Shown here one piece after another: positions 1 to 64,000 of a DNA stretch of 64,000 bases. Source of the DNA: Actinomadura graeca (GTDB lineage Bacteria > Actinomycetota > Actinomycetes > Streptosporangiales > Streptosporangiaceae). A model generated the notes under the pieces. It did no database searches. It saw only the letters and a program-made list of their open reading frames with translations, and was not told the DNA's origin. Location: NCBI RefSeq assembly GCF_019175365.1, contig NZ_CP059572.1:6262001-6326000 (forward strand). Direction: 5' to 3'. Every line of letters begins with the position of its first letter. Position 1 is the stretch's first letter. The translations under genes were made by a program, and so were the position numbers.

Positions 1-420
1 ACGGATGTTTGGGCGGGCGGGGGGCGGGCGTGCGTCGGGCGTCGGGCGTGCGTCGGACGGCGGGGGGCGAGCGTCGGGTGGGCGTTGGAGGGGCGTCTGG
101 CGAGCGCCGCACGAACGCTGGATGAGCGTTGGGCGGGCGGTAGGCGGCCGCCGGGGGGCGGCGGGCGAGCGCCGGATGAGCGTTGGACGCGCGTTGGACG
201 GGTGGCGGGCGGGCGTTTGATGTGCGGTGGGCGGGCGTCGGACGGCGGCGGGCGTGCGCCGGATGGGCGCTGGACGGGCGTCGGGCGGGTGGCGGATGGG
301 CGTTTGATGTGCGTTGGGCGTCGGGCAGTCGCCGGACGGCGGCGGTGCGTGCGCCGGATGAGCGTTGGACGGGGGGCGGGCGGACGCTGGATGAGCGTCG
401 GGCGGGCGCTGGATGAAATG
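1..420. repeat. G-rich degenerate repeat tract, no gene
   Basis: The plus strand is built from imperfect copies of short G-rich words. The 16-mer GGGCGTTTGATGTGCG occurs at 211-226 and 298-313, and GCCGGATGAGCGTTGGACG occurs at 171-189 and 353-371. Related GATGAGCGT words occur near 121, 175, 358 and 391. Positions 11-28 contain four G-runs separated by single C bases, a canonical G-quadruplex pattern. Open frames here have repetitive Arg/Gly/Trp composition with no ribosome-binding site and no recognisable domain, so I do not call a gene. Confidence 0.6.
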
Positions 421-1046
421 GGTGTTGGTGCTCGCGGCCGCTGGTTACCCCGGTCTGCCGCTTCCAGTCACTTGCTTGCTTCCCGCTTGCCGGGTGCTTT
501 CGCTCGCTGGATGCTCTCGGTCGAGCCATGGACGGTCCCTCGCTTCGTCGTGGGGTGCTCGGTAGGGGTGCTTGTGCCCGGGTCGGTTTTCCGGCTTCGT
601 GCTGGGTGTGGGGGGCGATCGGTCAGCCGTTCGGTTTGATTGCCGTTCGAGTGCTCGGCCCGGTCGACCAATCAGGTGGTTGTGGGAAGGGCGATTGTGT
701 GTCGCGGGTCGGTCCCTCAGCCTCCTCGGCCCCCTGACTTTCGGCCCCTCGGACTGGCCGTCCGGTCGGCCGTTCGGCCTGCCGGTCGGTCGGCCAGTCG
801 GGTGCAGCTCGGGTGTGTTGGGTGATCAGGTTGTCGTAGGTCGACTGGTCGGGTGTCAGGCGGCGGGTAGGTGTGGAAGGTCGGGCGGGGCTCGGTTGGT
901 CGGTCGAGCAGGTTGTGGGTCGCTTGCTAGTTGGTCGGCCGTCTCGGGTGGTCGGGGGTTTGGGGGCGGGGCGTGCGGCTGGGTTCGCGGTGGAGGCTGG
1001 CTTGCTTGTTGTGCTGGTGTTGTTGGTGTGGTGGGTGTGAGCGGGG
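421..1046. other. Non-coding G/T-skewed stretch downstream of the SAF gene
   Basis: No credible gene was seen. The plus strand is strongly G/T rich and carries loose repeats of CGGTCGG and GGTCGGCCG (for example around 760-800 and 895-960). Open frames are low-complexity and lack start signals. It lies beyond the stop codon of the minus-strand SAF-domain gene and could hold its 3' untranslated region. No clean terminator hairpin was found. Confidence 0.5.
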
Positions 1047-1670
1047 TTAGCCTCCGGTGATTGTTAGGGAGAGGGTTCCTGCGGCGGAGGCGAGGGTGGC
1101 GGCCTGGGGGCGGTCGGTTGCCACTAGGACGAGGGCTCCTTCCTGGGCGTTGCCGTCCTCCCTGGGCGGGACGGTCACCACGGGCACGCCCGACACCAGC
1201 ACGCGGGCGGGGTCCCGGCTCTGGGATTCATCGTCGGGCGGCCTCGCGTCAGTGGGGGACGGGCCTGTGCTGAGGACGTCTATGCGGTCGCCGGGGTGGA
1301 GCAGGCGGACGGTGGCAGCGTCGGATATGCGGATGGGGCTGGCGACCGTCCCGGAGGCGTAGCCGCGCAGCAGGGCGTCTCCTAGGACGCGGGCGTCGGT
1401 GAGCGGTTCGCCTCGGCGGACGGGTGCGGCGAGGACGCGGCCGGTCGCGCCGGTGCGGAGGGCGCCGGACGGCACGGCGCCGGGTGGGAGGGCGAGGGGG
1501 CGCAGGTCGGACGGGCGGAGCGTCGTCCCGGCGGGGAGGTCTCGGGCGGCGGCGAGGACGCGGATGGACGGTAACGGGCCGGGGCGCAGGGCGGCGAGGG
1601 CGGACGCGGCGGCGGCTGCGGCGAAGAGGGCCGCCAGGGGTCGCCGTAGACGTGCCAGGCGGGCGCTCAT
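1047..1670 (-). CDS. SAF-domain (CpaB/RcpC-like) membrane-anchored protein
   Basis: A 207-residue protein. The N-terminus is basic (RLARLRRPL) followed by an Ala-rich membrane segment at about residues 12-30. A SAF domain follows, with the typical 'ARDLPAGTTLRPSDL' and 'AAPVRRGEPL' signatures at about residues 38-90. The C-terminal half contains the 'LLHPGDRIDVLST' strand and the 'VLVATDRPQAATLASAAG' segment seen in CpaB-type Flp pilus assembly proteins. The ATG overlaps the stop of the upstream MTA phosphorylase gene (ATGA), so the two are probably translationally coupled. No other pilus gene is present, so a pilus role is not supported. In actinomycetes such proteins are usually annotated only as SAF-domain proteins. 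Confidence 0.8.
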   Translation of the reverse strand: MSARLARLRRPLAALFAAAAAASALAALRPGPLPSIRVLAAARDLPAGTTLRPSDLRPLALPPGAVPSGALRTGATGRVLAAPVRRGEPLTDARVLGDALLRGYASGTVASPIRISDAATVRLLHPGDRIDVLSTGPSPTDARPPDDESQSRDPARVLVSGVPVVTVPPREDGNAQEGALVLVATDRPQAATLASAAGTLSLTITGG

Positions 1671-2491
1671 GGCAGCTCCAGGGGGATTTCCATGCCGTCC
1701 AGGGCTCGGGGGCAGGGGCAGGTGCGTTCGGCGGGCAGGGTCGCGATCACGTCCGCCGCGAGGGCGCGGAGGCGGCCGATGTTCTCGCCGAAGACGCGGA
1801 GCACCTCGTCCATGGTGACGCCCTCGCCCTCTTCGATACCGGCGTCGAGGTCGGTGACGAGGCACAGCGGGGTATAGCAGAGCGCCAGCTCGCGGGCGAG
1901 GACGGCTTCGGGGTGCCCGGTCATGCCGACGAGCGTCCAGCCCTGGGAGGCGAACCACCGGGACTCGGCGCGGGTGGAGAAGCGCGGGCCCTCGATGACG
2001 ACCAGGGTGCCGCCGTCGACGGGGTCCCAGCCGGCGGTGCGGGCGGAGCCGACGGCGGTGCGGCGGCCCGCCGGGCAGTAAGGGTCGGAGAACGACACGT
2101 GGACCGCGGCGCCCTCGTCGTAGTAGGTCTGGGCGCGGCCGTGGGTGCGGTCGGCCAGCTGGTCGGGGACGGCCAACGTCCCGGGACCGAGGTGGGGGGC
2201 GAGGGAACCGACGGCGCTGGGTGCGAGGACCTGGCGGACGCCGAGGGAGCGCAGCGCCCACAGGTTGGCGCGGTAGGGGATCTTATGCGGCGGGTAGCGG
2301 TGGTCACGGCCGTGCCGGGGGACGAACGCGACGCGGCGGCCGGCGAGCTCGCCGACCGCGATCGGGTCGCTCGGCGGACCGTAAGGGGTCTCGACCCGCA
2401 CCTCCTCGACGTCGTCGAGGAAGGAGTAGAAGCCGGAGCCGCCGATCACCCCGATCTCGGCGGCGGGCCCTGCGGAAGGCGAAGTGGACAT
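1667..2491 (-). CDS. S-methyl-5'-thioadenosine phosphorylase family protein
   Basis: A 274-residue nucleoside phosphorylase (PNP/MTAP family). Such enzymes phosphorolyse 5'-methylthioadenosine (or methylthioinosine) in methionine salvage. Visible signatures are 'IGVIGGSGFYSFLDD' at the N-terminus, the phosphate-site 'PRHGRDHRYPPHKIPYRAN', 'EGPRFSTRAES' and 'GMTGHPEAVLARE' near the C-terminal third. The start chosen is the ATG at 2491. A TAGTGT -10-like box lies 7 bases upstream, suggesting a leaderless transcript; a GTG at 2509 is the alternative. The substrate-loop residues 'VTDLDAGIEEGEGVT' suggest MTAP or MTIP rather than guanosine/inosine PNP, but specificity cannot be fixed by reading. 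Confidence 0.88.
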   Translation of the reverse strand: MSTSPSAGPAAEIGVIGGSGFYSFLDDVEEVRVETPYGPPSDPIAVGELAGRRVAFVPRHGRDHRYPPHKIPYRANLWALRSLGVRQVLAPSAVGSLAPHLGPGTLAVPDQLADRTHGRAQTYYDEGAAVHVSFSDPYCPAGRRTAVGSARTAGWDPVDGGTLVVIEGPRFSTRAESRWFASQGWTLVGMTGHPEAVLARELALCYTPLCLVTDLDAGIEEGEGVTMDEVLRVFGENIGRLRALAADVIATLPAERTCPCPRALDGMEIPLELP

Positions 2492-2500
2492 GTCGCCGAC
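2485..2500 (-). promoter_or_regulatory. Leaderless-type -10 box before MTA phosphorylase
   Basis: On the minus strand TAGTGT ends 7 bases before the ATG at 2491. This TAnnnT box, with no ribosome-binding site, fits leaderless transcription, which is common in actinobacteria. No convincing -35 was seen. Confidence 0.35.
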
Positions 2501-2620
2501 ACTAGCCACCCCCCACCGGCACCCGGCAGGCCCTCCGCCGATTGTGGATAACTCCGCGAAGACGTGCCGGAGGCCCGGCCGGGTGGCCGGGCCTCCGGGG
2601 GATTTCGCGGGGTCGCGCCA

Positions 2621-4750
2621 TCAGCCGATCGGGTCGAGGACGCGGGGCTCCTCGGGCGCCGTGTGGTGCTTGGAGAGGCGGCCAGGGGTCCAGATGCGCC
2701 GTCCGATGTCGTATGACAGGGCGGGCAGCAGCAGGGACCGGACGATCAGCGTGTCGAGCAGGACGCCGAACGCGACCACGAAGCCCATCTCGGCCATCGC
2801 CACCAGCGGCAGCGTCGCGAGCGCGGCGAAGGTGGCGGCGAGGACCAGCCCGGCGGAGGTGATGACGCCGCCGGTGACGGTGAGGCCGCGCAGGATCCCG
2901 CGGCGCGTGCCGAGGCTCTGCGACTCCTCGCGGACGCGGTGCATCAGGAAGATGTTGTAGTCGACCCCGAGCGCGACCAGGAAGATGAAGGCCAGCAGGG
3001 GGAAGCCGGTGTCGGTCCCCTCGAAGCCGAAGCCGTGCCGGAAGACCAGGGCGCAGGCGCCGAGCGAGGCGAGGAACGACAGGACGACGGTGCCCATCAT
3101 CAGCAGCGGCGCGACCAGGGCGCGCAGCAGCAGGATGAGGATCAGGAACACCACGGCCAGCACGATCGGGATGATGACCTTGTTGTCGCGGTCGGAGGCC
3201 CGCTTGATGTCCAGGGCCGTGGCCGTGGTGCCGCCCACCTTCGCGTCCGCGGACGGGACGGAGTGCGCCACGTCGCGCAGCCGGTCGATGGTGTCCTGCG
3301 CGGCCTTGCTGTCGGCCGAGTCGCGCAGGGTCGCCTCGTACTGGACGAGACCGCCCGCGGTGACGGGCTTGCCGACCTCGGCGATTCCAGAGGTCTTCTG
3401 TATGGCCGCGCCCAGGGGGCCCGCCTCGGACGCCTTGCCGATGACGACCGCGGGGGCGCCGGAACCGGCGGGGTAGTGCTTGGAGACGATCTCGGCGCCG
3501 ACCACGGAGTCGGGACGTCCGGTGAACTGGCCCGCGTCCGAGAGCCCTTCTGCCTTGAGCGAGCCGAGACCGAACGTGAGGGCGAGCAGTCCGACGGACG
3601 TGAGGGCCCAGAGCGCGCGCGGGTGCTTGCCCACGAGGCCGGCGACGCGGCTCCAGATGCCGTGCTCCGACTCGTACGCCTCAGGCTCCAGGTACTTCGC
3701 GTCGTACCGGGGGACGAGCGGCCAGAACAGCCAGCGTCCGAAGATGACGAGAAGGGCGGGCAGGAGCGTCACCATGGAGGCCAGCGCGGTCATGACGCCC
3801 GCGGCGGCGACCGGGCCCATCCCGGCGGTGGAGTTCATGTCGGCGAGCATCAGGCACAGCAGGCCCACCGCGACGGTGGCCGCGGAGGCGACGATGGCGG
3901 GCGCGGCGCGGTGCAGCGCGTACGCCATGGCCTCGTGCCGGTCCTCGTGCCGGTGCAGTTCCTCGCGGTAGCGGGCGACGAGCAGGAGCGCGTAGTCGGT
4001 GGCGACGCCGAAGACCAGGACGGTCAGGATCCCGGCGCTCTGCCCGTTCACGGTCAGGCCCGCGTTCTTGGCCAGCAGGTAGACGACCGACTGCGCGAGC
4101 CCGAGGGCGAACACCGCGCTCAGGACGGGGACGAACCACAGCATCGGGCTGCGGTAGATGATCAGGAGCAGGACGATCACGACGATGCCGGCGGCCATGA
4201 GCAGGAAGCCGTCGAGGGTCTCGAAGACCGCGAACATGTCGGCGCCGCCGCCGGCGGGGCCGGTGACGTGCGCGTTCAACCCGGGCGGCCCTCGCTTGAC
4301 GAGATCGCGCGCACCGTCGATGGCACCGGTCACGTCCTGGTCGGTGAAGGGCACGAGGGTCTGCAGGGCCTTGCCGTCCTTGGACGGGAACGGTCCCTGC
4401 GCCTTCTGCGCGCCGGGAAGCTTCTCAAGCCCGGGAAGGTCGGACGTGGCCTTGGCCTTGTCCGCGGCGGTGATCCCGCCCGGCCGCTCGTAGACGACCA
4501 CGGCGAGCATGGTCTCGTCCTTGCGGAACTTCTCCTGAAGTTCGACGACCTGTGTCGACTCGGCCCCGCCCGGGAGCCATGCCGCCGCGTCGTTCTTCTC
4601 GACGTCGCCGAGCTTGCCGGCCAGGGGCCCGAGGGCGGCCAGCAGGACGATCCACAGGGCCAGCACGGCCCACTTGGTGCGCCGTCCGGCGATCAATCCG
4701 GCAAGGCGATGGGACGCCGTTCTGGGGGGAGCTGGGCTGGGTGCGCTCAT
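2621..4750 (-). CDS. MMPL-family RND transporter
   Basis: A 709-residue membrane protein, normal length for actinobacterial MMPL transporters. These are proton-driven RND permeases moving lipids or hydrophobic compounds. The first membrane segment is at about residues 28-48, followed by a large extracytoplasmic loop and a five-helix bundle including 'VLVFGVATDYALLLVARYREEL'. A second loop and second bundle follow, with 'LVALGVDYNIFLMHRVREE'. The Asp-Tyr pairs in these two helices (GVATDYA and GVDYN) are the characteristic proton-relay positions. A strong ribosome-binding site (AGGAGAAGGA) precedes the ATG. There is no adjacent lipid-synthesis gene, so the cargo is unknown. The upstream region has repeated AGGAGAG words that may be regulator sites. 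Confidence 0.92.
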   Translation of the reverse strand: MSAPSPAPPRTASHRLAGLIAGRRTKWAVLALWIVLLAALGPLAGKLGDVEKNDAAAWLPGGAESTQVVELQEKFRKDETMLAVVVYERPGGITAADKAKATSDLPGLEKLPGAQKAQGPFPSKDGKALQTLVPFTDQDVTGAIDGARDLVKRGPPGLNAHVTGPAGGGADMFAVFETLDGFLLMAAGIVVIVLLLIIYRSPMLWFVPVLSAVFALGLAQSVVYLLAKNAGLTVNGQSAGILTVLVFGVATDYALLLVARYREELHRHEDRHEAMAYALHRAAPAIVASAATVAVGLLCLMLADMNSTAGMGPVAAAGVMTALASMVTLLPALLVIFGRWLFWPLVPRYDAKYLEPEAYESEHGIWSRVAGLVGKHPRALWALTSVGLLALTFGLGSLKAEGLSDAGQFTGRPDSVVGAEIVSKHYPAGSGAPAVVIGKASEAGPLGAAIQKTSGIAEVGKPVTAGGLVQYEATLRDSADSKAAQDTIDRLRDVAHSVPSADAKVGGTTATALDIKRASDRDNKVIIPIVLAVVFLILILLLRALVAPLLMMGTVVLSFLASLGACALVFRHGFGFEGTDTGFPLLAFIFLVALGVDYNIFLMHRVREESQSLGTRRGILRGLTVTGGVITSAGLVLAATFAALATLPLVAMAEMGFVVAFGVLLDTLIVRSLLLPALSYDIGRRIWTPGRLSKHHTAPEEPRVLDPIG

Positions 4751-4806
4751 GGTTCCTTCTCCTGTACCGGGACATCCCGGGCAGATCGCGATATGTCGTG
4801 TTCAGT

Positions 4807-4918
4807 AGGAGAGTGTCTCGTTAGGAGAGAGAAGTCAAGTACTATCGCGTTGACTCCTCGCTCCTCAGGGGAGTGAGCTTCTCGCTCAAAGAGTCTCTCT
4901 ATTATGGAGTCTTGTCAA
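4807..4918 (-). promoter_or_regulatory. Candidate promoter/operator region of the MMPL gene
   Basis: This AT-richer stretch lies 60-170 bases upstream of the MMPL start. AGGAGAG is repeated directly at 4807-4813 and 4823-4829. An imperfect inverted repeat (CTCGCTCC / GGAGTGAG) occupies 4857-4864 and 4870-4877. GAGTC words recur at 4891 and 4906. On the minus strand TTGACT (4838-4833) and TTGACA (4918-4913) could be -35 elements, but the matching -10 boxes are weak. No regulator gene is adjacent. Confidence 0.35.
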
Positions 4919-5208
4919 GCGGGCCCTGGCCGGGGGCCGTGCGGCCGTTTCGGTGGCCGTCGGATGAGTCGTCCCGATGTGTTCGCCATCGCAACAATCG
5001 TCGTCGCGGACGGCCGGGCGCGCGTCGGGCGTGAGTTGGGAGATGCGCTACCTCGCACGAGGCAGAAACGATCGAGGGGCTACCCCTCAAGATGTAGGCG
5101 GCGCCGAAACGCATGCGCAGCACGTCGGAGACGACTGCCGGAGCCCTCGTCCCTTCAGTGGAGTGCCCGTCGATCGGCTTGGTCGGGGTCTGCGATGCGG
5201 TATGTGAC
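4919..5208. other. No gene identified
   Basis: About 290 bases between the MMPL regulatory region and a hairpin. Short open frames exist on both strands, such as a 73-codon minus-strand frame at 4902-5123. None has a ribosome-binding site or recognisable protein features. Confidence 0.4.
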
Positions 5209-5245
5209 GAGAGCCCTGGTCAGAGCTGGTCTGACCAGGGCCCTC
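5209..5245. terminator. Strong hairpin, probable terminator
   Basis: Inverted arms GAGAGCCCTGGTCAGA (5209-5224) and TCTGACCAGGGCCCTC (5230-5245) pair over about 15 positions around a 5-base loop. There is no clear T-run. It lies 234 bases beyond the fmdB stop on the minus strand and may end that transcript. It could equally insulate the MMPL promoter. Confidence 0.5.
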
Positions 5246-5478
5246 GGCTGTGGGTGCTGGGTGTCCGCTGAAGCCCTACTTGAAGGCTCAGACGTCTGAC
5301 GTGGGCTGAGGCTTCCGAACGCGATCTAGTACGCCTCGGCCCGCCTCTGGTTCGCCTCGGGCCGCCTCTGTGCCGTGCACCGGACGGCAGTGTGGCGCCG
5401 CCTGGGCGCGGTAGAGCGCGCTCCCGGCTCGGCGCCCTCGGGGCAGGTGCGGGGGGAGCGTGCGCGCGTCCCAGAGGG
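5246..5478. other. No gene identified downstream of fmdB
   Basis: Short spacer between the fmdB stop and the hairpin. It contains repeated GCCTCGGCCCGCCTCTG-like words around 5332-5370 but no gene. Confidence 0.4.
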
Positions 5479-5862
5479 TCAGGCGACCTTCTCGGACGAC
5501 GAGGACGAAGACGACGACGACGTCGACGAGCCGGAGGACGAGGAGTCGCCCGACGAGGACGACGAGGTGCCGGCCTTGGCCGAGTCGCCGGACCCGCTCG
5601 ACTCGGCCGATCCGTTCGAGCCGCCCGAATCGCCGTTCGAGGAGGACCCGTTGGACGAGGCGCCCGCGGTCGAGGTCTTGCTGGAGCCGCGGCTGTCCGT
5701 CCGGTAGAAGCCGGAGCCCTTGAAGATGATCCCCGCGGCGGAGAAGACCTTGCGCAGCTTGCCGCTGCAAGCCGGGCATTCGGTCAGCGCGGCGTCGCTG
5801 AACTTCTGCACGACCTCAAGAGGCTCGCCGCACTCGGTGCAAACGTACTGATACGTCGGCAC
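5479..5862 (-). CDS. FmdB-family zinc ribbon protein with Ser-rich tail
   Basis: A 127-residue protein. Residues 1-55 form the FmdB/CxxC zinc-ribbon regulatory domain. It starts 'PTYQYVCTECGEPLEVVQ' with a second CxxC at 'ECPACSGKL', then the 'VFSAAGIIFKGSGFYRTDSR' end typical of the family. The remaining ~70 residues are a low-complexity Ser/Gly/Ala tail with long Ser runs. The start is the GTG at 5862, preceded by GAGGAGGA; longer frames would add non-conserved residues. FmdB proteins are small putative regulators whose target is usually unknown. In actinomycetes this gene often lies near the 5-formyl-THF cyclo-ligase and galU, as here. Confidence 0.88.
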   Translation of the reverse strand: MPTYQYVCTECGEPLEVVQKFSDAALTECPACSGKLRKVFSAAGIIFKGSGFYRTDSRGSSKTSTAGASSNGSSSNGDSGGSNGSAESSGSGDSAKAGTSSSSSGDSSSSGSSTSSSSSSSSSEKVA

Positions 5863-6104
5863 GGTTCCTCCTCGCTGACTCAGCCCGGTGGTGTCCGGAC
5901 TGGCACTCACTCTGAACGACTGCTAATGGTACCCATGCGTGGAACGGGAATCGTCCTCGCCCTGTTCCCGGGCCCCGCGCCTGGAGTCGCTCCACGCGGG
6001 CGGGGCCCGGGCCAAGCCTGCTGGCCGGGTCGGCTGGTCAGGTGCCGGTACCGGACAAGCGCCAGGGCAAGTGCAAGGGCAAGAGCCAGGACAAGTGCCG
6101 TTGG
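5863..6104. other. Intergenic between fmdB and antiporter
   Basis: Contains the fmdB upstream region and a small imperfect repeat of GGGCAAG/AGGCAAGTGC words at 6060-6100. No gene seen. Confidence 0.3.
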
Positions 6105-7589
6105 TCAGATTCCGCTTTCGCCGAACCAGCCCGCCAGCTTGCCGCGTCGGCTGACCGCACGCAGGCGGCGTTCGGTCGTCTCCCGTACCGCATCGGTGGT
6201 CACGACCAGGAGGGTGTCACCCGATTGCAGAGGCGTGGTGGGTTCCGGGACGAAGCTCGACCCGTTCCGCACGACCAGGGTGACGGACGCGCCCGGAGGC
6301 AGCCGCAGTTCGAAGATCTCCACACCGCTCAGCTGCGAATCGGACGGGATCCGCACTTCCAGCAGGTCCGCGTGGAGTTCCTCCAGGGGCGCCGCTTCCA
6401 CGTCCAGTTCGCGTGCCTGCTCGTCGCTTTCCAGACGGCACCAGCGCGCCACAAGGGGCAGCGTGGGGCCCTGCAAGAGCGTGAACACCACGACGATCGT
6501 GAAGACGATGGAGAACAGCCGTCCGGCGTCGGGGACCTCCTTCACCATGGGGATGGTGGCGAGGACGATCGGGACGGCGCCGCGCAGGCCCGCCCAGGAC
6601 GCGAACAGCTTCTCGCCCCACGTCAGCCTGAAACCGATCGTCGACAGCACCACCGACACCGGGCGGGCGACCAGCAGCAGGATGAACCCGATCACCAGTG
6701 CGGGGACGATCTGCCCGGGCAGTTCGCTGGGCGACGCCAGGAGCCCGAGCATCACGAACAGCCCGATCTGGGCGAGCCAACCGATCCCCTCTGCGAAACC
6801 ACGTGTGGCGGGTCTGTGGGGTAGACGCGCGTTGCCCAGGACGAGCGCGCTGACGTATACGGCGAGGAATCCGCTGGCGTGCAGCAGCGTGGCCGCGCCG
6901 TAGGAGCCGACGGACAGCGACAAGACGGCGATGGGGTAGAGGCCGGACGCGGGCAGTGCCATGCGGCGCAGCGCCTGCGCGCCCAGCCAGCCGATGGCGA
7001 TGCCGATCAGGCCGCCGGCGATCAGCTCGTACACCATGACGCCGAACAGCTCGGCGAGGTTCGGGGCGGCCGCGTGCGAGCTGAGCGTGATCACGATGAT
7101 CACGACGGGGGCGTCGTTGAAGCCGGACTCCGCCTCCAGCAGCCCGGTCAGCCGGGACGGCAGCGGGAGGCGGCGCAGCACCGAGAACACGGCGGCCGCG
7201 TCGGTCGGGGCGAGCACCGCGGCCAGCAGGAACGCGGGCCGCCAGTCCAGGTCGATCAGCCACATGGCGGCGGCCGCCACCACCACGATGCTGATCAGGG
7301 TGCCGAGGGTGGACACGCTGAGCGCGGCGGGCACCGAGGGCCGCACGTGCCGCCAGCTGGTGGTGATGCCTCCCTCGGCCAGGATGAGGACGAGGGCGGC
7401 GAGGCCGAGCGTCTCGGCCAGCTCGGCGTTGTCGAAGTCGATGTGGAGGGGGCCGGACTCGCCGATGAGAAGGCCGAGGCCCATGTACGCCAGCAGGGTG
7501 GGCAGGCCCGCCTGGTGCGACAGCCTGACCGCGACGATGGCGCTGAGTACGAGCGTGGCCCCGAGGAGTAGCCAGATGTCTAGGTGCAC
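6105..7589 (-). CDS. CPA1-type cation/proton antiporter with RCK-C domain
   Basis: A 494-residue antiporter resembling NhaP2/CvrA, which exchange K+ or Na+ for protons at the cytoplasmic membrane. Twelve or so membrane segments span residues 1-390. They include 'MGLGLLIGE', 'LAAVLAPTDAAAVFSVLRRL' (the conserved transport Asp region) and 'ESGFNDAPVVIIVI' with the ND pair. Residues ~400-475 form a TrkA_C/RCK_C domain ('LEVRIPSDSQLSGVEIFEL' to 'LQSGDTLLVVTT') that binds a regulatory ligand. The GTG at 7589 is chosen because the protein then begins 'VHLDIWLLLGATL', as in relatives; a longer ATG start at 7640 exists. It is followed by no partner gene. Confidence 0.88.
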   Translation of the reverse strand: MHLDIWLLLGATLVLSAIVAVRLSHQAGLPTLLAYMGLGLLIGESGPLHIDFDNAELAETLGLAALVLILAEGGITTSWRHVRPSVPAALSVSTLGTLISIVVVAAAAMWLIDLDWRPAFLLAAVLAPTDAAAVFSVLRRLPLPSRLTGLLEAESGFNDAPVVIIVITLSSHAAAPNLAELFGVMVYELIAGGLIGIAIGWLGAQALRRMALPASGLYPIAVLSLSVGSYGAATLLHASGFLAVYVSALVLGNARLPHRPATRGFAEGIGWLAQIGLFVMLGLLASPSELPGQIVPALVIGFILLLVARPVSVVLSTIGFRLTWGEKLFASWAGLRGAVPIVLATIPMVKEVPDAGRLFSIVFTIVVVFTLLQGPTLPLVARWCRLESDEQARELDVEAAPLEELHADLLEVRIPSDSQLSGVEIFELRLPPGASVTLVVRNGSSFVPEPTTPLQSGDTLLVVTTDAVRETTERRLRAVSRRGKLAGWFGESGI

Positions 7590-8004
7590 ATCCCGCCCTT
7601 CCGGGGTCGTCAAAGTTGATCGTTTAGGAATCCTACACATTCATGGAGAAATCGCACACTTGTGGTTGAGGGACAGGATGTCGCGGGCGCTGTCCGGCAT
7701 CGCTTGACCTGCGGGTTTACCCCGTTCACAACGTTCTGCACCTCGCGCCCCGTACGGCCCCGGCGATGTCGTCGCGCCCAGGCGACAAGCTTCGGCCGCC
7801 ACCGGGCGGCCTTGTGTGCCGTTCCGTCCGCCGCAGATCCGCCTCGTCCGCCTCCGTCCGCCTCCGTGTGCCTCCGTCTGCCTCCGTCCGCCGCAGATTC
7901 GCATCCGCATGGACCGGAAGCCGCGTGAGCGGCGAGGGCGCAGAATGGCCCAAAGCGGCCACGTCCGCAGGTCAGGCAGGGTGCGGATGGACCGGTCGCA
8001 CTGA
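7590..8004. other. Spacer upstream of the antiporter, no gene
   Basis: Carries the upstream region of the antiporter and the 10-base tandem repeat. Open frames across it translate to Arg-rich repeats and are not credible. No clear promoter was recognised. Confidence 0.4.
7842..7890. repeat. 10-bp tandem repeat (CCTCCGTCYG)
   Basis: About five units of a 10-base repeat (CCTCCGTCCG, CCTCCGTGTG, CCTCCGTCTG, CCTCCGTCCG and a shorter first copy). They are bracketed by a direct repeat TCCGTCCGCCGCAGAT at 7823-7838 and 7884-7899. It lies in the spacer between the antiporter and the cyclo-ligase and probably arose by slippage. Confidence 0.7.
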
Positions 8005-8586
8005 TCAGGTGAACCTGAGCAGACCTCCGGAAGGGGTCACGGCGCTGCGAACACGCTGATCGTGGGACTCCGCGGGCAGTTCCGGCACAAGCTCGCCGTC
8101 GTACACCAGCCCCACCGTCAAGATCGCCGGGCCCACCCGCGCCAGCGCGCGGTCGTACGAGCCGCCTCCGCGACCCAGGCGCATCCCCGTGCGGTCGATG
8201 GCGACCGCCGGAGCCAGGACGACATCGGCGCTGGCCACGGCACCGGGCCCGCGCGGCGGCTCGGTCGGCTCCAGGCAGCCGCGCGGGCCCGGCGCCAGGG
8301 AGTCGGGACCCTCGTAGGAGGCCCAGTCAAGGTCGCCGTCTGGCAGGAGCTTTGGCAGCAGGACGTACGCGCCGCGCTTCCAGAGCGCGAACAGCAGGCC
8401 GCGGGTGTCCGGCTCGGCGCCGATCGACACATACGCCGCGATCGTCCCCGCCATCTCGACCTCGGGAACGGACAGCAGCGCGTCCCGGATCGCCCGCCCG
8501 GCCTCGGAGCGCGCGCCGGGGAGCATCATCGCACGCTTCTCCAGGAGCTCCGCGCGGAGGCGGGTCTTCGTCGCTATGTCGTGCAC
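8005..8586 (-). CDS. 5-formyltetrahydrofolate cyclo-ligase
   Basis: A 193-residue protein of the 5-FCL/MTHFS family, which convert 5-formyl-THF to 5,10-methenyl-THF using ATP. Features are the N-terminal 'KTRLRAELLEKRAMM' helix, 'GTIAAYVSIGAEPDT' and the C-terminal ATP-site 'VVLAPAVAIDRTGMRLGRGGGSYDR' (its GRGGGYYD-type loop). The end is 'HDQRVRSAVTP', where relatives have the substrate-site 'D..vd.ivT'. The GTG start at 8586 follows GAGGA. The gene is divergent from galU with only 33 bases between starts. Confidence 0.9.
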   Translation of the reverse strand: MHDIATKTRLRAELLEKRAMMLPGARSEAGRAIRDALLSVPEVEMAGTIAAYVSIGAEPDTRGLLFALWKRGAYVLLPKLLPDGDLDWASYEGPDSLAPGPRGCLEPTEPPRGPGAVASADVVLAPAVAIDRTGMRLGRGGGSYDRALARVGPAILTVGLVYDGELVPELPAESHDQRVRSAVTPSGGLLRFT

Positions 8587-8607
8587 GCTGTGGTCCTCAC
8601 GGATGAC

Positions 8608-8619
8608 TAGGGTCTTCTC
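8608..8619 (+). promoter_or_regulatory. Leaderless-type promoter of galU
   Basis: TAGGGT at 8608-8613 ends 6 bases before the galU ATG and there is no ribosome-binding site between. This TAnnnT spacing fits leaderless initiation. The 33-base gap means the divergent cyclo-ligase promoter overlaps the galU coding start. Confidence 0.45.
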
Positions 8620-9525
8620 ATGGCCGACATTGCACCAGTGCTCAAAGCGGTCGTCCCGGCGGCCGGCCTCGGTACCCGATTCTTGCCCGCCACCAAGGCG
8701 ACACCCAAGGAAATGCTGCCGATCGTCGATAAACCGGCGATCCAGTACGTCGTCGAGGAGGCGGTCGATGCCGGCCTCACCGACGTCCTCATGGTCACCG
8801 GACGCAGCAAGCGGTCCATCGAGGACCACTTCGACCGCGCCTACGAGCTGGAGGAGGCGCTGCGCGCCAAGGGCGACGACGAGCGGCTCGGCGCCGTCCG
8901 CGAGTCCAGCGAGCTGGCGATCATGCACTACGTCCGGCAGGGCGAGCCGCGCGGCCTCGGGCACGCGGTGCACTGCGCGCGCCAGCACGTCGGCCGCGAG
9001 CCGTTCGCGGTCCTGCTGGGCGATGACATGATCGACGCCCGCGACCAGCTGCTCAAGCGGATGATCGAGGTCCGCGGGCAGCACGGCGGCAGCGTCGTGG
9101 CGCTGATGGAGGTGGAGCCCGACCAGGTCTCGTCCTACGGCTGCGCCGCCATCGAGGCCACCGGCGAGGACGACGTCGTCCGCATCAGCGACCTCGTCGA
9201 GAAGCCCGCCCCCGACGAGGCGCCGAGCAACTGGATCATCATCGGCCGGTACGTCTGCGACCCGGCGGTCTTCGACGTGCTGGAGAAGACCCCGCCCGGC
9301 CGCGGCGGCGAGATCCAGCTGACCGACGCGCTGCGCACCCTCGCCGACACCCCCGCCGACCAGGGCGGCGGCGTGTTCGGGGTCAAGTTCCGCGGCCGCC
9401 GCTACGACACGGGCAACAAGCTGGAGTACCTGCGGACGGTCGTCCAGTTCGCCTCCGAGCGTCCCGACCTGGCGCCGGAGTTCATGCCGTGGCTGCGCGA
9501 GTTCGTCCGCCAGCACGATCAGTGA
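8620..9525 (+). CDS. galU: UTP--glucose-1-phosphate uridylyltransferase
   Basis: A 301-residue GalU. It makes UDP-glucose from UTP and glucose-1-phosphate for cell-wall glycans and glycogen. The nucleotide-binding start 'VVPAAGLGTRFLPATKATPKEMLP' and the 'DKPAIQYVVEEAVDAG' segment are diagnostic. Also present are 'VLLGDDMID' (metal-binding Asp), 'LVEKP' and 'GRYVCDPAVFDVLEKTPPGRGGEIQLTDA'. Length matches the family. It is followed by glp/moeA, moaC and mog, a common actinobacterial order. Confidence 0.96.
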   Translation: MADIAPVLKAVVPAAGLGTRFLPATKATPKEMLPIVDKPAIQYVVEEAVDAGLTDVLMVTGRSKRSIEDHFDRAYELEEALRAKGDDERLGAVRESSELAIMHYVRQGEPRGLGHAVHCARQHVGREPFAVLLGDDMIDARDQLLKRMIEVRGQHGGSVVALMEVEPDQVSSYGCAAIEATGEDDVVRISDLVEKPAPDEAPSNWIIIGRYVCDPAVFDVLEKTPPGRGGEIQLTDALRTLADTPADQGGGVFGVKFRGRRYDTGNKLEYLRTVVQFASERPDLAPEFMPWLREFVRQHDQ

Positions 9526-9706
9526 TCTCCCCGTCCCGCGCTGACGGCCGGTCTCCGGGCCGGCCCGCCCGGTCGTCCCGGCCCGCCCGGTCGTGCCGGT
9601 CGTCCCGGACCGCCCGGACGGTCCGGTCGCGGGACGGGATGGCGGTGCGCGGCGGCGTGGGATGCGCCGGGGACCCCGGACGACACGTCAGACTGTGTGC
9701 GTGGGC

Positions 9707-10915
9707 ATGAGATCGGTCGACGAGCATCTGACGGACATCCTCGGCAGCGTCCCCGTCCTGGCGCCGCTCGATCTGGCGTTGCTGGAGGCGCAGGGGACGG
9801 TGCTCGCCGAGCCTGTCTCCGCGCCCGTGCCGCTGCCGCCGTTCGACAACTCCGCGATGGACGGCTACGCCGTGGTCGCCTCCGACATCGCGGGCGCCAC
9901 CGAGGCGGAGCCGGTCGTCCTGCCGGTCGTCGGGGACATCCTCGCGGGCGACCCCGGCGTGTCCGCGATCCGGCCGGGGCTGACCGCGCGGATCATGACG
10001 GGCGCGCCGATGCCCGCCGGGGCCGACGCCGTCATACCGGTCGAGTGGACGGACGGCGGCAACGCCACCGTGCGGGTCTCGCGTCCGGCGTCGCCGGGCA
10101 ACTACATCCGCCGCGCGGGCGAGGACGTCCTCGCCGGGCAGGTCGTCGCGGACGCGGGCACCCGGCTCGGCGCCGCGCAGATCGGCATGATCGCCGCCGT
10201 GGGCCGGTCCCGCGCCGTCGTCCGGCCGCGGCCGCGCGTCGTCGTGCTGTCCACGGGGACGGAGCTGCGGGAACCCGGCGAGCGGCTCGGCGACGGCCAG
10301 ATCTGGGAGTCCAACTCCTTCATGCTGACGGCCGCCGTCGTCGAGGCGGGCGGCGTCGGCTACCGGCAGGCGACGGTCGAGGACGAGCCCGCGAAGGTCA
10401 TGGAGGCCCTGCGGGACCAGCTCGTCCGCGCGGACGCCATCGTCACCTCCGGGGGCGTCTCGATGGGGACCCGCGACGTCGTCAAGGAGGTGCTGAGCGG
10501 CACCGGGACGGTCGAGTTCCACAAGGTGCGGATGCGTCCCGGCAGGCCCCAGGGCTTCGGGCTGCTCGAAGGCGTCCCGGTCTTCACGCTCCCCGGCAAC
10601 CCCGTCAGCGCCTACGTCTCCTTCCAGGTCTTCGTCCGTCCTGCGCTGCGCGCCATGCAGGGGCTGGGTCCCGAGCCGCTGCCGACGGTCAGCGCCGTTC
10701 TCGGGGCGGACGTCAAGTCCCCGGCGGGGCTGCGCCACTACGTCCGCGGGCGGCTCTCCTTCAACCGCGGCCACTACGCCGTCACCCCGGCCGACGGGCA
10801 GGGCTCGCACCAGCTCGGCTCGCTCTCGTCCGCCGACGCGCTCATCGTGCTGCCGGAGGAGGCCGAGGCCATGCCCGCCGGTTCCCACGTCGATGTGATG
10901 AGGTTGCCGTCATGA
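9707..10915 (+). CDS. glp: MoeA-like molybdotransferase / divisome factor Glp
   Basis: A 402-residue MoeA/gephyrin-E family protein. MoeA ligates molybdate to molybdopterin-AMP; the actinobacterial paralogue Glp is also reported to act with GlpR and Wag31 at the divisome. Signatures are 'PPFDNSAMDGYAV' (domain III), 'LAGDPG', 'GEDVLAGQVV', 'VLSTGTELREPGE' and 'TSGGVSMGTRDVVKEVL' (molybdopterin-binding domain). 'VFTLPGNPVSAYVSFQVF' and a C-terminal domain IV complete the protein. The ATG at 9707 is chosen because it gives the conserved 'RSVDEHLTDIL' start. The stop overlaps moaC (ATGA). A SepX/GlpR-like gene lies at 17675, supporting the Glp reading. Confidence 0.88.
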   Translation: MRSVDEHLTDILGSVPVLAPLDLALLEAQGTVLAEPVSAPVPLPPFDNSAMDGYAVVASDIAGATEAEPVVLPVVGDILAGDPGVSAIRPGLTARIMTGAPMPAGADAVIPVEWTDGGNATVRVSRPASPGNYIRRAGEDVLAGQVVADAGTRLGAAQIGMIAAVGRSRAVVRPRPRVVVLSTGTELREPGERLGDGQIWESNSFMLTAAVVEAGGVGYRQATVEDEPAKVMEALRDQLVRADAIVTSGGVSMGTRDVVKEVLSGTGTVEFHKVRMRPGRPQGFGLLEGVPVFTLPGNPVSAYVSFQVFVRPALRAMQGLGPEPLPTVSAVLGADVKSPAGLRHYVRGRLSFNRGHYAVTPADGQGSHQLGSLSSADALIVLPEEAEAMPAGSHVDVMRLPS

Positions 10916-11403
10916 GCGCAATGGGCACCGAATTCACCCACCTGGACGAGAAGGGCGCGGCCCGCATGGTCGACGTCTCGTCCAAGAACGTCTCCTCCCG
11001 CACCGCCACGGCGACGGGTTTCGTCCGGTTGTCCGCCGAGTGCGTCGCCGCGCTGCGCGCGGGGGACATGCCGAAGGGCGACGCCCTCTCCGTGGCGCGC
11101 ATCGCCGGGATCATGGGCGCCAAGCGCGTCCCCGACCTCGTCCCGCTGTGCCATCCCATCGCGCTGCACGGCGTCACCGTGGACCTCGCCATCGAGGACG
11201 AGGGTGTGGCGATCACCGTCACCACGCGGACCGCGGACCGGACGGGCGTCGAGATGGAAGCCCTCACCTCCGTCTCCGTCGCCGCGCTCGCCCTGGTCGA
11301 CATGGTGAAGGCCGTCGATCCCGCCGCCGTCATCACCGACGTCAGGGTCGAGGAGAAGACCGGCGGCAAGACCGGCGTCTGGCGCCGCCCTGACTCCCCC
11401 TGA
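10912..11403 (+). CDS. moaC: Cyclic pyranopterin monophosphate synthase MoaC
   Basis: A 163-residue MoaC, which converts 3',8-cyclo-7,8-dihydro-GTP to cPMP in molybdenum-cofactor synthesis. Conserved parts are 'FTHLDEKGAARMVDVS', 'GDALSVARIAGIMGAKR', 'LVPLCHPIAL' (catalytic His region), 'GVEMEALTSVSVAALALVDM' and the end 'KTGGKTGVWRR'. The ATG overlaps the glp stop, so the genes are translationally coupled. No moaA, moaD or moaE lies nearby. Confidence 0.95.
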   Translation: MSAMGTEFTHLDEKGAARMVDVSSKNVSSRTATATGFVRLSAECVAALRAGDMPKGDALSVARIAGIMGAKRVPDLVPLCHPIALHGVTVDLAIEDEGVAITVTTRTADRTGVEMEALTSVSVAALALVDMVKAVDPAAVITDVRVEEKTGGKTGVWRRPDSP

Positions 11404-11472
11404 GGTCCCCGGCGGGGTCGGGAGCGACGGCGGTGAGGACGGCGAGGACGGTGCGGGCGGGACGGTGAAGGG

Positions 11473-11964
11473 ATGACGATGCGGGCGATGGCGGTGACGG
11501 TGTCGAACCGGGCGGCGGCGGGCGTGTACGCCGACAGGTCCGGGCCGGTGCTGGTGGAGATGCTGGAGGATCTCGGCTGCCAGGTGGACGGGCCCGTGGT
11601 CGTCCCGGACGGCGAGCCGGTCGCCGGTGTCCTGCGGGACGCGGTGCGCGACGGCTACGACGTGGTCGTGACCACCGGCGGGACGGGCCTCACCCCGACC
11701 GACCGGACGCCCGAGATGACGCGGCCGGTGCTGGAGCGCGAGATCCCCGGCCTGGCGGACGCCATCCGGTCGGAGGGACGCGACCAGGTCCCCACGGCGA
11801 TCCTGTCGCGGGGCCTGGCCGGTGTCGCGGGCCGCACGCTGATCGTCAACCTGCCGGGCTCGACGGGTGGGGTCCGCGACGGCATGACCGTCCTCGGGCG
11901 CGTCCTGGCGCACGCCGTCGACCAGATCCGCGGCGGCGACCACCCCCGTCCCGCCGCGCACTGA
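11473..11964 (+). CDS. MogA/MoaB-family molybdenum cofactor protein
   Basis: A 163-residue MoCF-domain protein. These adenylylate molybdopterin (Mog/MoaB) before metal insertion. It has 'AVTVSNRAAAGVYADRSGP' at the N-terminus, the 'DVVVTTGGTGLTPTDRTPE' molybdopterin-binding loop, and 'LIVNLPGSTGGVRDGM' near the end. GAAGGG precedes the ATG. It is 69 bases after moaC and probably co-transcribed. The DeoR gene is convergent and ends 24 bases downstream of its stop. Confidence 0.9.
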   Translation: MTMRAMAVTVSNRAAAGVYADRSGPVLVEMLEDLGCQVDGPVVVPDGEPVAGVLRDAVRDGYDVVVTTGGTGLTPTDRTPEMTRPVLEREIPGLADAIRSEGRDQVPTAILSRGLAGVAGRTLIVNLPGSTGGVRDGMTVLGRVLAHAVDQIRGGDHPRPAAH

Positions 11965-11988
11965 GCGGCCCCCTCCGGGCGCGGCGCG

Positions 11989-12774
11989 TCAGGCCCGGAT
12001 CACCCGGACACCCGCCTCGGTGAAGGCCGCCACGTCGTCCTCGGCGACGGTGCCGTCCGTCACCAGGACGTCGATCCGGGACGTGTCGCAGATCTTGGCG
12101 AACGCGCGGCGGCCGATCTTGGAGCCGTCCGCCACCACGACGATCTTCTCGGCGCGCTCGGCCATGAGGCGGTTGACGTCCGCCTCGCCCTCGTTGTGGC
12201 AGGTGGCGCCGTGCTCCACGGCCACCCCGTACACGCCGAGGATCGCGACGTCCAGCGTCACGTGGTCGAAGATGCCGGTGGCGAGCGGGCCGGTCAGCTC
12301 GTAGGACTGCGGCCGGGGCACCCCGCCCGTCAGGACGATCTTGACGTGCGGCCGGACGGCCAGCTCGTTGCCGATGTTGAGCGCGTTCGTCACGATCGTG
12401 ATCGCCGGGGACGCGCCCTCGGCGTGCAGGTCGGCGCGGGTGGCGAGGGCCCGCGCGACCTCGGAGGTCGTCGTCCCGCCGTTCAGCCCGATGACCGAGC
12501 CGGGACGCGCGAGCTCGGCGGTGGCGGCCGCGATCAGCTGCTTCTCCGAGGCGTGCCGCGCGCTCTTGTAGCGCAGCGGCAGGTCGTAGCTGACGTTCTG
12601 CGCGACGGCGCCGCCGCGCGTGCGGGTGAGCATCTGCTGCTGCGCGAGCTGGTCGAAGTCGCGGCGGATCGTGGCGGCCGACACCTTCATCCGCGCGGCG
12701 GCCTCCTCGACGGTCAGCCGCCCCGCCTCCGACAGCAGTTCCAGGAGCGCGTTCCAGCGCTCATGCCTGGCCAC
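11989..12774 (-). CDS. DeoR/GlpR-family repressor of the amino-sugar operon
   Basis: A 261-residue DeoR-family regulator. Residues 1-60 form the winged HTH ('RHERWNALLELLSEAGRLTV' then 'AATIRRDFDQLAQQQMLTRTRGGA'). The C-terminal DeoRC sensor domain binds sugar phosphates ('VIGLNGGTTTSEVARAL', 'TNALNIGNELAV', 'ILGVYGV', 'VVADGSKIGRRAF'). It is divergent from the SIS-nagA-pfkB-aldolase operon, so an AgaR-like repressor relieved by an amino-sugar or tagatose phosphate is the natural inference. The inducer is not determined. Confidence 0.88.
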   Translation of the reverse strand: MARHERWNALLELLSEAGRLTVEEAAARMKVSAATIRRDFDQLAQQQMLTRTRGGAVAQNVSYDLPLRYKSARHASEKQLIAAATAELARPGSVIGLNGGTTTSEVARALATRADLHAEGASPAITIVTNALNIGNELAVRPHVKIVLTGGVPRPQSYELTGPLATGIFDHVTLDVAILGVYGVAVEHGATCHNEGEADVNRLMAERAEKIVVVADGSKIGRRAFAKICDTSRIDVLVTDGTVAEDDVAAFTEAGVRVIRA

Positions 12775-12854
12775 GCAAGCCCTCCTCCGCGCGTGCGGGC
12801 GCCGGTGCGGGCCTGGGCAGGGGGGCCGGGGATCGGACGGACATGCGGGGCGAG

Positions 12855-12954
12855 GTCACGAAATGATTCTAGCGATGCACACTGATGGTCTTTTATGCGC
12901 TATCTCCCTATGAAAAACTCATTAACAAGCAAAGGAGAGCAAAGGGGCATCTCT
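12855..12954. promoter_or_regulatory. AT-rich divergent promoter/operator of the amino-sugar operon
   Basis: An AT-rich island between DeoR and the SIS gene contrasts with its flanks. On the minus strand TAGAAT (12871-12866) is a good -10 box for deoR. On the plus strand GCAAAGG is directly repeated at 11-base spacing (12928-12934 and 12939-12945), and TTTTATG and CTATGAAAA words lie just upstream. The repeats overlap the ribosome-binding site region of the SIS gene, a plausible DeoR binding zone. Confidence 0.45.
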
Positions 12955-13857
12955 ATGGCAGACGTGGCAGAAGCCGGTCATACCGCGGCCGAGATCGCCT
13001 CCCAGCCCGGGCTGTGGCGCCGCGCCGCCGCGTCCGCCCCCGGGCTCGCGCCGAGGCTGCCCCGACCGGGTGAGCGCGTCGCCGTGATCGGCTGCGGGAC
13101 GTCCTGGTTCGTCGCGCAGGCGTATGCGGCGCTGCGCGAGGCCGCCGGGCACGGCGAGACCGACGCGTTCGCGGCGTCGGAGTACCCGCGGGGCCGCGCC
13201 TACGACCGGCTCCTCGCCCTCACCCGCTCCGGGACGACGACCGAGGTGCTGGACGTGCTCGCCCACGTCCGCGGGACGATCCCCACCACGGCGATCACCG
13301 CCGATCCCGCGACGCCCGTCATGTCGGCCGCCGACGAGGCCGTCGTCCTCGGCTACGCCGACGAGAGGTCGGTGGTGCAGACGCGCTTCGCGACCACCCA
13401 GCTCGCCCTGCTGCGCGCCCACCTCGGCGAGGACCTCACGGGAGTGATCACCGACGCGGCGCGGGCGCTCGCCATGCCGCTGCCGGACGTGGCCGTCCGC
13501 GCCGAGCAGCTCACCTTCCTCGGACGCGGCTGGACGGCCGGGCTGGCGCACGAGGCGGCCCTGAAGATGCGCGAGGCCGCCGGCGCCTGGACCGAGTCGT
13601 ACCCGGCCATGGAGTACCGGCACGGCCCGATCAGCGTCACCGGTCCGGGCCGCGTCACCTGGATGTTCGGCGACGCGCCGCCAGGGCTGGCCCGCCAGGT
13701 CACCGACGCCGGAGGCACCATGATCACGAGCGGGCTGGACCCGCTCGCCGACCTCGTCCGGGTCCAGCGGCTGGCCGTCGAGACCGCCCGCTCCCGCGGC
13801 GCCGACCCGGACACGCCCCGCAACCTGACCCGCTCGGTCATCCTGGACGCGCGGTGA
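12955..13857 (+). CDS. SIS-domain sugar isomerase/deaminase (AgaS-like)
   Basis: A 300-residue protein with two SIS domains like the isomerase half of GlmS. Seen are 'VAVIGCGTSWFVAQAYAALRE', 'LTRSGTTTEVLDVLAHV', 'FLGRGWTAGLAHEAALKMREAAG' and 'SYPAMEYRHGPIS'. No glutaminase domain is present, so it should act as an isomerase/deaminase. In the operon context it would convert galactosamine-6-P to tagatose-6-P and ammonia (AgaS role). Glucosamine-6-P deamination is the alternative. The ATG at 12955 follows AAAGGGG. The stop overlaps the next gene's GTG start (GTGA). Confidence 0.85.
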   Translation: MADVAEAGHTAAEIASQPGLWRRAAASAPGLAPRLPRPGERVAVIGCGTSWFVAQAYAALREAAGHGETDAFAASEYPRGRAYDRLLALTRSGTTTEVLDVLAHVRGTIPTTAITADPATPVMSAADEAVVLGYADERSVVQTRFATTQLALLRAHLGEDLTGVITDAARALAMPLPDVAVRAEQLTFLGRGWTAGLAHEAALKMREAAGAWTESYPAMEYRHGPISVTGPGRVTWMFGDAPPGLARQVTDAGGTMITSGLDPLADLVRVQRLAVETARSRGADPDTPRNLTRSVILDAR

Positions 13858-15035
13858 TCGTCCTGCGGGACGGCCGCCTCGTCCTCCCCGGCGGCGTCCG
13901 GCGCGGTGACCTGCACGTCCGGGACGGCCGCATCGCCGCGAACGGGCCACCGGCCACCACGCCGCATGCCACCGAGACGCCGCGCACCGCCGAGACTCCG
14001 CGCACCGCAGAGACGCCGGGCGCCGACGAGATCGACCTCGGCGGGCGCTATGTGGTCCCGGGCTTCGTCGACATGCACGTTCACGGCGGGGCCGGGGCGT
14101 CCTATCAGAGCGGCTCGGACGAGGACGCGCGGCGCGTGGCCGGGTTCCACCTCGCCGCCGGGACGACGACCACGATCGCGAGCCTCGTCACCGGCACCGG
14201 GCGGGAACTCGCGGACGCCGTCGCCGCGCTCGCCGGCCCGGCCGCCGACGGCCTGATCGCCGGTATCCACCTCGAAGGCCCCTACCTGGCGCGGGAACGC
14301 TGCGGCGCGCACGACCCGGCGCTGCTCAGACCCCCTGACATCGCCGAGTTCCGGCACCTCGCCGGCCTCGGGCGCGGCCATGTCCGCATGATCACGCTGG
14401 CGCCGGAGCTGCCGGGCGCGTTAGAACTCGTCCGCGCGGCGGCGGACGCGGGCGTGATCGCGGCGGTCGGGCACACCGAGGCGCCGGGGGCGGTCGCCCG
14501 CGCGGCCTTCGACGCGGGCGCGCGCGTGGCGACGCACCTGTTCAACGCGATGCGGCCGCTGCACCACCGTGAGGGCGGCCCGGTCGCCGCCGCGCTGAAC
14601 GACCCGCGGGTCACTGTCGAGATCGTCAACGACGGCGTGCACGTCGAGCCCGGTGTGGTCGCGCTGGCCTTCCGGGCCGCCGGCCCCGGCCGCGTCGCGT
14701 TGATCACCGACGCGATGGCGGCGACCGGGATGGGCGACGGCGACTACCGGCTCGGCGTGATGGACGTCCGGGTAAGGGACGGGCGGGCGACCCTCGCGGG
14801 CGGGTCGTCCATCGCGGGCAGCACGATCACGATGGCGGACGCGTTCCGCCACGCCGTCACCGGCGTCGGCGTGCCGATCGCGCAGGCGGCCGAAGCGGCG
14901 GCACTGACCCCGGCGCGCGCGCTGGGCATCGACTCGCGTGTCGGCTCGCTGGAACCCGGCAAGGACGCCGACCTCCTCGTCCTGGACGACGACCTCGCCG
15001 TCGCCCGGGTCATGAAGCGCGGGCGCTGGCTGTGA
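13854..15035 (+). CDS. N-acetyl-hexosamine-6-phosphate deacetylase (NagA/AgaA)
   Basis: A 393-residue amidohydrolase. It removes acetate from GlcNAc-6-P or GalNAc-6-P. Motifs are 'VVPGFVDMHVHGG' (metal His pair), 'AGIHLEGPYL' (metal Glu), 'AAVGHTEAPG', 'ATHLFNAMRPLHHREGG', 'EIVNDGVHVEPGV' and the catalytic 'LITDAMAATGMGDG'. A 72-base insert near residues 36-59 consists of four 18-base repeats encoding TPxxxE units, absent from normal NagA. The operon partners (kinase and aldolase of the tagatose route) favour GalNAc-6-P. The GTG start overlaps the SIS stop and its own stop overlaps the kinase start. Confidence 0.88.
   Translation: MIVLRDGRLVLPGGVRRGDLHVRDGRIAANGPPATTPHATETPRTAETPRTAETPGADEIDLGGRYVVPGFVDMHVHGGAGASYQSGSDEDARRVAGFHLAAGTTTTIASLVTGTGRELADAVAALAGPAADGLIAGIHLEGPYLARERCGAHDPALLRPPDIAEFRHLAGLGRGHVRMITLAPELPGALELVRAAADAGVIAAVGHTEAPGAVARAAFDAGARVATHLFNAMRPLHHREGGPVAAALNDPRVTVEIVNDGVHVEPGVVALAFRAAGPGRVALITDAMAATGMGDGDYRLGVMDVRVRDGRATLAGGSSIAGSTITMADAFRHAVTGVGVPIAQAAEAAALTPARALGIDSRVGSLEPGKDADLLVLDDDLAVARVMKRGRWL
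13959..14030 (+). repeat. Four 18-bp in-frame repeats inside the deacetylase gene
   Basis: Units at 13959-13976, 13977-13994, 13995-14012 and 14013-14030 share the frame ACxCCGxxxxCCxxxGAG. They encode TPHATE, TPRTAE, TPRTAE and TPGADE. The array lies between two beta strands of the small domain and keeps the frame, so it is a tolerated linker expansion. Confidence 0.85.
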
Positions 15036-15970
15036 TCCTCACCGTGACGCTGAACGCCGCGCTCGACGTCACCTACGCGATGGCCCGCGTGGCGTGGGGC
15101 GGCTCCAACCGCGTCGGCGCGGCGCACCGGCGCGCGGGCGGCAAGGGCGTGAACGCCGCCCGCGTGGCCGCCGCGCTGGGCGAGGACGTCCTGATCACCG
15201 GGCTGGCCGGAGGCGCGACGGCGGACGCCATCCGGGCCGACCTCGACGGATCGGCCCTCCGGCACGCGTTCTTCCCCATCGCCGGGACGTCCCGGCACAC
15301 CCTCACCGTCACCTCCGACACGTCCGGCGCGACCGTCTTCAACGAGGCCGGGCCCGAGGTCACGCCGGGGGAGTGGGACGGATTCCTGGAGCACTACCGG
15401 GCCCTCCTGCCGCACGCACAGGTGGTCGTCCTCTCCGGAAGCCTGCCGCCGGGCGTGCCACGGGACGCCTACGCCCTGCTGACCCGGCTCGCCGACCGTC
15501 CGGTCATCCTGGACGCCGACGGCGACGCGCTCTCCCTGGGCGTCCCCGCAGGACCCACTGTCGTGAAACCCAACGCGGACGAACTCGTCCGCGCCACCGG
15601 ACGACCACCCCTCTCCGGTGCCCGTGCGCTACAAGCGGCAGGCGCGCGCGCTGTTCTGGTGTCCCTCGGGCAAGAGGGCCTCCTAGGCGTGACACCCGAC
15701 GGCGCCTGGCACGCCAAACCGCCAAAGCGCATTTCCGGGAACCCAACCGGCGCGGGAGACGCCGTAGTGGCAGCCACCGCGCGCGCACTGCTCTCGTCCA
15801 CTCCCTGGCCCGCCCTGCTACGGGACGCGGTGGCGCTCTCAGCGTCCGCAGTGCGCGCCCCCGTGGCAGGCGACTTCGACGCAGGCGAATACGCCCGCCT
15901 GCTCCCCGAAGTCGTCATCGACGCCCTCGACACCCGGCAGGAGTCCCATGCCCCTCGTAGGAACCGGTGA
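15032..15970 (+). CDS. PfkB-family sugar-phosphate kinase (tagatose-6-P / fructose-1-P type)
   Basis: A 312-residue ribokinase/PfkB family enzyme of the LacC/FruK subgroup. The start 'MILTVTLNAALDVTY' is typical of that group. 'RRAGGKGVNAARVAAALGE' is the substrate-binding signature, 'VLSGSLPPGVP' is conserved, and 'GNPTGAGDAVVAATARALL' is the ATP/catalytic signature with the base Asp. In this operon the likely reaction is tagatose-6-P to tagatose-1,6-bisphosphate. Fructose-1-P kinase activity cannot be excluded. It overlaps the deacetylase by 4 bases and the aldolase by 23. Confidence 0.87.
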   Translation: MILTVTLNAALDVTYAMARVAWGGSNRVGAAHRRAGGKGVNAARVAAALGEDVLITGLAGGATADAIRADLDGSALRHAFFPIAGTSRHTLTVTSDTSGATVFNEAGPEVTPGEWDGFLEHYRALLPHAQVVVLSGSLPPGVPRDAYALLTRLADRPVILDADGDALSLGVPAGPTVVKPNADELVRATGRPPLSGARALQAAGARAVLVSLGQEGLLGVTPDGAWHAKPPKRISGNPTGAGDAVVAATARALLSSTPWPALLRDAVALSASAVRAPVAGDFDAGEYARLLPEVVIDALDTRQESHAPRRNR

Positions 15971-16787
15971 GATCATCGCCGGCGGCCCCGGCGTCGGCGC
16001 GTTCAACGCCGTCCTCCTCGAACACGCCACCGCCATCGCCGCCGGTGCGGAGGCCGCCGCCGCGCCCGTCATCCTCCAGATCAGCGAGAACACCGTGAAG
16101 TACCACGGCGCCGCCGCGCCGGTCGTCGCCGCCGCGCTCGCGACCGCCCGCCGCGCCGCCGTGCCCGTCGCCGTCCACCTCGACCACGCCACGTCCATCG
16201 ACCTCGTCTACGAGGCCGTCGAGCTCGGCGTCGGCTCGGTGATGTTCGACGCGTCCACCCTCCCCTACGACGACAACGTCGCCGCGACCGCCGAGGTCGC
16301 CCGCTGGTGCCACATCCGCGGCGTCCTCGTCGAGGGCGAGCTCGGCGAGGTCGGCGGCAAGGACGGCGCCCACGCCCCCGGCGCCCGCACCGACCCCGCC
16401 CAAGCCGCCGCCTACGTGGCCGCGACCGGCGTGGACGCCCTCGCCGTGGCCGCCGGCACGTCCCACGGGATGATCACCCGCGACGCCGTCCTCGACCTCG
16501 CGCTGATCTCCGAGCTGCGCGATGCCGTGCCCGTCCCGCTCGTCCTGCACGGCTCGTCCGGCGTCCCGGACGAGACCCTCGCCGCCGCCGTCCGGCACGG
16601 CCTCACGAAGGTCAACATCGCGACCCGCCTCAACGCCGTCCTCACCGCGGAGATCAGGCGCGCCCTCGGCGACGCCCCCGGCCTCGTCGACCCCCGCCGC
16701 TACCTCGGATCGGCCCGGACGGCCGTGTCGCAGGAGGTCGCGAGGCTCCTGGAGGTGCTCCGCGGCGGAATTCTCGGCGACAATTGA
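15948..16787 (+). CDS. Class II ketose-bisphosphate aldolase (GatY/KbaY-like)
   Basis: A 279-residue zinc-dependent aldolase. It has 'GAFNAVLLEHATAIAAGAE', the metal/catalytic 'VAVHLDHATS', 'SVMFDASTLPYDDN', 'GVLVEGELGEVGG', 'VAAGTSHGMI', 'VLHGSSGVPDE' and 'KVNIATRLN'. The length (279) fits tagatose-bisphosphate aldolases rather than longer FbaA. It would split tagatose-1,6-bisphosphate into dihydroxyacetone-P and glyceraldehyde-3-P, closing the pathway begun by the three upstream genes. Fructose-bisphosphate is the alternative substrate. Confidence 0.87.
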   Translation: MPLVGTGEIIAGGPGVGAFNAVLLEHATAIAAGAEAAAAPVILQISENTVKYHGAAAPVVAAALATARRAAVPVAVHLDHATSIDLVYEAVELGVGSVMFDASTLPYDDNVAATAEVARWCHIRGVLVEGELGEVGGKDGAHAPGARTDPAQAAAYVAATGVDALAVAAGTSHGMITRDAVLDLALISELRDAVPVPLVLHGSSGVPDETLAAAVRHGLTKVNIATRLNAVLTAEIRRALGDAPGLVDPRRYLGSARTAVSQEVARLLEVLRGGILGDN

Positions 16788-16823
16788 TGGCGTCCACCCG
16801 TCCTGCCAGGGAATCATGGAACC

Positions 16824-17456
16824 GTGGAACGCTTGCGGGGATGGCCGGTCACCCTGACCGAGGGCCCTGTGGGGCTGCGCCCGCTACGGCATCGCGACGC
16901 CGCCACCTGGCGCGAGCTGCGGGTCCGCAACGCCGACTGGCTCCGCCCCTGGGAGCCCACCAACCCCGAGACCCCGCTGTTCCGCAGCGGCCTCGGCCCC
17001 TACATCAGCATGGTCCACACCATGCGCCGCGAGGCCCGCCACGGCCTGGCCCTGCCCTGGGTCGTCACCCACGAGGGCCGGTTCGCCGGGCAGCTCACCG
17101 TCGGCGCGATCGTCTGGGGCTCGGCACGCTCCGCCCAGATCGGCTACTGGGTCGACCGCCAGGCCGCCGGACGCGGCGTCATTCCCACCGCCGTCGCACT
17201 CGCCGTCGATCACTGTTTCTTCACCGTCGGCCTGCACCGCGTCGAGGCGAATATCCGCCCGGAGAACACCGCGAGCCGCCGCGTCGTCGAAAAGCTCGGA
17301 TTCCGGGAGGAGGGAATTCGCCGCCGCCATCTCCACATCGACGGGGCCTGGCGCGACCACATCTGCTACGCCCTCACCGTCGAGGACGTCCCCGGCGGCC
17401 TGCGCGCCCGCTGGCTCGCCGAACGCAACCGGGCCTTTCCCCGCTCGACGTCGTGA
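16824..17456 (+). CDS. GNAT acetyltransferase, RimJ/RimL-like
   Basis: A 210-residue GNAT protein. 'TEGPVGLRPLRHRDAATWRELR' opens the fold. The acetyl-CoA motif is 'IGYWVDRQAAGRGVIPTAVALAVDHCF', followed by 'GLHRVEANIRPENTASRRVVEKLGFREEGI', the standard RimJ-type sequence. Such enzymes acetylate ribosomal-protein or other N-termini. The GTG at 16824 follows AGGGAA. In many actinomycetes this gene directly follows mog; here the amino-sugar cluster separates them. Confidence 0.9.
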   Translation: MERLRGWPVTLTEGPVGLRPLRHRDAATWRELRVRNADWLRPWEPTNPETPLFRSGLGPYISMVHTMRREARHGLALPWVVTHEGRFAGQLTVGAIVWGSARSAQIGYWVDRQAAGRGVIPTAVALAVDHCFFTVGLHRVEANIRPENTASRRVVEKLGFREEGIRRRHLHIDGAWRDHICYALTVEDVPGGLRARWLAERNRAFPRSTS

Positions 17457-17674
17457 CGTCCGGCTGACTTTCCGCCCGTAAGAATCCTGCGAACGAGAAG
17501 GCTCGGCAAACGGAGAGTAACGGCGGACTCGATCTCGCGACACACCGCCCCTTATGCTCGTCAACCTCTGACACCGGCTCGTACCGTGCGGGGCGTGACC
17601 CTGCTCCCATTGCACGTTCGCGCGCCGAAAGTCGGCCCGCCTGTCAAGCGTGCCCTGGGAACGGCGGTGAGCCG
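17457..17674. other. Intergenic between rimJ-like gene and sepX
   Basis: 218 bases with no gene. It must hold the sepX promoter, but I cannot point to a clear -35/-10 pair. Confidence 0.3.
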
Positions 17675-18226
17675 GTGAGCAGCGCCGTCCTCTACCTCGC
17701 CATCGTCGCCGTCTGGGCCGTCGTCCTCGTCCCGATGTGGCTGCGCCGCGACGGCGAGGCCGGGATCACCCGGCTCCTCCACAAGCGTCCCGAGGAGCCC
17801 GCCGCCGAGGACGACACCGAGACCGTCCCCGAGCCCGGCGACGCCCCGCGCGAGGAGGCGCCCGCCCCCCGCCGCCGCGCGGGCCGCGCCACCGTCATCG
17901 CCCGGCGCCGCCGCCGCACCGCGGGCCTGTCCCTGCTGCTGACGACCGTCGCCGCCGTCATCGCGTCCGGTGTCGCCCCCTGGTGGACCGTCCTGCCCCC
18001 GGCGGCCCTCCTCACCGGCCACCTCGCCCTGCTGCGCGTCGCCGTCGGCATGGACACCGCCCGCCGCCAGGCCGCCGCCGAGGCCCGCGCCCTGGCCCGC
18101 GCCAGGGCCCGCGAAGCCGCCCGCCTCGCCGAGCAGGCCACCGAGCCCGCCGAGGTCATCGAGCTCGTCACCCCCGACGAGGTCTTCGACCAGTACGCCG
18201 ACGACCGCCGCGCCGTCGGCGAGTGA
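17675..18226 (+). CDS. Divisome membrane protein SepX/GlpR-like
   Basis: A 183-residue protein. A membrane segment at residues ~3-21 (LYLAIVAVWAVVLVPMWLRR) is followed by an acidic/Pro-rich linker with 'EPAAEDDTETVPEPGD' and an Arg-rich patch. Two further membrane segments lie at ~87-125, then a charged Ala/Arg helix with coiled-coil character at ~128-155. The C-terminus is acidic: 'VIELVTPDEVFDQYADD'. This architecture and its position upstream of a tRNA-Ala match actinobacterial SepX/GlpR, a divisome partner of Glp. A glp/moeA gene is 8 kb upstream. GTG start at 17675. Confidence 0.72.
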   Translation: MSSAVLYLAIVAVWAVVLVPMWLRRDGEAGITRLLHKRPEEPAAEDDTETVPEPGDAPREEAPAPRRRAGRATVIARRRRRTAGLSLLLTTVAAVIASGVAPWWTVLPPAALLTGHLALLRVAVGMDTARRQAAAEARALARARAREAARLAEQATEPAEVIELVTPDEVFDQYADDRRAVGE

Positions 18227-18275
18227 ATCACGTGCGCGAGCACACCCCGGAGTTTGCTAACCTTACGGAGTCCTC

Positions 18276-18349
18276 GGGGCTGTAGCGCAGTCCGGTAGCG
18301 CACCTCGTTCGCATCGAGGGGGTCAGGGGTTCAAATCCCCTCAGCTCCA
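18276..18349 (+). tRNA. tRNA-Ala (anticodon CGC)
   Basis: A complete cloverleaf can be drawn. The acceptor stem is GGGGCTG/CAGCTCC with discriminator A. The D arm is GCGC-AGTCCGGTA-GCGC. The anticodon stem CCTCG/CGAGG holds loop TTCGCAT (anticodon CGC, reading GCG). The T arm is AGGGG-TTCAAAT-CCCCT. The CCA end is not fully encoded (ACCCC follows). An integrase remnant follows immediately, so its 3' end is a likely attachment site. Confidence 0.95.
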
Positions 18350-18360
18350 CCCCAGGTCAG

Positions 18361-18393
18361 AGGCCGGTTCCGATCTTCAGAACCGGCCTTTTC
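18361..18393 (+). terminator. Rho-independent terminator after tRNA-Ala
   Basis: Arms AGGCCGGTTC (18361-18370) and GAACCGGCCT (18380-18389) pair perfectly around a 9-base loop and are followed by TTTT. It sits 12 bases after the tRNA. Confidence 0.88.
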
Positions 18394-18432
18394 GATGCCT
18401 GTACAGCAGCAAAGTACAGCAGCGCGGTACGG

Positions 18433-18720
18433 CTAGGACCCCGGTCGCTGCGAGTCGAGGCTCTTGCCGAGCCGCTTGAGCGCCTGGCGGGTCGCGGCGG
18501 ACGAGACCTCGCTGTAGATGTTCATGGTGACCGAGATCTGGCTGTGATTCCTCACGAGCCGCCTGCTGGTCTCTCCGGCGCTCGCGGAGGGCGGTCTCGC
18601 AGATGTCCGGCAGGGGCATGACGGCGTCCGAGGATTCGGTCTTGGTCTCGCGGTGGAGCAGCCGCCCCCGGATGCGCTGGAGTTGCCAGCCGACCGTCAC
18701 TTCAGCCTCGTCCAGGTCTG
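18433..18720 (-). pseudogene. Tyrosine-recombinase (phage-type integrase) remnant
   Basis: Two fragments of an actinobacterial integrase are joined by an internal deletion and frame change near 18555. The upstream part reads 'EVTVGWQLQRIRG' then 'LLHRETKTESSDAVMPLPD', the region after the catalytic Arg. The downstream part reads 'NHSQISVTMNIYSEVSSAAT' and ends at a TAG. That part contains the position of the nucleophilic Tyr (NIYSEV) next to the conserved His. The intervening ~60 residues and the whole N-terminal half are missing. It lies 84 bases from the tRNA-Ala, the usual place for the integrase of an AICE or integrated phage. Confidence 0.85.
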
Positions 18721-18756
18721 ATTGGTGATCGAGCCCAGCGGCGGCGAAGTCCGTTG

Positions 18757-19116
18757 CTAGGCGAGCCAGGTCAGCGCGGCGGTGTTGATCAGAAGGTGCA
18801 TGGTGTTGTCGGCGACGATCTCGATCGCATGCTCCTTCCCCTCGGCCCGAACACCGAGCGCCGCCCTGTCGGGCCAGGCGCCGCGCGGGGCGAGGTGATC
18901 CCTGGCCCACCCGACATGGCGGGCCATCTGGAAGCGGTCGATGACGATGTGCGTGCCGCCGATGACCAGCAGCGCCAGCGGCGACCGGGTCAGGGCGGCG
19001 AACGGCAGGGTGTAGGCGAGTCCGTGCGCGACCGCCGGCCACCAGGACGTCTTCTTGCCGCGCGCCATCCAGCCCGACTGCAGCAGGTAGTCGCCTGCCA
19101 GGTGCGCGGAATGATC
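18757..19116 (-). pseudogene. 5'-truncated DUF3307-like membrane protein
   Basis: The frame reads 'HLAGDYLLQSGWMARGKKTS' and continues with 'AYTLPFAALTRSPLALLVIG' and 'GTHIVIDRF'. It ends 'VADNTMHLLINTAALTWLA'. This resembles the DUF3307-type membrane proteins often carried on actinobacterial mobile elements. Upstream of 'HSAHLAGDY' the frame meets a stop (19117-19119) with no start codon, so the first ~15 residues of the family are lost. Translation could only begin at the internal ATG at 19068 (103 residues), which would cut the first membrane helix. Confidence 0.7.
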
Positions 19117-19270
19117 TCACCGATCATCAGACGCCGTGCCTTCCCATGGCTCGCAGCTTCTCGGGCGTCTCACGTGGTACCGCGGCCCCCGGACGCTACG
19201 CGCCCGGTCCGGGGCCGCGGCGGGACGGCTGCGCCAGCGGTCACCTGTGCGAAGCGCAGCCGCCCCAGCT

Positions 19271-19621
19271 CTATCCGGCGGGCGGCTCCGGGGAGATCGG
19301 CGCGCCGAGGGCCCACGCGATCCGCGTCGCCGCCTGCTCGACATCGGCGGCGAGCCTTGCGCCGGCGTCCGGTCCCGACGACCACACGTAGGTCTCGGAC
19401 ACGCTGTCCCAGGCGATCCGCCGCGCCGGGCGATCCCGGTAGCTCACACACAGCCGCAACCCGAGCTTGCCCAGCTCCCGCAGATCGAGCGTCTCCGGTG
19501 TTTCCACCGGTGTTTCCGCGCACGTCGCCGCGATCTGCGGTGCCCGCCGCCGCACCGCGGCATACAGCGCGTCCAGGGGCCCGAACGGCTCTACCTTCAG
19601 TTCGTCTCGCTCGTCCATCAC
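19271..19621 (-). CDS. Hypothetical protein, mobile-element associated
   Basis: A 116-residue soluble protein I cannot assign. It starts at GTG 19621 ('VMDERDELKVEPFGPLDALY') within the stop region of the preceding gene (ATGTGATGG), so it is translationally coupled. The middle reads 'LRLCVSYRDRPARRIAWDS' and 'TYVWSSGPDAGARLAADVEQ', which looks like a small alpha/beta fold. It is third in a run of three overlapping minus-strand genes opposite to the XRE gene. Confidence 0.65.
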   Translation of the reverse strand: MMDERDELKVEPFGPLDALYAAVRRRAPQIAATCAETPVETPETLDLRELGKLGLRLCVSYRDRPARRIAWDSVSETYVWSSGPDAGARLAADVEQAATRIAWALGAPISPEPPAG

Positions 19622-19986
19622 ATCCGCCTCTGCCAGGTCCGGACCCTGCTGGTCACCCAGCGCGGAGGTTCGCGCTGTTCTGCGGTGCCGGCCGCTCGCC
19701 GGACGGCGGCCGCGATGGCTTGCGGGGCCAGCCGCGTGCCGATTTCCGCAACCGCTCCGGGCAGGTCGTGACAGGGCGCGAGCGGGTCACCGGTGGAGGC
19801 GACGAACCAGGGCACCCCGCCCTCACCGGTCTCGACGGTGACGCTCTCCCCGACCGCGGGAAGGCCGGGCGACAGCACACGCAGCCGCGGGGGCGCCTGC
19901 TCGTAGCGGCGGCGTACCGCCCATCCCTCGGTGGCCAGGACCCGCGCGAGCAGATCGAGGTAGGGCGCGCCGATTCCGCCGCTCAC
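19618..19986 (-). CDS. Hypothetical protein, mobile-element associated
   Basis: A 122-residue protein of unknown function. It begins at GTG 19986, overlapping the upstream stop (GTGA). The sequence has 'APYLDLLARVLATEGWAVRR', 'RLRVLSPGLPAVGESVTVET' and 'VPWFVASTGDPLAPCHD', suggesting a compact beta-rich fold. The C-terminus is basic ('RWVTSRVRTWQRRM'). It is part of the three-gene overlapping unit. Confidence 0.65.
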   Translation of the reverse strand: MSGGIGAPYLDLLARVLATEGWAVRRRYEQAPPRLRVLSPGLPAVGESVTVETGEGGVPWFVASTGDPLAPCHDLPGAVAEIGTRLAPQAIAAAVRRAAGTAEQREPPRWVTSRVRTWQRRM

Positions 19987-20315
19987 GGCGCCGGGGACAG
20001 GTTCCCCGCGATGATGACCGCGGCGTCGACGATGTGGGTGTCCTCGGCGATCGGCTCGCCGTTGGCCTCGTCGAAGAACCACATCCGGTCCTGGTCGGTG
20101 ACGCGCGGCTTGCACGTGACCGTCTGCCTCGCGCCCGTGCGGTCGCCCGGCCTGGTCACGACGATGCGCAGCGGGTCGGTCTCGAAGTCCACGCTGAAGC
20201 GGTGCCCCTCCAAGACCGCCTTCAGTTCGGTCAGCCTCGGGCGGGCGTGCCGCTGCTCGATGCCATCGAGGCGGTTGCCCATGGCCGCTCCGCCCGGTTC
20301 GTTACCCTGTCCCAT
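19983..20315 (-). CDS. Hypothetical protein, first gene of the three-gene unit
   Basis: A 110-residue protein of unknown function. It may start at 20315 or at the second ATG (20282, 'MGNRLDGIEQRH'). It contains 'RPRLTELKAVLEGHRFSVDF' and 'QDRMWFFDEANGEPIAEDTH', a pattern of alternating strands and short helices. GGAAGTCC lies before the first ATG. It is divergent from the XRE/TPR regulator, which probably controls it. Confidence 0.62.
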   Translation of the reverse strand: MGQGNEPGGAAMGNRLDGIEQRHARPRLTELKAVLEGHRFSVDFETDPLRIVVTRPGDRTGARQTVTCKPRVTDQDRMWFFDEANGEPIAEDTHIVDAAVIIAGNLSPAP

Positions 20316-20563
20316 AGCCGGACTTCCTTCCGGTCAGGCCCCGGCCGGTGCTCCTAACACCGCGATTCCGGGGCCGCCCTGTGTCTTGGGCGAGGCCACG
20401 CACCGCTGGTGTTACATCGGGTGTTGCGAACCACACGGGGAACTTCGGTGGCTGCGGCACGTGGCCCCGCATCACCGAGTGAAGCCAACCGCGTGCATCC
20501 GGGCCATCGGAGTGCGAGTATTCAAATTCCGTTATCCCTGTACCGCCTGCTCAGGGACGTGAA
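20316..20563. promoter_or_regulatory. Divergent intergenic region of the XRE gene
   Basis: 248 bases with repeated GGTGTT/AACACC words: AACACC near 20356, GGTGTTACATCGGGTGTTG near 20408. These could be half-sites for the XRE regulator. No clear promoter assignment. Confidence 0.3.
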
Positions 20564-22054
20564 ATGACCGAATCGCGCAAGTGTTCCGAATGCGGAAAAG
20601 ATCTCAACCGATACAGCCCCGGTGATCTTTGTGGCTCCTGCGCCTGGGAGGCCCGCGCCCGTACGGGCCAACCCCCCGCCCTCCCGGAACGCTTCTGGAC
20701 CGAGCCCGCCATGCGGGACGCCTTGAAGCGCCGGGATCTCCATACCGTCCTGCGGATCTACCGGGCCGCGACCGGGCTCACGCAGGAGGCCGTGGCGCTC
20801 TTGATCGACAGCAGCCAGGGCAACGTGTCCTTGATTCACCGTGGCCGGCGTAAGCGATACACGATCGATGAGGTCGAGTCCTTTCGCGACGGCCTCCGCA
20901 TCCCCGGCCAGTTACTCGGACTTCTTCCAGGTCTCTACGAAGACGGCGCCGTCCTCCTGTCGGATACGAAACGTGACATTGGCAAGGTCGTCCCTGAAGA
21001 GGATGCATGGGCCATTCCGCGCGCTAACGTGTTAATTTCGGAACCTTCGCACGCAAGGGATGACGACATGGAGCGTCGCGCGCTGCTGAACCTGCTCATG
21101 GTCACGGGCTCGGGGGCCGCGATTCCCGCCGAGCATCTGGAGACGCTGCTCTCGGGTTTCGGGCGGGCGCTTGACGTCCGCGATTCCTTCACCGTCGACG
21201 ACTGGGAGGAGACCGTCAATGATCATGCCTACGCGCTGCGCGTCATGCCTCCGGCTGCCCTCGTTGGCGTGCTGTCGGTCGACGTCGCCGACATCCGCCG
21301 CACCCTGGACAACCGGGCCGACCTTGACCGGGCGGATATGCACCGGGTGTCGGCCAAACTCGCCGCGCTGATGGCGATGGCCCTGGAAGAACTCGACAAC
21401 CCTCTCGCGTCCCGCTGGTGGCGTACGGCACACGCAGCCGCCGCAAGCGCAGGTGATCGGCATCTGGAGGTGTACACACGCGCTCGGCAAGCCCGTGCCA
21501 CCACTACGCGTCCCGGCGCATTGCAGAAAGCCCAGCGAGCAATAGAGCTTGCCCAAGGCCGCCCAAGCGCCGGACTCGCAGAAGCGCAGGCGACACGCGC
21601 CGTGATCCTCGCCCGGAAGGGGGACCGGACAGGCGCCCAGAAGGCACTAGGCGATCTCGATGAACTCTACGGTCGACTGCCTGCAGACGTGACCGGGGAC
21701 GAAGCCGCCATCTGGGGATGGCCTCAGCAACGCTACATCGGAGAGCGCACCAACGTCCGACTGAATCTCGGAGATCCGAGTCTGTATGACGAGCTGCCGA
21801 AGAGGCCCACGAGCACATCCGGAGCACGCAATCAGGTGATCGGCGAGCTTAAGACCGCATGGGCCTGTATCAACGCAGGCGGCGTAAACGACGGGGTGAG
21901 CGATGCCGCTCAGGCTTTGGCGGTTCTTCCCCTGGATCACCGCACGTCCACCATGAAGACCCTCGTTGGCTCTGTATGCAAGGCGTTGCCTGACGAACAG
22001 GCTCGGTCGCTTCCAGCCGCGCGTGAGTTGCGGGCATTGACCGCGGGGATCTGA
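20564..22054 (+). CDS. XRE-family regulator with N-terminal zinc ribbon and TPR-like tail
   Basis: A 496-residue protein of a type common in Streptosporangiales and Streptomyces. Residues 5-30 form a CxxC...CxxC zinc-ribbon-like element ('CSECGKDL' then 'CGSC'). Residues ~60-120 hold an HTH ('GLTQEAVALLIDSSQGNVSL'). The rest is helical with TPR-like repeats, including 'RWWRTAHAAAASAGDRHLEV' and 'LQKAQRAIELAQGRPSAGLA'. Relatives are thought to sense a signal through the TPR region. It precedes a methyltransferase by 3 bases, forming one unit. Confidence 0.8.
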   Translation: MTESRKCSECGKDLNRYSPGDLCGSCAWEARARTGQPPALPERFWTEPAMRDALKRRDLHTVLRIYRAATGLTQEAVALLIDSSQGNVSLIHRGRRKRYTIDEVESFRDGLRIPGQLLGLLPGLYEDGAVLLSDTKRDIGKVVPEEDAWAIPRANVLISEPSHARDDDMERRALLNLLMVTGSGAAIPAEHLETLLSGFGRALDVRDSFTVDDWEETVNDHAYALRVMPPAALVGVLSVDVADIRRTLDNRADLDRADMHRVSAKLAALMAMALEELDNPLASRWWRTAHAAAASAGDRHLEVYTRARQARATTTRPGALQKAQRAIELAQGRPSAGLAEAQATRAVILARKGDRTGAQKALGDLDELYGRLPADVTGDEAAIWGWPQQRYIGERTNVRLNLGDPSLYDELPKRPTSTSGARNQVIGELKTAWACINAGGVNDGVSDAAQALAVLPLDHRTSTMKTLVGSVCKALPDEQARSLPAARELRALTAGI

Positions 22055-22057
22055 CCC

Positions 22058-23203
22058 TTGACACGACCTGGCCGACTTCATGGGCGCGGGACCGTGACCG
22101 GCCCCGACGTCCAGACGGACGCCCGCTGGAAAGGGCTGCTGGAGGAGGTGCCACGCGACCTGTTCGTCCCGGACATCGCCGTGGTGGGACCGGTCATCGA
22201 CGACCCGGCATCGTGGATCGACCGGACCGCCGACCCCGAACGCTGGTGGGAGGTCGTGCACAGCGACACAGCGATAGGCGTCCAGCTCGACGACGGCGCG
22301 ATCGACCTGGTGGCCAAGACCAGCGCCGACCCGTGCGCGGTCGCCACCAGTTCGACATCGGCGCCGCACCTGGTCGCCGCGATGTTGGACCTCCTGGACG
22401 CCGGTCCCGGGGACCGGGTGCTGGAGGTGGGCACGGGGACCGGATGGACGGCGGCCCTGCTGGCTCACCGGGTGGGCGAGGGCAACGTCGTCAGCGTCGA
22501 GATCGACGCCGCCGTCGCGGCGCGGGCGGCCGAGAACCTGCAGTCCGCCGGAGTCGGGGCCCAGGTCGTCACTGCGGACGGGGCACAGGGCTGGCCCGCA
22601 GCAGGCCCTTACGACCGGGTGCACGTCACAGTCGGCACGGCCGACATCCCCTATGCGTGGGTGGAGCAGACCAGACCCGGCGGGGCGATTGTGCTGCCGT
22701 GGATGCCCGGGTGGAGGTCAGGCCATCTGGTCAAGCTCACCGTTGCCGATGACGGGACGGCGTCCGGGCGGCTCGGCGAGCCGTGCGGGTTCATGCTGCT
22801 ACGCGGACAGCGCAGGCCACCGAACCCGGCCGAGGAGGACGTGCGCACCTCACAGACCGAAACGGCGCCGCGCGAGATCGCCGAGGCCGGAGAGGGATTC
22901 CAGGTCGCCTTGGCGGGCTGCCTACCCGGCGTGGAGGGCGGCGGATTCGCCAATGACGATGGCTCCTACCGGCTGATGGCTCGTGACGGCCGGTCACGCG
23001 CGCTGGTCGTCCATCGTCCCGGGCAACCGGTGGCCGAGGTCGAGATGACCGGTCCGCGCGACCTATGGGACGAGATCGTCGCCGTATACCAGAGGTGGAT
23101 CGAGTGGGGGAGGCCAGGGAAGGAGCGTTTCGGTCTCTCATCGACCCGTGAGGGGACAAGGGTATGGCTTGATGACCCGGCGCAGCGGTTGGAGGGTCCC
23201 TGA
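22058..23203 (+). CDS. PCMT-like (protein-L-isoaspartate family) methyltransferase
   Basis: A 381-residue SAM-dependent methyltransferase. 'LLEEVPRDLFVPD' and 'STSAPHLVAAMLDLL' match the PCMT fold. 'DRVLEVGTGTGWTAALLAHR' is SAM motif I and 'YDRVHVTVGTADIPYAW' follows. The C-terminal ~150 residues form an extra domain absent from housekeeping PCMT ('REIAEAGEGFQVALAGC', 'WDEIVAVYQRWIEWGRPGKE'). The first possible start is TTG at 22058; GTG at 22094 is an alternative nearer the conserved region. Such proteins pair with XRE regulators on actinobacterial accessory DNA. The substrate is unknown. Confidence 0.82.
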   Translation: MTRPGRLHGRGTVTGPDVQTDARWKGLLEEVPRDLFVPDIAVVGPVIDDPASWIDRTADPERWWEVVHSDTAIGVQLDDGAIDLVAKTSADPCAVATSSTSAPHLVAAMLDLLDAGPGDRVLEVGTGTGWTAALLAHRVGEGNVVSVEIDAAVAARAAENLQSAGVGAQVVTADGAQGWPAAGPYDRVHVTVGTADIPYAWVEQTRPGGAIVLPWMPGWRSGHLVKLTVADDGTASGRLGEPCGFMLLRGQRRPPNPAEEDVRTSQTETAPREIAEAGEGFQVALAGCLPGVEGGGFANDDGSYRLMARDGRSRALVVHRPGQPVAEVEMTGPRDLWDEIVAVYQRWIEWGRPGKERFGLSSTREGTRVWLDDPAQRLEGP

Positions 23204-23204
23204 T

Positions 23205-23330
23205 ATGGGCAAACACGCGAAAACCGTCAACTGCTCCATATGCAATGGCGCTGGAAAGCAGATTTACAACGTGGACAACAAGACCGAAGAGCGGAACTGC
23301 CCAGGCTGCAACGGCTCCGGCAAGGTCTGA
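23205..23330 (+). CDS. 41-residue DnaJ-like zinc-knuckle microprotein
   Basis: A small gene with a good ribosome-binding site (GGAGGG at 23191-23196), starting 2 bases after the methyltransferase stop. The product begins 'MGKHAKTVNCSICNGAGK' and ends 'NCPGCNGSGKV'. The two CxxCxGxG motifs are exactly the DnaJ zinc-finger half-repeat, enough to bind one zinc ion. Tight linkage suggests it works with the methyltransferase/XRE pair. Function unknown. Confidence 0.75.
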   Translation: MGKHAKTVNCSICNGAGKQIYNVDNKTEERNCPGCNGSGKV

Positions 23331-23505
23331 AGGCGCCTGCCCTCAAACGGCTGGAGGCCCACCGCCGACACGGCCGGGGCAGGTTCTCTCCACGCGTCAG
23401 GTGGTCGCGAGAGCGCTCTCGGCAGTCCTCGTCATTCCGGTACGTAGCGCGCGGACTGCAGTCACGACTCGGCGCGCCACAACGACGCGGCCGAGGTGAT
23501 TCCGA

Positions 23506-23619
23506 GTGTGGTACGTCCGTGAGCTGTGGGAGCCGGTGGTCTCGCAGCGACATCCGCAGGAGATCGACTGGGAGTATCGCTACGCGATGGTGCTGACCGA
23601 CTCGCCCTTGACGGCGTAG
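23506..23619 (+). pseudogene. Short plus-strand coding remnant
   Basis: A 37-residue frame starting at GTG 23506 reads 'VWYVRELWEPVVSQRHPQEI' and then 'WEYRYAMVLTDSPLTA'. Its Trp/Tyr-rich composition looks like genuine protein, but there is a stop just upstream and no family was recognised. Its end overlaps the remnant on the opposite strand, so at least one of the two is spurious. Confidence 0.35.
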
Positions 23620-23853
23620 TCGACGGGCTTCTTGGCGAGGTCGCCACGGAGGATCCGCGCGGCCAAGGCGACCTCTTGGCTGGCGGAGGACTCCCCGTCC
23701 CGGCCGAAAACCAGCGTGCTGACGACTACGGCCCGGCGGATGCGCAGCAAGTCGTCACGCTCGCCCCCGCCGCCCGGCGCGGCCGGGAACGGCGGGTCGA
23801 GCATTTTGCGGATGGCCGCGAGCAACTCGCGGGTCTCGGCCGACAGGCCGGTA
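23580..23853 (-). pseudogene. C-terminal fragment of an unknown gene fused to the kinase remnant
   Basis: The frame reads 'ETRELLAAIRKMLDPPFP' and later 'RAVVVSTLVFGRDGESSASQ' and 'ARILRGDLAKKPVDYAVKGE'. It has no start of its own and begins in another frame exactly where thymidylate kinase homology stops (~23854). I read it as the tail of a different gene joined by deletion. Confidence 0.4.
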
Positions 23854-24258
23854 CAGGATCACCGCCAGGTCGGGCCGCTCCACCTCGGCATTGATCTGCC
23901 ACAAGAACGCCGGATCGATGCCGTCGAAGCGCTGCATCACCAGGCCAGACGGTAGGAAGCGGTCAGAGATGACCGTCCGTCCGACCTCGAGCGCAGGCCG
24001 GATCTCGGTCTCGACATGGTGGTAGCGATCGGCCGCGTAGAGACAGGCCAGCGTGTGGCCGGTGGTCGTCTCGGTCAGTTCCCGGCAGAGCACCCCGATC
24101 GGTCCGGTCGATGGCTCAACCGTGACATGGACGTCCTCGCCATTGGCCACGAGCAGCTGCGCCAGGTGGTGCACGATGGTCGATTTTCCGGCACCACTCG
24201 GCCCATCGACGCTGGCGAAGACACCCCGCGGGCGATCAGAAAAGGGTCGAAGCTTCAT
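23755..24258 (-). pseudogene. Truncated thymidylate kinase-like gene
   Basis: The intact N-terminal part reads 'VFASVDGPSGAGKSTIVHHL' (P-loop), 'TVEPSTGPIG' (DRX/EP region), 'LYAADRYHH' and 'VISDRFLPSGLVMQRFDGID', clear dTMP kinase signatures. Homology stops after 'RPDLAVIL' at about 23854, roughly 135 residues in. The LID region and C-terminal helices are missing and the frame runs on for ~30 unrelated residues. It starts inside the 3' end of the exonuclease gene. The product is unlikely to be active. Confidence 0.75.
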
Positions 24259-24814
24259 CGTTGCCCCCTTCTGGTGCCTGGCCACGGAGGTCCTCGATCG
24301 ACCGGTGGGCGGCGAGCAGCACGAACAGCCGGGCCGTGACGAGCGCGTCGTAGGTGGCGCGGTGCGGCTGGAGATCCTCCGGCAAGTCCTCGGCCAGCTT
24401 GAAAGCTTCGACCAACGAGCCGAGCTTGTAGCTCTTCTCGTCGGGCAGAAGCCGGCGGGCGAGCTTCAGCGTGTCGAGCACCTCGGGCACGTGCCAGTCG
24501 TCGAGCTTGCGCTGAACCACACCGACATCCACGTGCGCGTTGTGGGCGACGAGCACAGCGTCCGATAGCGCCGCGGCCACGTCGTGCCTGATGACGCCGA
24601 AGCTCGGCGCATCTGCCACGTCCCGATTGCTGATGCCGTGGATGCGGCTCGCGAAGTGCTTGATCGGCGATTCGGGCCGTACCAGCCAGCTCTGCGGTTC
24701 ACCGATCTTCCCGTTGACGATCGGGACGGCCGCCAGCTCGACGAGGTCGGGCGGTTGTCGGCCATTGCCCTCGACGTCCACCACGACGTAGCGCAGCCTG
24801 GTCCAGTCAGTCAT
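24236..24814 (-). CDS. DEDDh 3'-5' exonuclease (DnaQ-like)
   Basis: A 192-residue exonuclease of the DnaQ/RNase T fold. ExoI contains the metal-binding pair in 'YVVVDVEGNGRQPPDLVELA'. ExoII is 'VLVAHNAHVDVGVVQRKL'. ExoIII is 'PHRATYDALVTARL', giving the DEDDh set. The ATG at 24814 starts 'MTDWTRLRYVVVDVE'. The stop overlaps the start of the thymidylate kinase-like gene, so both belong to one minus-strand unit within the decayed element. A repair or proofreading-like role is possible; the partner is unknown. Confidence 0.82.
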   Translation of the reverse strand: MTDWTRLRYVVVDVEGNGRQPPDLVELAAVPIVNGKIGEPQSWLVRPESPIKHFASRIHGISNRDVADAPSFGVIRHDVAAALSDAVLVAHNAHVDVGVVQRKLDDWHVPEVLDTLKLARRLLPDEKSYKLGSLVEAFKLAEDLPEDLQPHRATYDALVTARLFVLLAAHRSIEDLRGQAPEGGNDEASTLF

Positions 24815-25028
24815 CTTGTTCACCCTTCCAGCCGATGTCGGCGCGACCATGCCGCCGCTCATGGTGTGGATGACGTTCATCGTGGACCTGGAATCCGAGT
24901 GCGTGTTGCAGGTAGTACCGAGACTGTTCGGACTCCAGGCCGGACACGACCGCTGCCCGCTCCGTGATGTCGCCGACGTCCAGGCTGGCAGCTTCAGGCA
25001 AAAGGAAAGTCTTCAAAGGGAGGTAGTC

Positions 25029-25296
25029 GTGTCCAGTCCCGAGCCTTCGACGGACGCACAGATCGCTAAGCATCTGGAGACCCGGCCGGGCTGGGAGCGC
25101 GACGGTGCACCTGGCGATGTACGTCACGGCCCAAGGCCTGCGAGATCGGGCACAATCCCGATATCCACATCACCTGGCACGCATCCGATTCGCGATCACC
25201 ACGCACGATGCCGGTCACAGGCTGACGGTGAAGGACTTCGATCTTGTCGATCACCTCGATGTGATTGCAGCTGGACACTGGGCCGAGCCCGTCTGA
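25029..25296 (+). pseudogene. Frameshifted pterin-4a-carbinolamine dehydratase-like gene
   Basis: Three frames together give a recognisable PCD/DCoH protein. After a strong AGGGAGG site the GTG at 25029 gives 'SSPEPSTDAQIAKHLETRPG' then 'WERDG'. A second frame gives 'VHLAMYVTAQG'. A third gives the hallmark 'EIGHNPDIHITW'. The second frame then resumes with 'RIRFAITTHDAGHRLTVKDF' and ends 'DVIAAGHWAEPV' at a stop (25294-25296). At least two frame changes, plus a deletion after WERDG, make it a pseudogene unless the sequence has errors. Confidence 0.75.
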
Positions 25297-25394
25297 ATTC
25301 GCCATGCGATGCACCGGCGCCCCTCGTCCGTCGCGAGGTGTCAGTCTCCAAAGGGCGGAGTGGACGCTGCGCCTCGCGCGCGGGGTGAGAAAGG

Positions 25395-25417
25395 GGCGCC
25401 GCTCCGCGAGCGGCGCC
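25395..25417. terminator. Perfect GC hairpin
   Basis: Arms GGCGCCGCTC (25395-25404) and GAGCGGCGCC (25408-25417) pair perfectly around CGC. It lies 100 bases after the pterin dehydratase remnant and 230 bases beyond the stop of the minus-strand catabolic operon. There is no T-run. Confidence 0.5.
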
Positions 25418-25650
25418 GCAAGGACGTCCCCGCTCAGTCTATTCGGGCCCTTCGTGATGTGCGAGCTCGGCGCCGGGGTGTCGTAGGGACGTGCCGTCGT
25501 CTTCGGGCACGCTGGCGTTGTTGTTGGCGGTCAGAATGATGGCGTGGGACGCGCCGGTAGGGGCTTGCTGGGGATGTTGAGGGTGTTCGGCTGGACGGTG
25601 GGGGTTTTCGCGGGATGGGGAGACGTTCTTCCGATGCGGTACGGAAGAGG
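25418..25650. other. Spacer at the element/catabolic island boundary, no gene
   Basis: Short frames here are not credible. I looked for a second copy of the tRNA 3' end that would mark attR and did not find one. Confidence 0.35.
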
Positions 25651-26718
25651 TCAGCCGGTGATGCTTGTGGGTGCTACGAGGATTTTGCCGTCCACTTGGC
25701 CGGTCGCTAGTGGTTCGAGACCTCGGGGGACCAGGTCCTCCAAAAGAATGACCGAGTCGAGCAGTAGAGGCCCGAGTGTGCCTGTGGACAGGATGTCTAG
25801 GGCGGGGCCGAGGTCTTCGTCGCACACGTGTGCCACGGTGGAGTCGATAGTGACTTCGCGCAGTGCGAGTGTGAACATGTCGATTTGCGGCTTTTCCTTG
25901 GGCAGGCCGACGGCCAGGACCCGGCCGCCGGTGGTCACCATCCGCAGTGCGTTCTCGAATTGCCCCCGTGCTCCGCTGGCCTCGATCACCACGTCGGCGC
26001 CCCGGCCTGCGGTGGCGTCCAGGATCGCTCCGACCACGTCCTCGCGGGCGGACAGTGTGTGCGCCGCGCCTAGGGCGGTGGCGCGATCCAGTTTGGCGCC
26101 TGGCAGGTCGATCGCCGTGACGTCGGCTCGTTGTAGATGGTTCAGGCCCGCGAGCACGAACGTGCCGATCGCTCCGGCACCGATGATCACCACGGAGTCG
26201 CCGTCGCGGACGCGTGCGCGGCGCGCGGCGTGCAGGCCGACCGCCAGCGGCTGCGCCATAGCGGCGGCGTCGGGGGACAGCCCGTTCGGAATCGGCCGCA
26301 GTGTGCGTGCGGGTGCCGCGACGTACTCGGCCAGCCCACCCGGCGCGTTCAGGCCCAGGGTGTAGTAGTTCCGGCAGATATTGGTGCGCCCTTCGGCGCA
26401 GCGATCGCAGTGGCCGCACCAGACTCCGGCGCCCGCGGCCACGAGTGTGCCCGCGCGGAGTCCGCAGCCGTTGTCGACGACCTCGCCGATGAACTCGTGT
26501 CCGGGGATCATCGGGCCGAGATGTCCGCTTGCGGGATGCCGGGCGTGCAAGGGCACCATGACCGGGCCGTTCGTCCACTCGGTCGCGTCGGTGCCGCAGA
26601 TGCCGCTCCGCCGGACCGCCAGCAGCACCTCGTCCTCGCGTGGCTGCGGGATCGGTGCCCGCTGGATGCGCACGTCACCGGGCCCGTGATAGACGGCGGC
26701 CCGCATCGTGGCCGTCAT
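25651..26718 (-). CDS. Zinc-dependent medium-chain alcohol dehydrogenase
   Basis: A 355-residue MDR enzyme. The catalytic zinc ligands appear as 'GICGTDATEW' (Cys) and 'MIPGHEFIGEVVDNG' (His-Glu). The structural-zinc Cys cluster is 'CGHCDRCAEGRTNIC'. The NAD-binding motif is 'VVIIGAGAIGTFVLAGL'. It resembles butanediol/threonine/sorbitol-type dehydrogenases; the substrate is not clear. It is the last gene of the minus-strand hydroxyquinol operon, 146 bases after the dioxygenase stop. It could oxidise a side-chain alcohol of the growth substrate. Confidence 0.85.
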   Translation of the reverse strand: MTATMRAAVYHGPGDVRIQRAPIPQPREDEVLLAVRRSGICGTDATEWTNGPVMVPLHARHPASGHLGPMIPGHEFIGEVVDNGCGLRAGTLVAAGAGVWCGHCDRCAEGRTNICRNYYTLGLNAPGGLAEYVAAPARTLRPIPNGLSPDAAAMAQPLAVGLHAARRARVRDGDSVVIIGAGAIGTFVLAGLNHLQRADVTAIDLPGAKLDRATALGAAHTLSAREDVVGAILDATAGRGADVVIEASGARGQFENALRMVTTGGRVLAVGLPKEKPQIDMFTLALREVTIDSTVAHVCDEDLGPALDILSTGTLGPLLLDSVILLEDLVPRGLEPLATGQVDGKILVAPTSITG

Positions 26719-26864
26719 GAGCCGTTCCTGAGGACGTTGAGGATGGCGTGCGTCGGCGGGGTGCCTGTGGTTGCGGATCTTGGTGGCGGCATGGTCGTTC
26801 TCCGCGGGTTTCGAGGGCTGGGACGAAGTCGGTCGGTCGAGGGTGATGCCTCTGGGCCCGGGCG
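26719..26864. other. Spacer between dioxygenase and alcohol dehydrogenase
   Basis: 146 bases without a gene or clear promoter. Confidence 0.3.
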
Positions 26865-27749
26865 TCAGCGCGGGAGTTTCGATTCGGGGACCAGCACCAG
26901 GTCGAAGTGCATGCTCGTCCAGGTGCCTTCTGGGTGGGAGCCGTCAGGGGCCGGGCCTGCCGCGTGGTGCTCGGCTTCGACCACGAGGCCGTCCTTCACG
27001 CCGAAGACCGCGTCGCGGTCGAGGTACGGGTCGCCCGCGACGAAGATGTGGGTGATCAAGGGCCGGTGGCCCGGGGCGGTGACCTTGAAGTGCAGGTGCG
27101 CGGGACGCATCGGACCCCGGCCCGTGGCCGCTAGCAGATCGCCGACCGGGCCGTCGTAGGGGATCGGGTACGGCGCAGGGAGGACCGACCAGAATCGGTA
27201 TTCGCCGTCGGCGCCGGAGCGCAGCCGGCCGCGGCCGACGGAGCGGTCCCCGGGATATTGGACGTCGTAGAAGCCGTCCTCGTCGGCCTCCCAGACGTCC
27301 AGCCGCGCTCCGGCGACCGGGCCGCCGTCCACGGAACGCACCTGTCCTGACACGTAGCACGGGGTGCCTGCCGCTCCGCGGGCGATGTCGCCACCGAGCG
27401 GAACCTCGGGAGCGCCGTCGACGTAGAACGGCCCGAACACCGTCGATTCGGTCGCGCCAGGCACCTTCGGCTCGTTGATCGCGACGGTGAGCATGGACAG
27501 TCCGAGGACGTCGGACAGCAGGATGAACTCCTGGCGGCGGTCGTCGGTGATGTGCCCGGCGCGGGTGAGGAAGTCGATCGCCGTCTCCCACTCGCGCTCG
27601 CTGAGCCGGACCTCCCGGGCGAAGGCGTGCAGGTGGCGGACCAGGGACCGCATGACCTCGCGGAGTCGCGGATCGGCGGTTCCGTCGAAGGAGGCGAGGA
27701 CCTCCTCGGTCACCGCTCGTTCCTGGTCGATGGTGCGTTCGGCGGTCAT
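26865..27749 (-). CDS. Intradiol ring-cleavage dioxygenase (hydroxyquinol 1,2-dioxygenase type)
   Basis: A 294-residue intradiol dioxygenase with the N-terminal helical linker domain of the catechol/hydroxyquinol group ('RLREVMRSLVRHLHAFAREV' and 'EFILLSDVLGLSMLTVAINE'). Iron ligands are visible: Tyr in 'DEDGFYDVQYPG', Tyr in 'PAPYPIPYDGPVG', and the His pair in 'MRPAHLHFKV'. 'TESTVFGPFYV' is typical. The adjoining maleylacetate reductase makes hydroxyquinol (1,2,4-trihydroxybenzene) the most likely substrate, yielding maleylacetate. The ATG overlaps the reductase stop. Confidence 0.9.
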   Translation of the reverse strand: MTAERTIDQERAVTEEVLASFDGTADPRLREVMRSLVRHLHAFAREVRLSEREWETAIDFLTRAGHITDDRRQEFILLSDVLGLSMLTVAINEPKVPGATESTVFGPFYVDGAPEVPLGGDIARGAAGTPCYVSGQVRSVDGGPVAGARLDVWEADEDGFYDVQYPGDRSVGRGRLRSGADGEYRFWSVLPAPYPIPYDGPVGDLLAATGRGPMRPAHLHFKVTAPGHRPLITHIFVAGDPYLDRDAVFGVKDGLVVEAEHHAAGPAPDGSHPEGTWTSMHFDLVLVPESKLPR

Positions 27750-28816
27750 GCGGTCTCCTTCGCCGAGCCGGTCCAGGCCGCGTGCAGCAGCGTCCTCAGG
27801 CTTTGGCGTGTGACGCGGCGCGGGTTGTCTGCGGGCGCGAGCGCGAGGATCTCGTCGAGGACGGTGTCGATGTCGCCTTCGCGCAGGCCGAGTTCCCGCA
27901 GGCCATCGGGCACGCCGAGTTCGTGTCCCAGTCCGTGGAGCCCTTCGATCGGGTCGGGCCGGCCGAGCGCGGAGGCGATGCGGGACGTGGCCTCGGGGGC
28001 GGCCGGGGCGTTGTAGGCGAGCACGTGCGGCAGCACGATCGCGTGCGTCTGGGCGTGCGGCAGGTCGAAGGCACCGCCCAGGACGTGGCAGATCTTGTGG
28101 TGCAGCCCGGACCCCGCGACGGCGAACGCCGAACCGGCGAGGTAGGCGCCGAGCAGCAGGCCGGCACGGGCGTCGCGGTCGGCCGGGTCGGCGGTGATCG
28201 CGGGCAGGGCCGAGGCGAGGTTGCGGATCCCGTCCTCGGCGACGGCGCTGGACACCGGGTTGCGCCGAGGGGCCCAGAACGCCTCGACGCAGTGGGCCAT
28301 GGCGTTGAGGCCGCTGGCCACCGACAGCGGTACGGGCAGGGTCAGGGTGAGGTCGGGGTCGTAGATCACGGTCCGCGGGAGCGCGCGCGGGTCGGTGCCG
28401 GTGGTCTTGCGGGTCCCTTCGGTCAGGCCCCACACGGGTGTGACCTCCGAGCCCGCATAGGTGGTGGGGACGGCGACGATCGGCAGGCCCGTGGTCAGCG
28501 CGACCGCCTTGGCCAGACCGGTGGTGGATCCGCCTCCGATCGACAGGACCAGGTCGGCGTGCGCGTCGGCGGCGGCTTCGCGAGCCTGCTCGGCGACGTC
28601 GAGGGGGACATGCGGGCGGATCGCGGAGAATGTCGCCGCGATCCGGTCGGCGAACGGGGTGCACAGCTCGTGGGCCAGACCGGAATCGGCAGAGGACGAG
28701 ACGAGCAGGATCCGCTCGGCGTCGAATGCTTCGACCTCACCTGGCAGCCCGTCGCGGGCGGCTCCGGACCCGAACACCACGCGTCCGGGCAGCGCGTCGT
28801 AGGTGAACGCCCTCAT
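27746..28816 (-). CDS. Maleylacetate reductase
   Basis: A 356-residue iron-containing alcohol dehydrogenase family member. It reduces maleylacetate to 3-oxoadipate with NAD(P)H. Features are 'PGRVVFGSGAARDGLPGEV', 'LVLSIGGGSTTGLAKAVAL', 'VAVPTTYAGSEVTPVWGLTE', 'GLNAMAHCVEAFWA' and the metal-site 'GLHHKICHVLGGAFDLPHAQ'. The metal ligands of classical Fe-ADHs are partly replaced, as in known maleylacetate reductases. The start ATG at 28816 gives the standard 'MRAFTYDALPGRVVFG'. It is coupled to both neighbours by ATGA overlaps. Confidence 0.92.
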   Translation of the reverse strand: MRAFTYDALPGRVVFGSGAARDGLPGEVEAFDAERILLVSSSADSGLAHELCTPFADRIAATFSAIRPHVPLDVAEQAREAAADAHADLVLSIGGGSTTGLAKAVALTTGLPIVAVPTTYAGSEVTPVWGLTEGTRKTTGTDPRALPRTVIYDPDLTLTLPVPLSVASGLNAMAHCVEAFWAPRRNPVSSAVAEDGIRNLASALPAITADPADRDARAGLLLGAYLAGSAFAVAGSGLHHKICHVLGGAFDLPHAQTHAIVLPHVLAYNAPAAPEATSRIASALGRPDPIEGLHGLGHELGVPDGLRELGLREGDIDTVLDEILALAPADNPRRVTRQSLRTLLHAAWTGSAKETA

Positions 28817-29220
28817 CGGCGCGGCTCCGGCTCGGGGAGGACGGTGGGCTGGTAGGCAAGCAGCAGCCAGCGGTCGTCCTCGAACACCCACACGGCGATG
28901 GCACGGTTCGCCAGCGTCTTGCGGGTCCCGCCCGCGGTGATGTCGGCGTGCATCTCCCCGACCACGACGGCGGTCGTCCCGTGCACGAGGATCCGGTCCA
29001 CGGGATGGTCGATGCGGTGGTACACGTAATAGCCCGACCGGACCTTCTCCCGGTAGGAGTCCAGGGTGTCCACGACCGCGTTCGAGTGGGTGTACGCCAG
29101 GTCGGGATGCGCGAGGGCGGCGAAGCGGTCGACGTCGCCGGCGATCATCGCGGCGTAGCGGGCGTCCTCCAGGGCACGGATCGCCGTCTCGACGTCGGCG
29201 GGCGTGGTGTCACCGGTCAC
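28813..29220 (-). CDS. SnoaL/NTF2-like protein
   Basis: A 135-residue NTF2-fold protein. 'TAIRALEDARYAAMIAGDVD', 'LAHPDLAYTHSNAVVDTLDS' and 'RTLANRAIAVWVFEDDRWLL'-like segments (here KTLANRAIAVWVFEDDRWLL) are typical of the DUF4440/SnoaL-like group. Such proteins can be isomerases or dehydratases, or accessory proteins. The GTG start lies within the 3' end of the upstream dehydrogenase gene (11-base overlap). Position inside the hydroxyquinol operon suggests an auxiliary step on an aromatic or ring-opened intermediate. The activity is not known. Confidence 0.75.
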   Translation of the reverse strand: MTGDTTPADVETAIRALEDARYAAMIAGDVDRFAALAHPDLAYTHSNAVVDTLDSYREKVRSGYYVYHRIDHPVDRILVHGTTAVVVGEMHADITAGGTRKTLANRAIAVWVFEDDRWLLLAYQPTVLPEPEPRR

Positions 29221-30070
29221 GGTCCGTCTCCCTTCCAGGGGCGGCGTTGCGCAGGCGCAGGGCGGCGAGGATCTGGGCCATGTCCGCCTCGCCGAGGCCG
29301 GTCGCCATCGCGTCGTCCAGCACGGCGAACGCCGCCTCGGCCCCCGGCAGGCTGAGCCGCCGCCGGCGGGCCAGGTCGAGGGCCAGGCCGAGATCCTTGC
29401 GGATCAAGGACACCGGGGCGGCGACGTCGGCGGAGGCCGGTGACAGGAACGCCTCCCGCTTGTACCCGACGTACGGTGCCGCCGCCGCGCTGTTGCGGAG
29501 CACGTCGTAGAAGACGGCGAGGTCGAGTCCGCCCGCCTCCGCGATGAGCATCCCCTCGGCGACGCCCTCGCTGAGCGCGGCCAGCACGGTGTTGACCGCG
29601 AGCTTCGCCGTCGAACCCGCGCCGACGGGACCCACGTGGAACTGCGCCGAGGTCATCGCCGCCAGGACCGGGCGGACCAGGTGGAACTGGTCCGTGGTCC
29701 CTCCGACCATGGTGGTGATCGTGGCGGTCTCGGCCATGGACACGCTCCCGGACACCGGCGCGTCGATGACGTCCGTCGCCTCGGCCAGCTCGCGGACGAG
29801 CTCGGGTCCGACGGTGCCCATCACCACGTGCAGATGGTCCGGCGCGGTGCCCGCCAGCCCGTTCACCACCAGGTCCCGCGTCGTCGCCTCGTCCGGCAGC
29901 ATGCTGATGGTCAGTGGCGCGTCGGCGAGCCCGGCCGCCGAGTCCACGATCGTGAGGCCCGCCGCCTCGTCGAGCGCCGGATCATGCGCGAGGACGGTGT
30001 GCCCGGCCCGCGCCAGGCGGGAGGCCATGGGCCGGCCCATGCGCCCGAGTCCGGCGAATCCGATCAGCAC
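29210..30070 (-). CDS. 3-hydroxyisobutyrate dehydrogenase-family oxidoreductase
   Basis: A 286-residue beta-hydroxyacid dehydrogenase. The NAD(P) motif is 'IGFAGLGRMGRPMASRLARAGH'-type (G-L-G-x-M-G at the N-terminus). 'VIDAPVSGSVSMAE' is the substrate-binding signature, 'GAGSTAKLAVNTVL' holds the catalytic Lys (AKLAVN), and 'LIRKDLGLALDLA' is conserved near the end. The GTG at 30070 follows AGGAGA. It is the first gene of the hydroxyquinol operon, behind a strong promoter at 30233-30256. Substrates could be a hydroxyacid or semialdehyde from the unknown growth compound. Confidence 0.83.
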   Translation of the reverse strand: MLIGFAGLGRMGRPMASRLARAGHTVLAHDPALDEAAGLTIVDSAAGLADAPLTISMLPDEATTRDLVVNGLAGTAPDHLHVVMGTVGPELVRELAEATDVIDAPVSGSVSMAETATITTMVGGTTDQFHLVRPVLAAMTSAQFHVGPVGAGSTAKLAVNTVLAALSEGVAEGMLIAEAGGLDLAVFYDVLRNSAAAAPYVGYKREAFLSPASADVAAPVSLIRKDLGLALDLARRRRLSLPGAEAAFAVLDDAMATGLGEADMAQILAALRLRNAAPGRETDRDR

Positions 30071-30220
30071 CGCGCGTCTCCTGCGATCCGCGCGCCTGGG
30101 AGCGTGCGGCCGTGCTCCGGGCGGGCCGCCGGGTGACCGGGTCGTTTGTGTGGCACCGAGGCTCCTCTGTCGCCGATGACGAGAACGGCTGCGCGGCACG
30201 GCAGCGACGCCCTCTCTAGT

Positions 30221-30264
30221 GTTCAATATAATTGAACGAATGTGGAGTAGTGTCAACTAATAGC
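30221..30264 (-). promoter_or_regulatory. Promoter and palindromic operator of the hydroxyquinol operon
   Basis: On the minus strand GCTATTAG is followed by TTGACA (30256-30251), a perfect -35, and AATTAT 17 bases later as -10. The perfect inverted repeat GTTCAATATAATTGAAC (30221-30237) covers the -10 region, so a repressor bound there would block transcription. TAGTGTTCAA (30217) and TAGTGTCAAC (30248) are spaced 31 bases apart. The same GCTATYASTTGACA block precedes the transporter operon at 38133-38146. Confidence 0.65.
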
Positions 30265-30365
30265 AAACAGCGTTGTGGAAAGGGCAGGCGCGGAGCCGTG
30301 CGGTGAGCAGCAGGACCTCGGGGAACGGGAGCGGCCACGTCGGTGATTCCGGGACGAGCCGCTGG

Positions 30366-31172
30366 TCAGCGGCCGGTGTCGTCCTGGCGTCCGTCCGGCT
30401 CGTCCTCCGGGCCGGACTCGGTCGCGGACGCCCGGGGGGACGACGGTCCCGCCGTGCTGAGCAGGTCGAGCGCCTCGACCGCGTTCGACGGGCCGGAGGA
30501 CGCCCCGGGGACGGCGTCGCCGAGGCGTGAAGCCACCCACTCCCGGGTGTGGTCGAGATCGTGACGGCCGGAGACGAACCACACCCCACGGGCGGGCTCT
30601 TCACCCTGATTCACGTACATATGCGGTCTGGTGGACTCGAAGCACAGCGAGTCCCCTGCTGTAAGGACGTACTGCTCGAAGTCGAGCAACAGGGTCAGCT
30701 CGCCCGAGAACAGGTAGGCGTACTCGATGCCGCTGTGCCGCATGAGCTTGCGCTCCACCGAGCTCGCGGCCCCGGGATCGTAGGTGACCAGCAGGGCGTC
30801 CACGTCCGGCCGCCCGCCGACGGCCAGCCTCTCCCACCGGACGCCGTTGGCCATTTCCAGGACCGGGTTGTCGGCGGCCCGCTGGACGACGCCGGAGGGC
30901 GACAAGGGGGACATGTGGGACGCGGGCGCCCCTCCGGGGACGGCGGGCCGGGCGTGCTGCCCGCTCTGGCCACCGAGGCCGAGCAGTTCGTCCAGCGAGA
31001 TGCCGAGGTGGTTCACCAGCGCGTACAACGTGCTCACCGACGGCTGGGACTTGCCGGTCTCGACCTGGGAGAGCAGGCCGGCGGAGATCCCGATCGCGGA
31101 CGCGACGCTGCGCAGGCTCAGCTTGCGCTCCTGCCGCGCCTGCCGCAGTCCCGGTCCGATCCGCTCCTGCAT
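30366..31172 (-). CDS. XRE-family regulator with cupin sensor domain
   Basis: A 268-residue regulator. The HTH occupies residues ~5-62 ('LRQARQERKLSLRSVASAIG', 'ISAGLLSQVETGKSQPSVST'). The C-terminal cupin_2 domain reads 'RKLMRHSGIEYAYLFSGELT' and 'TAGDSLCFESTRPHMYVNQG'. A disordered acidic tail follows ('DLLSTAGPSSPRASATESGP'). This domain pair regulates catabolic and amino-acid genes, with the cupin sensing a small ligand. It lies between the hydroxyquinol and transporter operons and is the best candidate for binding their promoters. The ATG at 31172 was chosen; GTG 31190 is possible. Confidence 0.87.
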   Translation of the reverse strand: MQERIGPGLRQARQERKLSLRSVASAIGISAGLLSQVETGKSQPSVSTLYALVNHLGISLDELLGLGGQSGQHARPAVPGGAPASHMSPLSPSGVVQRAADNPVLEMANGVRWERLAVGGRPDVDALLVTYDPGAASSVERKLMRHSGIEYAYLFSGELTLLLDFEQYVLTAGDSLCFESTRPHMYVNQGEEPARGVWFVSGRHDLDHTREWVASRLGDAVPGASSGPSNAVEALDLLSTAGPSSPRASATESGPEDEPDGRQDDTGR

Positions 31173-31372
31173 CACGCCGCCCCCGTCCACCTCACAGCCA
31201 CCCTATTTGATGCCACTAAACACTACCCGGAGTACCCGCCCTCACGCGAAATCGACGATCGCACGCGTCTTCCCTGCGCTCGGGGGTGAGGCGGAGGTGC
31301 GGTGCCGGGCGTCGGCACCCGGCACCGCACCAGATCAGGGGCTGGAGAGCCCGGCCGGACGGCGGACCGTGT

Positions 31373-32122
31373 TCAGGCCGACGCCACGCCGTCAGGTGAA
31401 CCGACGGTGAAGTACGTCGCCGCCCCCTCCGCGGCGATGGTGAGGGCCTCTCCCGCCGGCCACTGGACGAACGCCCCCGCGTCGGCGCCATGCTCGCCTG
31501 CGGCATCGGTCAGGCGGACGGAACCCTCGACGAGGTAGAGGATCCGGTCCTCGGCGCTCGCCGCGAGGCCGATCCTGGCGCCGGCGTCCATCTCGGTCCA
31601 TCGCACGTTCACCGGCAGGAGTTCCGAATACGACAGCACGACCCGGGTGCGCGCGGTCCCGGTCACGGTCTCGGGTTCCGGAGCCGCGTCGAGCTTCTTC
31701 GGATCGATGTAGACCGGATCACCCTTGACGGTCTCGCTGGTGGCGGCGCCCCGGCCCGGCCAGTCCGCGGGGCGGCCCGGCGAGAAGAAGCACACGCTGG
31801 TCAGCGACTCCGGGGTGATCACGTAGCTGGTCGCCCCGTCGTAGCGGATGGCGAACGTGCCACCGGGGACGTCGATGAGCTCCCCGGACGCGAGCAGCTG
31901 CGTGTGATCGCCCTGGACCAGGTAGCACACCTCGACGTAGCCCGGGTAGAGGACCGGTCCGGCCGCGCGGGGCCCGACGTACTTGTTGAGGCATCCGTCG
32001 ACGGCGGTCGCGCCGTGCTCCGTCCGGTCGACGACCCGCCGGTAGTCGGCGCTCGGCGTCCAGCCGGGAGCGCCGCTGTCCGGGGGAGTCATGGCATCGG
32101 TCTGGAAGATGGTCAATGACAT
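31373..32122 (-). CDS. Bicupin protein 1, metal ligands absent
   Basis: A 249-residue protein with two cupin domains. The N-terminal one includes 'VLYPGYVEVCYLVQGDHTQL' and 'VPGGTFAIRYDGATSYVITP'. The C-terminal one includes 'VNVRWTEMDAGARIGLAASA' and 'GAFVQWPAGEALTIAAEGAA'. Neither domain has the HxH...E/H metal set of canonical cupins. It is a paralogue of the 260-residue protein at 37180. It is the last gene of the six-gene transporter operon, 19 bases after a permease. A ligand-binding or isomerase-like role is possible; function unknown. Confidence 0.78.
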   Translation of the reverse strand: MSLTIFQTDAMTPPDSGAPGWTPSADYRRVVDRTEHGATAVDGCLNKYVGPRAAGPVLYPGYVEVCYLVQGDHTQLLASGELIDVPGGTFAIRYDGATSYVITPESLTSVCFFSPGRPADWPGRGAATSETVKGDPVYIDPKKLDAAPEPETVTGTARTRVVLSYSELLPVNVRWTEMDAGARIGLAASAEDRILYLVEGSVRLTDAAGEHGADAGAFVQWPAGEALTIAAEGAATYFTVGSPDGVASA

Positions 32123-32141
32123 GCGCACTTGCCTTTCGTTG

Positions 32142-33161
32142 TTATCTGGCCTGTTCCAAGGTGCCGACCCGCGGGTCGAGCAGGCGTGCGATCAGGTCCG
32201 CGACGATGTTGAGGACGATCACGATCGCGCCGATGGCGAGCGCGCACGCCTGCACGACGGGGATGTCGTGGAGTCCGATCGAGTTGTAGAGCAGCATGCC
32301 GAGCCCGGGATACTGGAAGAGCGTCTCGACCACGGCCAGGCCGGTCACGACGTGGACGAGGTTGAGCGCCATCGCGCTCGCCGTCGGGGCCAGGGTGTTC
32401 GGGAGGACGTGCCGGCCGATGGTCCTCCGGCGGCTGTATCCGACGCGCAGCGGCGCCATCCGGATGAAGTCCTCCCGGTTGGTGTCGGCCACCTGGAAAC
32501 GCAGCACCCGGATCAGGAACGCGACGCTGCCGGGGATCACCGTCAACGCCGGCAGCACCAGCGCCGCCGCCCATTCCGCCATGGACGATCCGCCGTCGAC
32601 GCCGCTGATGGCGGGGAAGGCCGGGATCCAGACGGCGAACAGCAGGACCAGGAACATGCCCAGCACGAACTCGGGCACGCAGAGCAGCAGGAACGACAGC
32701 CCGTTCACGACCTTGACGGGCCCCGACCCCGGCTTCAGCCCCGCGAGGGTGCCGAGCGCGATGGACACCGGGATCGTCACCACCGAGGCCACGGCCGCGA
32801 GGATCAGCGAGTGCCCGGCCGCCGACCACAGCTGCGGTCCGATGGCGCTGTCGTCGGCCAGCGAATGGCCGAAGTCGCCGGAGAGCAGGTGGGCGGCCCA
32901 CGTGAGGTAGCGCTCGAAGAAGGGGTCGTCCAAGCCCAGCCGCGTCTCCAGCTGCGCGCGCGCCGACGGCGTCGCATCCGTTCCCAGCAGCGCGTCGACG
33001 ATGCTTCCCGGAATCGCGTTGGTCGCGGTGAACACGACCGCCGAGAGGAACACCAGCACGCCGAGACCACCCAGGATCCGACCGAGCATCCAGCGCAGCA
33101 GCGGCCGGGAGCCCTCCGCCGAGGTGGCGGCCGCGGGCCGCTCGACGGTCGCGGAACTCAT
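32142..33161 (-). CDS. ABC transporter permease (DppB/OppB type)
   Basis: A 339-residue permease of the peptide/nickel/opine family. The first helix is at ~25-45 ('MLGRILGGLGVLVFLSAVVF'). The conserved N-terminal segment 'LGLDDPFFERYLTWAAHLLSGDFGHSL' follows. The BPD_transp domain with 'IRVLRFQVADTNREDFIRMA' and the EAA-like 'ADTNREDFIRMAPLRVGYSR' loop completes it. The ATG at 33161 overlaps the stop of the solute-binding protein gene. It pairs with the DppC-type permease at 36350. Confidence 0.9.
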   Translation of the reverse strand: MSSATVERPAAATSAEGSRPLLRWMLGRILGGLGVLVFLSAVVFTATNAIPGSIVDALLGTDATPSARAQLETRLGLDDPFFERYLTWAAHLLSGDFGHSLADDSAIGPQLWSAAGHSLILAAVASVVTIPVSIALGTLAGLKPGSGPVKVVNGLSFLLLCVPEFVLGMFLVLLFAVWIPAFPAISGVDGGSSMAEWAAALVLPALTVIPGSVAFLIRVLRFQVADTNREDFIRMAPLRVGYSRRRTIGRHVLPNTLAPTASAMALNLVHVVTGLAVVETLFQYPGLGMLLYNSIGLHDIPVVQACALAIGAIVIVLNIVADLIARLLDPRVGTLEQAR

Positions 33162-34714
33162 CGGGACAGCGCCGTCGACCACTCCGGCTGGGTGCCGAGG
33201 GTCGAGATCTGGAAGCCGGTGACGCCCCTGGTGGCCACGACGTTCTGCTCGTAGCACGCCACGATCAGGTTCCCGTCGTCCTCAAGGAGCCGCGCCAGCC
33301 TCACATAGAGCGCCTTGCGCTTGGCGACGTCCGGTTCAGCCCTCGCCTGGGCGGACAGGGCGGGGAACTCCGCGTTGCTCCAGAGCGCGTAGGACTTCTT
33401 GGTGCTGCCCCATTCGCCGAAGATGATGTCGGTCAGGGCGATGCCCGGTCGCTCCTCGTACTGCCCCGCGTGCATCGGGAACTTCTGGCCGAGGATCCCC
33501 TCGACGAAGGTGGCGGGCGGCGTCGGGACCAGGTTGATCTTGATTCCCGCGGCAGCGGCCTGTGCCTGGTAGAACTGCGCCATGTTCTGACCGGACCTGC
33601 CGCTCACGAAATGGACGTCCACCGTGATCCCGTCCGGGTGCCCGGCCTCGGCCAGCAGCCGCTTCGCCTGGGCCACGTCCCGTTTGATCACCGGCAGGGC
33701 CGGGTTCACGGGTGAGTTGGGGGCGATCGTATGGTCCTGCCCGACCTGTCCCCAGCCCAGGTACATGCTCTGCAGCAGGGCCGGACGGTCGATGGCCAGC
33801 TTCATCGCCTTCCGGCACCGGGCGTCGGCCAGGGGTCCCTTGCACAGCATGTTCAGCTGGGTGAATCCACCGGTCTGGATATGCGCGACGGTGATCTCCG
33901 GGTTCCCCTTCACCGCCTTCGCGCCCACCGGATCCAGCCTGAGCGCGATGTTGAACTGCCCGGAGCGCAGGCCGTTCAGCCGCTGCGCGACGTCGACGAC
34001 GCTGGTGATCGCGATGGCGTCGGGCTTGGGGAAACCGGTGCGCCAATAGCCGGCGTGCCTGGTCCCGGTGAATTTCTGGCCCGAGACGAAGCTCTTGTAC
34101 TTGTACGGCCCGGTCCCCACGGGATTCTTTTTCAGCTGCTCGCTGGTGAAGCCGTCCGGCACGATGGCGCCATAGGCGTGGCTCACCAGATACGGCAGGT
34201 CCCAGGCACCGGCCTTGAGCTTGAAGACGACGGTGTATTCGTCGTCGCCTTGCACCACGCTGTCCTCGTCGATGAGGTTCTGCCAGGTCGTCTGCGGGTT
34301 CGGCGGTGAGGACGGCGACATCAGCCGCTTGTAGGTGTGGACGACGTCCTTGGCGGTGAAGTCGGCGCCGTTGTGGAACTTGACGCCCTTGCGCAGTGTG
34401 AAGGTCCAGGTCTTGAGATCCTCCGAACTCGACCACGACTCTGCCAGCTCGGGCTGCAATCCGGTCTGCCCGCTGAACGAGGTCAGGCGATCGTAGAGGC
34501 AGGCGGCCATGCTTCCCGAGTAGACCGTGGTGAGCGGGTCCGGGGTGTCGGTCGCGCCCCCGAGATAATCCGCGACCTTCAGCGTGCCGCCGGTCTTGGC
34601 CTGCGCGCCGCTGCCCGCCCCGGAGGTCTTGCCGCTGCCCGCACACGCGGACATCAGCAGCGCGGCCACACCTCCACCCATGATTCCTAGCGCGTGACGA
34701 CGAGTTGTTTCCAT
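33158..34714 (-). CDS. ABC transporter solute-binding lipoprotein (SBP_bac_5)
   Basis: A 518-residue extracytoplasmic binding protein. The N-terminus has a twin-Arg ('TTRRHALGIMGGG') and a lipobox 'LLMSAC' with Cys24. Family 5 features are 'LQPELAESWSSSEDLKTWTF', 'LRKGVKFHNGADFTAKDVVH', 'PVGTGPYKYKSFVSGQKF' and 'RKAMKLAIDRPALLQSMYLG'. Family members bind peptides, sugars, nickel or plant-derived compounds. The surrounding catabolic genes suggest an aromatic or aromatic-conjugate ligand, which is inference. It is separated by 22 bases from the ATPase gene. Confidence 0.92.
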   Translation of the reverse strand: METTRRHALGIMGGGVAALLMSACAGSGKTSGAGSGAQAKTGGTLKVADYLGGATDTPDPLTTVYSGSMAACLYDRLTSFSGQTGLQPELAESWSSSEDLKTWTFTLRKGVKFHNGADFTAKDVVHTYKRLMSPSSPPNPQTTWQNLIDEDSVVQGDDEYTVVFKLKAGAWDLPYLVSHAYGAIVPDGFTSEQLKKNPVGTGPYKYKSFVSGQKFTGTRHAGYWRTGFPKPDAIAITSVVDVAQRLNGLRSGQFNIALRLDPVGAKAVKGNPEITVAHIQTGGFTQLNMLCKGPLADARCRKAMKLAIDRPALLQSMYLGWGQVGQDHTIAPNSPVNPALPVIKRDVAQAKRLLAEAGHPDGITVDVHFVSGRSGQNMAQFYQAQAAAAGIKINLVPTPPATFVEGILGQKFPMHAGQYEERPGIALTDIIFGEWGSTKKSYALWSNAEFPALSAQARAEPDVAKRKALYVRLARLLEDDGNLIVACYEQNVVATRGVTGFQISTLGTQPEWSTALSR

Positions 34715-34736
34715 CGCGGTTGGGCTCCTCTGACGA

Positions 34737-36359
34737 CTACTCGGAGATGAACGCTGCTTCCACGAGCTCTTTGGTGTAGGTGCTCGTGCTGTTGTTGATG
34801 ACCTGGTCCGCCGGGCCGAGCTCGACGATCTCCCCGTACCGGAAGACGGCGATGCGCTGTGTGAGCGCCGCGACGACGCTGATGTCGTGCGAGATGAACA
34901 CCAGGGTCAGCCCGCGCTCGTCCTGGAGCCGGCTGAGCAGCTGGATCACCCGCGCCTGGGACTCCACGTCCAGGCCGGACACGACCTCGTCGCACACCAG
35001 CAGCCGTGGATCGCCGACCAGGGACCGCGCGATCGATGCCCGCTGACGCTGCCCGCCGCTCAGCGCGGACGAGTAGCGCCCGGCCAGACCGGGCTCCAGG
35101 CCGACCTCGCCGAGCAGATCGTGAACGCGTTCTTCGGCCTGCTCGCCCTTGAGTCCCTCGAACTTCCGAACGCGCCGCCCGATGGACTGGGCGATCGTCA
35201 GACGCGGGTTGAAGGTCGAGTCCGGGTTCTGCAGGACGATCTGCAGTGACCTGCGGACGTCCACCTTCCGCTTACGGGCCTTCGTGACCAGTGGCGCGTC
35301 GCCGAACAGCAGGTCACCGGTGCGCTCGGCGTGGATTCCCAGGACGCATCGGGCGAAGGTCGACTTCCCGCTCCCGCTCTCTCCGACGATGCCCAGCGAC
35401 TCGCCGGCCTGAAGACCGAGCGAGATGTCGTGCAGGACTTCGACGGAGCGGGCCCGGCCACTGCTGAAATCCCTGTGAGCGGCGCGCAGGCCCCGGACGT
35501 CGAGAATGGGTGTGGAGTCGTCCGGGTTCGTCCGGCGGTCCGCCCTTTCATACCCGGCGAGCGGGCCTTCCCGAAAGCGCCGGACCAGGGACTCCGTGTA
35601 CTCGTGAGACGGCGCCGCGAGGACGTTCTTGGTCGGGCCCTGCTCCACGACGACTCCGCGTCGCATCACGATCAGGTCCTCGCACAGATCGGCGAGCACC
35701 CTGAGGTCGTGGCTCACCGCGATCAGCGTCAGCCCGTGGTCGGCCTTCAGCCGCCGGATCAGTTCGATGACGCGCCGCTGGGTGATCGCGTCGAGGTCGG
35801 TGGTCGCCTCGTCCAGGACGAGGATCTCCGGGTCGCCGAGCAGCGCCAGGCAGAGGTTGATCCGCTGACGCTGGCCACCGGACAGCTGATGCGGGTAGCG
35901 CTTCAGGACACGGCCGGGCTCCTCGAAGCCGACCTCTTCGAGGATCTCCCGCACCCGGGCGTGGACGTCGGCGTCCTTGCCCGAGACGGCGTGGAGCACC
36001 TCGATGAGCTGCCGGCCGATGGTCATGATCGGGTCGAGCACCGAACTCGCCGCCTGCGGCACCAGCGCGATGCGGGTACCACGGACCTTCCGGAAGTCGT
36101 CGTGTCCGAGGCGGAGGCGCAGCGGCGACCCGGTGTCGCCGATCGTGACGGTGCCGCCCGTCAGGTCCAGACCCTCGCGGGAGTAGCCGAGCAACGCGTG
36201 CACCAGCGCCGTCTTCCCGCTGCCCGACTCCCCGCAGATGCCGAGACTTCCGCCCCTGGCGAGCTCGAAGGAGGCGTTGTGGACGACCGGGCTCCGGGGG
36301 GCGTCCGCCGGGACGATCTCGATCTCGGCGGCGGCGAGGAGTGGCGACGTCACAGCCAT
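34737..36359 (-). CDS. Fused tandem ABC ATPase (DppD-DppF type)
   Basis: A 540-residue protein with two complete ATPase domains, like YejF/GsiA-type fusions. Domain 1 has Walker A 'GICGESGSGKTALVHALL', signature 'HQLSGGQRQRINLCLAL' and Walker B 'ILVLDEATTDLD'. Domain 2 has 'GIVGESGSGKSTFARCVL', 'ALSGGQRQRASIARSL' and 'LLVCDEVVSGLD'. Both H-loops ('AVSHDLRVL', 'FISHDISVV') are present, so both sites look active. The ATG at 36359 lies 10 bases inside the end of the upstream permease gene. Confidence 0.95.
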   Translation of the reverse strand: MAVTSPLLAAAEIEIVPADAPRSPVVHNASFELARGGSLGICGESGSGKTALVHALLGYSREGLDLTGGTVTIGDTGSPLRLRLGHDDFRKVRGTRIALVPQAASSVLDPIMTIGRQLIEVLHAVSGKDADVHARVREILEEVGFEEPGRVLKRYPHQLSGGQRQRINLCLALLGDPEILVLDEATTDLDAITQRRVIELIRRLKADHGLTLIAVSHDLRVLADLCEDLIVMRRGVVVEQGPTKNVLAAPSHEYTESLVRRFREGPLAGYERADRRTNPDDSTPILDVRGLRAAHRDFSSGRARSVEVLHDISLGLQAGESLGIVGESGSGKSTFARCVLGIHAERTGDLLFGDAPLVTKARKRKVDVRRSLQIVLQNPDSTFNPRLTIAQSIGRRVRKFEGLKGEQAEERVHDLLGEVGLEPGLAGRYSSALSGGQRQRASIARSLVGDPRLLVCDEVVSGLDVESQARVIQLLSRLQDERGLTLVFISHDISVVAALTQRIAVFRYGEIVELGPADQVINNSTSTYTKELVEAAFISE

Positions 36360-37183
36360 CGCTCCCCCGTCGCGTCGGCCACCACGTTGATCGCGATGAC
36401 GAGGAGGACGATCGCGGTCGCGGGCGCCAGGCAGACCCACGGCGCGGTGCTGAGGATCGGCTGGCCGTCGTTCAACGCCAGCCCCCAGTCGGGGGACGGG
36501 GGGACGATGCCGACACCGAGGTAGTTCGTCGCGGCCAGGACGAGGACCGCGATGCTGCTCCGGATCGCCCATTCGAGTACCATCCGGGCGCGGATGTTCG
36601 GGAAGATCTCGCGCGTCAGCATCTCGAGCGGTGAGGCCCCCGCCGCTTCCGCCGAGGCGACGAACTCCTGCGCGACGATCGGCATGCTCACGGCGCGCAG
36701 GACCCGGGCGACGCCGGGCGCCAGCAGCAGCCCGATCACCACCGTGAGGACCACGTTCGAACGCGGCACGGCGCTCCCCATCACCAGGATCACCAGCAGC
36801 GGCGGGGTCGCCAGCAACAGGTCGGTGAATCGCATCAGCAGCCGATCGGACCAGCCGCCGACGTAGGCGGCGGTCGCCCCGAGCGCCGTGCCGAGGACCA
36901 CCGAGATGGCGCCCGCGAGGGCGGCCATCAGCGTGATCGCCTGCCCGCCGTTCAACGTCCGCAGCAGGGTGTCCCGGCCGTACCGATCGGTGCCCAGCAG
37001 ATGGCCGGCCGACGGGGACCGGAGGACGTCCGGGCTCTGCGCCGCGTCCGGCACCACCCACGGCAGCGCCACGATCGCGACGATGAAGGCGAGTCCCACC
37101 CAGCCCCGCACAGGGAACAGGCCGGATCGCCTGGCGTCCGTGGCCTTGGCAGGCGCGAGGATCGGCTCGGCCGCGGCGCTCAC
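36350..37183 (-). CDS. ABC transporter permease (DppC/OppC type)
   Basis: A 277-residue permease. The N-terminal helix is at ~26-44. 'GHLLGTDRYGRDTLLRTLNG' is the standard DppC segment. The EAA loop is in 'EFVASAEAAGASPLEMLTRE'. 'NYLGVGIVPPSPDWGLALND' precedes the final helices. The GTG at 37183 overlaps the stop of bicupin 2 (GTGA), so bicupin 2 and the transporter are one operon. Confidence 0.9.
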   Translation of the reverse strand: MSAAAEPILAPAKATDARRSGLFPVRGWVGLAFIVAIVALPWVVPDAAQSPDVLRSPSAGHLLGTDRYGRDTLLRTLNGGQAITLMAALAGAISVVLGTALGATAAYVGGWSDRLLMRFTDLLLATPPLLVILVMGSAVPRSNVVLTVVIGLLLAPGVARVLRAVSMPIVAQEFVASAEAAGASPLEMLTREIFPNIRARMVLEWAIRSSIAVLVLAATNYLGVGIVPPSPDWGLALNDGQPILSTAPWVCLAPATAIVLLVIAINVVADATGERWL

Positions 37184-37962
37184 GCCGTGTCCTCGATCGC
37201 CGTGTCTCCGGTCGCCGTGTCTTCGAGCACGGGGGCCGACACGACGAAGTAGGCCGCGCCTTCCGCAGAGCCGATGGTGAGCGTCTCGCCCGCCGGCCAC
37301 TGGACGAACGTCCCCCGGGCCGTAGCCGATTCGCGATCTCCCTGCCCGATCGTCGCCTCACCCTCGACCACGGCCAGGATCCGCTCGGCATTCCCGGGCC
37401 CGGCGGCCACCCGCGAGCCCGGCTCCATCACGGTCCACCGGACCTGCGCGCGGGGACTCACGTCCGCACCGAAGATGACCTTGGTGGCGACGGTGCCGGG
37501 AACCTCGGCCTCCGGCTCGTCGAACGCCGCGAAGTCGTCCGGATGCACCCAGATCGGATCGCCCGTCACGGTCTCGGTGGTCGGCTCGTAACGCGGACGC
37601 CAGCCCGGGGGCCGGCCGGGCGCGTGGAAGCAGATGCTCGTCAGTTCCTCGGGCATGATGACGTAGCTGACGGCGCCCTCAAGGCGGAGCATGAACGATC
37701 CCGCCCGGACGTGCAGCAGCTTCCCGGAGGCCAGCAGCTGGACGTGATCGCCTGACGGCATGTAGCAGATCTCGTCGTCGTTGTAGATGACCGGGCCGCC
37801 CACGCGAGGAGCCGGGTATTCGTTGTATCCGGCATCGACGCGCCATGCGTTGTCATGTTCCGTGCCGAAAATCCGTCGGTGCCGTGGCGTCTTGCCCCAC
37901 GTCACCGGGCCGAACGGATTGACCGGTTCGACTTCCGAGTAATGCCGAATTGTCAGAGGCAT
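37180..37962 (-). CDS. Bicupin protein 2, metal ligands absent
   Basis: A 260-residue paralogue of the protein at 31373, sharing segments such as 'FVQWPAGETLTIGS' and 'VSYVIMPEELTSICFHAPGR'. It has two cupin folds without canonical metal-binding His residues. The last ~14 residues are a repeat tail (EDTATGDTAIEDTA) encoded by three 15-base units at 37182-37226 that also contain the start codon of the downstream permease. The ATG at 37962 gives 'MPLTIRHYSEV'. It is the first gene of the transporter operon, 140 bases from the promoter. Confidence 0.78.
   Translation of the reverse strand: MPLTIRHYSEVEPVNPFGPVTWGKTPRHRRIFGTEHDNAWRVDAGYNEYPAPRVGGPVIYNDDEICYMPSGDHVQLLASGKLLHVRAGSFMLRLEGAVSYVIMPEELTSICFHAPGRPPGWRPRYEPTTETVTGDPIWVHPDDFAAFDEPEAEVPGTVATKVIFGADVSPRAQVRWTVMEPGSRVAAGPGNAERILAVVEGEATIGQGDRESATARGTFVQWPAGETLTIGSAEGAAYFVVSAPVLEDTATGDTAIEDTA
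37182..37226 (-). repeat. Three 15-bp repeats spanning a gene junction
   Basis: On the plus strand the units begin GCCGTGTCCTCGATC, GCCGTGTCTCCGGTC and GCCGTGTCTTCGAGC. They encode the Asp-Thr-Ala tail of bicupin 2, and the array ends at the overlapping GTG start of the permease. Confidence 0.7.
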
Positions 37963-38108
37963 GGGCTTCCCGCCATCTCCTTGGTCGCCGGAATAGGTCT
38001 CAGAGGGTCGAAGCCCACCACGGGGCGGCCATGATCCATTCATGAGGACGGTGCGAATCCGCGCCTTCCTCCGATGCCGGAACGGCTGCTGGCGAACGCC
38101 GTGGTCGT

Positions 38109-38165
38109 ACATTAAGAAGCTCGCGGCGTGGATGTCAAGTGATAGCGATCAGATTGTTCAATCTG
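38109..38165 (-). promoter_or_regulatory. Promoter and palindrome of the bicupin/transporter operon
   Basis: On the minus strand a perfect -35 TTGACA (38138-38133) is separated by 18 bases from TAATGT (38114-38109). Just upstream of the -35 is GCTATCAC, nearly identical to the hydroxyquinol promoter. The perfect inverted repeat CAGATTGTTCAATCTG (38150-38165) follows. Placement upstream of the -35 suits an activator, perhaps the divergent GAF/Fis protein. Confidence 0.65.
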
Positions 38166-38504
38166 ACTGCACAGTGAGCCCCTGGACGAGGGCTTGTCGG
38201 CGGTCTGGCGGCGGTGAGCCTGTCCGACGTGCCCGCGAGCCGCACGAGGTGGAACCGCATGTGATCTTGATTCGAGACGGGTCAGGTGCCGCTCCGGGCG
38301 ACGGTCACCGTGCCCGAGATGGCTGCGGGCAGGGTGGTTACGTCCTGATAGGCTGTATAGCTACAGTGAACGAGGTTCAGTAAGCATGATCAATCATGTG
38401 GACGGTCACGGTGACCTTCGGTCAAAGGCGAAAGGCGTGGTCGCCAGGGGAGTGCGGTTCTTCGTGGGTCGGCGGTAGCCCATTTGCAAGGAGGAGTAGG
38501 CACT
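38166..38504. promoter_or_regulatory. Upstream region of the GAF/Fis regulator
   Basis: 339 bases without a gene. CTGTA-TAGC-TACAG (38353-38366) is an inverted repeat near a possible plus-strand promoter. A strong AAGGAGGAG site (38488-38496) precedes the regulator ATG. Confidence 0.4.
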
Positions 38505-40235
38505 ATGGCCATTGTGGAAGCACTGAGCCAGGAGTTCATCGCGGCCGCACGCGACGCGTTCATCAGCGACGGTGTCGAGACGGCCGGGATTCGGCCCGAG
38601 ACCCTCGCCTCCTGGCGCCGTTCCAAGGCGGCCGGTGTCGCAGCCGCGGGCACCGTGAGCCATTTCAGTGATGGGCATTTCGACCACGACAGCGCCCTGC
38701 TGCGTGCGGTACGTCCGGTCACCGCGGATCTCATGCGCCAGTTCCATTCCGACGACCTGGCCATGCTGCTGATCGACCGGAACGCCGTCATCGTCGGGCG
38801 CTGGAGCACGGGGTGCCGGATGGAACGGCGGCTCGACGAGATGGGTTCGGTCACCGGCGCGGTCTTCGACGAGGCCCATGTCGGATCGACCGGCCTCGGG
38901 ACGCCGCTGGAGGACGGCGTCCCCGCGTTCGTGGACGGGACCGAGCACTACAACAGCACCTTCGACGACGTCATCGCCGCGGGCGCCCCGATCGTCAATC
39001 CCGCGACCGGGGTCGTCGCGGGAGTCCTCGACCTGGTGTCCCTCACCGGCGCGCCCCCCGGGTTGATGCTGCCTCTGGTGTCCCGCGCGGCGCGCGAGGC
39101 CGGTGAGCTCCTCGCGAGCGGGTTCGCGCGCCAGGACCGTGCCCTGATGGATTCGTTCATGCGGATCGAGCGCCGGGGGCGGCGGCGCCCGATGATCGCG
39201 ATCAACAGCAGGCTGCTGGTGGCGAACAACAAGGTGGACCGGCTTCTTGCCGGATACCCGCACGACGAGCTCTGGGAGATGGTCCAGGGGGCCGTCGCCG
39301 AAGGTCGGCAGACTTTGCTCCTCGATGGGCGCGGCTCGGGCGCACCGGTCGACGCGCTCATCCGCGTCGTCGACGGCGGCGGTGCGGCGCTGCAACTGAA
39401 ACCGGCCGGGCAGCGGTCGCGGGCGCCGAAGTCCTCGCCACAGGCCGACGCCCTTGCGTCGAGTGTGCGTTCCGCCCTTCCCGGCCGGAGCTTGCATTGG
39501 ATCGACGCGGTCGGCGCCGTTTCCGACGCGGTCGCCAGCGGCCGTCCCGTGCTCATCACCGGTGCTGAAGGCAGCGGCAAGTCCGCCTTGGCGGTGACTG
39601 CGGCCTTGCTCTGGGCACGGGACCCGCGTCTGGTGTCGATGATCGACGCATCGACGCGGGGACCCGGCGAGATCCCGGCCGTCCCGGCCGACGCCCGAGC
39701 CGTCGTGGTCGATGGCATCGACCCGGCCGGGCACGGGGTCGTCGAGTGGCAGGCCGCGCTCGAAGCCCATGTCACGGCTGGTTGCCGGGTCCTGCTCGTG
39801 TGCGCCACCGGCCTCCCGCCGTCCGTCCCGCGGCTCGTGACGGTGGACCTCCCGAGCCTGGCCCACCGCGTCTCCGACATCGCGGATCTCGTGCGCTCGT
39901 GGAGCACCCGCCGGCAGCGACGCGTCTCCGTCACGCCGGACGCGGTACGGGAGCTGGAGCGTCGCTGCTGGGCCGGGAACATCCGTGAACTCTTCGAGGT
40001 GCTGGACGAGTCGTATGCGACGGCCACCGGCGGGCGGATCACCCGGAACGATCTTCGTCCCGCTCGCGGTGCGGGACCGCGGCGGCGGCTGACCTACCTT
40101 GAGAACGTCGAGCGGGAGGCGATCGCCGCGCTGCTGCGTGCGGCCGACGGCCGGCGCAGTGATGTGGCGAAGGAACTCGGTATCTCGCGAGCGACCCTTT
40201 ACCGCAAGCTCTCCGCCCTCGGGCTCGGCTCGTGA
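38505..40235 (+). CDS. GAF-domain/Fis-HTH regulator with degenerate AAA+ domain (AcoR-like)
   Basis: A 576-residue activator. The N-terminal 'GIRPETLASWRRSKAAGV' helix and a GAF domain at ~60-190 ('LAMLLIDRNAVIVGRWSTGC', 'HVGSTGLGTPLEDG') resemble AcoR. Residues ~330-480 keep a P-loop ('LITGAEGSGKSALAVTAALL') and 'AVVVDGIDPAG'. The GAFTGA loop required for sigma-54 contact is absent. The C-terminal Fis-type HTH is 'RSDVAKELGISRATLYRKLS'. It therefore probably works with sigma-70-type promoters. It is divergent from the transporter operon and is its likely activator. Confidence 0.85.
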   Translation: MAIVEALSQEFIAAARDAFISDGVETAGIRPETLASWRRSKAAGVAAAGTVSHFSDGHFDHDSALLRAVRPVTADLMRQFHSDDLAMLLIDRNAVIVGRWSTGCRMERRLDEMGSVTGAVFDEAHVGSTGLGTPLEDGVPAFVDGTEHYNSTFDDVIAAGAPIVNPATGVVAGVLDLVSLTGAPPGLMLPLVSRAAREAGELLASGFARQDRALMDSFMRIERRGRRRPMIAINSRLLVANNKVDRLLAGYPHDELWEMVQGAVAEGRQTLLLDGRGSGAPVDALIRVVDGGGAALQLKPAGQRSRAPKSSPQADALASSVRSALPGRSLHWIDAVGAVSDAVASGRPVLITGAEGSGKSALAVTAALLWARDPRLVSMIDASTRGPGEIPAVPADARAVVVDGIDPAGHGVVEWQAALEAHVTAGCRVLLVCATGLPPSVPRLVTVDLPSLAHRVSDIADLVRSWSTRRQRRVSVTPDAVRELERRCWAGNIRELFEVLDESYATATGGRITRNDLRPARGAGPRRRLTYLENVEREAIAALLRAADGRRSDVAKELGISRATLYRKLSALGLGS

Positions 40236-40243
40236 GCGGTCCG

Positions 40244-41434
40244 TCAGGCGAGCGTCTCGGCCAGCCAGTCGGCGATGTAGGACGTGGTGAAGGTCGGATT
40301 GTCGAAGCCCACATGCTCGACGCCGCCCTCCTCGGGGGTGACGATGTGCAGTTCCCTCCGTGAACTGTTCACCGCGGCGTCGAACTGCTTCTGGGCGAAG
40401 AGGGCCGGAATCTGGCGGTCGTTCGAACCGTGGATCACCAGGTACGGCATCGTGATCCGGTGGCTGTGCTCGGCCATGCTCATCTTCGCCGCGAAAGGCG
40501 GGAGTTCCTCAAGGTTCTTCAGGCCGAACACCCAGGCGATGTGCTCGGCGAAGTGCGGTACCGACGGCTGGGTCCCCCGCTCTTCCCTGTACGCACCGAG
40601 TTCGGCCCACGAGTAGATCGCGCCCCAGGAGACGCACGCCTTGAAACGCGGTTCGAAAGCGGCGGCGCGCGGCGCGTAGTACCCGCCGAGCGACCAGCCC
40701 GCCACGCCACACCGGCCGGCATCGCAGTCGTCACGCGAGGCGAGGTAGCCCAGACCGGCAGTGGCGAACTTCTCGCTTTGATGGGAGCCGGTCATCCCGC
40801 GCAGCCGGAGGGCCTCACCGGAACCGGGATGGTCCATGATCAGTGTTGAGATGCCGCGCTTGGCGAATTTCTGCGCGAGCCCGTTGCCGTAGACCATTTC
40901 CTTTGTCGAGTCGAGTCCGTTGAACTCCACCACGCAGGGTCGCGGGCCGTCGCCTTCGCCGCGGATGAACAGCGCCGGGAAGGTGGTGTCCCGGCCGTCG
41001 GCGCTGTAGGGGACTTCGACGAACTCACAGTTCTCGCGTCCGAACTCGATGCTCCGGCGGAAGGTGTCCACCACCTTGCGGTACAGATCCTCCCGCCCCT
41101 GCGCGCCAGGACGCTGCATGCGCTCGGCGGTCAGGTAGTAGATGGAGGCGCGGCCGAGCTTCTCACCGGCCGAGATGAGGTGGCCCGCCTTCTCATCGGC
41201 CTTCGCCTGCTCCACGAGGCGGTCGGCGACCACGCGCCACGAGGCGAGGAACGCCTCGGTCGCGGACGCGTCGTTCCCGTCGGCCTTCGAGGCGTCCAGG
41301 AGGGGCCGGCACATCTGGTCGATCTCGCCGATGCGGGCTCCCGAAACGATGGCGTGGTTGACCGTCATGTTCCAGACGTAGTTGCCGGGAAAGTATTCGA
41401 ACACCGCGTAGTCCGTCCTACTAGCGAAGGCCAT
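40244..41434 (-). CDS. Alpha/beta hydrolase, dihydroxypseudooxynicotine-hydrolase/FrsA-like
   Basis: A 396-residue serine hydrolase with an N-terminal helical cap (~1-130). The nucleophile elbow is 'VAGWSLGGYYAPRAAAFE'. 'CVVEFNGLDSTKEMVYGNGL' and 'LIMDHPGSGEALRLRG' precede it. The acid is in 'LVIHGSNDRQIPALF' and the His in 'EHVGFDNPTF'. The layout matches the family of 2,6-dihydroxypseudooxynicotine hydrolase, a C-C bond hydrolase acting on dihydroxylated aromatic ketones. In this island it may cleave a side chain from an aromatic substrate. It is convergent with the GAF/Fis gene. The start is uncertain (41434 or GTG 41467). Confidence 0.82.
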   Translation of the reverse strand: MAFASRTDYAVFEYFPGNYVWNMTVNHAIVSGARIGEIDQMCRPLLDASKADGNDASATEAFLASWRVVADRLVEQAKADEKAGHLISAGEKLGRASIYYLTAERMQRPGAQGREDLYRKVVDTFRRSIEFGRENCEFVEVPYSADGRDTTFPALFIRGEGDGPRPCVVEFNGLDSTKEMVYGNGLAQKFAKRGISTLIMDHPGSGEALRLRGMTGSHQSEKFATAGLGYLASRDDCDAGRCGVAGWSLGGYYAPRAAAFEPRFKACVSWGAIYSWAELGAYREERGTQPSVPHFAEHIAWVFGLKNLEELPPFAAKMSMAEHSHRITMPYLVIHGSNDRQIPALFAQKQFDAAVNSSRRELHIVTPEEGGVEHVGFDNPTFTTSYIADWLAETLA

Positions 41435-41629
41435 GAAGCCCGGGCATCGCGGACGTCTGAAGGACACGTCGCATGCTCGGCGTCCCCAGTATCGCCGCAG
41501 GTCGGGCGTCCGGCGTGTCTCAACTTTGCGACGCGGGTCGTGCCGGTCCGTAAGCCATTCTTTGACGCGACGGGATTCGTGTTGGACGCCTACGGAAATA
41601 CCGCCGCCCGGGTGTGTGGTGAGCGCGCG
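41435..41629. other. Spacer upstream of the alpha/beta hydrolase
   Basis: 195 bases with no gene. On the minus strand TTGAGA near 41525 might be a -35, but no matching -10 at the right distance was seen. Confidence 0.3.
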
Positions 41630-42307
41630 TTAGGCGGGTGATGGGTGTTCGGACAGCACATGCTCCAGGGCCGAGACGGCGTGGGCGCGGTGGACGTCGA
41701 GGATTCTCCGGGCCTCTTCCGCGTCACGGCGGCGGAGGGCGTCGAGGGTGGCCTGGTGCTCGGCGATGACCCGTTCCCGGTTGTCGTCCTCGGCGTAGTA
41801 AATGGAGCGATAGGCGTCGGTGGCGTCCCAGAGGGTGGCGATCAGCCGGGTCAGACGGGGCATGCCCGCGCATTCGAAGAGCGTCATGTGGAAGTTGCGG
41901 TTCGCCGCGGCCATGGTGAGCACGTCCATGTCGGCGGCGGCACGCTCCACCTCGTCCTGGGCGCGTTCCAGTTCTTGCAGCCGTTCGGGCGTGAGCCGGG
42001 TGACGGCCTTGCGGATCGCCTCGCCTTCCAGGAGCTCGCGAATCCGGTACACCTCGCGCAGATCGTCCAGGGACAGTTCCTCGACGAAGTAGCCGCGATG
42101 GGCGCGATAGCCCACCAGCCCCTCGCCCTGGAGGGTCTTGAGGGCTTCGCGCAGCGGGACACGGCTGACGCCGAACTCCTCGGCGATCGCGTCCTGCCGG
42201 ACCGGCGTGCCAGGACGGAACCGGCCCGTGGTGATGGCGCGCCGGAGTTCGGTGAGGACGAACTCCTGCGCCGTCGGTGGCCTGCGATGTCCCTCGGCCG
42301 GGTTCAT
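41630..42307 (-). CDS. GntR-family regulator (FadR/FCD subfamily)
   Basis: A 225-residue regulator. The winged HTH is at ~12-78 ('RPGTPVRQDAIAEEFGVSRV', 'PLREALKTLQGEGLVGYRAH'). The FCD domain has 'LREVYRIRELLEGEAIRKAV' and metal-binding-type residues in 'ANRNFHMTLFECAG' (Asn/His) and 'IAEHQATLDALRRRDAEEAR' (His). These sense organic acids or acyl-CoA compounds. Its ATG overlaps the stop of the CoA-transferase gene (ATGA), so it is cotranscribed. The inverted repeat at 43571-43600 is its likely operator. Confidence 0.88.
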   Translation of the reverse strand: MNPAEGHRRPPTAQEFVLTELRRAITTGRFRPGTPVRQDAIAEEFGVSRVPLREALKTLQGEGLVGYRAHRGYFVEELSLDDLREVYRIRELLEGEAIRKAVTRLTPERLQELERAQDEVERAAADMDVLTMAAANRNFHMTLFECAGMPRLTRLIATLWDATDAYRSIYYAEDDNRERVIAEHQATLDALRRRDAEEARRILDVHRAHAVSALEHVLSEHPSPA

Positions 42308-43476
42308 CGGCCCAATATCTCACGAACCCATGCGTCGTGCTCTCCCAGGTGGGGCGGCGCCAGCCGGTAGCGCGCCGGGGTGGCGCCGAGCCGGATCGGG
42401 TTGGCGACCTGGGGGACGCTCTCCGCGCGTCCGGGGTCGTCCACCTGCACGACCGGCTCCAGCCCGAGGCTCGCGCCGAGGTCGAAGGCGGCCGCGAGGT
42501 CGTTGATGGGGCCGCACGGCACCCCCGCCGAGGTGAGCGCCTCGCACCAGGCGTCCGCGGGGCGCCGCGCGAGGGACTCCGACAGGGCGGCGACGAGCGC
42601 CTCCCGGTCGGTGACACGGCCGGGGTTGGTGGCGAAGCGCGGATCACGCGCGAGATCGTCCCGCTCCAGGACCGCGCACAGCGCGCGGAACTGGCGGTCG
42701 TTCCCGGCGGCGATGACCATCGAACGGTCGGCGGCCTCGAACACCTCGTACGGGACGATGCTCGGATGCCGGTTGCCCAGCGCCCGCGGCACCACCCCGG
42801 CCGCGACGTAGGCCGCGGCCTGGCTGGTCAGCGCCGAGAGCAGTGAGCTGAGCAGCGACACCTCGACCCGCTGCCCCTGGCCGGTTCGGTCGCGATGCCG
42901 CAGCCCGGCCAGCAGACCCGCCACCGCGTGCAGCCCAGTGATCACGTCGACGAGCGCCACGCCTGTTTTGACGGGCTCGTTCCCCGGTTCGCCGGTGACG
43001 CTCATCAGGCCGCCGACCGCCTGGACGACCAGGTCGTAGCCGGGCATGTCGGCGCCCTTGCCGGTGCCGAACCCGGTGATGGAGCAGTAGACCAGCCCGG
43101 GATTGAGCTCCGCCGCCTGCTCGTGGCCGAGGCCGAGCCGCTCCATCGTCCCGGGACGGAAGTTCTCGATGAGGACGTCCGCGCGGGCGACCAGCGCACG
43201 CGCGACTTCTCGGTCGCCGGGATCGTGCAGGTCCAGCGCGATCGACCGTTTGTTCCGGTTGAGGCCGAGGTAGTAGGTCGCCTCGCCGTCCGCGTAGGGC
43301 GGTCCCCACGCCCGCGTGTCGTCGCCCGTCCCGGGGCGCTCGACCTTGACGACCTCCGCGCCGAGGTCGGCCAGCAGCATTGTCGCGTACGGCCCGGCCA
43401 GCACGCGGGTGAAGTCGGCGACGAGGACGCCGGAGAGCGCGCCGTCCGCCGTGCCGGTGCCGTGGTGGTCGTCCAT
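42304..43476 (-). CDS. CaiB/BaiF-type (class III) CoA transferase
   Basis: A 390-residue family III CoA transferase. 'LVADFTRVLAGPYATMLLAD' and 'GAEVVKVERPGTGDDTRAWG' open the fold. 'YYLGLNRNKRSIALDLHDPG' and 'ADVLIENFRPGTMERLGLG' (RPG loop) follow, as does 'YCSITGFGTGKGADMPGYDL' with the catalytic Asp in 'PGYDL'. Together with the divergent glutaryl-CoA dehydrogenase-like gene it suggests activation and oxidation of a dicarboxylic acid such as glutarate. Confidence 0.92.
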   Translation of the reverse strand: MDDHHGTGTADGALSGVLVADFTRVLAGPYATMLLADLGAEVVKVERPGTGDDTRAWGPPYADGEATYYLGLNRNKRSIALDLHDPGDREVARALVARADVLIENFRPGTMERLGLGHEQAAELNPGLVYCSITGFGTGKGADMPGYDLVVQAVGGLMSVTGEPGNEPVKTGVALVDVITGLHAVAGLLAGLRHRDRTGQGQRVEVSLLSSLLSALTSQAAAYVAAGVVPRALGNRHPSIVPYEVFEAADRSMVIAAGNDRQFRALCAVLERDDLARDPRFATNPGRVTDREALVAALSESLARRPADAWCEALTSAGVPCGPINDLAAAFDLGASLGLEPVVQVDDPGRAESVPQVANPIRLGATPARYRLAPPHLGEHDAWVREILGR

Positions 43477-43570
43477 CCGTAGTGCTCCAAGCCGCGTCGG
43501 GGTCGAGGACCTTCGGCGGTCCGCCGACCGGGACCTCCCAGGACCTCTCGGGCAGGACCCTAGGTCAGAG

Positions 43571-43600
43571 ATTTTGGATAATCAATACTGGATCCAAAAT
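43571..43600. promoter_or_regulatory. Perfect 9-bp inverted repeat, probable GntR operator
   Basis: ATTTTGGAT (43571-43579) and ATCCAAAAT (43592-43600) form a perfect inverted repeat with a 12-base spacer; TGGATCCA lies at its right half. It is the only AT-rich block in the gap between the divergent CoA-transferase and acyl-CoA dehydrogenase genes. Confidence 0.7.
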
Positions 43601-43624
43601 AGGATTTGTGATGGAGTGGGCGCC

Positions 43625-44803
43625 GTGAACACACCATCACCGGTCCACCCGTCCGCGCTGTTCGCCGTGGACGGTCTGCTGACCGACGAAGAACGCGAGA
43701 TCCGCCAGACCGTCCGCCGGATGTGCGACGACGAACTGCGCCCCCACCTGGCCCAGTGGTTCGAGGAGGGCCGGTTCCCCGCACGGGACCTGGCCAGGCG
43801 GTTCGGATCCCTCGGGCTGCTCGGCATGCATCTGGAAGGTCACGGCTGCGCGGGGCTCGGCGCCGTCGCGTACGGCCTGGCCTGCCTCGAACTGGAGGGC
43901 GCCGACTCCGGGCTGCGCAGCCTCGTGTCCGTGCAGGGCTCACTCGCGATGTACTCGATCTGGCGGTACGGGAGCGAGGAGCAGAAGCAGGAATGGCTGC
44001 CCGCCATGGCGCGGGGGGAGCGCATCGGGTGCTTCGGCCTGACCGAGTCCGACTTCGGCTCCGACCCCGCCGGGATGCGCACGCGCGCGAGGCGCGACGG
44101 CGACGACTGGGTCCTGGACGGGACCAAGATGTGGATCACGAACGGGTCGATCGCCGACGTCGCCGTGGTGTGGGCACGGGCCGAGGACGGGATCCGCGGC
44201 TTCCTCGTCCCGGCCGGGACCACCGGCTTCACCGCGCACGAGGTCGGCGGCAAGCTCTCGCTGCGCGCCAGCGTGACCAGCGAACTCGTCCTGCAGGACG
44301 TCCGGCTGCCCGCGGACGCCGCGCTCCCCGGCGCCCTCGGCCTGGCCGGTCCGCTCCAGGTCCTGAACGAGGCACGCCTCGGGATCGTCTTCGGCGCGCT
44401 GGGCGCCGCGCTCGACTGCCTGGAGACGACCATCGCCTACGCCGTCGAACGCGAGATCTTCGGCCGCCGGCTGGCATCCTTCCAGCTCACCCAGGAGAAG
44501 CTCGCCGACGCCGCCCTGGAGCTGGGCAAGGGCCTGCTGCTGGCGATCCACCTCGGCCGGCTCAAGGAGTCCGGCGTCCTCCGCCCGGAGCAGGTCAGCG
44601 CCGGCAAGCTCAACAACGTCCGCGAGGCCCTCGCCATCGCCCGCACCTGCCGGACCGTCCTCGGCGCCAGCGGCGTCACCCTGGAGTACCCCGTGATGCG
44701 GCATATGGCGAACCTCGAATCGGTGCTCACCTATGAAGGGACCTCCGAGATCCACACCCTCGTCGTCGGCCGCGCGCTCACCGGCATACAGGCGTTCCGA
44801 TGA
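43625..44803 (+). CDS. Acyl-CoA dehydrogenase, glutaryl-CoA dehydrogenase-like
   Basis: A 392-residue flavoprotein. 'CFGLTESDFGSDPAGMRTRA' is the FAD-binding loop of glutaryl-CoA dehydrogenases and 'DGTKMWITNGSIADVAVVWA' follows. Near the end, 'NLESVLTYEGTSEIHTLVVG' includes the catalytic Glu (TYEGT). The protein starts at GTG 43625 behind GGAGTGGG. With the CoA transferase it could convert glutarate via glutaryl-CoA to crotonyl-CoA. A related diacid is possible. Confidence 0.9.
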   Translation: MNTPSPVHPSALFAVDGLLTDEEREIRQTVRRMCDDELRPHLAQWFEEGRFPARDLARRFGSLGLLGMHLEGHGCAGLGAVAYGLACLELEGADSGLRSLVSVQGSLAMYSIWRYGSEEQKQEWLPAMARGERIGCFGLTESDFGSDPAGMRTRARRDGDDWVLDGTKMWITNGSIADVAVVWARAEDGIRGFLVPAGTTGFTAHEVGGKLSLRASVTSELVLQDVRLPADAALPGALGLAGPLQVLNEARLGIVFGALGAALDCLETTIAYAVEREIFGRRLASFQLTQEKLADAALELGKGLLLAIHLGRLKESGVLRPEQVSAGKLNNVREALAIARTCRTVLGASGVTLEYPVMRHMANLESVLTYEGTSEIHTLVVGRALTGIQAFR

Positions 44804-44847
44804 AAGCATGACCGGCTGGACGGCGGACGCACATGCCCCCGAAGGCG

Positions 44848-45462
44848 TTATACGAGCGCGGCGATCATGGCCTCGGCCATCGGGGCGCTCGATGCCGGGT
44901 TCTGGCCCGTGAACAGGTTCCTGTCGTGGACGGTGAACGGCTGGTAGGCGGGTCCGCCGGAATGGTCGGCGCCCATGTCGCGCAGCCGGTCGGCCAGCAG
45001 CCACGGAGCACCTTCCGCGGTGCCGAACAACTGCTCCTCCTCGTTGGTGAAAGCCGTCATCCTCCGCCCGGTGAACAGCCACCCGGCTTCGGCGTCCACG
45101 GCGGAGAGCAGGGCGGCGGGTCCGTGGCAGACGGCTCCGATGGGCTTTCCGGCCTGGTCGGCGGCGGTGAGCAGGCGTCCGAGGTCGGCGTCCCGGTAGA
45201 GGTCGACCACCGGGCCGTGCCCGCCGGGCAGCACCACCGCGGCATAGTCGTCGATGCCGACGTCGCGGAGCTTCAGCAGCGGCCCGAATTCCCGCAGGGC
45301 CTTCTCGGCGTATTCCACGTGACGGGCGCAGTCCGCTCCGGCGACCTCCGGATCGGCGCTGTGCCGGTCGAGTGGCTGAAGGATCCCGTCAGGGGAGGCG
45401 AAGTCGACGGCGAATCCGGCGTTGGCGAATTCCGCGTGCGGCGCGGCCACTTCATGGCTCAA
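44848..45462 (-). CDS. DJ-1/PfpI-family protein, apparently shortened at the N-terminus
   Basis: A 204-residue type-1 glutamine amidotransferase-like protein of the Hsp31/DJ-1 group. 'FANAGFAVDFASPDG' and 'VVLPGGHGPVVDLYRD' are conserved. The nucleophile elbow is 'KPIGAVCHGPAALLSA' (Cys followed by His), and 'RMTAFTNEEEQLFG' follows. The first beta strand and 'GxWxEE' region of relatives are missing; the only start is TTG at 45462. The frame stays open upstream to a stop near 45529 and reads 'ADHGEPRLSHEVAAPHAEF', faintly like the missing part. Possibly a decayed N-terminus. Confidence 0.7.
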   Translation of the reverse strand: MSHEVAAPHAEFANAGFAVDFASPDGILQPLDRHSADPEVAGADCARHVEYAEKALREFGPLLKLRDVGIDDYAAVVLPGGHGPVVDLYRDADLGRLLTAADQAGKPIGAVCHGPAALLSAVDAEAGWLFTGRRMTAFTNEEEQLFGTAEGAPWLLADRLRDMGADHSGGPAYQPFTVHDRNLFTGQNPASSAPMAEAMIAALV

Positions 45463-45582
45463 GCGTGGTTCACCGTGATCCGCTGCGGACGCCCATTTCG
45501 GGCCCGCCGCGACCGCGGACCCGGCGACCTAGGACGCACAGGTCCAGGCGCGAACCGGCGGAGCGGGGGGACACTGGTCCTC

Positions 45583-46481
45583 ATGACCGAGGCCAATCAG
45601 GAACTCGCCGACTTCCTGCGGCGGGCCCGGGCCCAGGTCGACCCGGCACGGGCGGGACTGCCGCCGGACGGCCGGGTGCGCCGGGTGCCCGGCCTGCGCC
45701 GCGAGGAGGTGGCGCTGCTGGCCGGGGTGTCCACCGACTACTACGCCCGTCTTGAGCAGGGGCGGCGTGTCACGCCGTCCAAGGCCGTCGTCGAGGCGAT
45801 CGGGCGTGCCCTCGAACTCGACGCGGCGGGACGCGCACATCTCACGGACCTCTTCGCCCTGTCGGCGGCACCGGCCCGCCGGCGCCCCCGCGCTGTGCAG
45901 CGTGTGCGTCCCGGGCTCCACCAGCTCCTCGATGCCCTCGACGGCGAGCCCGTGCTCGTGCTCGGCCGCCGCACCGACGTGCTGGCCGCCAACGCGATGG
46001 CCAGGGCGCTGTTCGCCGACTTCGACCGGATGCCCGCCGTCCAGCGCAACTACGCGCGCTGGATGTTCCTGGACGAGGACGCCCGGACGCTGTTCGTGGA
46101 CTGGCCGGACCAGGCCCGGGCCGCGGTCGAGAGCCTGCGGTTCGAGGCCGGACGCGACCCCGGTGACCGCGCCACGGTCGAGCTGATCGCGGACCTGCGC
46201 GAGCACAGCCGCGAGTTCGACCAGTGGTGGGAACAGCACCGGGTCCACCAGCGCACCCACGGCTCGAAGCGCCTGCGCCACCCCCTCGTCGGAGACCTGA
46301 CCGTCGAGTACGAGACGCTCACCCCGCCCGGCGACCCCGACACCACCCTGTTCATCTACACCACCGAAGCCGGATCCCCCTCCCGGCGGCCATCGACCTC
46401 CTCGCCAGCTGGACGGCGACCGGCCCGCCCACCGCCACCCACCGCCAGAGCCACCACCCAGGCCCCACCCCCGACCCCTGA
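45583..46481 (+). pseudogene. MmyB-type XRE regulator with a C-terminal frameshift
   Basis: The protein starts 'MTEANQELADFLRRARAQVD' and has the HTH 'RREEVALLAGVSTDYYARLE'. The MmyB ligand-binding domain is present ('VLVLGRRTDVLAANAMARAL', 'RFEAGRDPGDRATVELIADL'). Near 46389, after 'TTEAGSPSR', the expected ending 'AAIDLLASWTATGPP' is in the +1 frame. One missing G restores a 299-residue protein ending at TGA 46479-46481. As written, the frame stays open to 47736, antisense to the lectin gene. This is either a real mutation or a sequencing error. It may regulate the divergent DJ-1 gene. Confidence 0.8.
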
Positions 46482-46503
46482 CGACCCGCCCAGGAACGAC
46501 GCC

Positions 46504-46551
46504 GGGCCACCTATAGGTCGACGTTGGATGTCGTCCTTGGTGGCCCGTTTT
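46504..46551. terminator. Inverted repeat between convergent genes
   Basis: GGGCCACC (46504-46511) and GGTGGCCC (46539-46546) pair perfectly with a 27-base loop and are followed by GTTTT on the plus strand. It sits between the XRE and lectin gene ends and may serve both. Confidence 0.55.
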
Positions 46552-46566
46552 CTGGGTGTTCGTTGG

Positions 46567-47637
46567 TCAGTCGGGTGGGGTGCGCAGGACTACGCGGCGG
46601 ATCAGCTGGACGTCGGTCAGCGGGCCTGTGGACGCGGCGAAGCCGAACTTGTAGGTGTCGGGGATCGGCTCGGGGGCGTGGAACCTCAGCACCCGCTGGA
46701 AGCCGCGGCCGTTGCGGAAGTCGATCTCTACCGTGGCCATCGGGTTCGGCTCGGGCGTCACCGTGACGCGGACGGTCCGTTTCGCCGGGTCCAGCAGGCC
46801 GTCCGCGCGCTTCGGCGTGGCATCGGCGGGCAATTTCCTCAGGTTGCCGTGCAACTGCCCGGGAAGCGACGACGGCCAAGGGCCGGTGGACGACTTGTTG
46901 GCGGTCGTGGCGTCGATCAGGCAATATCCTTCGACGCCGTTTCCCGGGCCGCGGGCGGTCACGATATTGGGGCCGGGGGCGGACGGGTGCAGGGTGCCGG
47001 CCGGAGAGTGCCTGTCGCAGCCGTTCCCGCGCCTTTCGCCGTCGCCGAAGTATTCTCCGAGGACGTCGAGGCCGATGCCGAGGTACCCGCCGTTGACCCC
47101 CGGGACGAATTGGGCGGAGGAATTGCCTCCCGGCAGTTTCTGGGCATAGCCGAGGCTTCCGCCGAACGCGCCCGGTGTGGTGAGGCGCTGGTCGCCGTCG
47201 GTGAGGAAGAACGAGATGCCGTCGGCCGGTGCGCGTGTGGTGTTGCCGTACTGCCACTGCTCGAAGGTCACCTGGATCCCGTCCTCGGACGGGACGGGCG
47301 AGTCGAACAGGGCGGCGCCGGTCTCCTCGGCGTGGGCGTCGGTGAGCTGGAGATATCCGCGCGGTGCCGCGTTGCCCGGTGGCACGGGCCCGGCCGGGTC
47401 ACGGCGGCATCGTCCGAGCGGATGGTTCGTGCCCTCCGCCGCCGCAGGTCCCCGGGCCGCCCCCGTCAGGCAGGCGGCGCCGTAGCCGACGAAGCGCGCG
47501 TCCGCGGTGGCCCCGGTGAACGGCTCGTCGACCAGGACCGAACCCGGTGCGCGGTGCGCCGCCGAGGCGTGCGCGGTCGACGCGGCCGCCGCCACGAGCC
47601 CGATCGCCGTGATTACGCGAGTCACCCCAAGTCTCAT
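46567..47637 (-). CDS. Secreted L-type lectin-like protein
   Basis: A 356-residue exported protein. A signal peptide occupies residues ~1-26 ('GVTRVITAIGLVAAAASTAH' ending near ASA). The body resembles bacterial legume-lectin-fold proteins: 'VTFEQWQYGNTTRAPADGIS', 'FFLTDGDQRLTTPGAFGGSL', 'VNGGYLGIGLDVLGEYFG' (carbohydrate/metal loop) and 'MATVEIDFRNGRGFQRVLRF'. Four Cys in the middle region may form disulfides. It may bind extracellular glycans; the ligand is unknown. It stands alone and is transcribed away from the neighbouring membrane-protein gene. Confidence 0.75.
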   Translation of the reverse strand: MRLGVTRVITAIGLVAAAASTAHASAAHRAPGSVLVDEPFTGATADARFVGYGAACLTGAARGPAAAEGTNHPLGRCRRDPAGPVPPGNAAPRGYLQLTDAHAEETGAALFDSPVPSEDGIQVTFEQWQYGNTTRAPADGISFFLTDGDQRLTTPGAFGGSLGYAQKLPGGNSSAQFVPGVNGGYLGIGLDVLGEYFGDGERRGNGCDRHSPAGTLHPSAPGPNIVTARGPGNGVEGYCLIDATTANKSSTGPWPSSLPGQLHGNLRKLPADATPKRADGLLDPAKRTVRVTVTPEPNPMATVEIDFRNGRGFQRVLRFHAPEPIPDTYKFGFAASTGPLTDVQLIRRVVLRTPPD

Positions 47638-47854
47638 ATCGCCGGCTCTTTCTCTGCGAGTTCGAAGCGATCTCCCATACGGCCCACATCTGATCATGTA
47701 CTCGCGGCGATCGGCCGTTTGTTGGCCTCCGCGTGAAGATAAGCGGGTTCAAGCATTGCGGGAACGCGTGTCCTCCCATGGGATGGTCAGGCGTTCGCCA
47801 TGTGCGGCGCCCTTCGGGGTGTGGTGGGGAAGGTAGCACCTGGAGGTGCCGCGC
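47638..47854. promoter_or_regulatory. Divergent promoter region, lectin and membrane protein
   Basis: 217 bases between divergent starts. GGAGG (47842-47846) is the ribosome-binding site of the plus-strand gene. Promoter boxes could not be assigned with confidence. Confidence 0.3.
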
Positions 47855-48613
47855 ATGGGGGAGTGGTTCACGAAGGAGATCGCCGACACGGGCCGGCTCA
47901 GGCTGTTCTGCTTTCTCGTGGCGTTCATCGCCGCGTTCTTGTTCATCCGTTTCAGCGTGCGGATGATCCGGCGGCAGGTGCGGTGGTGGCCGGGGAACGT
48001 CACGCCCGGGGGACAGCACGTCCACCACGTGGTGTTCGGGCTGGTGTTCATGTGCGTGGGCGGGGTGGGCGGCCTGGCCATCACCGACGGGTCGTCCGGA
48101 TGGGCCGCGGCCGCCGCCGCGCTCTTCGGGGCGGGTGCGGCGCTGGTGCTGGACGAGTTCGCCCTGGTGCTGCACCTGGAGGACGTCTACTGGAGCGAGC
48201 AGGGCAGGCTCTCGGTCGAGGTCGTCTTCATCACCGTCGCGCTGTGCGGGCTGCTGCTGCTGGGGCTGCGGCCGCTGGGGGTGGACGACGTCGTCGAAGA
48301 GGGCGGATCCTCCGGCGGCGGGCTGTGGAACGTCGCCTTCGTGCTCCTGTTCGACCTCTGTGTCTCGGTCGTGGCGCTTCTCAAGGGCAAGATCTGGACG
48401 GGTCTGATCGGCCTGTTCGTCGGCGTGCTGGCCCTGGTCGGGGCGATCCGGCTCGCGCGTCCGGACTCGCTCTGGGCCCGTCACCGATACCCGGCTGGGT
48501 CCCGCAAGGAGCGCCGTGCCCGGATCCGCGAGCGGCGGTACCGGCGTCCCATCGAGCGGCTCGGCAACGCGGTGGGCGACCTGGTCGCCGGACGCCCGTC
48601 CACCAAGGACTGA
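47855..48613 (+). CDS. Six-helix membrane protein with conserved-looking His/Asp/Glu cluster
   Basis: A 252-residue integral membrane protein I cannot name. About six membrane segments are seen ('LFCFLVAFIAAFLFIRF', 'VFGLVFMCVGGVGGLAI', 'AAAALFGAGAALVLDEFALV', 'VEVVFITVALCGLLLLGL', 'VAFVLLFDLCVSVVALL', 'GLIGLFVGVLALVGAI'). Polar residues cluster at membrane edges: 'GGQHVHHVVFG' and 'LDEFALVLHLEDVYW', possibly a metal site. The C-terminus is strongly basic. A GTG at 47846 is an alternative start. The gene is convergent with the PQQ-type gene, 25 bases away. Confidence 0.7.
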   Translation: MGEWFTKEIADTGRLRLFCFLVAFIAAFLFIRFSVRMIRRQVRWWPGNVTPGGQHVHHVVFGLVFMCVGGVGGLAITDGSSGWAAAAAALFGAGAALVLDEFALVLHLEDVYWSEQGRLSVEVVFITVALCGLLLLGLRPLGVDDVVEEGGSSGGGLWNVAFVLLFDLCVSVVALLKGKIWTGLIGLFVGVLALVGAIRLARPDSLWARHRYPAGSRKERRARIRERRYRRPIERLGNAVGDLVAGRPSTKD

Positions 48614-48638
48614 CCCGGCTCCCAAGGACTGCCCCGGC

Positions 48639-50258
48639 TCACTTCCCGGGAAGCGCGAAGGCGTAGAACATGCTGCCCTCGGTCGCCCAGTCGGCGGTGT
48701 AGCCGTTGCCCCAGTAGACGAAGCCGTTCACGACCGCGGGGCCTGCCAGGGACGAGCCGACGCCCTTGTAGTCCCAGAGGATCTTCCCGGTGTCGGCGTC
48801 CATGGCGTACATGTGGCCGGAGGTCGAACCGCCGTAGAGGACGCCGTTCGCGTAGGTCAGCGGTGCCTTGTCATGGCCCTTGGACGGGTCGGGTACCTGC
48901 CACAGGAGCCTGCCGGTGGCCGCGTCCAGCGCCGAGAACGAGCCGTAGTCGATCGTCCGGCCGTCCGGCAGCCGGTACTTGACGTTGAGCGAGTTGGACT
49001 CCGCGGTGAAGACCCGGCGGCCGTCGGTCGCACTGCCCCACTGGATGCCGCCCTGCTGGCCGCCCGGCGCCGGGGCCGCGCTCCACAGCACCTTGCCGGT
49101 GGCGGCGTCGAGCTGCCAGTAGATGCCGCTCTTCTGGCCGCCGCCGACCACGAGCTGCCGGTGGCCGCCGCGCGTGATCCATGCCATGTGCGGGCCGTCG
49201 CCGAAGTCGGCGTCGGGGCCGTGGTCGACCGGGCAATTGTTCGGCGGCGCCCCCGGCAGGCACGCCGACGTCCAGGAGTCGAAGATCCTGGCGCCGGACG
49301 CCCAGCGGATCTTGCCGGTGCGCTGGTCCAGGGCGAGGATCGACTCCACGTGGTTGTCCGGGGAGAAGCACTCGCCGGGTGTCCCGCCCTTCTTCCGGCA
49401 TTTCTCCACCGAGGCCGGCACCAGGTAATTGTTCCCGGTCGTGACGATGACGGTCTTGTTGACGGGATCCAGTGCGGGTGTGCCGCCCCAGACCGAGGCG
49501 CCGCTGTAGCCGCCGGGCTTGCCTCCGTTCGGCGGCACCATGTAGGTCTTCCAGAGGATTTTGTGGGTCTTCTCGCTGACCGCGACCATGTTGCCGCGGA
49601 ACCGGCAGCATGTGAAGTCGGTGTGGATGGCCTGGTCGGTCTCGCCGGACGAGACGCCCTGGTAGACGACGCCGTCGTGGACCACGGGCCCCTGCGTGAC
49701 CCAGCTGGAGTACTGGGTGTCGAGCACCGTCTTCCAGCGCAGTTCGCCCGTCTTGGTGTTGATCGCCAGAAGCTGCGAGGAGTTGGTCGTGACGGGCGAC
49801 GCCATTCCTGTGCTGTGCAGCCCGTAATGGTCGCCGATGTAGACGGTGTCCCCGGACACAGCCGGAGAGGTCCGCGAATACGTGTGCGCCTCACCGTTGT
49901 ACTCGGAGACCTGGTGCCGCCAGATGACCTTTCCGGTCTCGGCGTCGAACTTGGTGAAGGAGCCTCCGAAGTCCGGCACGTAGACCGCTCCGTCCACGAC
50001 CGCGGGCGTCGCCGAGACGTTGCCGGGCATCTTGTGGCTCCACCGGACGGCCAGTTTCCCGACGTTGGACGTGCCGATCTCATGCTCGTCCAGATTGGCG
50101 CGCGTATTGAAGGTGTTCTGCCCGCCCGAGGGCCAGTCGGCGCCGTCGGGATCCGAGCGCGACGTCATCGCGAAGGCCACGGCCGAGGCCGTGACCACCA
50201 GCAAGCCGACCAGGACCGCCAGCTTCGCCAGCCTGCCGCCCACCCTGAACGCCGCCAT
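48639..50258 (-). CDS. Exported PQQ-type beta-propeller protein, quinoprotein dehydrogenase-like
   Basis: A 539-residue protein with an N-terminal membrane anchor or signal (~10-32). It contains repeated PQQ blades: 'VWRH'-like 'TGKVIWRHQV', 'TGELRWKTVL', 'THKILWKTYM', 'TGKIRWASGA', 'TGKVLWSAAP', 'TGRLLWQVPD' and 'TGKILWDYKG'. Adjacent cysteines in 'HTDFTCCRFRGNMVA' match the vicinal disulfide of PQQ alcohol dehydrogenases and polyvinyl-alcohol dehydrogenase, so it may be a true quinoprotein rather than a BamB-like scaffold. No pqq biosynthesis genes or cytochrome are nearby. Confidence 0.8.
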   Translation of the reverse strand: MAAFRVGGRLAKLAVLVGLLVVTASAVAFAMTSRSDPDGADWPSGGQNTFNTRANLDEHEIGTSNVGKLAVRWSHKMPGNVSATPAVVDGAVYVPDFGGSFTKFDAETGKVIWRHQVSEYNGEAHTYSRTSPAVSGDTVYIGDHYGLHSTGMASPVTTNSSQLLAINTKTGELRWKTVLDTQYSSWVTQGPVVHDGVVYQGVSSGETDQAIHTDFTCCRFRGNMVAVSEKTHKILWKTYMVPPNGGKPGGYSGASVWGGTPALDPVNKTVIVTTGNNYLVPASVEKCRKKGGTPGECFSPDNHVESILALDQRTGKIRWASGARIFDSWTSACLPGAPPNNCPVDHGPDADFGDGPHMAWITRGGHRQLVVGGGQKSGIYWQLDAATGKVLWSAAPAPGGQQGGIQWGSATDGRRVFTAESNSLNVKYRLPDGRTIDYGSFSALDAATGRLLWQVPDPSKGHDKAPLTYANGVLYGGSTSGHMYAMDADTGKILWDYKGVGSSLAGPAVVNGFVYWGNGYTADWATEGSMFYAFALPGK

Positions 50259-50464
50259 CGCCCCTCCTTTGGCCGAGCACGCACGATCACGTATCCGATG
50301 CCCGGGAGGCGGCGCCCGCCTCTCATCACCGCGATGACTGTCGCGGCGAGAAGTAAGCAGGAGCCGACAGGCGCCGGACGGGATTCCGCGCTAACGCGAC
50401 CTGCGGGCCGGAAGCAGCCAGTAGGGCGGGACGGGGTTCGGCCGGTCCCCGGAAACGGGCGCGC
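50259..50464. other. Spacer between lipid kinase end and PQQ-type gene start
   Basis: 206 bases; holds the PQQ-type gene's promoter, not recognised. No gene. Confidence 0.3.
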
Positions 50465-51457
50465 TCAGGCCGTGCGGGGGGCCGGGTCCCGGGGCGGGGC
50501 GATCATGCGCCAGGCGCCCGGTTCCAGCGTCCAGGCGCGGTGGGTGACCGGTTCCGACACCTCGCCGTCGCTGTTGACGCGGAACTCCTCGCCGCTGATC
50601 GTGACGCTGCGGGCGGTGGTGTGCAGGACGTCGTCGCGGTCCCGGTGGGTCCCGTCCCGCAGCCGCAGCGCGTAACCGGCACGGGCGAGGGGGCCGGTGG
50701 CGGCCGAGATCACCAGTTCCAGGACGCCGTCGCCGGGGTGCCCGTCGGCGGCGAGCTCGGCCGTCCCCCCGGCGATGCCCGAGGCGTTGCTCAGCGCGAC
50801 CATCAGGAACTTCCCCTCGCCCACGACGCGGCCGTCGGCCTCCACGCGCAGCCGCCACCCGGGATGGCGCAGGCCCGCCAGGACCGCTCCCACCGGGAAC
50901 GCCAGCGCCTTCAGGCGGGGCTTGAAGCGCGCGGCGCTCTGGGCGGCGGCGGCGCCGATGCCGACGTGCGCGGCGTTGAGCGCGACGCCGCCGGCGTCAT
51001 CGGCGAGCAGGTCGAGCGGACGCTCGCCGCCGTCGAGCAGCAGCCGCGCCGCACGGTCGGCGTCGAGGGGGATGCCCAGGTTGCGCGCCAGGTCGTTGCC
51101 GGTGCCCATGGGGACGAGGCCGACCGTCCACAGGCCGAGCCCGCCACGCCGGCGCAGGACCGACACGAGGCGGTTGACGGACCCGTCGCCGCCGACGGCC
51201 ACCGCGCACGGGGAGGGCCCGTCCCGGCCGGGGGTGTGCGCGTCGAGGGCCCGCTCAAGGTCGTCCGGCGCCGAGCACGGGCACACCGTGACCCGCCGTC
51301 CGGCGTCGCGGAGCAGGCCGGCGACGCGCTCCAGGGTCCTGGCGTCGTGCGTGCCGGCATTGGCGTTGGCGAAGACCAGCAGGTCCCCCCGGGGCGACCG
51401 GGGCGGGACCGCTGAGCCGCCGCGGGGGGACGGGGCGGAGGAAGGGGGTGTGCTCAC
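50465..51457 (-). CDS. Diacylglycerol/lipid kinase (DagK/YegS family)
   Basis: A 330-residue lipid kinase. The DAGK catalytic domain shows 'LLVFANANAGTHDARTLERV', the nucleotide loop 'CAVAVGGDGSVNRLVSVL', and 'VGLVPMGTGNDLARNLGIPL'. The C-terminal domain has 'FLMVALSNASGIAGGTAELA' and 'FRVNSDGEVSEPVTHRAWTL' (DGE motif). It phosphorylates diacylglycerol or a related lipid at the membrane. The first 25 residues are disordered (Ser/Pro-rich). Confidence 0.92.
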   Translation of the reverse strand: MSTPPSSAPSPRGGSAVPPRSPRGDLLVFANANAGTHDARTLERVAGLLRDAGRRVTVCPCSAPDDLERALDAHTPGRDGPSPCAVAVGGDGSVNRLVSVLRRRGGLGLWTVGLVPMGTGNDLARNLGIPLDADRAARLLLDGGERPLDLLADDAGGVALNAAHVGIGAAAAQSAARFKPRLKALAFPVGAVLAGLRHPGWRLRVEADGRVVGEGKFLMVALSNASGIAGGTAELAADGHPGDGVLELVISAATGPLARAGYALRLRDGTHRDRDDVLHTTARSVTISGEEFRVNSDGEVSEPVTHRAWTLEPGAWRMIAPPRDPAPRTA

Positions 51458-52212
51458 GGCACCTCAGCATTCCCCCGTCCGCCGCGATCATGCCGACCCG
51501 CCGCGTCCCCGGACGGGCGCCGGTGCCGGTGGCCGCGCCGAACCCCTCCGGACGACTGCAAGTGGTGACGACTACAACACCCAGCACGGACGTTTGACTT
51601 CCGACTTCATCAAGTGTCGCCGCCCGGCTGACTCTGGTGACATATTCGCAGGTGACAGCATGGCGTCCAATGCGGCGGGTCGCGGTGCCGTCGAGCCTCC
51701 ACGGCAATTCGATTCCGTCAAGTGTTGACTTCATCAACACCGCTGGGGACACTGTCCCCAATCGTCGCGGTCACCCGTTCAGGGAGGTCCCGGGCATGTC
51801 ACCTCCGTCGTCCGTTCCGGTCCTGCCTGAACCGTTCTTCCTCCACGGCCGGCGTGCCGCGTTATCCCGGGCCTTTCACGGTCCAGCCAGACCAGAACCC
51901 CTTCTCGCACCAGGCGACGCGGACCTGAACATGCCCTCCGTCGCCCGGCGGAACGGTGCCACCGCACCTCCGAGACCGGCTCGCTGACGCTCGCCGAAGC
52001 CGGCCACCACCCCCTCACCGCCCACCACCGGCCACGCCGGGGCGGGCGGCCGGCCGCACCGCCGCCCGCATCCCTCCGGGCGCGCGGGCGGCGATGCCAG
52101 TCCCGCCGTGCGAAGCGTCCGTGGGCCGCGCCGCAGACGTGCGCGCACCGGTGAAAGGACCGGGGCGGGACAAGGAGAGATCTCGACACGAGTCCCCAAG
52201 GAGAAACTCGTC
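51458..52212. promoter_or_regulatory. Long intergenic region with two perfect palindromes
   Basis: 755 bases with no convincing gene. GTGTTGA-CTTCA-TCAACAC (51723-51741) and GGGGACA-C-TGTCCCC (51746-51760) are perfect inverted repeats 4 bases apart. CTTCATCAA also occurs near 51606. These could be regulator sites for the amidohydrolase or lipid kinase gene. Confidence 0.5.
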
Positions 52213-54066
52213 ATGACCCCTGAGATGGACCGTCGCCAAGTACTGCGTGGGGCTGCGGCCGTGACCGCCGGCACGGCGGCCACGGGAATGCTCCCGGCCG
52301 GGACCGCGCACGCGGGGACCGGCCACGGGGACGGCAACGCCGACCTGATCATCGACAACGGACGGGTCCTCGTCCTCGACGGGCACTTCCGCAAGGCGGA
52401 GGCCGTCGCCATCCGGGACGGGCGCGTCCTGGCCGTCGGCCGGTCCCGTGACATGCGGCGGTACACCGGCAGCCGGACGAAGGTCCTCGACGCGGGCGGC
52501 GGCACGGTGCTCCCGGGCATCAACGACTCGCACCTGCACCTCGCCTCGCAGGGGCTGAGCGTCGCGCCGTTCAACATCAACGTCGACACGGCGACGATCG
52601 AGCAGCTGGTCGCCGTGGTGCGCGCGGCGGCCGAGGCGGCGCCGGCACCGGACTCGTGGATCCGCGGGCGGGGCTGGCAGGAGCTCCGGCTGCCGCGGCC
52701 TCCGGTCGCCGCCGACATCGACCCCGTCTCGGGGAACCACCCGGTCATCCTGAACGACTTCTCGGGCCACGCGACCTCGGTGAACACGGTCGTCCTGCGC
52801 AAGGCCGGGATCACCCGCAACACCGTGCCGCCGCCCGGCGGCGTCATCGACAAGGACGCCAACGGCGAGCCCACCGGCGTCCTGCGGGAGACCGCGCAGG
52901 GCCTGGTGCGCAACATCGTCCCGTCGTTCTCCCGGGAAGAGCGCGCGCAGGCCATCGACGCCGCGGTGAAGGTGCTGCACTCACTGGGCGTCACGAGCGC
53001 CACCGAGCCGGGCATCGACGGGTCCACGCTGGACATCTACGCGGAGAAGGCGCGCGCCGGCGCGTTGCCGCTGCGCCTGACCGCGCTGCTGGGGAGCGGC
53101 AGCGGGCCGCAGTCGCTGCGGAGCGTCCTGGACGCCTACCAGCCGCTGCGCGGCGTCGACCCCCACGTCCTGTGCGTCGCGGGCGTGAAGGTCTTCGCGG
53201 ACGGCATCCCCCGGTTCAGGACCGCGTGGATGAACAAGCCGTACCTGAACGGGGCCAACGGCAGCCTCACCATCGACGGCGCCTCGCCCGCCGAGCAGCT
53301 CGCGAACCTGCACGAGATGATCAAGATCGCGGTGCAGGCCGGGTTCCAGGTCGGGACGCACTCGTGCGGCGACGCCACCACCGACGCCGTGGTCGCCGGG
53401 TACGTCAAGGCGGGAGGGGCCCACTGGCACCGGGCCGACCTGCGCCACTATGTGATCCACTGCAACTTCCCGTCGGCGCGGACGCTGCGGACGATGGCGC
53501 GCCACGACATCGGCGCGAACCTGAACGCGGAGATCCTCTACCTCCAGGGGCGGGTGCTCGAATCGATCATCGGGAAGGAGCTCACGGAGTACCAGTGGCC
53601 CTACCGCAGCGCGATCCAGGCGGGCGTCAAGGTGACGTCCGGGTCGGACGCGCCGGTGGTGGCGCCGAACTGGCTGCGCGGCGTGATGACGGCCCTCCTG
53701 CGGGAGGGGGCGGACGGGAGCGTCGCCGGCAAGGCCGAGCGCATCGCGTTGCCGGACGCCCTGGCCACGTACACGCGCACCGCGGCGTGGCAGGACCACG
53801 CGGAGCGCTGGAAGGGCACCCTCGAACGCGGGATGGCCGCCGACGTCTGCGTCGTCGGAGGCGACCTGCTGACCCGGGACCCGCACGCCCTCGACGAGAT
53901 GCCGGTGACGGCCACGGTGGTCGCGGGACGGGTGGTCTACGAGCGGCCGTCCGGCGCCCGGACCGCCGCCGTGCCCGCGGCGTTCGTCCAGGGCGGCAGG
54001 ACCGGGCACACCTGCCAGGCCGGTGAGCGGTGCTGCTGCCAGCTCTCCGAGGAGATCTCCGGATAG
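52213..54066 (+). CDS. Tat-exported metal-dependent amidohydrolase (YtcJ-like, amidohydrolase_3)
   Basis: A 617-residue enzyme. The N-terminus 'MDRRQVLRGAAAVTAGTAAT' is a twin-Arg signal ending near 'TAHA'. The amidohydrolase_3 fold shows 'DLIIDNGRVLVLDGHFRKAE', the metal site 'LPGINDSHLHLASQGL', the lysine/His region 'VAGVKVFADGIPRFRTAWMN', 'GTHSCGDATTDAVVAGYV', 'YVIHCNFPSA' and 'VTSGSDAPVVAPNW' (metal Asp). The C-terminus adds a Cys-rich tail ('TCQAGERCCCQLSEEISG'). AAGGAG precedes the ATG at 52213. Substrates of this family are diverse amides and related compounds. Confidence 0.87.
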   Translation: MTPEMDRRQVLRGAAAVTAGTAATGMLPAGTAHAGTGHGDGNADLIIDNGRVLVLDGHFRKAEAVAIRDGRVLAVGRSRDMRRYTGSRTKVLDAGGGTVLPGINDSHLHLASQGLSVAPFNINVDTATIEQLVAVVRAAAEAAPAPDSWIRGRGWQELRLPRPPVAADIDPVSGNHPVILNDFSGHATSVNTVVLRKAGITRNTVPPPGGVIDKDANGEPTGVLRETAQGLVRNIVPSFSREERAQAIDAAVKVLHSLGVTSATEPGIDGSTLDIYAEKARAGALPLRLTALLGSGSGPQSLRSVLDAYQPLRGVDPHVLCVAGVKVFADGIPRFRTAWMNKPYLNGANGSLTIDGASPAEQLANLHEMIKIAVQAGFQVGTHSCGDATTDAVVAGYVKAGGAHWHRADLRHYVIHCNFPSARTLRTMARHDIGANLNAEILYLQGRVLESIIGKELTEYQWPYRSAIQAGVKVTSGSDAPVVAPNWLRGVMTALLREGADGSVAGKAERIALPDALATYTRTAAWQDHAERWKGTLERGMAADVCVVGGDLLTRDPHALDEMPVTATVVAGRVVYERPSGARTAAVPAAFVQGGRTGHTCQAGERCCCQLSEEISG

Positions 54067-54124
54067 CCCCCGCTCGGGGCCGGGGAGGCCGTTCCTCCCC
54101 GGCCCCTGTGCGTTCGCCCGGCGG

Positions 54125-54829
54125 TCAGTACACGCTGACGCCGAAGGCGCTGAGGACCTCGCCGACCGGCTGGAAGTAGGACGTCCCGCCGCTGCCGCAG
54201 GTGCCGCTGCCGCCGACGCCCAGCCCGACCGCGAGCGAGCCGGAGAAGTAGGGCGCGCCGGCGGTGTCGCCGGGCTCCGCGCAGATGGTCGTCCTGGCCA
54301 GCCCGGTCATGGTGCCCTCGGGGAAGTTCACGGTCAGGCCGACCGCCGTCACCGAGCCGCAGCGCATGCCGGTGATGGGGCCGCTGCGGCAGACCCGCCG
54401 TCCCACGGCCGGGACGTCCGCCGCCGTGATGTCCTGCGACCCGGGGTGGGTGTGCACGCTTCCGGGCCTTTCCACCTGCGGCTCGACGTAGCGGACGAGT
54501 GCGACGGCGTTGGCGGTGACGGCGACGACCGTGCCGAGCTCGATCGTCAATGCCGGATCGCCGTAGATCTTCAACCCGGTCTTCGCGCAGCCGCCCGCGG
54601 TGAGGAAGTGGTGGTCGCCGCCTTTGCGGACGTTGAAGCCGAGGGTGCAGCGGACGCCGCCGCCGGCGAAGACGGGCCGTCCGCCCTCGCCGCCCGGCGC
54701 GGCGGTCGCACGGGACACGGTGGACGCGGTCGTGGTGGACGCGGTCGTGGTGGACGCGGTCGCGGTCGTGGCGGGGACGGCCAGGAGTGCGATGACGGCC
54801 GCGGCCGTCATGAGGATGCGGGATCTCAC
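54125..54829 (-). CDS. Secreted streptogrisin-like protein lacking the catalytic triad
   Basis: A 234-residue exported protein. A signal peptide (~1-24) and a Thr/Ser/Ala linker precede a chymotrypsin-fold domain starting 'VRCTLGFNVRKGGDHHFLTA'. The backbone is that of streptogrisin B/alpha-lytic proteases, with six Cys (61, 81, 147, 157, 183, 211) in disulfide positions and the end 'TSYFQPVGEVLSAFGVSVY'. The triad is gone: the His of TAGHC is Gly80, the Asp of NDYGIVRY is Ala108, and GDSGGP has become GDTAGAP (189-193). There is no pro-domain. Start GTG 54829 after AGGAG. It is probably a binding protein or inhibitor-like decoy. Confidence 0.85.
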   Translation of the reverse strand: MRSRILMTAAAVIALLAVPATTATASTTTASTTTASTVSRATAAPGGEGGRPVFAGGGVRCTLGFNVRKGGDHHFLTAGGCAKTGLKIYGDPALTIELGTVVAVTANAVALVRYVEPQVERPGSVHTHPGSQDITAADVPAVGRRVCRSGPITGMRCGSVTAVGLTVNFPEGTMTGLARTTICAEPGDTAGAPYFSGSLAVGLGVGGSGTCGSGGTSYFQPVGEVLSAFGVSVY

Positions 54830-55011
54830 GGGAGTCTCCTGCGGGAGTAAGTGCCCGGCGGTGTTTCCCGGATGATGCGGAGGTTCGCCGGCCCCGGCCA
54901 AGAGAGGAAAGTGCCAAGGTTCCGGGCGGCCGGCTGTCAACAGCGCGCGTCCGTCCGGCCACAGTGCGCAGCCGTCGGCGGAGGCGGCGTGGACGTGGCT
55001 AGGGTTGGCCC
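54830..55011. other. Divergent spacer, no gene
   Basis: 182 bases between the streptogrisin-like and DUF3052 genes. TAGGGT (54998-55003) ends 8 bases before the GTG of the latter, a leaderless-style -10 box. Confidence 0.4.
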
Positions 55012-55428
55012 GTGGCCTCCTCCGGATACTCGGGCACCCCGCTCGCCAAGAAGATCGGCATCAAGCCCGGCCATCGGGTGCACCTGGCCCACCGCCCGGA
55101 GTCGTGGGACGTCCCCGACTTTCCCGAGGGCTGCGTGGTGGCCGACGGCGGCACGGCGGACGCCGATGTCACCGTGGCCTTCTACCGGGAACACGTGGAT
55201 CTGGCCGCCGAGGCCGCCCGGCTGGTCTCGGACCTGGCGGACCACGCCATGGTCTGGATCGCCTGGCCCAGGCGGGCGGCCGGACACGATAGCGACATCA
55301 CCGAGAACGCGCTGCGCGACCTCTTCCTGCCGCTGGGCGTCGTCGACGTGAAGGTCGCGGCGCTCGGGGACGCCTGGTCGGGGCTGAAGTTCGTCCGCCG
55401 CAAGGAGAACCGCGCGTCCCGTCCGTAG
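55012..55428 (+). CDS. DUF3052-family protein
   Basis: A 138-residue actinobacterial protein. 'GYSGTPLAKKIGIKPGHRVH' at the N-terminus and 'HAMVWIAWPRRAAGHDSDIT' with 'ENALRDLFLPLGVVDVKVAA' and 'WSGLKFVRRKENR' at the C-terminus are the DUF3052 hallmarks. Function is unknown. Starts at GTG 55012 in a leaderless context. Confidence 0.88.
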   Translation: MASSGYSGTPLAKKIGIKPGHRVHLAHRPESWDVPDFPEGCVVADGGTADADVTVAFYREHVDLAAEAARLVSDLADHAMVWIAWPRRAAGHDSDITENALRDLFLPLGVVDVKVAALGDAWSGLKFVRRKENRASRP

Positions 55429-55464
55429 AACGCCTTCGCGCCGGGACGCTCCTGCCGGCAGGAG

Positions 55465-56376
55465 TCAGCGGCCCTTGCGGAGATGGCGGGTCACCTGCCT
55501 GCCCTCGGGGGTGGTGAGGGGGCCGAAGCTGTCCGGCGGGACGGTGCCCAGGGTGATGGCCAGGGTGCGGCCGTGCAGGTCCAGGGCGGCCTCGGCGAGG
55601 TCGGTCAGCTCGGCCAGCGCGGCGCGGGCGCGGGTCCATCCCGTCAGGCCCACGGTGAGCGCGATCAGGAGGGCCGGCCACCACCAGAGGCCCAGGACGA
55701 GGTAGGGCAGCGCCCAGGCGGCGGTGACCACCGTGGCGGCGAACTGGCCGTTGGCGGCGACCAGCTCGGCGCGGACGGTGTCGGGCAGGACCAGCCAGAG
55801 GCGGGACCAGCCGAACCGGAGGTCCAGCCCGTAGCGATCGACGGCGATCTGGTCGACGGCGGCCACGCGGTCGCCCATCCAGGTGGGACGGGCGGGGACG
55901 GCGAGGGCCAGCCGGTTGACGCGGTCCGCCGCGGCGTCGATCGCGGCCTGCTGGCCGGACGTGCGGGTCGCCTTCGGATGGCGGTCCTGGAGTTCCCTGC
56001 GGGCCGCCACCAGCCGGTGCCAGCGTGCGGCCCGCGCGGCGGTGCGGCGGCGTCCGGCCCAGCGCAGCCCCGGCGGCCACTGCCCCAGCCACCAGGCGCG
56101 GACGGGGCCGGTGAGCGCCTGGACCACCAGGCCGACGCCGCAGGAGGCGAGGAGCAGCCCGGCGAGGACCAGCACGCGGTACGGCCCGGGCTTCCCGCCC
56201 AGGGTGGACCCGAGCGCCGTCGCCTTCGAGGCCAGGAGGCCCGTGTCGAGGGCGTGGCCCCACCCGAGCCGGACGCCGGCCCACGCGCACGCGACGAACA
56301 GCAGGCCCGGGACGGCGAGGAGGCCCACCCAGCGTTCGGCCAGCTTCTTCGCCAGCTCACCGAAGAAGTTGCCCAC
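55465..56376 (-). CDS. Multi-pass membrane protein of the CHAT cassette
   Basis: A 303-residue membrane protein without an established name. The N-terminus is 'MGNFFGELAKKLAERWVGLL'. Membrane segments lie at ~16-36, ~66-88 and, after a ~130-residue cytoplasmic helical region, at ~215-245. The cytoplasmic part has 'RPTWMGDRVAAVDQIAVDRY' and 'LDLRFGWSRLWLVLPDTVRA'. I recall similar unnamed actinobacterial proteins near CHAT-protease genes but cannot verify this here. It starts 4 bases after the stop of the Cys-motif gene, so they form one operon, divergent from WD40-CHAT. Confidence 0.75.
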   Translation of the reverse strand: MGNFFGELAKKLAERWVGLLAVPGLLFVACAWAGVRLGWGHALDTGLLASKATALGSTLGGKPGPYRVLVLAGLLLASCGVGLVVQALTGPVRAWWLGQWPPGLRWAGRRRTAARAARWHRLVAARRELQDRHPKATRTSGQQAAIDAAADRVNRLALAVPARPTWMGDRVAAVDQIAVDRYGLDLRFGWSRLWLVLPDTVRAELVAANGQFAATVVTAAWALPYLVLGLWWWPALLIALTVGLTGWTRARAALAELTDLAEAALDLHGRTLAITLGTVPPDSFGPLTTPEGRQVTRHLRKGR

Positions 56377-56380
56377 GCCG

Positions 56381-56749
56381 TCAGCGCCCGGACATCGGCA
56401 GGCCGGTGAGCACGCAGTGCGGGACGGGACCGGCGGGGACGGCGACGGCCGTCCGGTCGCAGGCGCCGTCGGGGCAGCCGAAGCGCTCCTCGTCGGCCCG
56501 GCCGGGTCCGGCGCCCGGCAGCCCGGCGCCCAGGCCGCGCACGGCGCCGGTGTCCTCCGCGCCCGTGCCCAGCAGCTCGCCGAGCAGCGCCAGGATCGGC
56601 CGGCGGGCGCGGGCCTCGGCCTCGATCCGGGTCAGGAGCAGCCGCTTGTCCTCCGGCTCCGCGGCGCACTGCTCCCGCAGCGCCGGCAGTTCGTCGCACA
56701 ACGCGCTCAGCGCCACTCGTTCGGCGGGATTACCGCGCATTTCCTCCAC
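56381..56749 (-). CDS. Small helical protein with C-terminal Cys motif
   Basis: A 122-residue protein. Residues 1-70 are helical ('ERVALSALCDELPALREQCA', 'RLLLTRIEAEARARRPILAL'). After a Gly-rich linker the C-terminus reads 'ERFGCPDGACDRTAVAVPAG' then 'PHCVLTGLPM'. The CPxxxCxR...PxC pattern looks like a zinc-knuckle used as a docking tail. It is the first gene of a two-gene operon with the membrane protein, divergent from the WD40 gene (96-base gap). Probably part of the same system; role unknown. Confidence 0.7.
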   Translation of the reverse strand: MEEMRGNPAERVALSALCDELPALREQCAAEPEDKRLLLTRIEAEARARRPILALLGELLGTGAEDTGAVRGLGAGLPGAGPGRADEERFGCPDGACDRTAVAVPAGPVPHCVLTGLPMSGR

Positions 56750-56825
56750 GGGACGGGAACGTTATCCTTCGGCGGCGGGAGGACGTCAAGTCCCGATTCT
56801 CCAAGCCCCGTAACCCGTACCGGCC

Positions 56826-56848
56826 GCGCGGTTAGGATTCTGCGGGTG
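56826..56848 (+). promoter_or_regulatory. Leaderless-type promoter of the WD40-CHAT operon
   Basis: TAGGAT (56833-56838) ends 7 bases before the GTG start at 56846 with no ribosome-binding site between, the typical spacing for a leaderless transcript. No clear -35. Confidence 0.45.
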
Positions 56849-58672
56849 GAGAACGAGGACATCGCCCTTGACGAGGGGCGGTACCGGCCCGTCGCGCAAT
56901 GGGCGCTGACGGATCACGGTCCCATGGACGGCCCCGTGAACGTCCAGGTCGGGACGCTTTCCGACGGGAGATGGTACGTCCGGCACATGGGGTTCGGCAC
57001 CCGCGCGTTCGACGGGAAGCAGGCCGCCTGGGACGCGGCGCGCGGGCTGATGGGCCGGCACGAGGGCCGGTGGGAGAGCGTCGCCGCCGACTCCGCGCCG
57101 TTCCTGGCGGTGTGCCGCGCCGACGGGTCGCGGGTCCTCTACGACATCAACGACGACGCGTGCCTGTACGGGTGCTGGGGCGACCAGAGGGACCGGCTCT
57201 GGGACGCCCACCTCGCCGCGATCAGCGCGGGCACGACGCTGCGCAGCACCGAGACCCACAAGATCTTCGGCGGGTACATCGAGGTCGTCGCCTATGACGA
57301 TCCGCTGGACGGCGTCCGGCGGCACGCGGTCGTCACGGCCCGCGATCCCGGATCGGACTACCGCGCGGTCGACCATCTCGACCGCGCGGCGGCCGAGGTG
57401 GAATATGAGGAGACCGTGTACGCCAATTGGGACATGGACTTCCCCTACAAGGCCACAGACATCTTCGATATACAGGTCGATCGCAAATCGAAGCGCTCAG
57501 GCGATGTCGCGATGCTCGATGACGGGACCATCCTCGACAAGGGCGACCTGGACGAATACAACCGCCTCTACGGCCTGCCTCCGCGCATGGAATGGCCGAA
57601 GACGCCCGGTCCCTCCGTTCCTTTGGGCCCGGTGGGCGCGATGACGGCCGGGCCGAGGGACTGGGCGCCGTCCGTGGACGTCGAGGACATGACCCCGGCC
57701 GCCTGGACGCTCGCGGACCCGGAGCTGCGCGCCAACGCGCTGTCCCTCGCCGCGCTGCCCGACGGCCGGAGGCTGCTGGCCTCGGCGCACGATGACGGCG
57801 CCCACGTCTGGAGCATCGGCGGCGGGGAGGGCGTCCAGCGGGTGTCCGGGCACAGCGAGTGGGTGCTGTCGGTCGCCCTGACGGTGCTCGGTGACGGCCG
57901 GGCCGTTCTGGCGACGGGCGGCAAAGACGGACTCGCCCGCGCGTGGTCGGTGCGGGAGGGCGAGGCCCTCCAGGAGATCGAGGCGCACGACGGCCCCGTC
58001 AACTCCGTCGCCTGGGCCTGCCCGCCGGGAGAGGTGCCCTGGCTGGTCACGGGCGGGGACGACGCGGCGGTGCGCCTCTGGGACCCCGGGACGAAGCTGC
58101 CGCTCGGCGCCTTCGAGGTGGGGGAGCCGCGCGTCCATCTGGTGTGGTCGGTGGCGGCGGCCGCGCTGTCGGACGGTCACGTGTGCGTGGCCGCCGCGGT
58201 CGACGACTTCGACGGCGCCGCCGTGCACGTGTGGGACGCCACGGCCAAGGCGAAGCTGCACGAGTTCCGCGTCGAGACCGGCGGCGCGCTCTCGCGGATG
58301 CCCGAGGTGGCCGTGACGACCCTGGCCGACCACTCGTTCCGGGTCGCGGCGGTCGCGGGGCGCACCCTGCACGTGTGGGACGGCCACACCGGGCGGGCCG
58401 TCCGGACCCTGCAGGTGTCGGAGGACGGCGACTCGGGCGTCGCGCTGGCCGCGCTGCCCGACCTGCGCGCGGTCGTCGCGGCCACCAGCGGCCGGGAGAC
58501 GCTGGCCTGGGACGTCGAGTCGGGCGCCGTCCTCGCCAGGGTGGAGCACGCGGCGGGCGGGCTGCCGCAGACCGTGGACCTGGTGGCCGGGCAGGACGGC
58601 GGGCTCCTGCTCGCGGCCGGCCGCGGCGGCGACGCCCCGGCGCGCGTCCTGCGGCTGGACCCGGCCCGGTAG
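56846..58672 (+). CDS. WD40-repeat protein with novel N-terminal domain
   Basis: A 608-residue protein. Residues ~1-250 form a globular region I do not recognise ('YRPVAQWALTDHGPMDGPVN', 'RWYVRHMGFGTRAFDGKQAA', 'SRVLYDINDDACLYGCWGDQ', 'YANWDMDFPYKATDIFDIQV'). Residues ~295-608 form a seven-bladed WD40 propeller: 'ASAHDDGAHVWSIGGG', 'ATGGKDGLARAWSV', 'TGGDDAAVRLWDPG', 'GAAVHVWDAT', 'AGRTLHVWDG' and two degenerate blades. WD40 propellers act as scaffolds or sensors. It is 15 bases upstream of the CHAT gene, so both are one operon. Confidence 0.85.
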   Translation: MENEDIALDEGRYRPVAQWALTDHGPMDGPVNVQVGTLSDGRWYVRHMGFGTRAFDGKQAAWDAARGLMGRHEGRWESVAADSAPFLAVCRADGSRVLYDINDDACLYGCWGDQRDRLWDAHLAAISAGTTLRSTETHKIFGGYIEVVAYDDPLDGVRRHAVVTARDPGSDYRAVDHLDRAAAEVEYEETVYANWDMDFPYKATDIFDIQVDRKSKRSGDVAMLDDGTILDKGDLDEYNRLYGLPPRMEWPKTPGPSVPLGPVGAMTAGPRDWAPSVDVEDMTPAAWTLADPELRANALSLAALPDGRRLLASAHDDGAHVWSIGGGEGVQRVSGHSEWVLSVALTVLGDGRAVLATGGKDGLARAWSVREGEALQEIEAHDGPVNSVAWACPPGEVPWLVTGGDDAAVRLWDPGTKLPLGAFEVGEPRVHLVWSVAAAALSDGHVCVAAAVDDFDGAAVHVWDATAKAKLHEFRVETGGALSRMPEVAVTTLADHSFRVAAVAGRTLHVWDGHTGRAVRTLQVSEDGDSGVALAALPDLRAVVAATSGRETLAWDVESGAVLARVEHAAGGLPQTVDLVAGQDGGLLLAAGRGGDAPARVLRLDPAR

Positions 58673-58687
58673 CGGGCGGGGCGCCCG

Positions 58688-61600
58688 ATGCCGCTCGACG
58701 AGCTGACCGCGAGGGCGGAGGACCTCGTCCGGGAGTACGAGGCGACCCGCGACCGGGGCGTGCTCTTCTCCGCGGAGGCGGACCGGGACGCGGCGGCGCT
58801 GTGGACGGCGGTGCGGGCGGTCGACCTCGACACCGCGTCCCCGTGGCTCGACGCCCGGTTCACGGCGGCGAGCACCGTGCTCGGACGCCTGCACCACCTG
58901 CGGTACCGCGCGGCGGGGGAGGGACGCGGGCTCGCCGACCTGGCCAGGGCGCTGCTGTGCCTGGAACCCGTCGCCGACGACTACCACGCCGTCCCGCTGG
59001 ACGTGAACACCCTGGTCGGGCGTGCCACGCACGCCGAGGACCAGGCGGAGACGGGGACGGTGCTGCTGCGCGCCTCGGCGGGCGGCGGCTCCGACCCGGC
59101 GCTGCTGGACGCGGCCATCCTGCTGATGGAACCGGCCGCCGGGGCGGCGCCCCGGCGCGGGCTCGTCCGTGGCGCCCGGCTGTCGCACCTGTGCCTGGCC
59201 TTCCGCCGCCGTCATGAACGCGACGGGACGGCGGCGGACCTCGACCGGGCCGTCGCCGCGGGGGAGGAGTCCGTGGCGATCGCGGACGCGCACGGCGAGG
59301 AGGCCACCGAGCCGTGGGCCCACCTCGCCCGCGCGTACCGGTGCCGGTACCTGCTGCGCGGGGACGCGGCCGACCTGCGGCGCGTCATCGACCTGTTCGA
59401 GCGGGTCCTGGACATGGAGGGGCCCAGCGCCGCGCTCCTGTCGGACCTGGGGACGGCCTACCGGGACCACCACGGGCACACCGGCGACCCCGCGCACATC
59501 GAGAAGGCGGTGGACCTGGCGGAACGGGCGGCGGCGCTGCCCGGCGGCGAGGCCGGCACGGGTGTCCTCGCCGGTCTCGGCCGCTCCCTGCTGCGCCGCT
59601 ACGAGACCTCCGGCGCGAAGGCGGATCTGTGGCGGGCCGCCGAGATCGGCGAGCGCGTCGTGGCGGCGCTGCCGGACGGTGACCCCGAGGGGCCCGGCCA
59701 CCTCGCGTCCGTCGCGTCCGTCCTGCTCGAACGGCACAGGCACGGGCAGGCCCCGGGCGACCTGGACCGCGCCGTCGACCTCACCGAGCGGGCCCTGTCG
59801 GCGCTGCCGGAGGAGGACCCGCGCCGGCCGGACGTCCTGCGCGGCCTCGCCGCCGCGCTCCACCGGCGCTACCTGGGCACGGGCACCGGCCCCGACCTGG
59901 ACCGGGCCGCGACGCTGGGCGCCTGGGCGCTCGCGGCGATCCCGGACGGACATCCCGGACGGGCGGGCGCGTCCATGGAGCTGGCGGGAATCCACCTGAC
60001 CCGCTACGCCCGGAGCGGCGTGCTCGCCGACCTCGCCCAGGCGATCGAGCTGGGAGAGCGGGTCGCGGCAGGGACTGGGGAGACGCCGGAGTGGGCGTCG
60101 CTGCTGGGCCGCGCCTACCGCCGCCGGTACCGCGCCACCGGCGACATCGCCGACCTGGACCGTGCCATCGACCTCGGTGGGCGGGCGCTGGCGGGCACCG
60201 GCGCGGACGACGTCGCGCTGGCCGGACGGCGGGCCCGGCTCGCCGCCGCCCACCTGCGCAGGCACGCCCACGCAGGAGACCGGGCCGATCTGGAACGGGC
60301 GATCGACCTCGGCGAGAGCGCCGTGGCCGCCACCCCGGACTGCCACCTCGACCTGCCCGGACGGCTGGCCGGACTCGCCGGCGCGCGGCTGGCCCGGTAC
60401 CGCCTCGACCGGGATCCCGCCGACGTGGACGCCGCGGTCGACCTCGGCGAGCGGGCGCTGGCGGGCGTCCCGGCCGACCATCCCGAGCGGGCGGCGCTCA
60501 CGGCCGGGCTCTGCGCCGCCTACCTCGACCGTCTCGACGGCGGGGGACGCCCGCCGGGGCCGGAGCGGCTGCACGCCCTGGCGGCGGCCGCACGGGAGGC
60601 GCGGACGGTGGCCCCGGCCGACCGGGTGGCCGCCCACCATGCCGCCGGCGCGCTCGCGGAGGCCGCCGGGGACGACCGGCTCGCGGTGACCCTGCTGGAC
60701 GGCGCCGCCGCGCTGCTGCCGTCGGTCGCCCCACGCGAGGCGGGCTGGGCCGACCAGCAGCACCGGATCGGCGAGCACGGCGGGCTCGTCGGGACGGGCG
60801 TGGCCGCGCACTGCGCCGTAGGCGACGCCGCGGGCGCGGTCGAGTTCGCGGAGCTGGGCCGCGGTGTCCTTCTCGCGAGCCAGGCGAACACCCGCGCCGG
60901 CCTGGCCGCGCTGGAGGACCGCGACCCCCGCCTCGCCGGCCGGTTCCGCTGGGTGTGCGAGCGGCTCAACACGCCGGACTTCCCCGCGGGCGAGCGGCGG
61001 CGCTGGTGGGCCGACCACGACGCGCTGCTCGCCGAGATCCGCGCGCTGCCCGGCCTGGAGGGGTTCCTGGCGGCGCCGCGGCTCGCCGACCTGCGGGCCG
61101 CCGCCGAGGGCGGGTACGCGGTGCTGGTCAACGCCGGGCGGGACCGCGGCGACGCGGTGATCGTCCGCGCCGACGGCGACCCGGTCCCGGTGACGCTGCC
61201 CGGCCTGCGGCGGACGGAGGCGGAGGCGCGGGTCGCGGCGCTGCTCGCGGCGGTCGGCGGAGGCCCCTCCCTGGCCGGCGTGCTGCGCAGGCGCCGCGTC
61301 GTCCCGCAGGTGCTGGGCTGGTTGTGGGACACCGCCGTCGAGCCGGTCGCGCACGCGCTCCGCACGCTCCGCCCGCACGGGGCCGCGCGGGTGTGGTGGC
61401 TGCCGACGGGCCTGCTGGGGCTGCTGCCGCTGCACGCCGCAGGGCACCCCGGGAAGCCGGGGGCGCTCGACGCGATGGTGTCGTCGTTCGTCCCGTCCCT
61501 GCGGGCGCTGCGAGACGCCCGTGACCGTCCTCCGGCCACCTCCCGCCGCCACCTCACCGTCGCGCTGCACCACACCCCGGGGCTTCGGGACCTGCCGGGG

Positions 61601-62110
61601 GCCGCCCGCGAGGCCGCCGTGCTGGACGGCCCGGTGCTCGCCGACGAGCAGGCGACCGCCGGACGCGTCCTGTCCGCCCTCGGCGAGGCGACGTGGGCGC
61701 ACTTCGCCTGCCACGCGGTCGCCGATCCCGTCTCGCAGGCCGACGGCGGGCTGCGCCTGCACGACAGGACGCTGCGGCTCCCCGAGGTCGGAGGGCTGCG
61801 GCTGGACGGGGCGGAGCTCGCCTACCTGTCGGCCTGCTCCACCGCCGACCACGGCACCCGCTACGCCGACGAGGTCCTGCACCTGGCCTCGGCGTTCCAG
61901 TTCGCCGGGTTCCGGCACGTGGTGGCGAGCCTGTGGCCCCTGGCCGACGAGGTCGCGGTGTCCGCCGCCCGGCGCTTCTACCGGGGGCTGCCGGGCACCC
62001 CGGTCGCCGACGACGCCGCGTCCGTCCTGCACGAGGTGACGCTCGGCCTGCGGGACGAGCACCCGGACCGGCCGGATCTGTGGGCGCCCCTCGTCCACAG
62101 CGGGCCGTGA
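58688..62110 (+). CDS. TPR-CHAT caspase-like protease
   Basis: A 1140-residue protein. Residues ~190-620 hold about ten TPR/SEL1-like units with the motif 'DLxRAIDLGERAL' ('ADLDRAIDLGGRALAG', 'ADLERAIDLGESAVAA', 'ADVDAAVDLGERALAG' and others). The C-terminal CHAT domain (~800-1140) has 'ARVWWLPTGLLGLLPLHAAG'. The catalytic His1009 lies in 'HFACHAVADPVSQADGG' and the catalytic Cys1050 in 'LAYLSACSTADHGTRYADEV', with 'FAGFRHVVASLWPLADEVAV' closing the fold. Both residues are present, so the protease should be active. Such proteins are effectors in bacterial conflict or cell-suicide systems. Confidence 0.93.
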   Translation: MPLDELTARAEDLVREYEATRDRGVLFSAEADRDAAALWTAVRAVDLDTASPWLDARFTAASTVLGRLHHLRYRAAGEGRGLADLARALLCLEPVADDYHAVPLDVNTLVGRATHAEDQAETGTVLLRASAGGGSDPALLDAAILLMEPAAGAAPRRGLVRGARLSHLCLAFRRRHERDGTAADLDRAVAAGEESVAIADAHGEEATEPWAHLARAYRCRYLLRGDAADLRRVIDLFERVLDMEGPSAALLSDLGTAYRDHHGHTGDPAHIEKAVDLAERAAALPGGEAGTGVLAGLGRSLLRRYETSGAKADLWRAAEIGERVVAALPDGDPEGPGHLASVASVLLERHRHGQAPGDLDRAVDLTERALSALPEEDPRRPDVLRGLAAALHRRYLGTGTGPDLDRAATLGAWALAAIPDGHPGRAGASMELAGIHLTRYARSGVLADLAQAIELGERVAAGTGETPEWASLLGRAYRRRYRATGDIADLDRAIDLGGRALAGTGADDVALAGRRARLAAAHLRRHAHAGDRADLERAIDLGESAVAATPDCHLDLPGRLAGLAGARLARYRLDRDPADVDAAVDLGERALAGVPADHPERAALTAGLCAAYLDRLDGGGRPPGPERLHALAAAAREARTVAPADRVAAHHAAGALAEAAGDDRLAVTLLDGAAALLPSVAPREAGWADQQHRIGEHGGLVGTGVAAHCAVGDAAGAVEFAELGRGVLLASQANTRAGLAALEDRDPRLAGRFRWVCERLNTPDFPAGERRRWWADHDALLAEIRALPGLEGFLAAPRLADLRAAAEGGYAVLVNAGRDRGDAVIVRADGDPVPVTLPGLRRTEAEARVAALLAAVGGGPSLAGVLRRRRVVPQVLGWLWDTAVEPVAHALRTLRPHGAARVWWLPTGLLGLLPLHAAGHPGKPGALDAMVSSFVPSLRALRDARDRPPATSRRHLTVALHHTPGLRDLPGAAREAAVLDGPVLADEQATAGRVLSALGEATWAHFACHAVADPVSQADGGLRLHDRTLRLPEVGGLRLDGAELAYLSACSTADHGTRYADEVLHLASAFQFAGFRHVVASLWPLADEVAVSAARRFYRGLPGTPVADDAASVLHEVTLGLRDEHPDRPDLWAPLVHSGP

Positions 62111-62118
62111 CCGCCGGG

Positions 62119-62691
62119 TCAGGGCATGTGGGGGTGCGGGGTGTCGTGATCGCCGCGGTCGTCGCAGAGCATGAGCAGGATCGTGGCGCGTTCCGGGCCG
62201 AGCGAGCGGACCTTGTGCGGGTTCGTGGCCTTGAAGTAGACGGAGTCGCCCGGCTCCAGCGTGATGGAGCGGGACGGGAAGAGGAGCTCGGCGCGCCCCC
62301 GGTGCACGAACAGGAACTCCTCGCCCGGATGGTCCCGGAAGGGGACGGGACCGGCGTCGTGCGGCGGGTACAGCATGAACGGCGTCATCCGCTTGGTGCT
62401 GGCCTGGAGCGCGATGCCCTCGTAGCGTGACCCGGCCTCGTCGTCGGGCGTGAGCGGCCGCCGCTCACCGGCCCGGGTCACGGTGACGTCGGCGAGCTGC
62501 TCCGCGTCGACGAACAGGCTGTCGAGGGAGATGCCGAGGGCGCGGGCGAGCGCGGCGCTGACGGCGATGGACGGCGTGCTCTGGCCGCGCTCGACCTTGG
62601 ACAGGTAGCTCTTGGTCACGCCGGCGCGCTCGGCGAGGGCCTCCAGCGTCATGAGCCGCTCCTTGCGCAGCTCCCGCACCCGATTGATCAC
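62119..62691 (-). CDS. XRE-family regulator with cupin domain
   Basis: A 190-residue regulator. The HTH is 'MTLEALAERAGVTKSYLSKV' followed by 'ERGQSTPSIAVSAALARALG'. The cupin_2 domain has 'FRDHPGEEFLFVHRGRAELL', 'LEPGDSVYFKATNPHKVRSL' and a His-rich tail 'GDHDTPHPHMP'. The HPGEE...H pattern supports a metal site, unlike the bicupins elsewhere in the window. It is divergent from the class II aldolase/DapA operon and is its likely regulator, with the palindrome at 62760-62773 as candidate operator. Confidence 0.9.
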   Translation of the reverse strand: MINRVRELRKERLMTLEALAERAGVTKSYLSKVERGQSTPSIAVSAALARALGISLDSLFVDAEQLADVTVTRAGERRPLTPDDEAGSRYEGIALQASTKRMTPFMLYPPHDAGPVPFRDHPGEEFLFVHRGRAELLFPSRSITLEPGDSVYFKATNPHKVRSLGPERATILLMLCDDRGDHDTPHPHMP

Positions 62692-62759
62692 CGTGGCCGC
62701 CTTTCACGCCGCTCCGCGGGCCCGGTGACGGCCCGGCGGACATCCAAGTATGGCGTCCT

Positions 62760-62773
62760 GGGGACATGTCCCC
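62760..62773. promoter_or_regulatory. Perfect palindrome GGGGACATGTCCCC
   Basis: A 14-base perfect palindrome in the gap between the divergent XRE-cupin and aldolase genes, 86 bases upstream of the aldolase ATG. It is a probable operator. Confidence 0.6.
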
Positions 62774-62859
62774 ATCAGGGGCGTCCCGCCGGCCCCTTGG
62801 TGAAGGAAACCTTGTGTCATATAGTGGTCGAAGTTTCCTCACCTGGAAAGGGAGCGGAC

Positions 62860-63657
62860 ATGGCATCGACACTGCGCGACACGAAGGACACCGTCGTCGG
62901 CCGCGCCGAACGGCAGATGCGCGAGCACTTCGGCGACTCCACGCTGACCGTCCGGCAGAAGCTGGCGCTGACCTGCCGCATCCTGTTCGACGGCGGCCAC
63001 GACTCCGGCCTCGCCGGGCAGATCACCGCCCGCGGCCCGCGGGAGGGCACCTACCACACCCAGCGGCTCGGCCTCGGCTTCGACGAGATCACCGAGGAGA
63101 ACCTGCTGCTCGTCGACGAGGACCTGAACGTCCTCGAAGGGCAGGGCATGCCCAACCCGGCGAACCGGTTCCACTCCTGGATCTACCGTGCGCGCGAGGA
63201 CGTCAACTGCATCGTCCACACGCACTCGCTGCACACCGCCGCCCTCGCCATGCTGGAGGTGCCGCTGATGGTCTCCCAGATGGACACCACGCCCCTCTAC
63301 GAGGACTGCGCCTTCCTCAAGGACTGGCCGGGCATCCCCGTCGGCAACGAGGAGGGCGAGATCATCTCGGCCGCGCTCGGCGACAAGCGGGCGATCCTGC
63401 TCGCCCACCACGGCCAGCTCGTGACGGGCGCAAGTGTCGAGGAGGCGTGCCACCTGGCGATCCTCATCGAGCGCGCGGCCCGGCTCCAGCTCCTCGCCAT
63501 GGCGGCGGGCACCATCCGGCCGCTGCCGCCCGAGCTGGCCCGCGAGGCCCACGACTGGACGTCCAGCGAACGGCGCAACCAGGCCAACTTCGCCTACTAC
63601 GCGCGCCGCGCCCTGCGCGCCCACCCCGACTGCGTCGCCGAGGGGACGGAGATCTGA
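62860..63657 (+). CDS. Class II aldolase/adducin-family protein
   Basis: A 265-residue protein of the class II aldolase/adducin fold (fuculose-P aldolase, ribulose-P epimerase and decarboxylase relatives). 'LTCRILFDGGHDSGLAGQIT' is the N-terminal signature. The metal ligands are in 'CIVHTHSLHTAALAMLEVPL' (His pair) and 'AILLAHHGQLVTGASVEEAC' (His). 'GNEEGEIISAALGDKR' precedes the latter. Start ATG 62860 after AGGGAG. The stop overlaps the next gene (TGATG). With a DapA-type lyase it may handle a keto-acid or hydroxy-acid. Confidence 0.88.
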   Translation: MASTLRDTKDTVVGRAERQMREHFGDSTLTVRQKLALTCRILFDGGHDSGLAGQITARGPREGTYHTQRLGLGFDEITEENLLLVDEDLNVLEGQGMPNPANRFHSWIYRAREDVNCIVHTHSLHTAALAMLEVPLMVSQMDTTPLYEDCAFLKDWPGIPVGNEEGEIISAALGDKRAILLAHHGQLVTGASVEEACHLAILIERAARLQLLAMAAGTIRPLPPELAREAHDWTSSERRNQANFAYYARRALRAHPDCVAEGTEI

Positions 63658-64000
63658 TGGCGGCGCCGCCGGTCGCGGGGATCATCGGCTACCCCGTCAC
63701 GCCCTTCGCGCCGGAAACCGGCGACCTCGACCTGGAACGGCTCCGCGGGCTGACCGCCGAGCTGGTGGACGGCGGCTGCCACGCCGTCGCGCCGCTCGGC
63801 AGCACCGGGGAGAGCGCCTACCTCAGTGACGCCGAATGGGACGCCGTCTGCGAGACGACGCTGGAGACCGTCGCGGGCCGGGTCCCGACGGTGGTCGGCG
63901 TCTCGCACTGGAGCACCGGGACCGCCGTCCGCCGCGCCCGCCTCGCCGAGCGTCACGGCGCCACCGCGATCATGGTGCTGGCGCAGAAGTACTGGCAGCT
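63657..64000 (+). CDS. DapA-family (dihydrodipicolinate synthase-like) protein, partial
   Basis: The first ~114 residues are visible before the window ends. 'GIIGYPVTPFAPETGDLDLE' is the N-terminal strand. 'HAVAPLGSTGESAYLSDAEW' contains the G-S/T-T-G-E substrate-binding motif, and 'VPTVVGVSHWSTGTAVRRAR' follows. The family includes DHDPS, N-acetylneuraminate lyase and keto-deoxy-sugar aldolases. The Schiff-base Lys lies beyond the edge, so the exact reaction cannot be told. Translationally coupled to the class II aldolase. Confidence 0.88.
   Translation, partial: MAAPPVAGIIGYPVTPFAPETGDLDLERLRGLTAELVDGGCHAVAPLGSTGESAYLSDAEWDAVCETTLETVAGRVPTVVGVSHWSTGTAVRRARLAERHGATAIMVLAQKYWQ

Follow-up and report, generated by a model that had tools for sequence, protein, structure and literature searches.

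CHAT proteases are relatives of separase. Among the closest described systems is Craspase/Csx29 of type III-E CRISPR. In this system (PMC9729208) a TPR array is followed by a CHAT domain with a His-Cys catalytic dyad (H585/C627), the protease is controlled by a partner and the gene for its substrate, Csx30, lies beside it; substrates of CHAT proteases are commonly the products of nearby genes. A second group of systems, described in PMC12799240, consists of proteases that activate co-encoded pro-nucleases, some of them trypsin-activated and others found in caspase-nuclease (canu) loci. In a canu locus a caspase-family protease is encoded together with the nuclease that it activates, and parts are swapped between systems. 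The MoxR-vWA ternary NTP-dependent conflict systems (PMC7159879) are likewise multi-gene systems of multicellular bacteria with recurrent beta-propellers; the term 'CHAT' is absent from the main text of that paper. Finally, the Borvo phage defence system is listed in a table row of PMC10952713 with a CHAT protease domain and without mention of a WD40 protein, a Cys protein or a membrane partner.

We analysed a window of 64,000 nucleotides from the 8.98 Mb genome of Actinomadura graeca (G000; contig 1, positions 6262001-6326000), in which four genes are arranged as two divergent pairs. Related TPR-S/CHAT systems may be the subject of a 2020 article by Burroughs and Aravind in J Bacteriol. The leftward pair, on the reverse strand, encodes a membrane protein (MEM, 303 aa, 55465-56376) and, 4 bases away, a Cys-motif protein (CYS, 122 aa, 56381-56749). 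The rightward pair, on the forward strand, encodes a WD40 protein (608 aa, GTG start, 56846-58672) and, after 15 bases, a TPR-CHAT protease (1140 aa, 58688-62110). Between the CYS and WD40 genes lies an intergenic region of 96 bases (56750-56845). All four open reading frames are intact, and the four-gene cassette with its 96-base divergent gap was confirmed as it had been given in the preliminary description. The WD40 and TPR-CHAT genes are probably co-transcribed, because the gap between them is 15 bases and two relatives carry all four genes on one strand. The right-hand neighbour of the unit is a regulator gene (62119-62691). The named locus most closely related to this one is that of A. 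macra (L031), where the unit has the same flanking neighbours.

At E<=1, PADLOC gave no match to any protein of the cassette. Pfam revealed no NTPase domain in any of them (for the WD40 protein, among the best 25 of 29 families), which bears out the earlier statement that the cassette contains none. The locus thus differs from the MoxR-vWA systems, and neither a MoxR nor a vWA match was found in the four proteins or in the three flanking genes scanned. The locus is also unlike Craspase in that the partner here is a WD40 protein, no Cas7-11-like domain was detected by Pfam in the four proteins or the three flanking genes scanned, and the NCBIfam Csx29 model scored 27.4 bits against the TPR-CHAT protein, far below its cut-off of 300. 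The protease of canu loci is a MALT1-like caspase that contains an Ig-like fold, whereas here a TPR-CHAT protein has a WD40 partner and the corresponding slot in the window holds a membrane protein in place of a nuclease.

The CHAT domain (PF12770) occupies residues 875-1139 of the TPR-CHAT protein (61310-62104, forward strand) and matched Pfam with E=1.5e-44 and 153 bits against a cut-off of 24; the same protein matched TPR-S (PF20308) with E=1e-7. The two putative catalytic residues, His1009 (codon at 61712-61714) and Cys1050 (61835-61837, both on the forward strand), are invariant in all 12 aligned sequences, the window's among them, so that the dyad is as intact as had been proposed. Pfam gave no Ig-type domain in this protein, and a PDB sequence search gave no match at E<=1e-5. 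Ten CHAT matches are present in the genome of A. graeca, and by profile an intact MEM adjoins only the copy in the window.

In the WD40 protein, WD40-type Pfam matches start only at about residue 298. Pfam and the predicted model agree on a C-terminal beta-propeller (about residues 298-608; 57737-58672, forward strand). The first 285 residues had no useful Pfam match. In the full-length model (mean pLDDT 86.4) this N-terminal domain (about residues 1-285; 56846-57700, forward strand) is of mixed alpha/beta structure and was predicted with fair confidence. An N-terminal domain of about 250 residues had been reported as unassignable, and it still belongs to no Pfam family. A Foldseek search with the whole model listed 50 matches, which judging by their titles appear to be propeller proteins, and the N-terminal profile matched PDB sequences with a best E of 0.16. 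In a profile comparison, roughly the first 90 residues proved to be related (98.6%) to a small protein that stands alone in two other genomes (L121/L122). For the N-terminal domain against WGR, the hhalign probability was at most 1.1%. In a profile comparison with three DUF2188 sequences, the WD40 first part scored 5% and the stand-alone relatives 57%; in Pfam, the L121 protein matched DUF2188 at E=0.079, below the cut-off.

Relatives of the WD40 protein number 59, its own copy and partial sequences included (P0005-P0063; 7995 candidates scored). After P0063 the score drops from 297 to 129 bits, which sets these relatives apart from ordinary WD40 proteins. No relatives were found on plasmids at E<=1e-30. 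Within the genus, 6 of 65 genomes carry the N-terminal domain, that of A. graeca among them. Class-wide, a full match was found in 2 of 394 genomes (own included), together with one fragment, and the family of Dactylosporangium aurantiacum gave a full match in 4 of 250 genomes plus two small partial relatives. The domain is therefore rare and patchy in its distribution. Most matches in the 110 of 200 family genomes listed are confined to the propeller; of these matches we used only the window, G131 and the G097 fragment.

We also compared the gene neighbourhoods of the relatives. A contig scan gave 16 loci, 11 of them with a full-length WD40 protein; the other five (L041, L043-L046) had a propeller match only and were left out, as was L013/L094 (G097), a fragment of the WD40 N-terminal domain. 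The 11 loci together with the window, G131 (L002/L147, the same locus), G267 (L072), G580 (L119) and G569 (L120) make 16 distinct loci. L036/G849, L037/G814, L038/G853 and L031/G821, taken as identical from their contig positions, were each counted once. In all 16 the TPR-CHAT gene lies directly downstream of the full-length WD40 gene, and in 12 of them (the window, L147, L031, L032, L035-L040, L072 and L120) CYS and MEM adjoin this pair. The preliminary description would have been refuted had homologues of the four genes seldom been adjacent in other genomes; this condition does not hold. Three further loci (L033, L034 and L119) carry an Mrr-type nuclease instead of CYS and MEM. The remaining locus, Micromonospora okii L042, has neither CYS and MEM nor Mrr beside WD40-CHAT. 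Ten of the 12 complete loci have CYS-MEM divergent from WD40-CHAT. In the other two, Amycolatopsis vancoresmycina L039 and Actinokineospora auranticolor L040, the genes follow one another on the same strand in the order CYS-MEM-WD40-CHAT. With script-chosen starts, MEM runs 4 bases into WD40 in L039, and the gaps along the four genes of L040 are at most 4 bases.

Pairwise distances of the WD40 and CHAT proteins are correlated with r=0.961 over the 16 loci, and those of the other pairs of parts with r=0.83-0.93 over the 12 complete loci; these correlations partly reflect shared species history. In each case none of 2000 permutations gave a value as high. Neighbourhood and co-variation together show that the four genes are one evolutionary unit whose parts evolve together. 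Averaged over the 12 complete loci, identity rises from 0.51 in both the TPR region and the N-terminal part of the WD40 protein, through the propeller (0.57), CYS (0.63) and MEM (0.64), to CHAT (0.68). The low values of the first two would be compatible with a role in recognition.

MEM is predicted to be all-helical (pLDDT 91.7), with about four hydrophobic segments (residues 17-35, 68-86, 212-230 and 226-244). Four such segments were present in 9 of 10 rows of the MEM alignment and three in the remaining row, and the C-terminal RKGR is invariant in all ten. MEM belongs to no Pfam family, its best match among PDB sequences had an E of 0.42 and a Foldseek comparison of its model with the PDB gave no match at E<=0.001. 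It bears no convincing likeness to any solved pore or channel. Bacterial gasdermin systems pair a protease with an adjacent membrane-damaging effector; the gasdermin fold would probably differ from that of MEM, which is predicted to be all-helical. At least 649 homologues of MEM were found at E<=0.001 among 7995 candidates scored. CYS consists of an N-terminal part followed by a C-terminal Cys motif, GRADE..FGCPDGACDR...VPAGP.P.C..TG..M, and its sole Pfam match, of coiled-coil type, stayed under the threshold (E=0.11).

Class-wide, the MEM profile gave 25 matches in 18 of 296 genomes. We examined 20 regions covering 21 of these matches; besides the window, three matches were left out. A CHAT gene adjoins MEM in 17 of the 20 regions, and in 16 of the 19 that lack the WD40 protein, which was found in only one of the 20 (L072). 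The TPR profile also matched in 15 of the 17 CHAT-bearing regions, the exceptions being L080 and L084; L085 has CHAT and TPR fragments beside MEM on a short contig. No CHAT gene lies beside MEM in L075 or in L088, which is a broken copy in the genome of A. graeca itself. Directly upstream of MEM we found a Cys-motif protein in all 20 regions, in L072 by profile and in the other 19 by eye from translated frames. Its motif has the form CP..xC.R...P.C or, in some families, CP.GDY.WYRP...P.C..H; in the broken L088 it departs from CP. MEM is present on plasmids in seven records. In all three plasmid loci examined, each from Streptomyces, MEM is accompanied by a 'CHAT domain-containing protein' together with a hypothetical protein of about 124 aa; in two of the three the CYS profile matched, and in two transposase genes are close to MEM-CHAT.

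By these neighbourhoods, CHAT, CYS and MEM form a broad three-gene core, of which the WD40 protein marks one branch. In this respect the earlier interpretation is not borne out as worded: WD40 does not define the cassette, since CHAT, CYS and MEM are common without it (16/19 class-wide regions and 3/3 plasmid loci). The association was counted starting from MEM, not from CHAT. That CHAT usually adjoins MEM while WD40 is optional is, seen from MEM's side, how a shared receptor might behave. In such a scheme CYS and MEM would be a membrane-side receptor or anchor: MEM would perceive a membrane or envelope disturbance, CYS would relay it, WD40 would hold or scaffold CHAT, and CHAT would kill by degrading cell proteins. 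We consider this unlikely. The TPR region and the WD40 N-terminus are the least conserved parts (0.51 each, versus 0.64 for MEM), and recognition suits them better than it suits MEM. In addition, a nuclease takes the place of CYS and MEM in one clade, and nucleases act as effectors, not as receptors. Moreover, relatives of this nuclease accompany other proteins of the CHAT or caspase type.

The nuclease gene, with a Mrr_cat domain, lies at the same divergent position in D. aurantiacum, Dactylosporangium siamense and G580 (Pfam E=1.3e-11, 1.5e-11 and 6.7e-12), and CYS and MEM are absent from all three loci. Residues D64, E81-x-K83 and Q95 are kept in all six rows of the Mrr alignment. The layout of canu loci is found in this variant (3 of 16 loci) and not in the four genes of the window; 'Mrr' does not occur in the main text of PMC12799240. 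Because L033, L034 and L119 group in a single clade (100% support), the exchange would count as one event. It is likely that CYS and MEM were replaced by Mrr, in that direction, short of proof because the nodes that place the Mrr clade among the CYS-MEM loci have a support of 44 and 48 and the tree was rooted at its midpoint.

We looked for relatives of the nuclease in 200 genomes from the family of D. aurantiacum and, class-wide, in 394. Eight matches were stronger (>100 bits over most of the query). Three of the eight are the WD40-CHAT loci. Two (G673 and G357) adjoin a TPR-CHAT gene without WD40, and one (G680) adjoins a gene whose product combines a caspase domain with a helicase matching HamB models of PADLOC. 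The relative in G613 lies by a helicase fragment near a contig end, with no protease part in view, and the first match in G443 adjoins a transposase gene. Among the weak matches, G586, G450 and the second match in G443 had no CHAT-profile match in the stretches examined. A short fragment with an internal stop in G711 had no CHAT-profile match nearby either, and none of these four matches was counted as a pair. Judging from these neighbours, the Mrr nuclease tends to accompany caspase-type proteases. The pairing of nuclease and protease thus extends beyond one event, because Mrr relatives adjoin both WD40-less TPR-CHAT and a caspase protein with a HamB-like helicase.

The Mrr loci may instead show a loss of CYS and MEM and an unrelated insertion. 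Mrr beside WD40-CHAT would then be a chance neighbour and there would be no common effector slot, CYS and MEM being merely lost, as in M. okii, where no nuclease has taken their place. The confinement of the exchange to one clade, and hence to one event, agrees with this explanation. It is nevertheless improbable in our view, since Mrr relatives adjoin other CHAT and caspase proteins and all three genomes retain Mrr in the same position. CYS and MEM had been described as an adaptor and a membrane partner. As neighbours of WD40-CHAT they are real (12/16), and the finding of a nuclease in their place in three relatives speaks for an effector slot. The nuclease exchange favours MEM as a putative effector rather than a receptor.

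The unit lies at different chromosomal sites in different genomes. G852, G849, G854, G855 and G827 carry the right-hand regulator and the next gene on its far side, but the unit does not adjoin them; in G827 these two genes are about 4 kb apart, and in G849 (A. geliboluensis, an inferred match) the unit is on a different contig from them. Patchy presence (6/65 genomes) and different sites are what fits a conflict gene set. A module for regulated proteolysis or developmental signalling in filamentous actinomycetes, in which CHAT would process a few house proteins and no conflict would be involved, agrees with the occurrence in actinomycetes, with a co-variation of all parts that looks vertical and with the fact that known defence genes were not noticed beside the cassette. 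Its presence in only 6 of the 65 genomes of the genus, its different chromosomal sites, the core on plasmids near transposase genes and the replacement of CYS and MEM by a nuclease all speak against such a module, and we regard it as distinctly improbable.

We put at about even the chance that the unit is a protease-triggered conflict system, probably anti-phage or programmed-death, with an exchangeable effector. The WD40 and TPR-CHAT proteins would be an obligate recognition-protease pair, presumably in a physical complex, in which the WD40 protein would 'sense and gate' the protease. CHAT would be activated by a trigger that is perceived by the N-terminal domain of the WD40 protein, by its propeller and/or by the TPR array; by cleaving the product of a neighbouring gene, CHAT would set the effector free. 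That CHAT acts on CYS/MEM or on Mrr is inferred from the position of Csx30, the Csx29 substrate, beside Csx29 and from the trypsin- and caspase-activated nucleases. In the window the effector slot would be filled by CYS and the four-segment MEM. CYS, a proposed adaptor or inhibitor, may hold MEM in check or recruit it, and cleaved or released MEM may damage or depolarise the membrane. In the Mrr clade the slot would hold the nuclease, which CHAT would activate to damage DNA. An anti-phage role is a guess from the kind of system and its distribution. Several observations count against this reading: the exchange within the WD40 branch is confined to one weakly placed clade, the M. okii locus has neither CYS and MEM nor Mrr, only 1 of ten CHAT matches in the genome of A. 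graeca has an intact MEM by profile, MEM lacks a convincing likeness to a solved pore or channel, and PADLOC gave no match to the four proteins. We hold only tentatively, at somewhat less than even chances, the full proposal of a so far undescribed immune system of actinomycetes whose TPR-CHAT protease is under WD40 control and can fire either of two interchangeable effectors, a four-segment MEM of a new family guarded by CYS or a Mrr pro-nuclease, the CHAT-CYS-MEM core being a large unnamed family that occurs also without WD40 and on plasmids.

A unit of WD40, TPR-CHAT, Cys-motif and membrane proteins was not met in the literature, judged by titles and abstract openings, and on the same basis neither was a WD40-CHAT-Mrr unit; we do not claim that either is absent from print. 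CHAT, TPR-S, WD40 and Mrr are already known kinds. In the literature searched we recognised neither their combination nor the exchange of effectors, nor the MEM and CYS families, which lack Pfam entries. The analysis raises a testable question, whether MEM is what CHAT lets loose. If the proposal is true, CHAT proteases would be tied to a large uncharacterised family of membrane proteins (at least 649 homologues), and the same sensor-protease pair could be re-armed with a nuclease. It would also provide a handle on the role of the 'hypothetical' gene pairs beside CHAT genes in actinomycetes.

The genome of the window (G000) contains ten matches to CHAT that exceed the Pfam cut-off. In the search with the MEM profile, just 1 of these 10, the one in the window, proved to have a membrane-protein partner that is intact. 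A second CYS and MEM gene pair, which is broken, lies at 6793-7713 of locus L088 (G000:C1:8296000-8310500). This copy sits behind a TPR-like gene, and more CHAT matches are found within about 50 kb of the locus, at 8256172, 8263720 and 8318892. In the window itself, the protein encoded at 54125-54940 on the minus strand is one that we take to resemble a secreted streptogrisin-type serine protease, in which the usual catalytic motifs seem to be altered; a Pfam scan of this protein gave no match above the cut-off.

Among the cores of CHAT, CYS and MEM genes without a WD40 gene, that in L073 carries a separate TPR protein after the CHAT gene (11198-12409, with TPR_10/TPR_12 matches). An ORF comparable in position and size follows the CHAT gene in L074 (12095-13243), and together the two are possibly another variable partner.

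The WD40 N-terminal domain also has relatives elsewhere. Stand-alone small proteins of about 95 residues, kin to the first part of the domain, are encoded on the minus strand in L121 (8308-8673) and L122 (8816-9169); the full domain was not found in the genomes carrying them, G639 and G562. A fragment of the domain occurs at 1333-2406 of L013 (G097:C7), in an ORF whose remainder does not match it. This fragment is probably what is left of a decayed copy of the gene unit.

In L156 (G680:C1:2423000-2442000), the stretch 9022-12832 holds a gene for a fusion protein, in which a caspase domain at the N-terminus is joined to a HamB-like DEAD helicase. After it comes a gene related to the Mrr-type nuclease that elsewhere substitutes for CYS and MEM. 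This arrangement looks like a Hachiman-related protease-nuclease variant.
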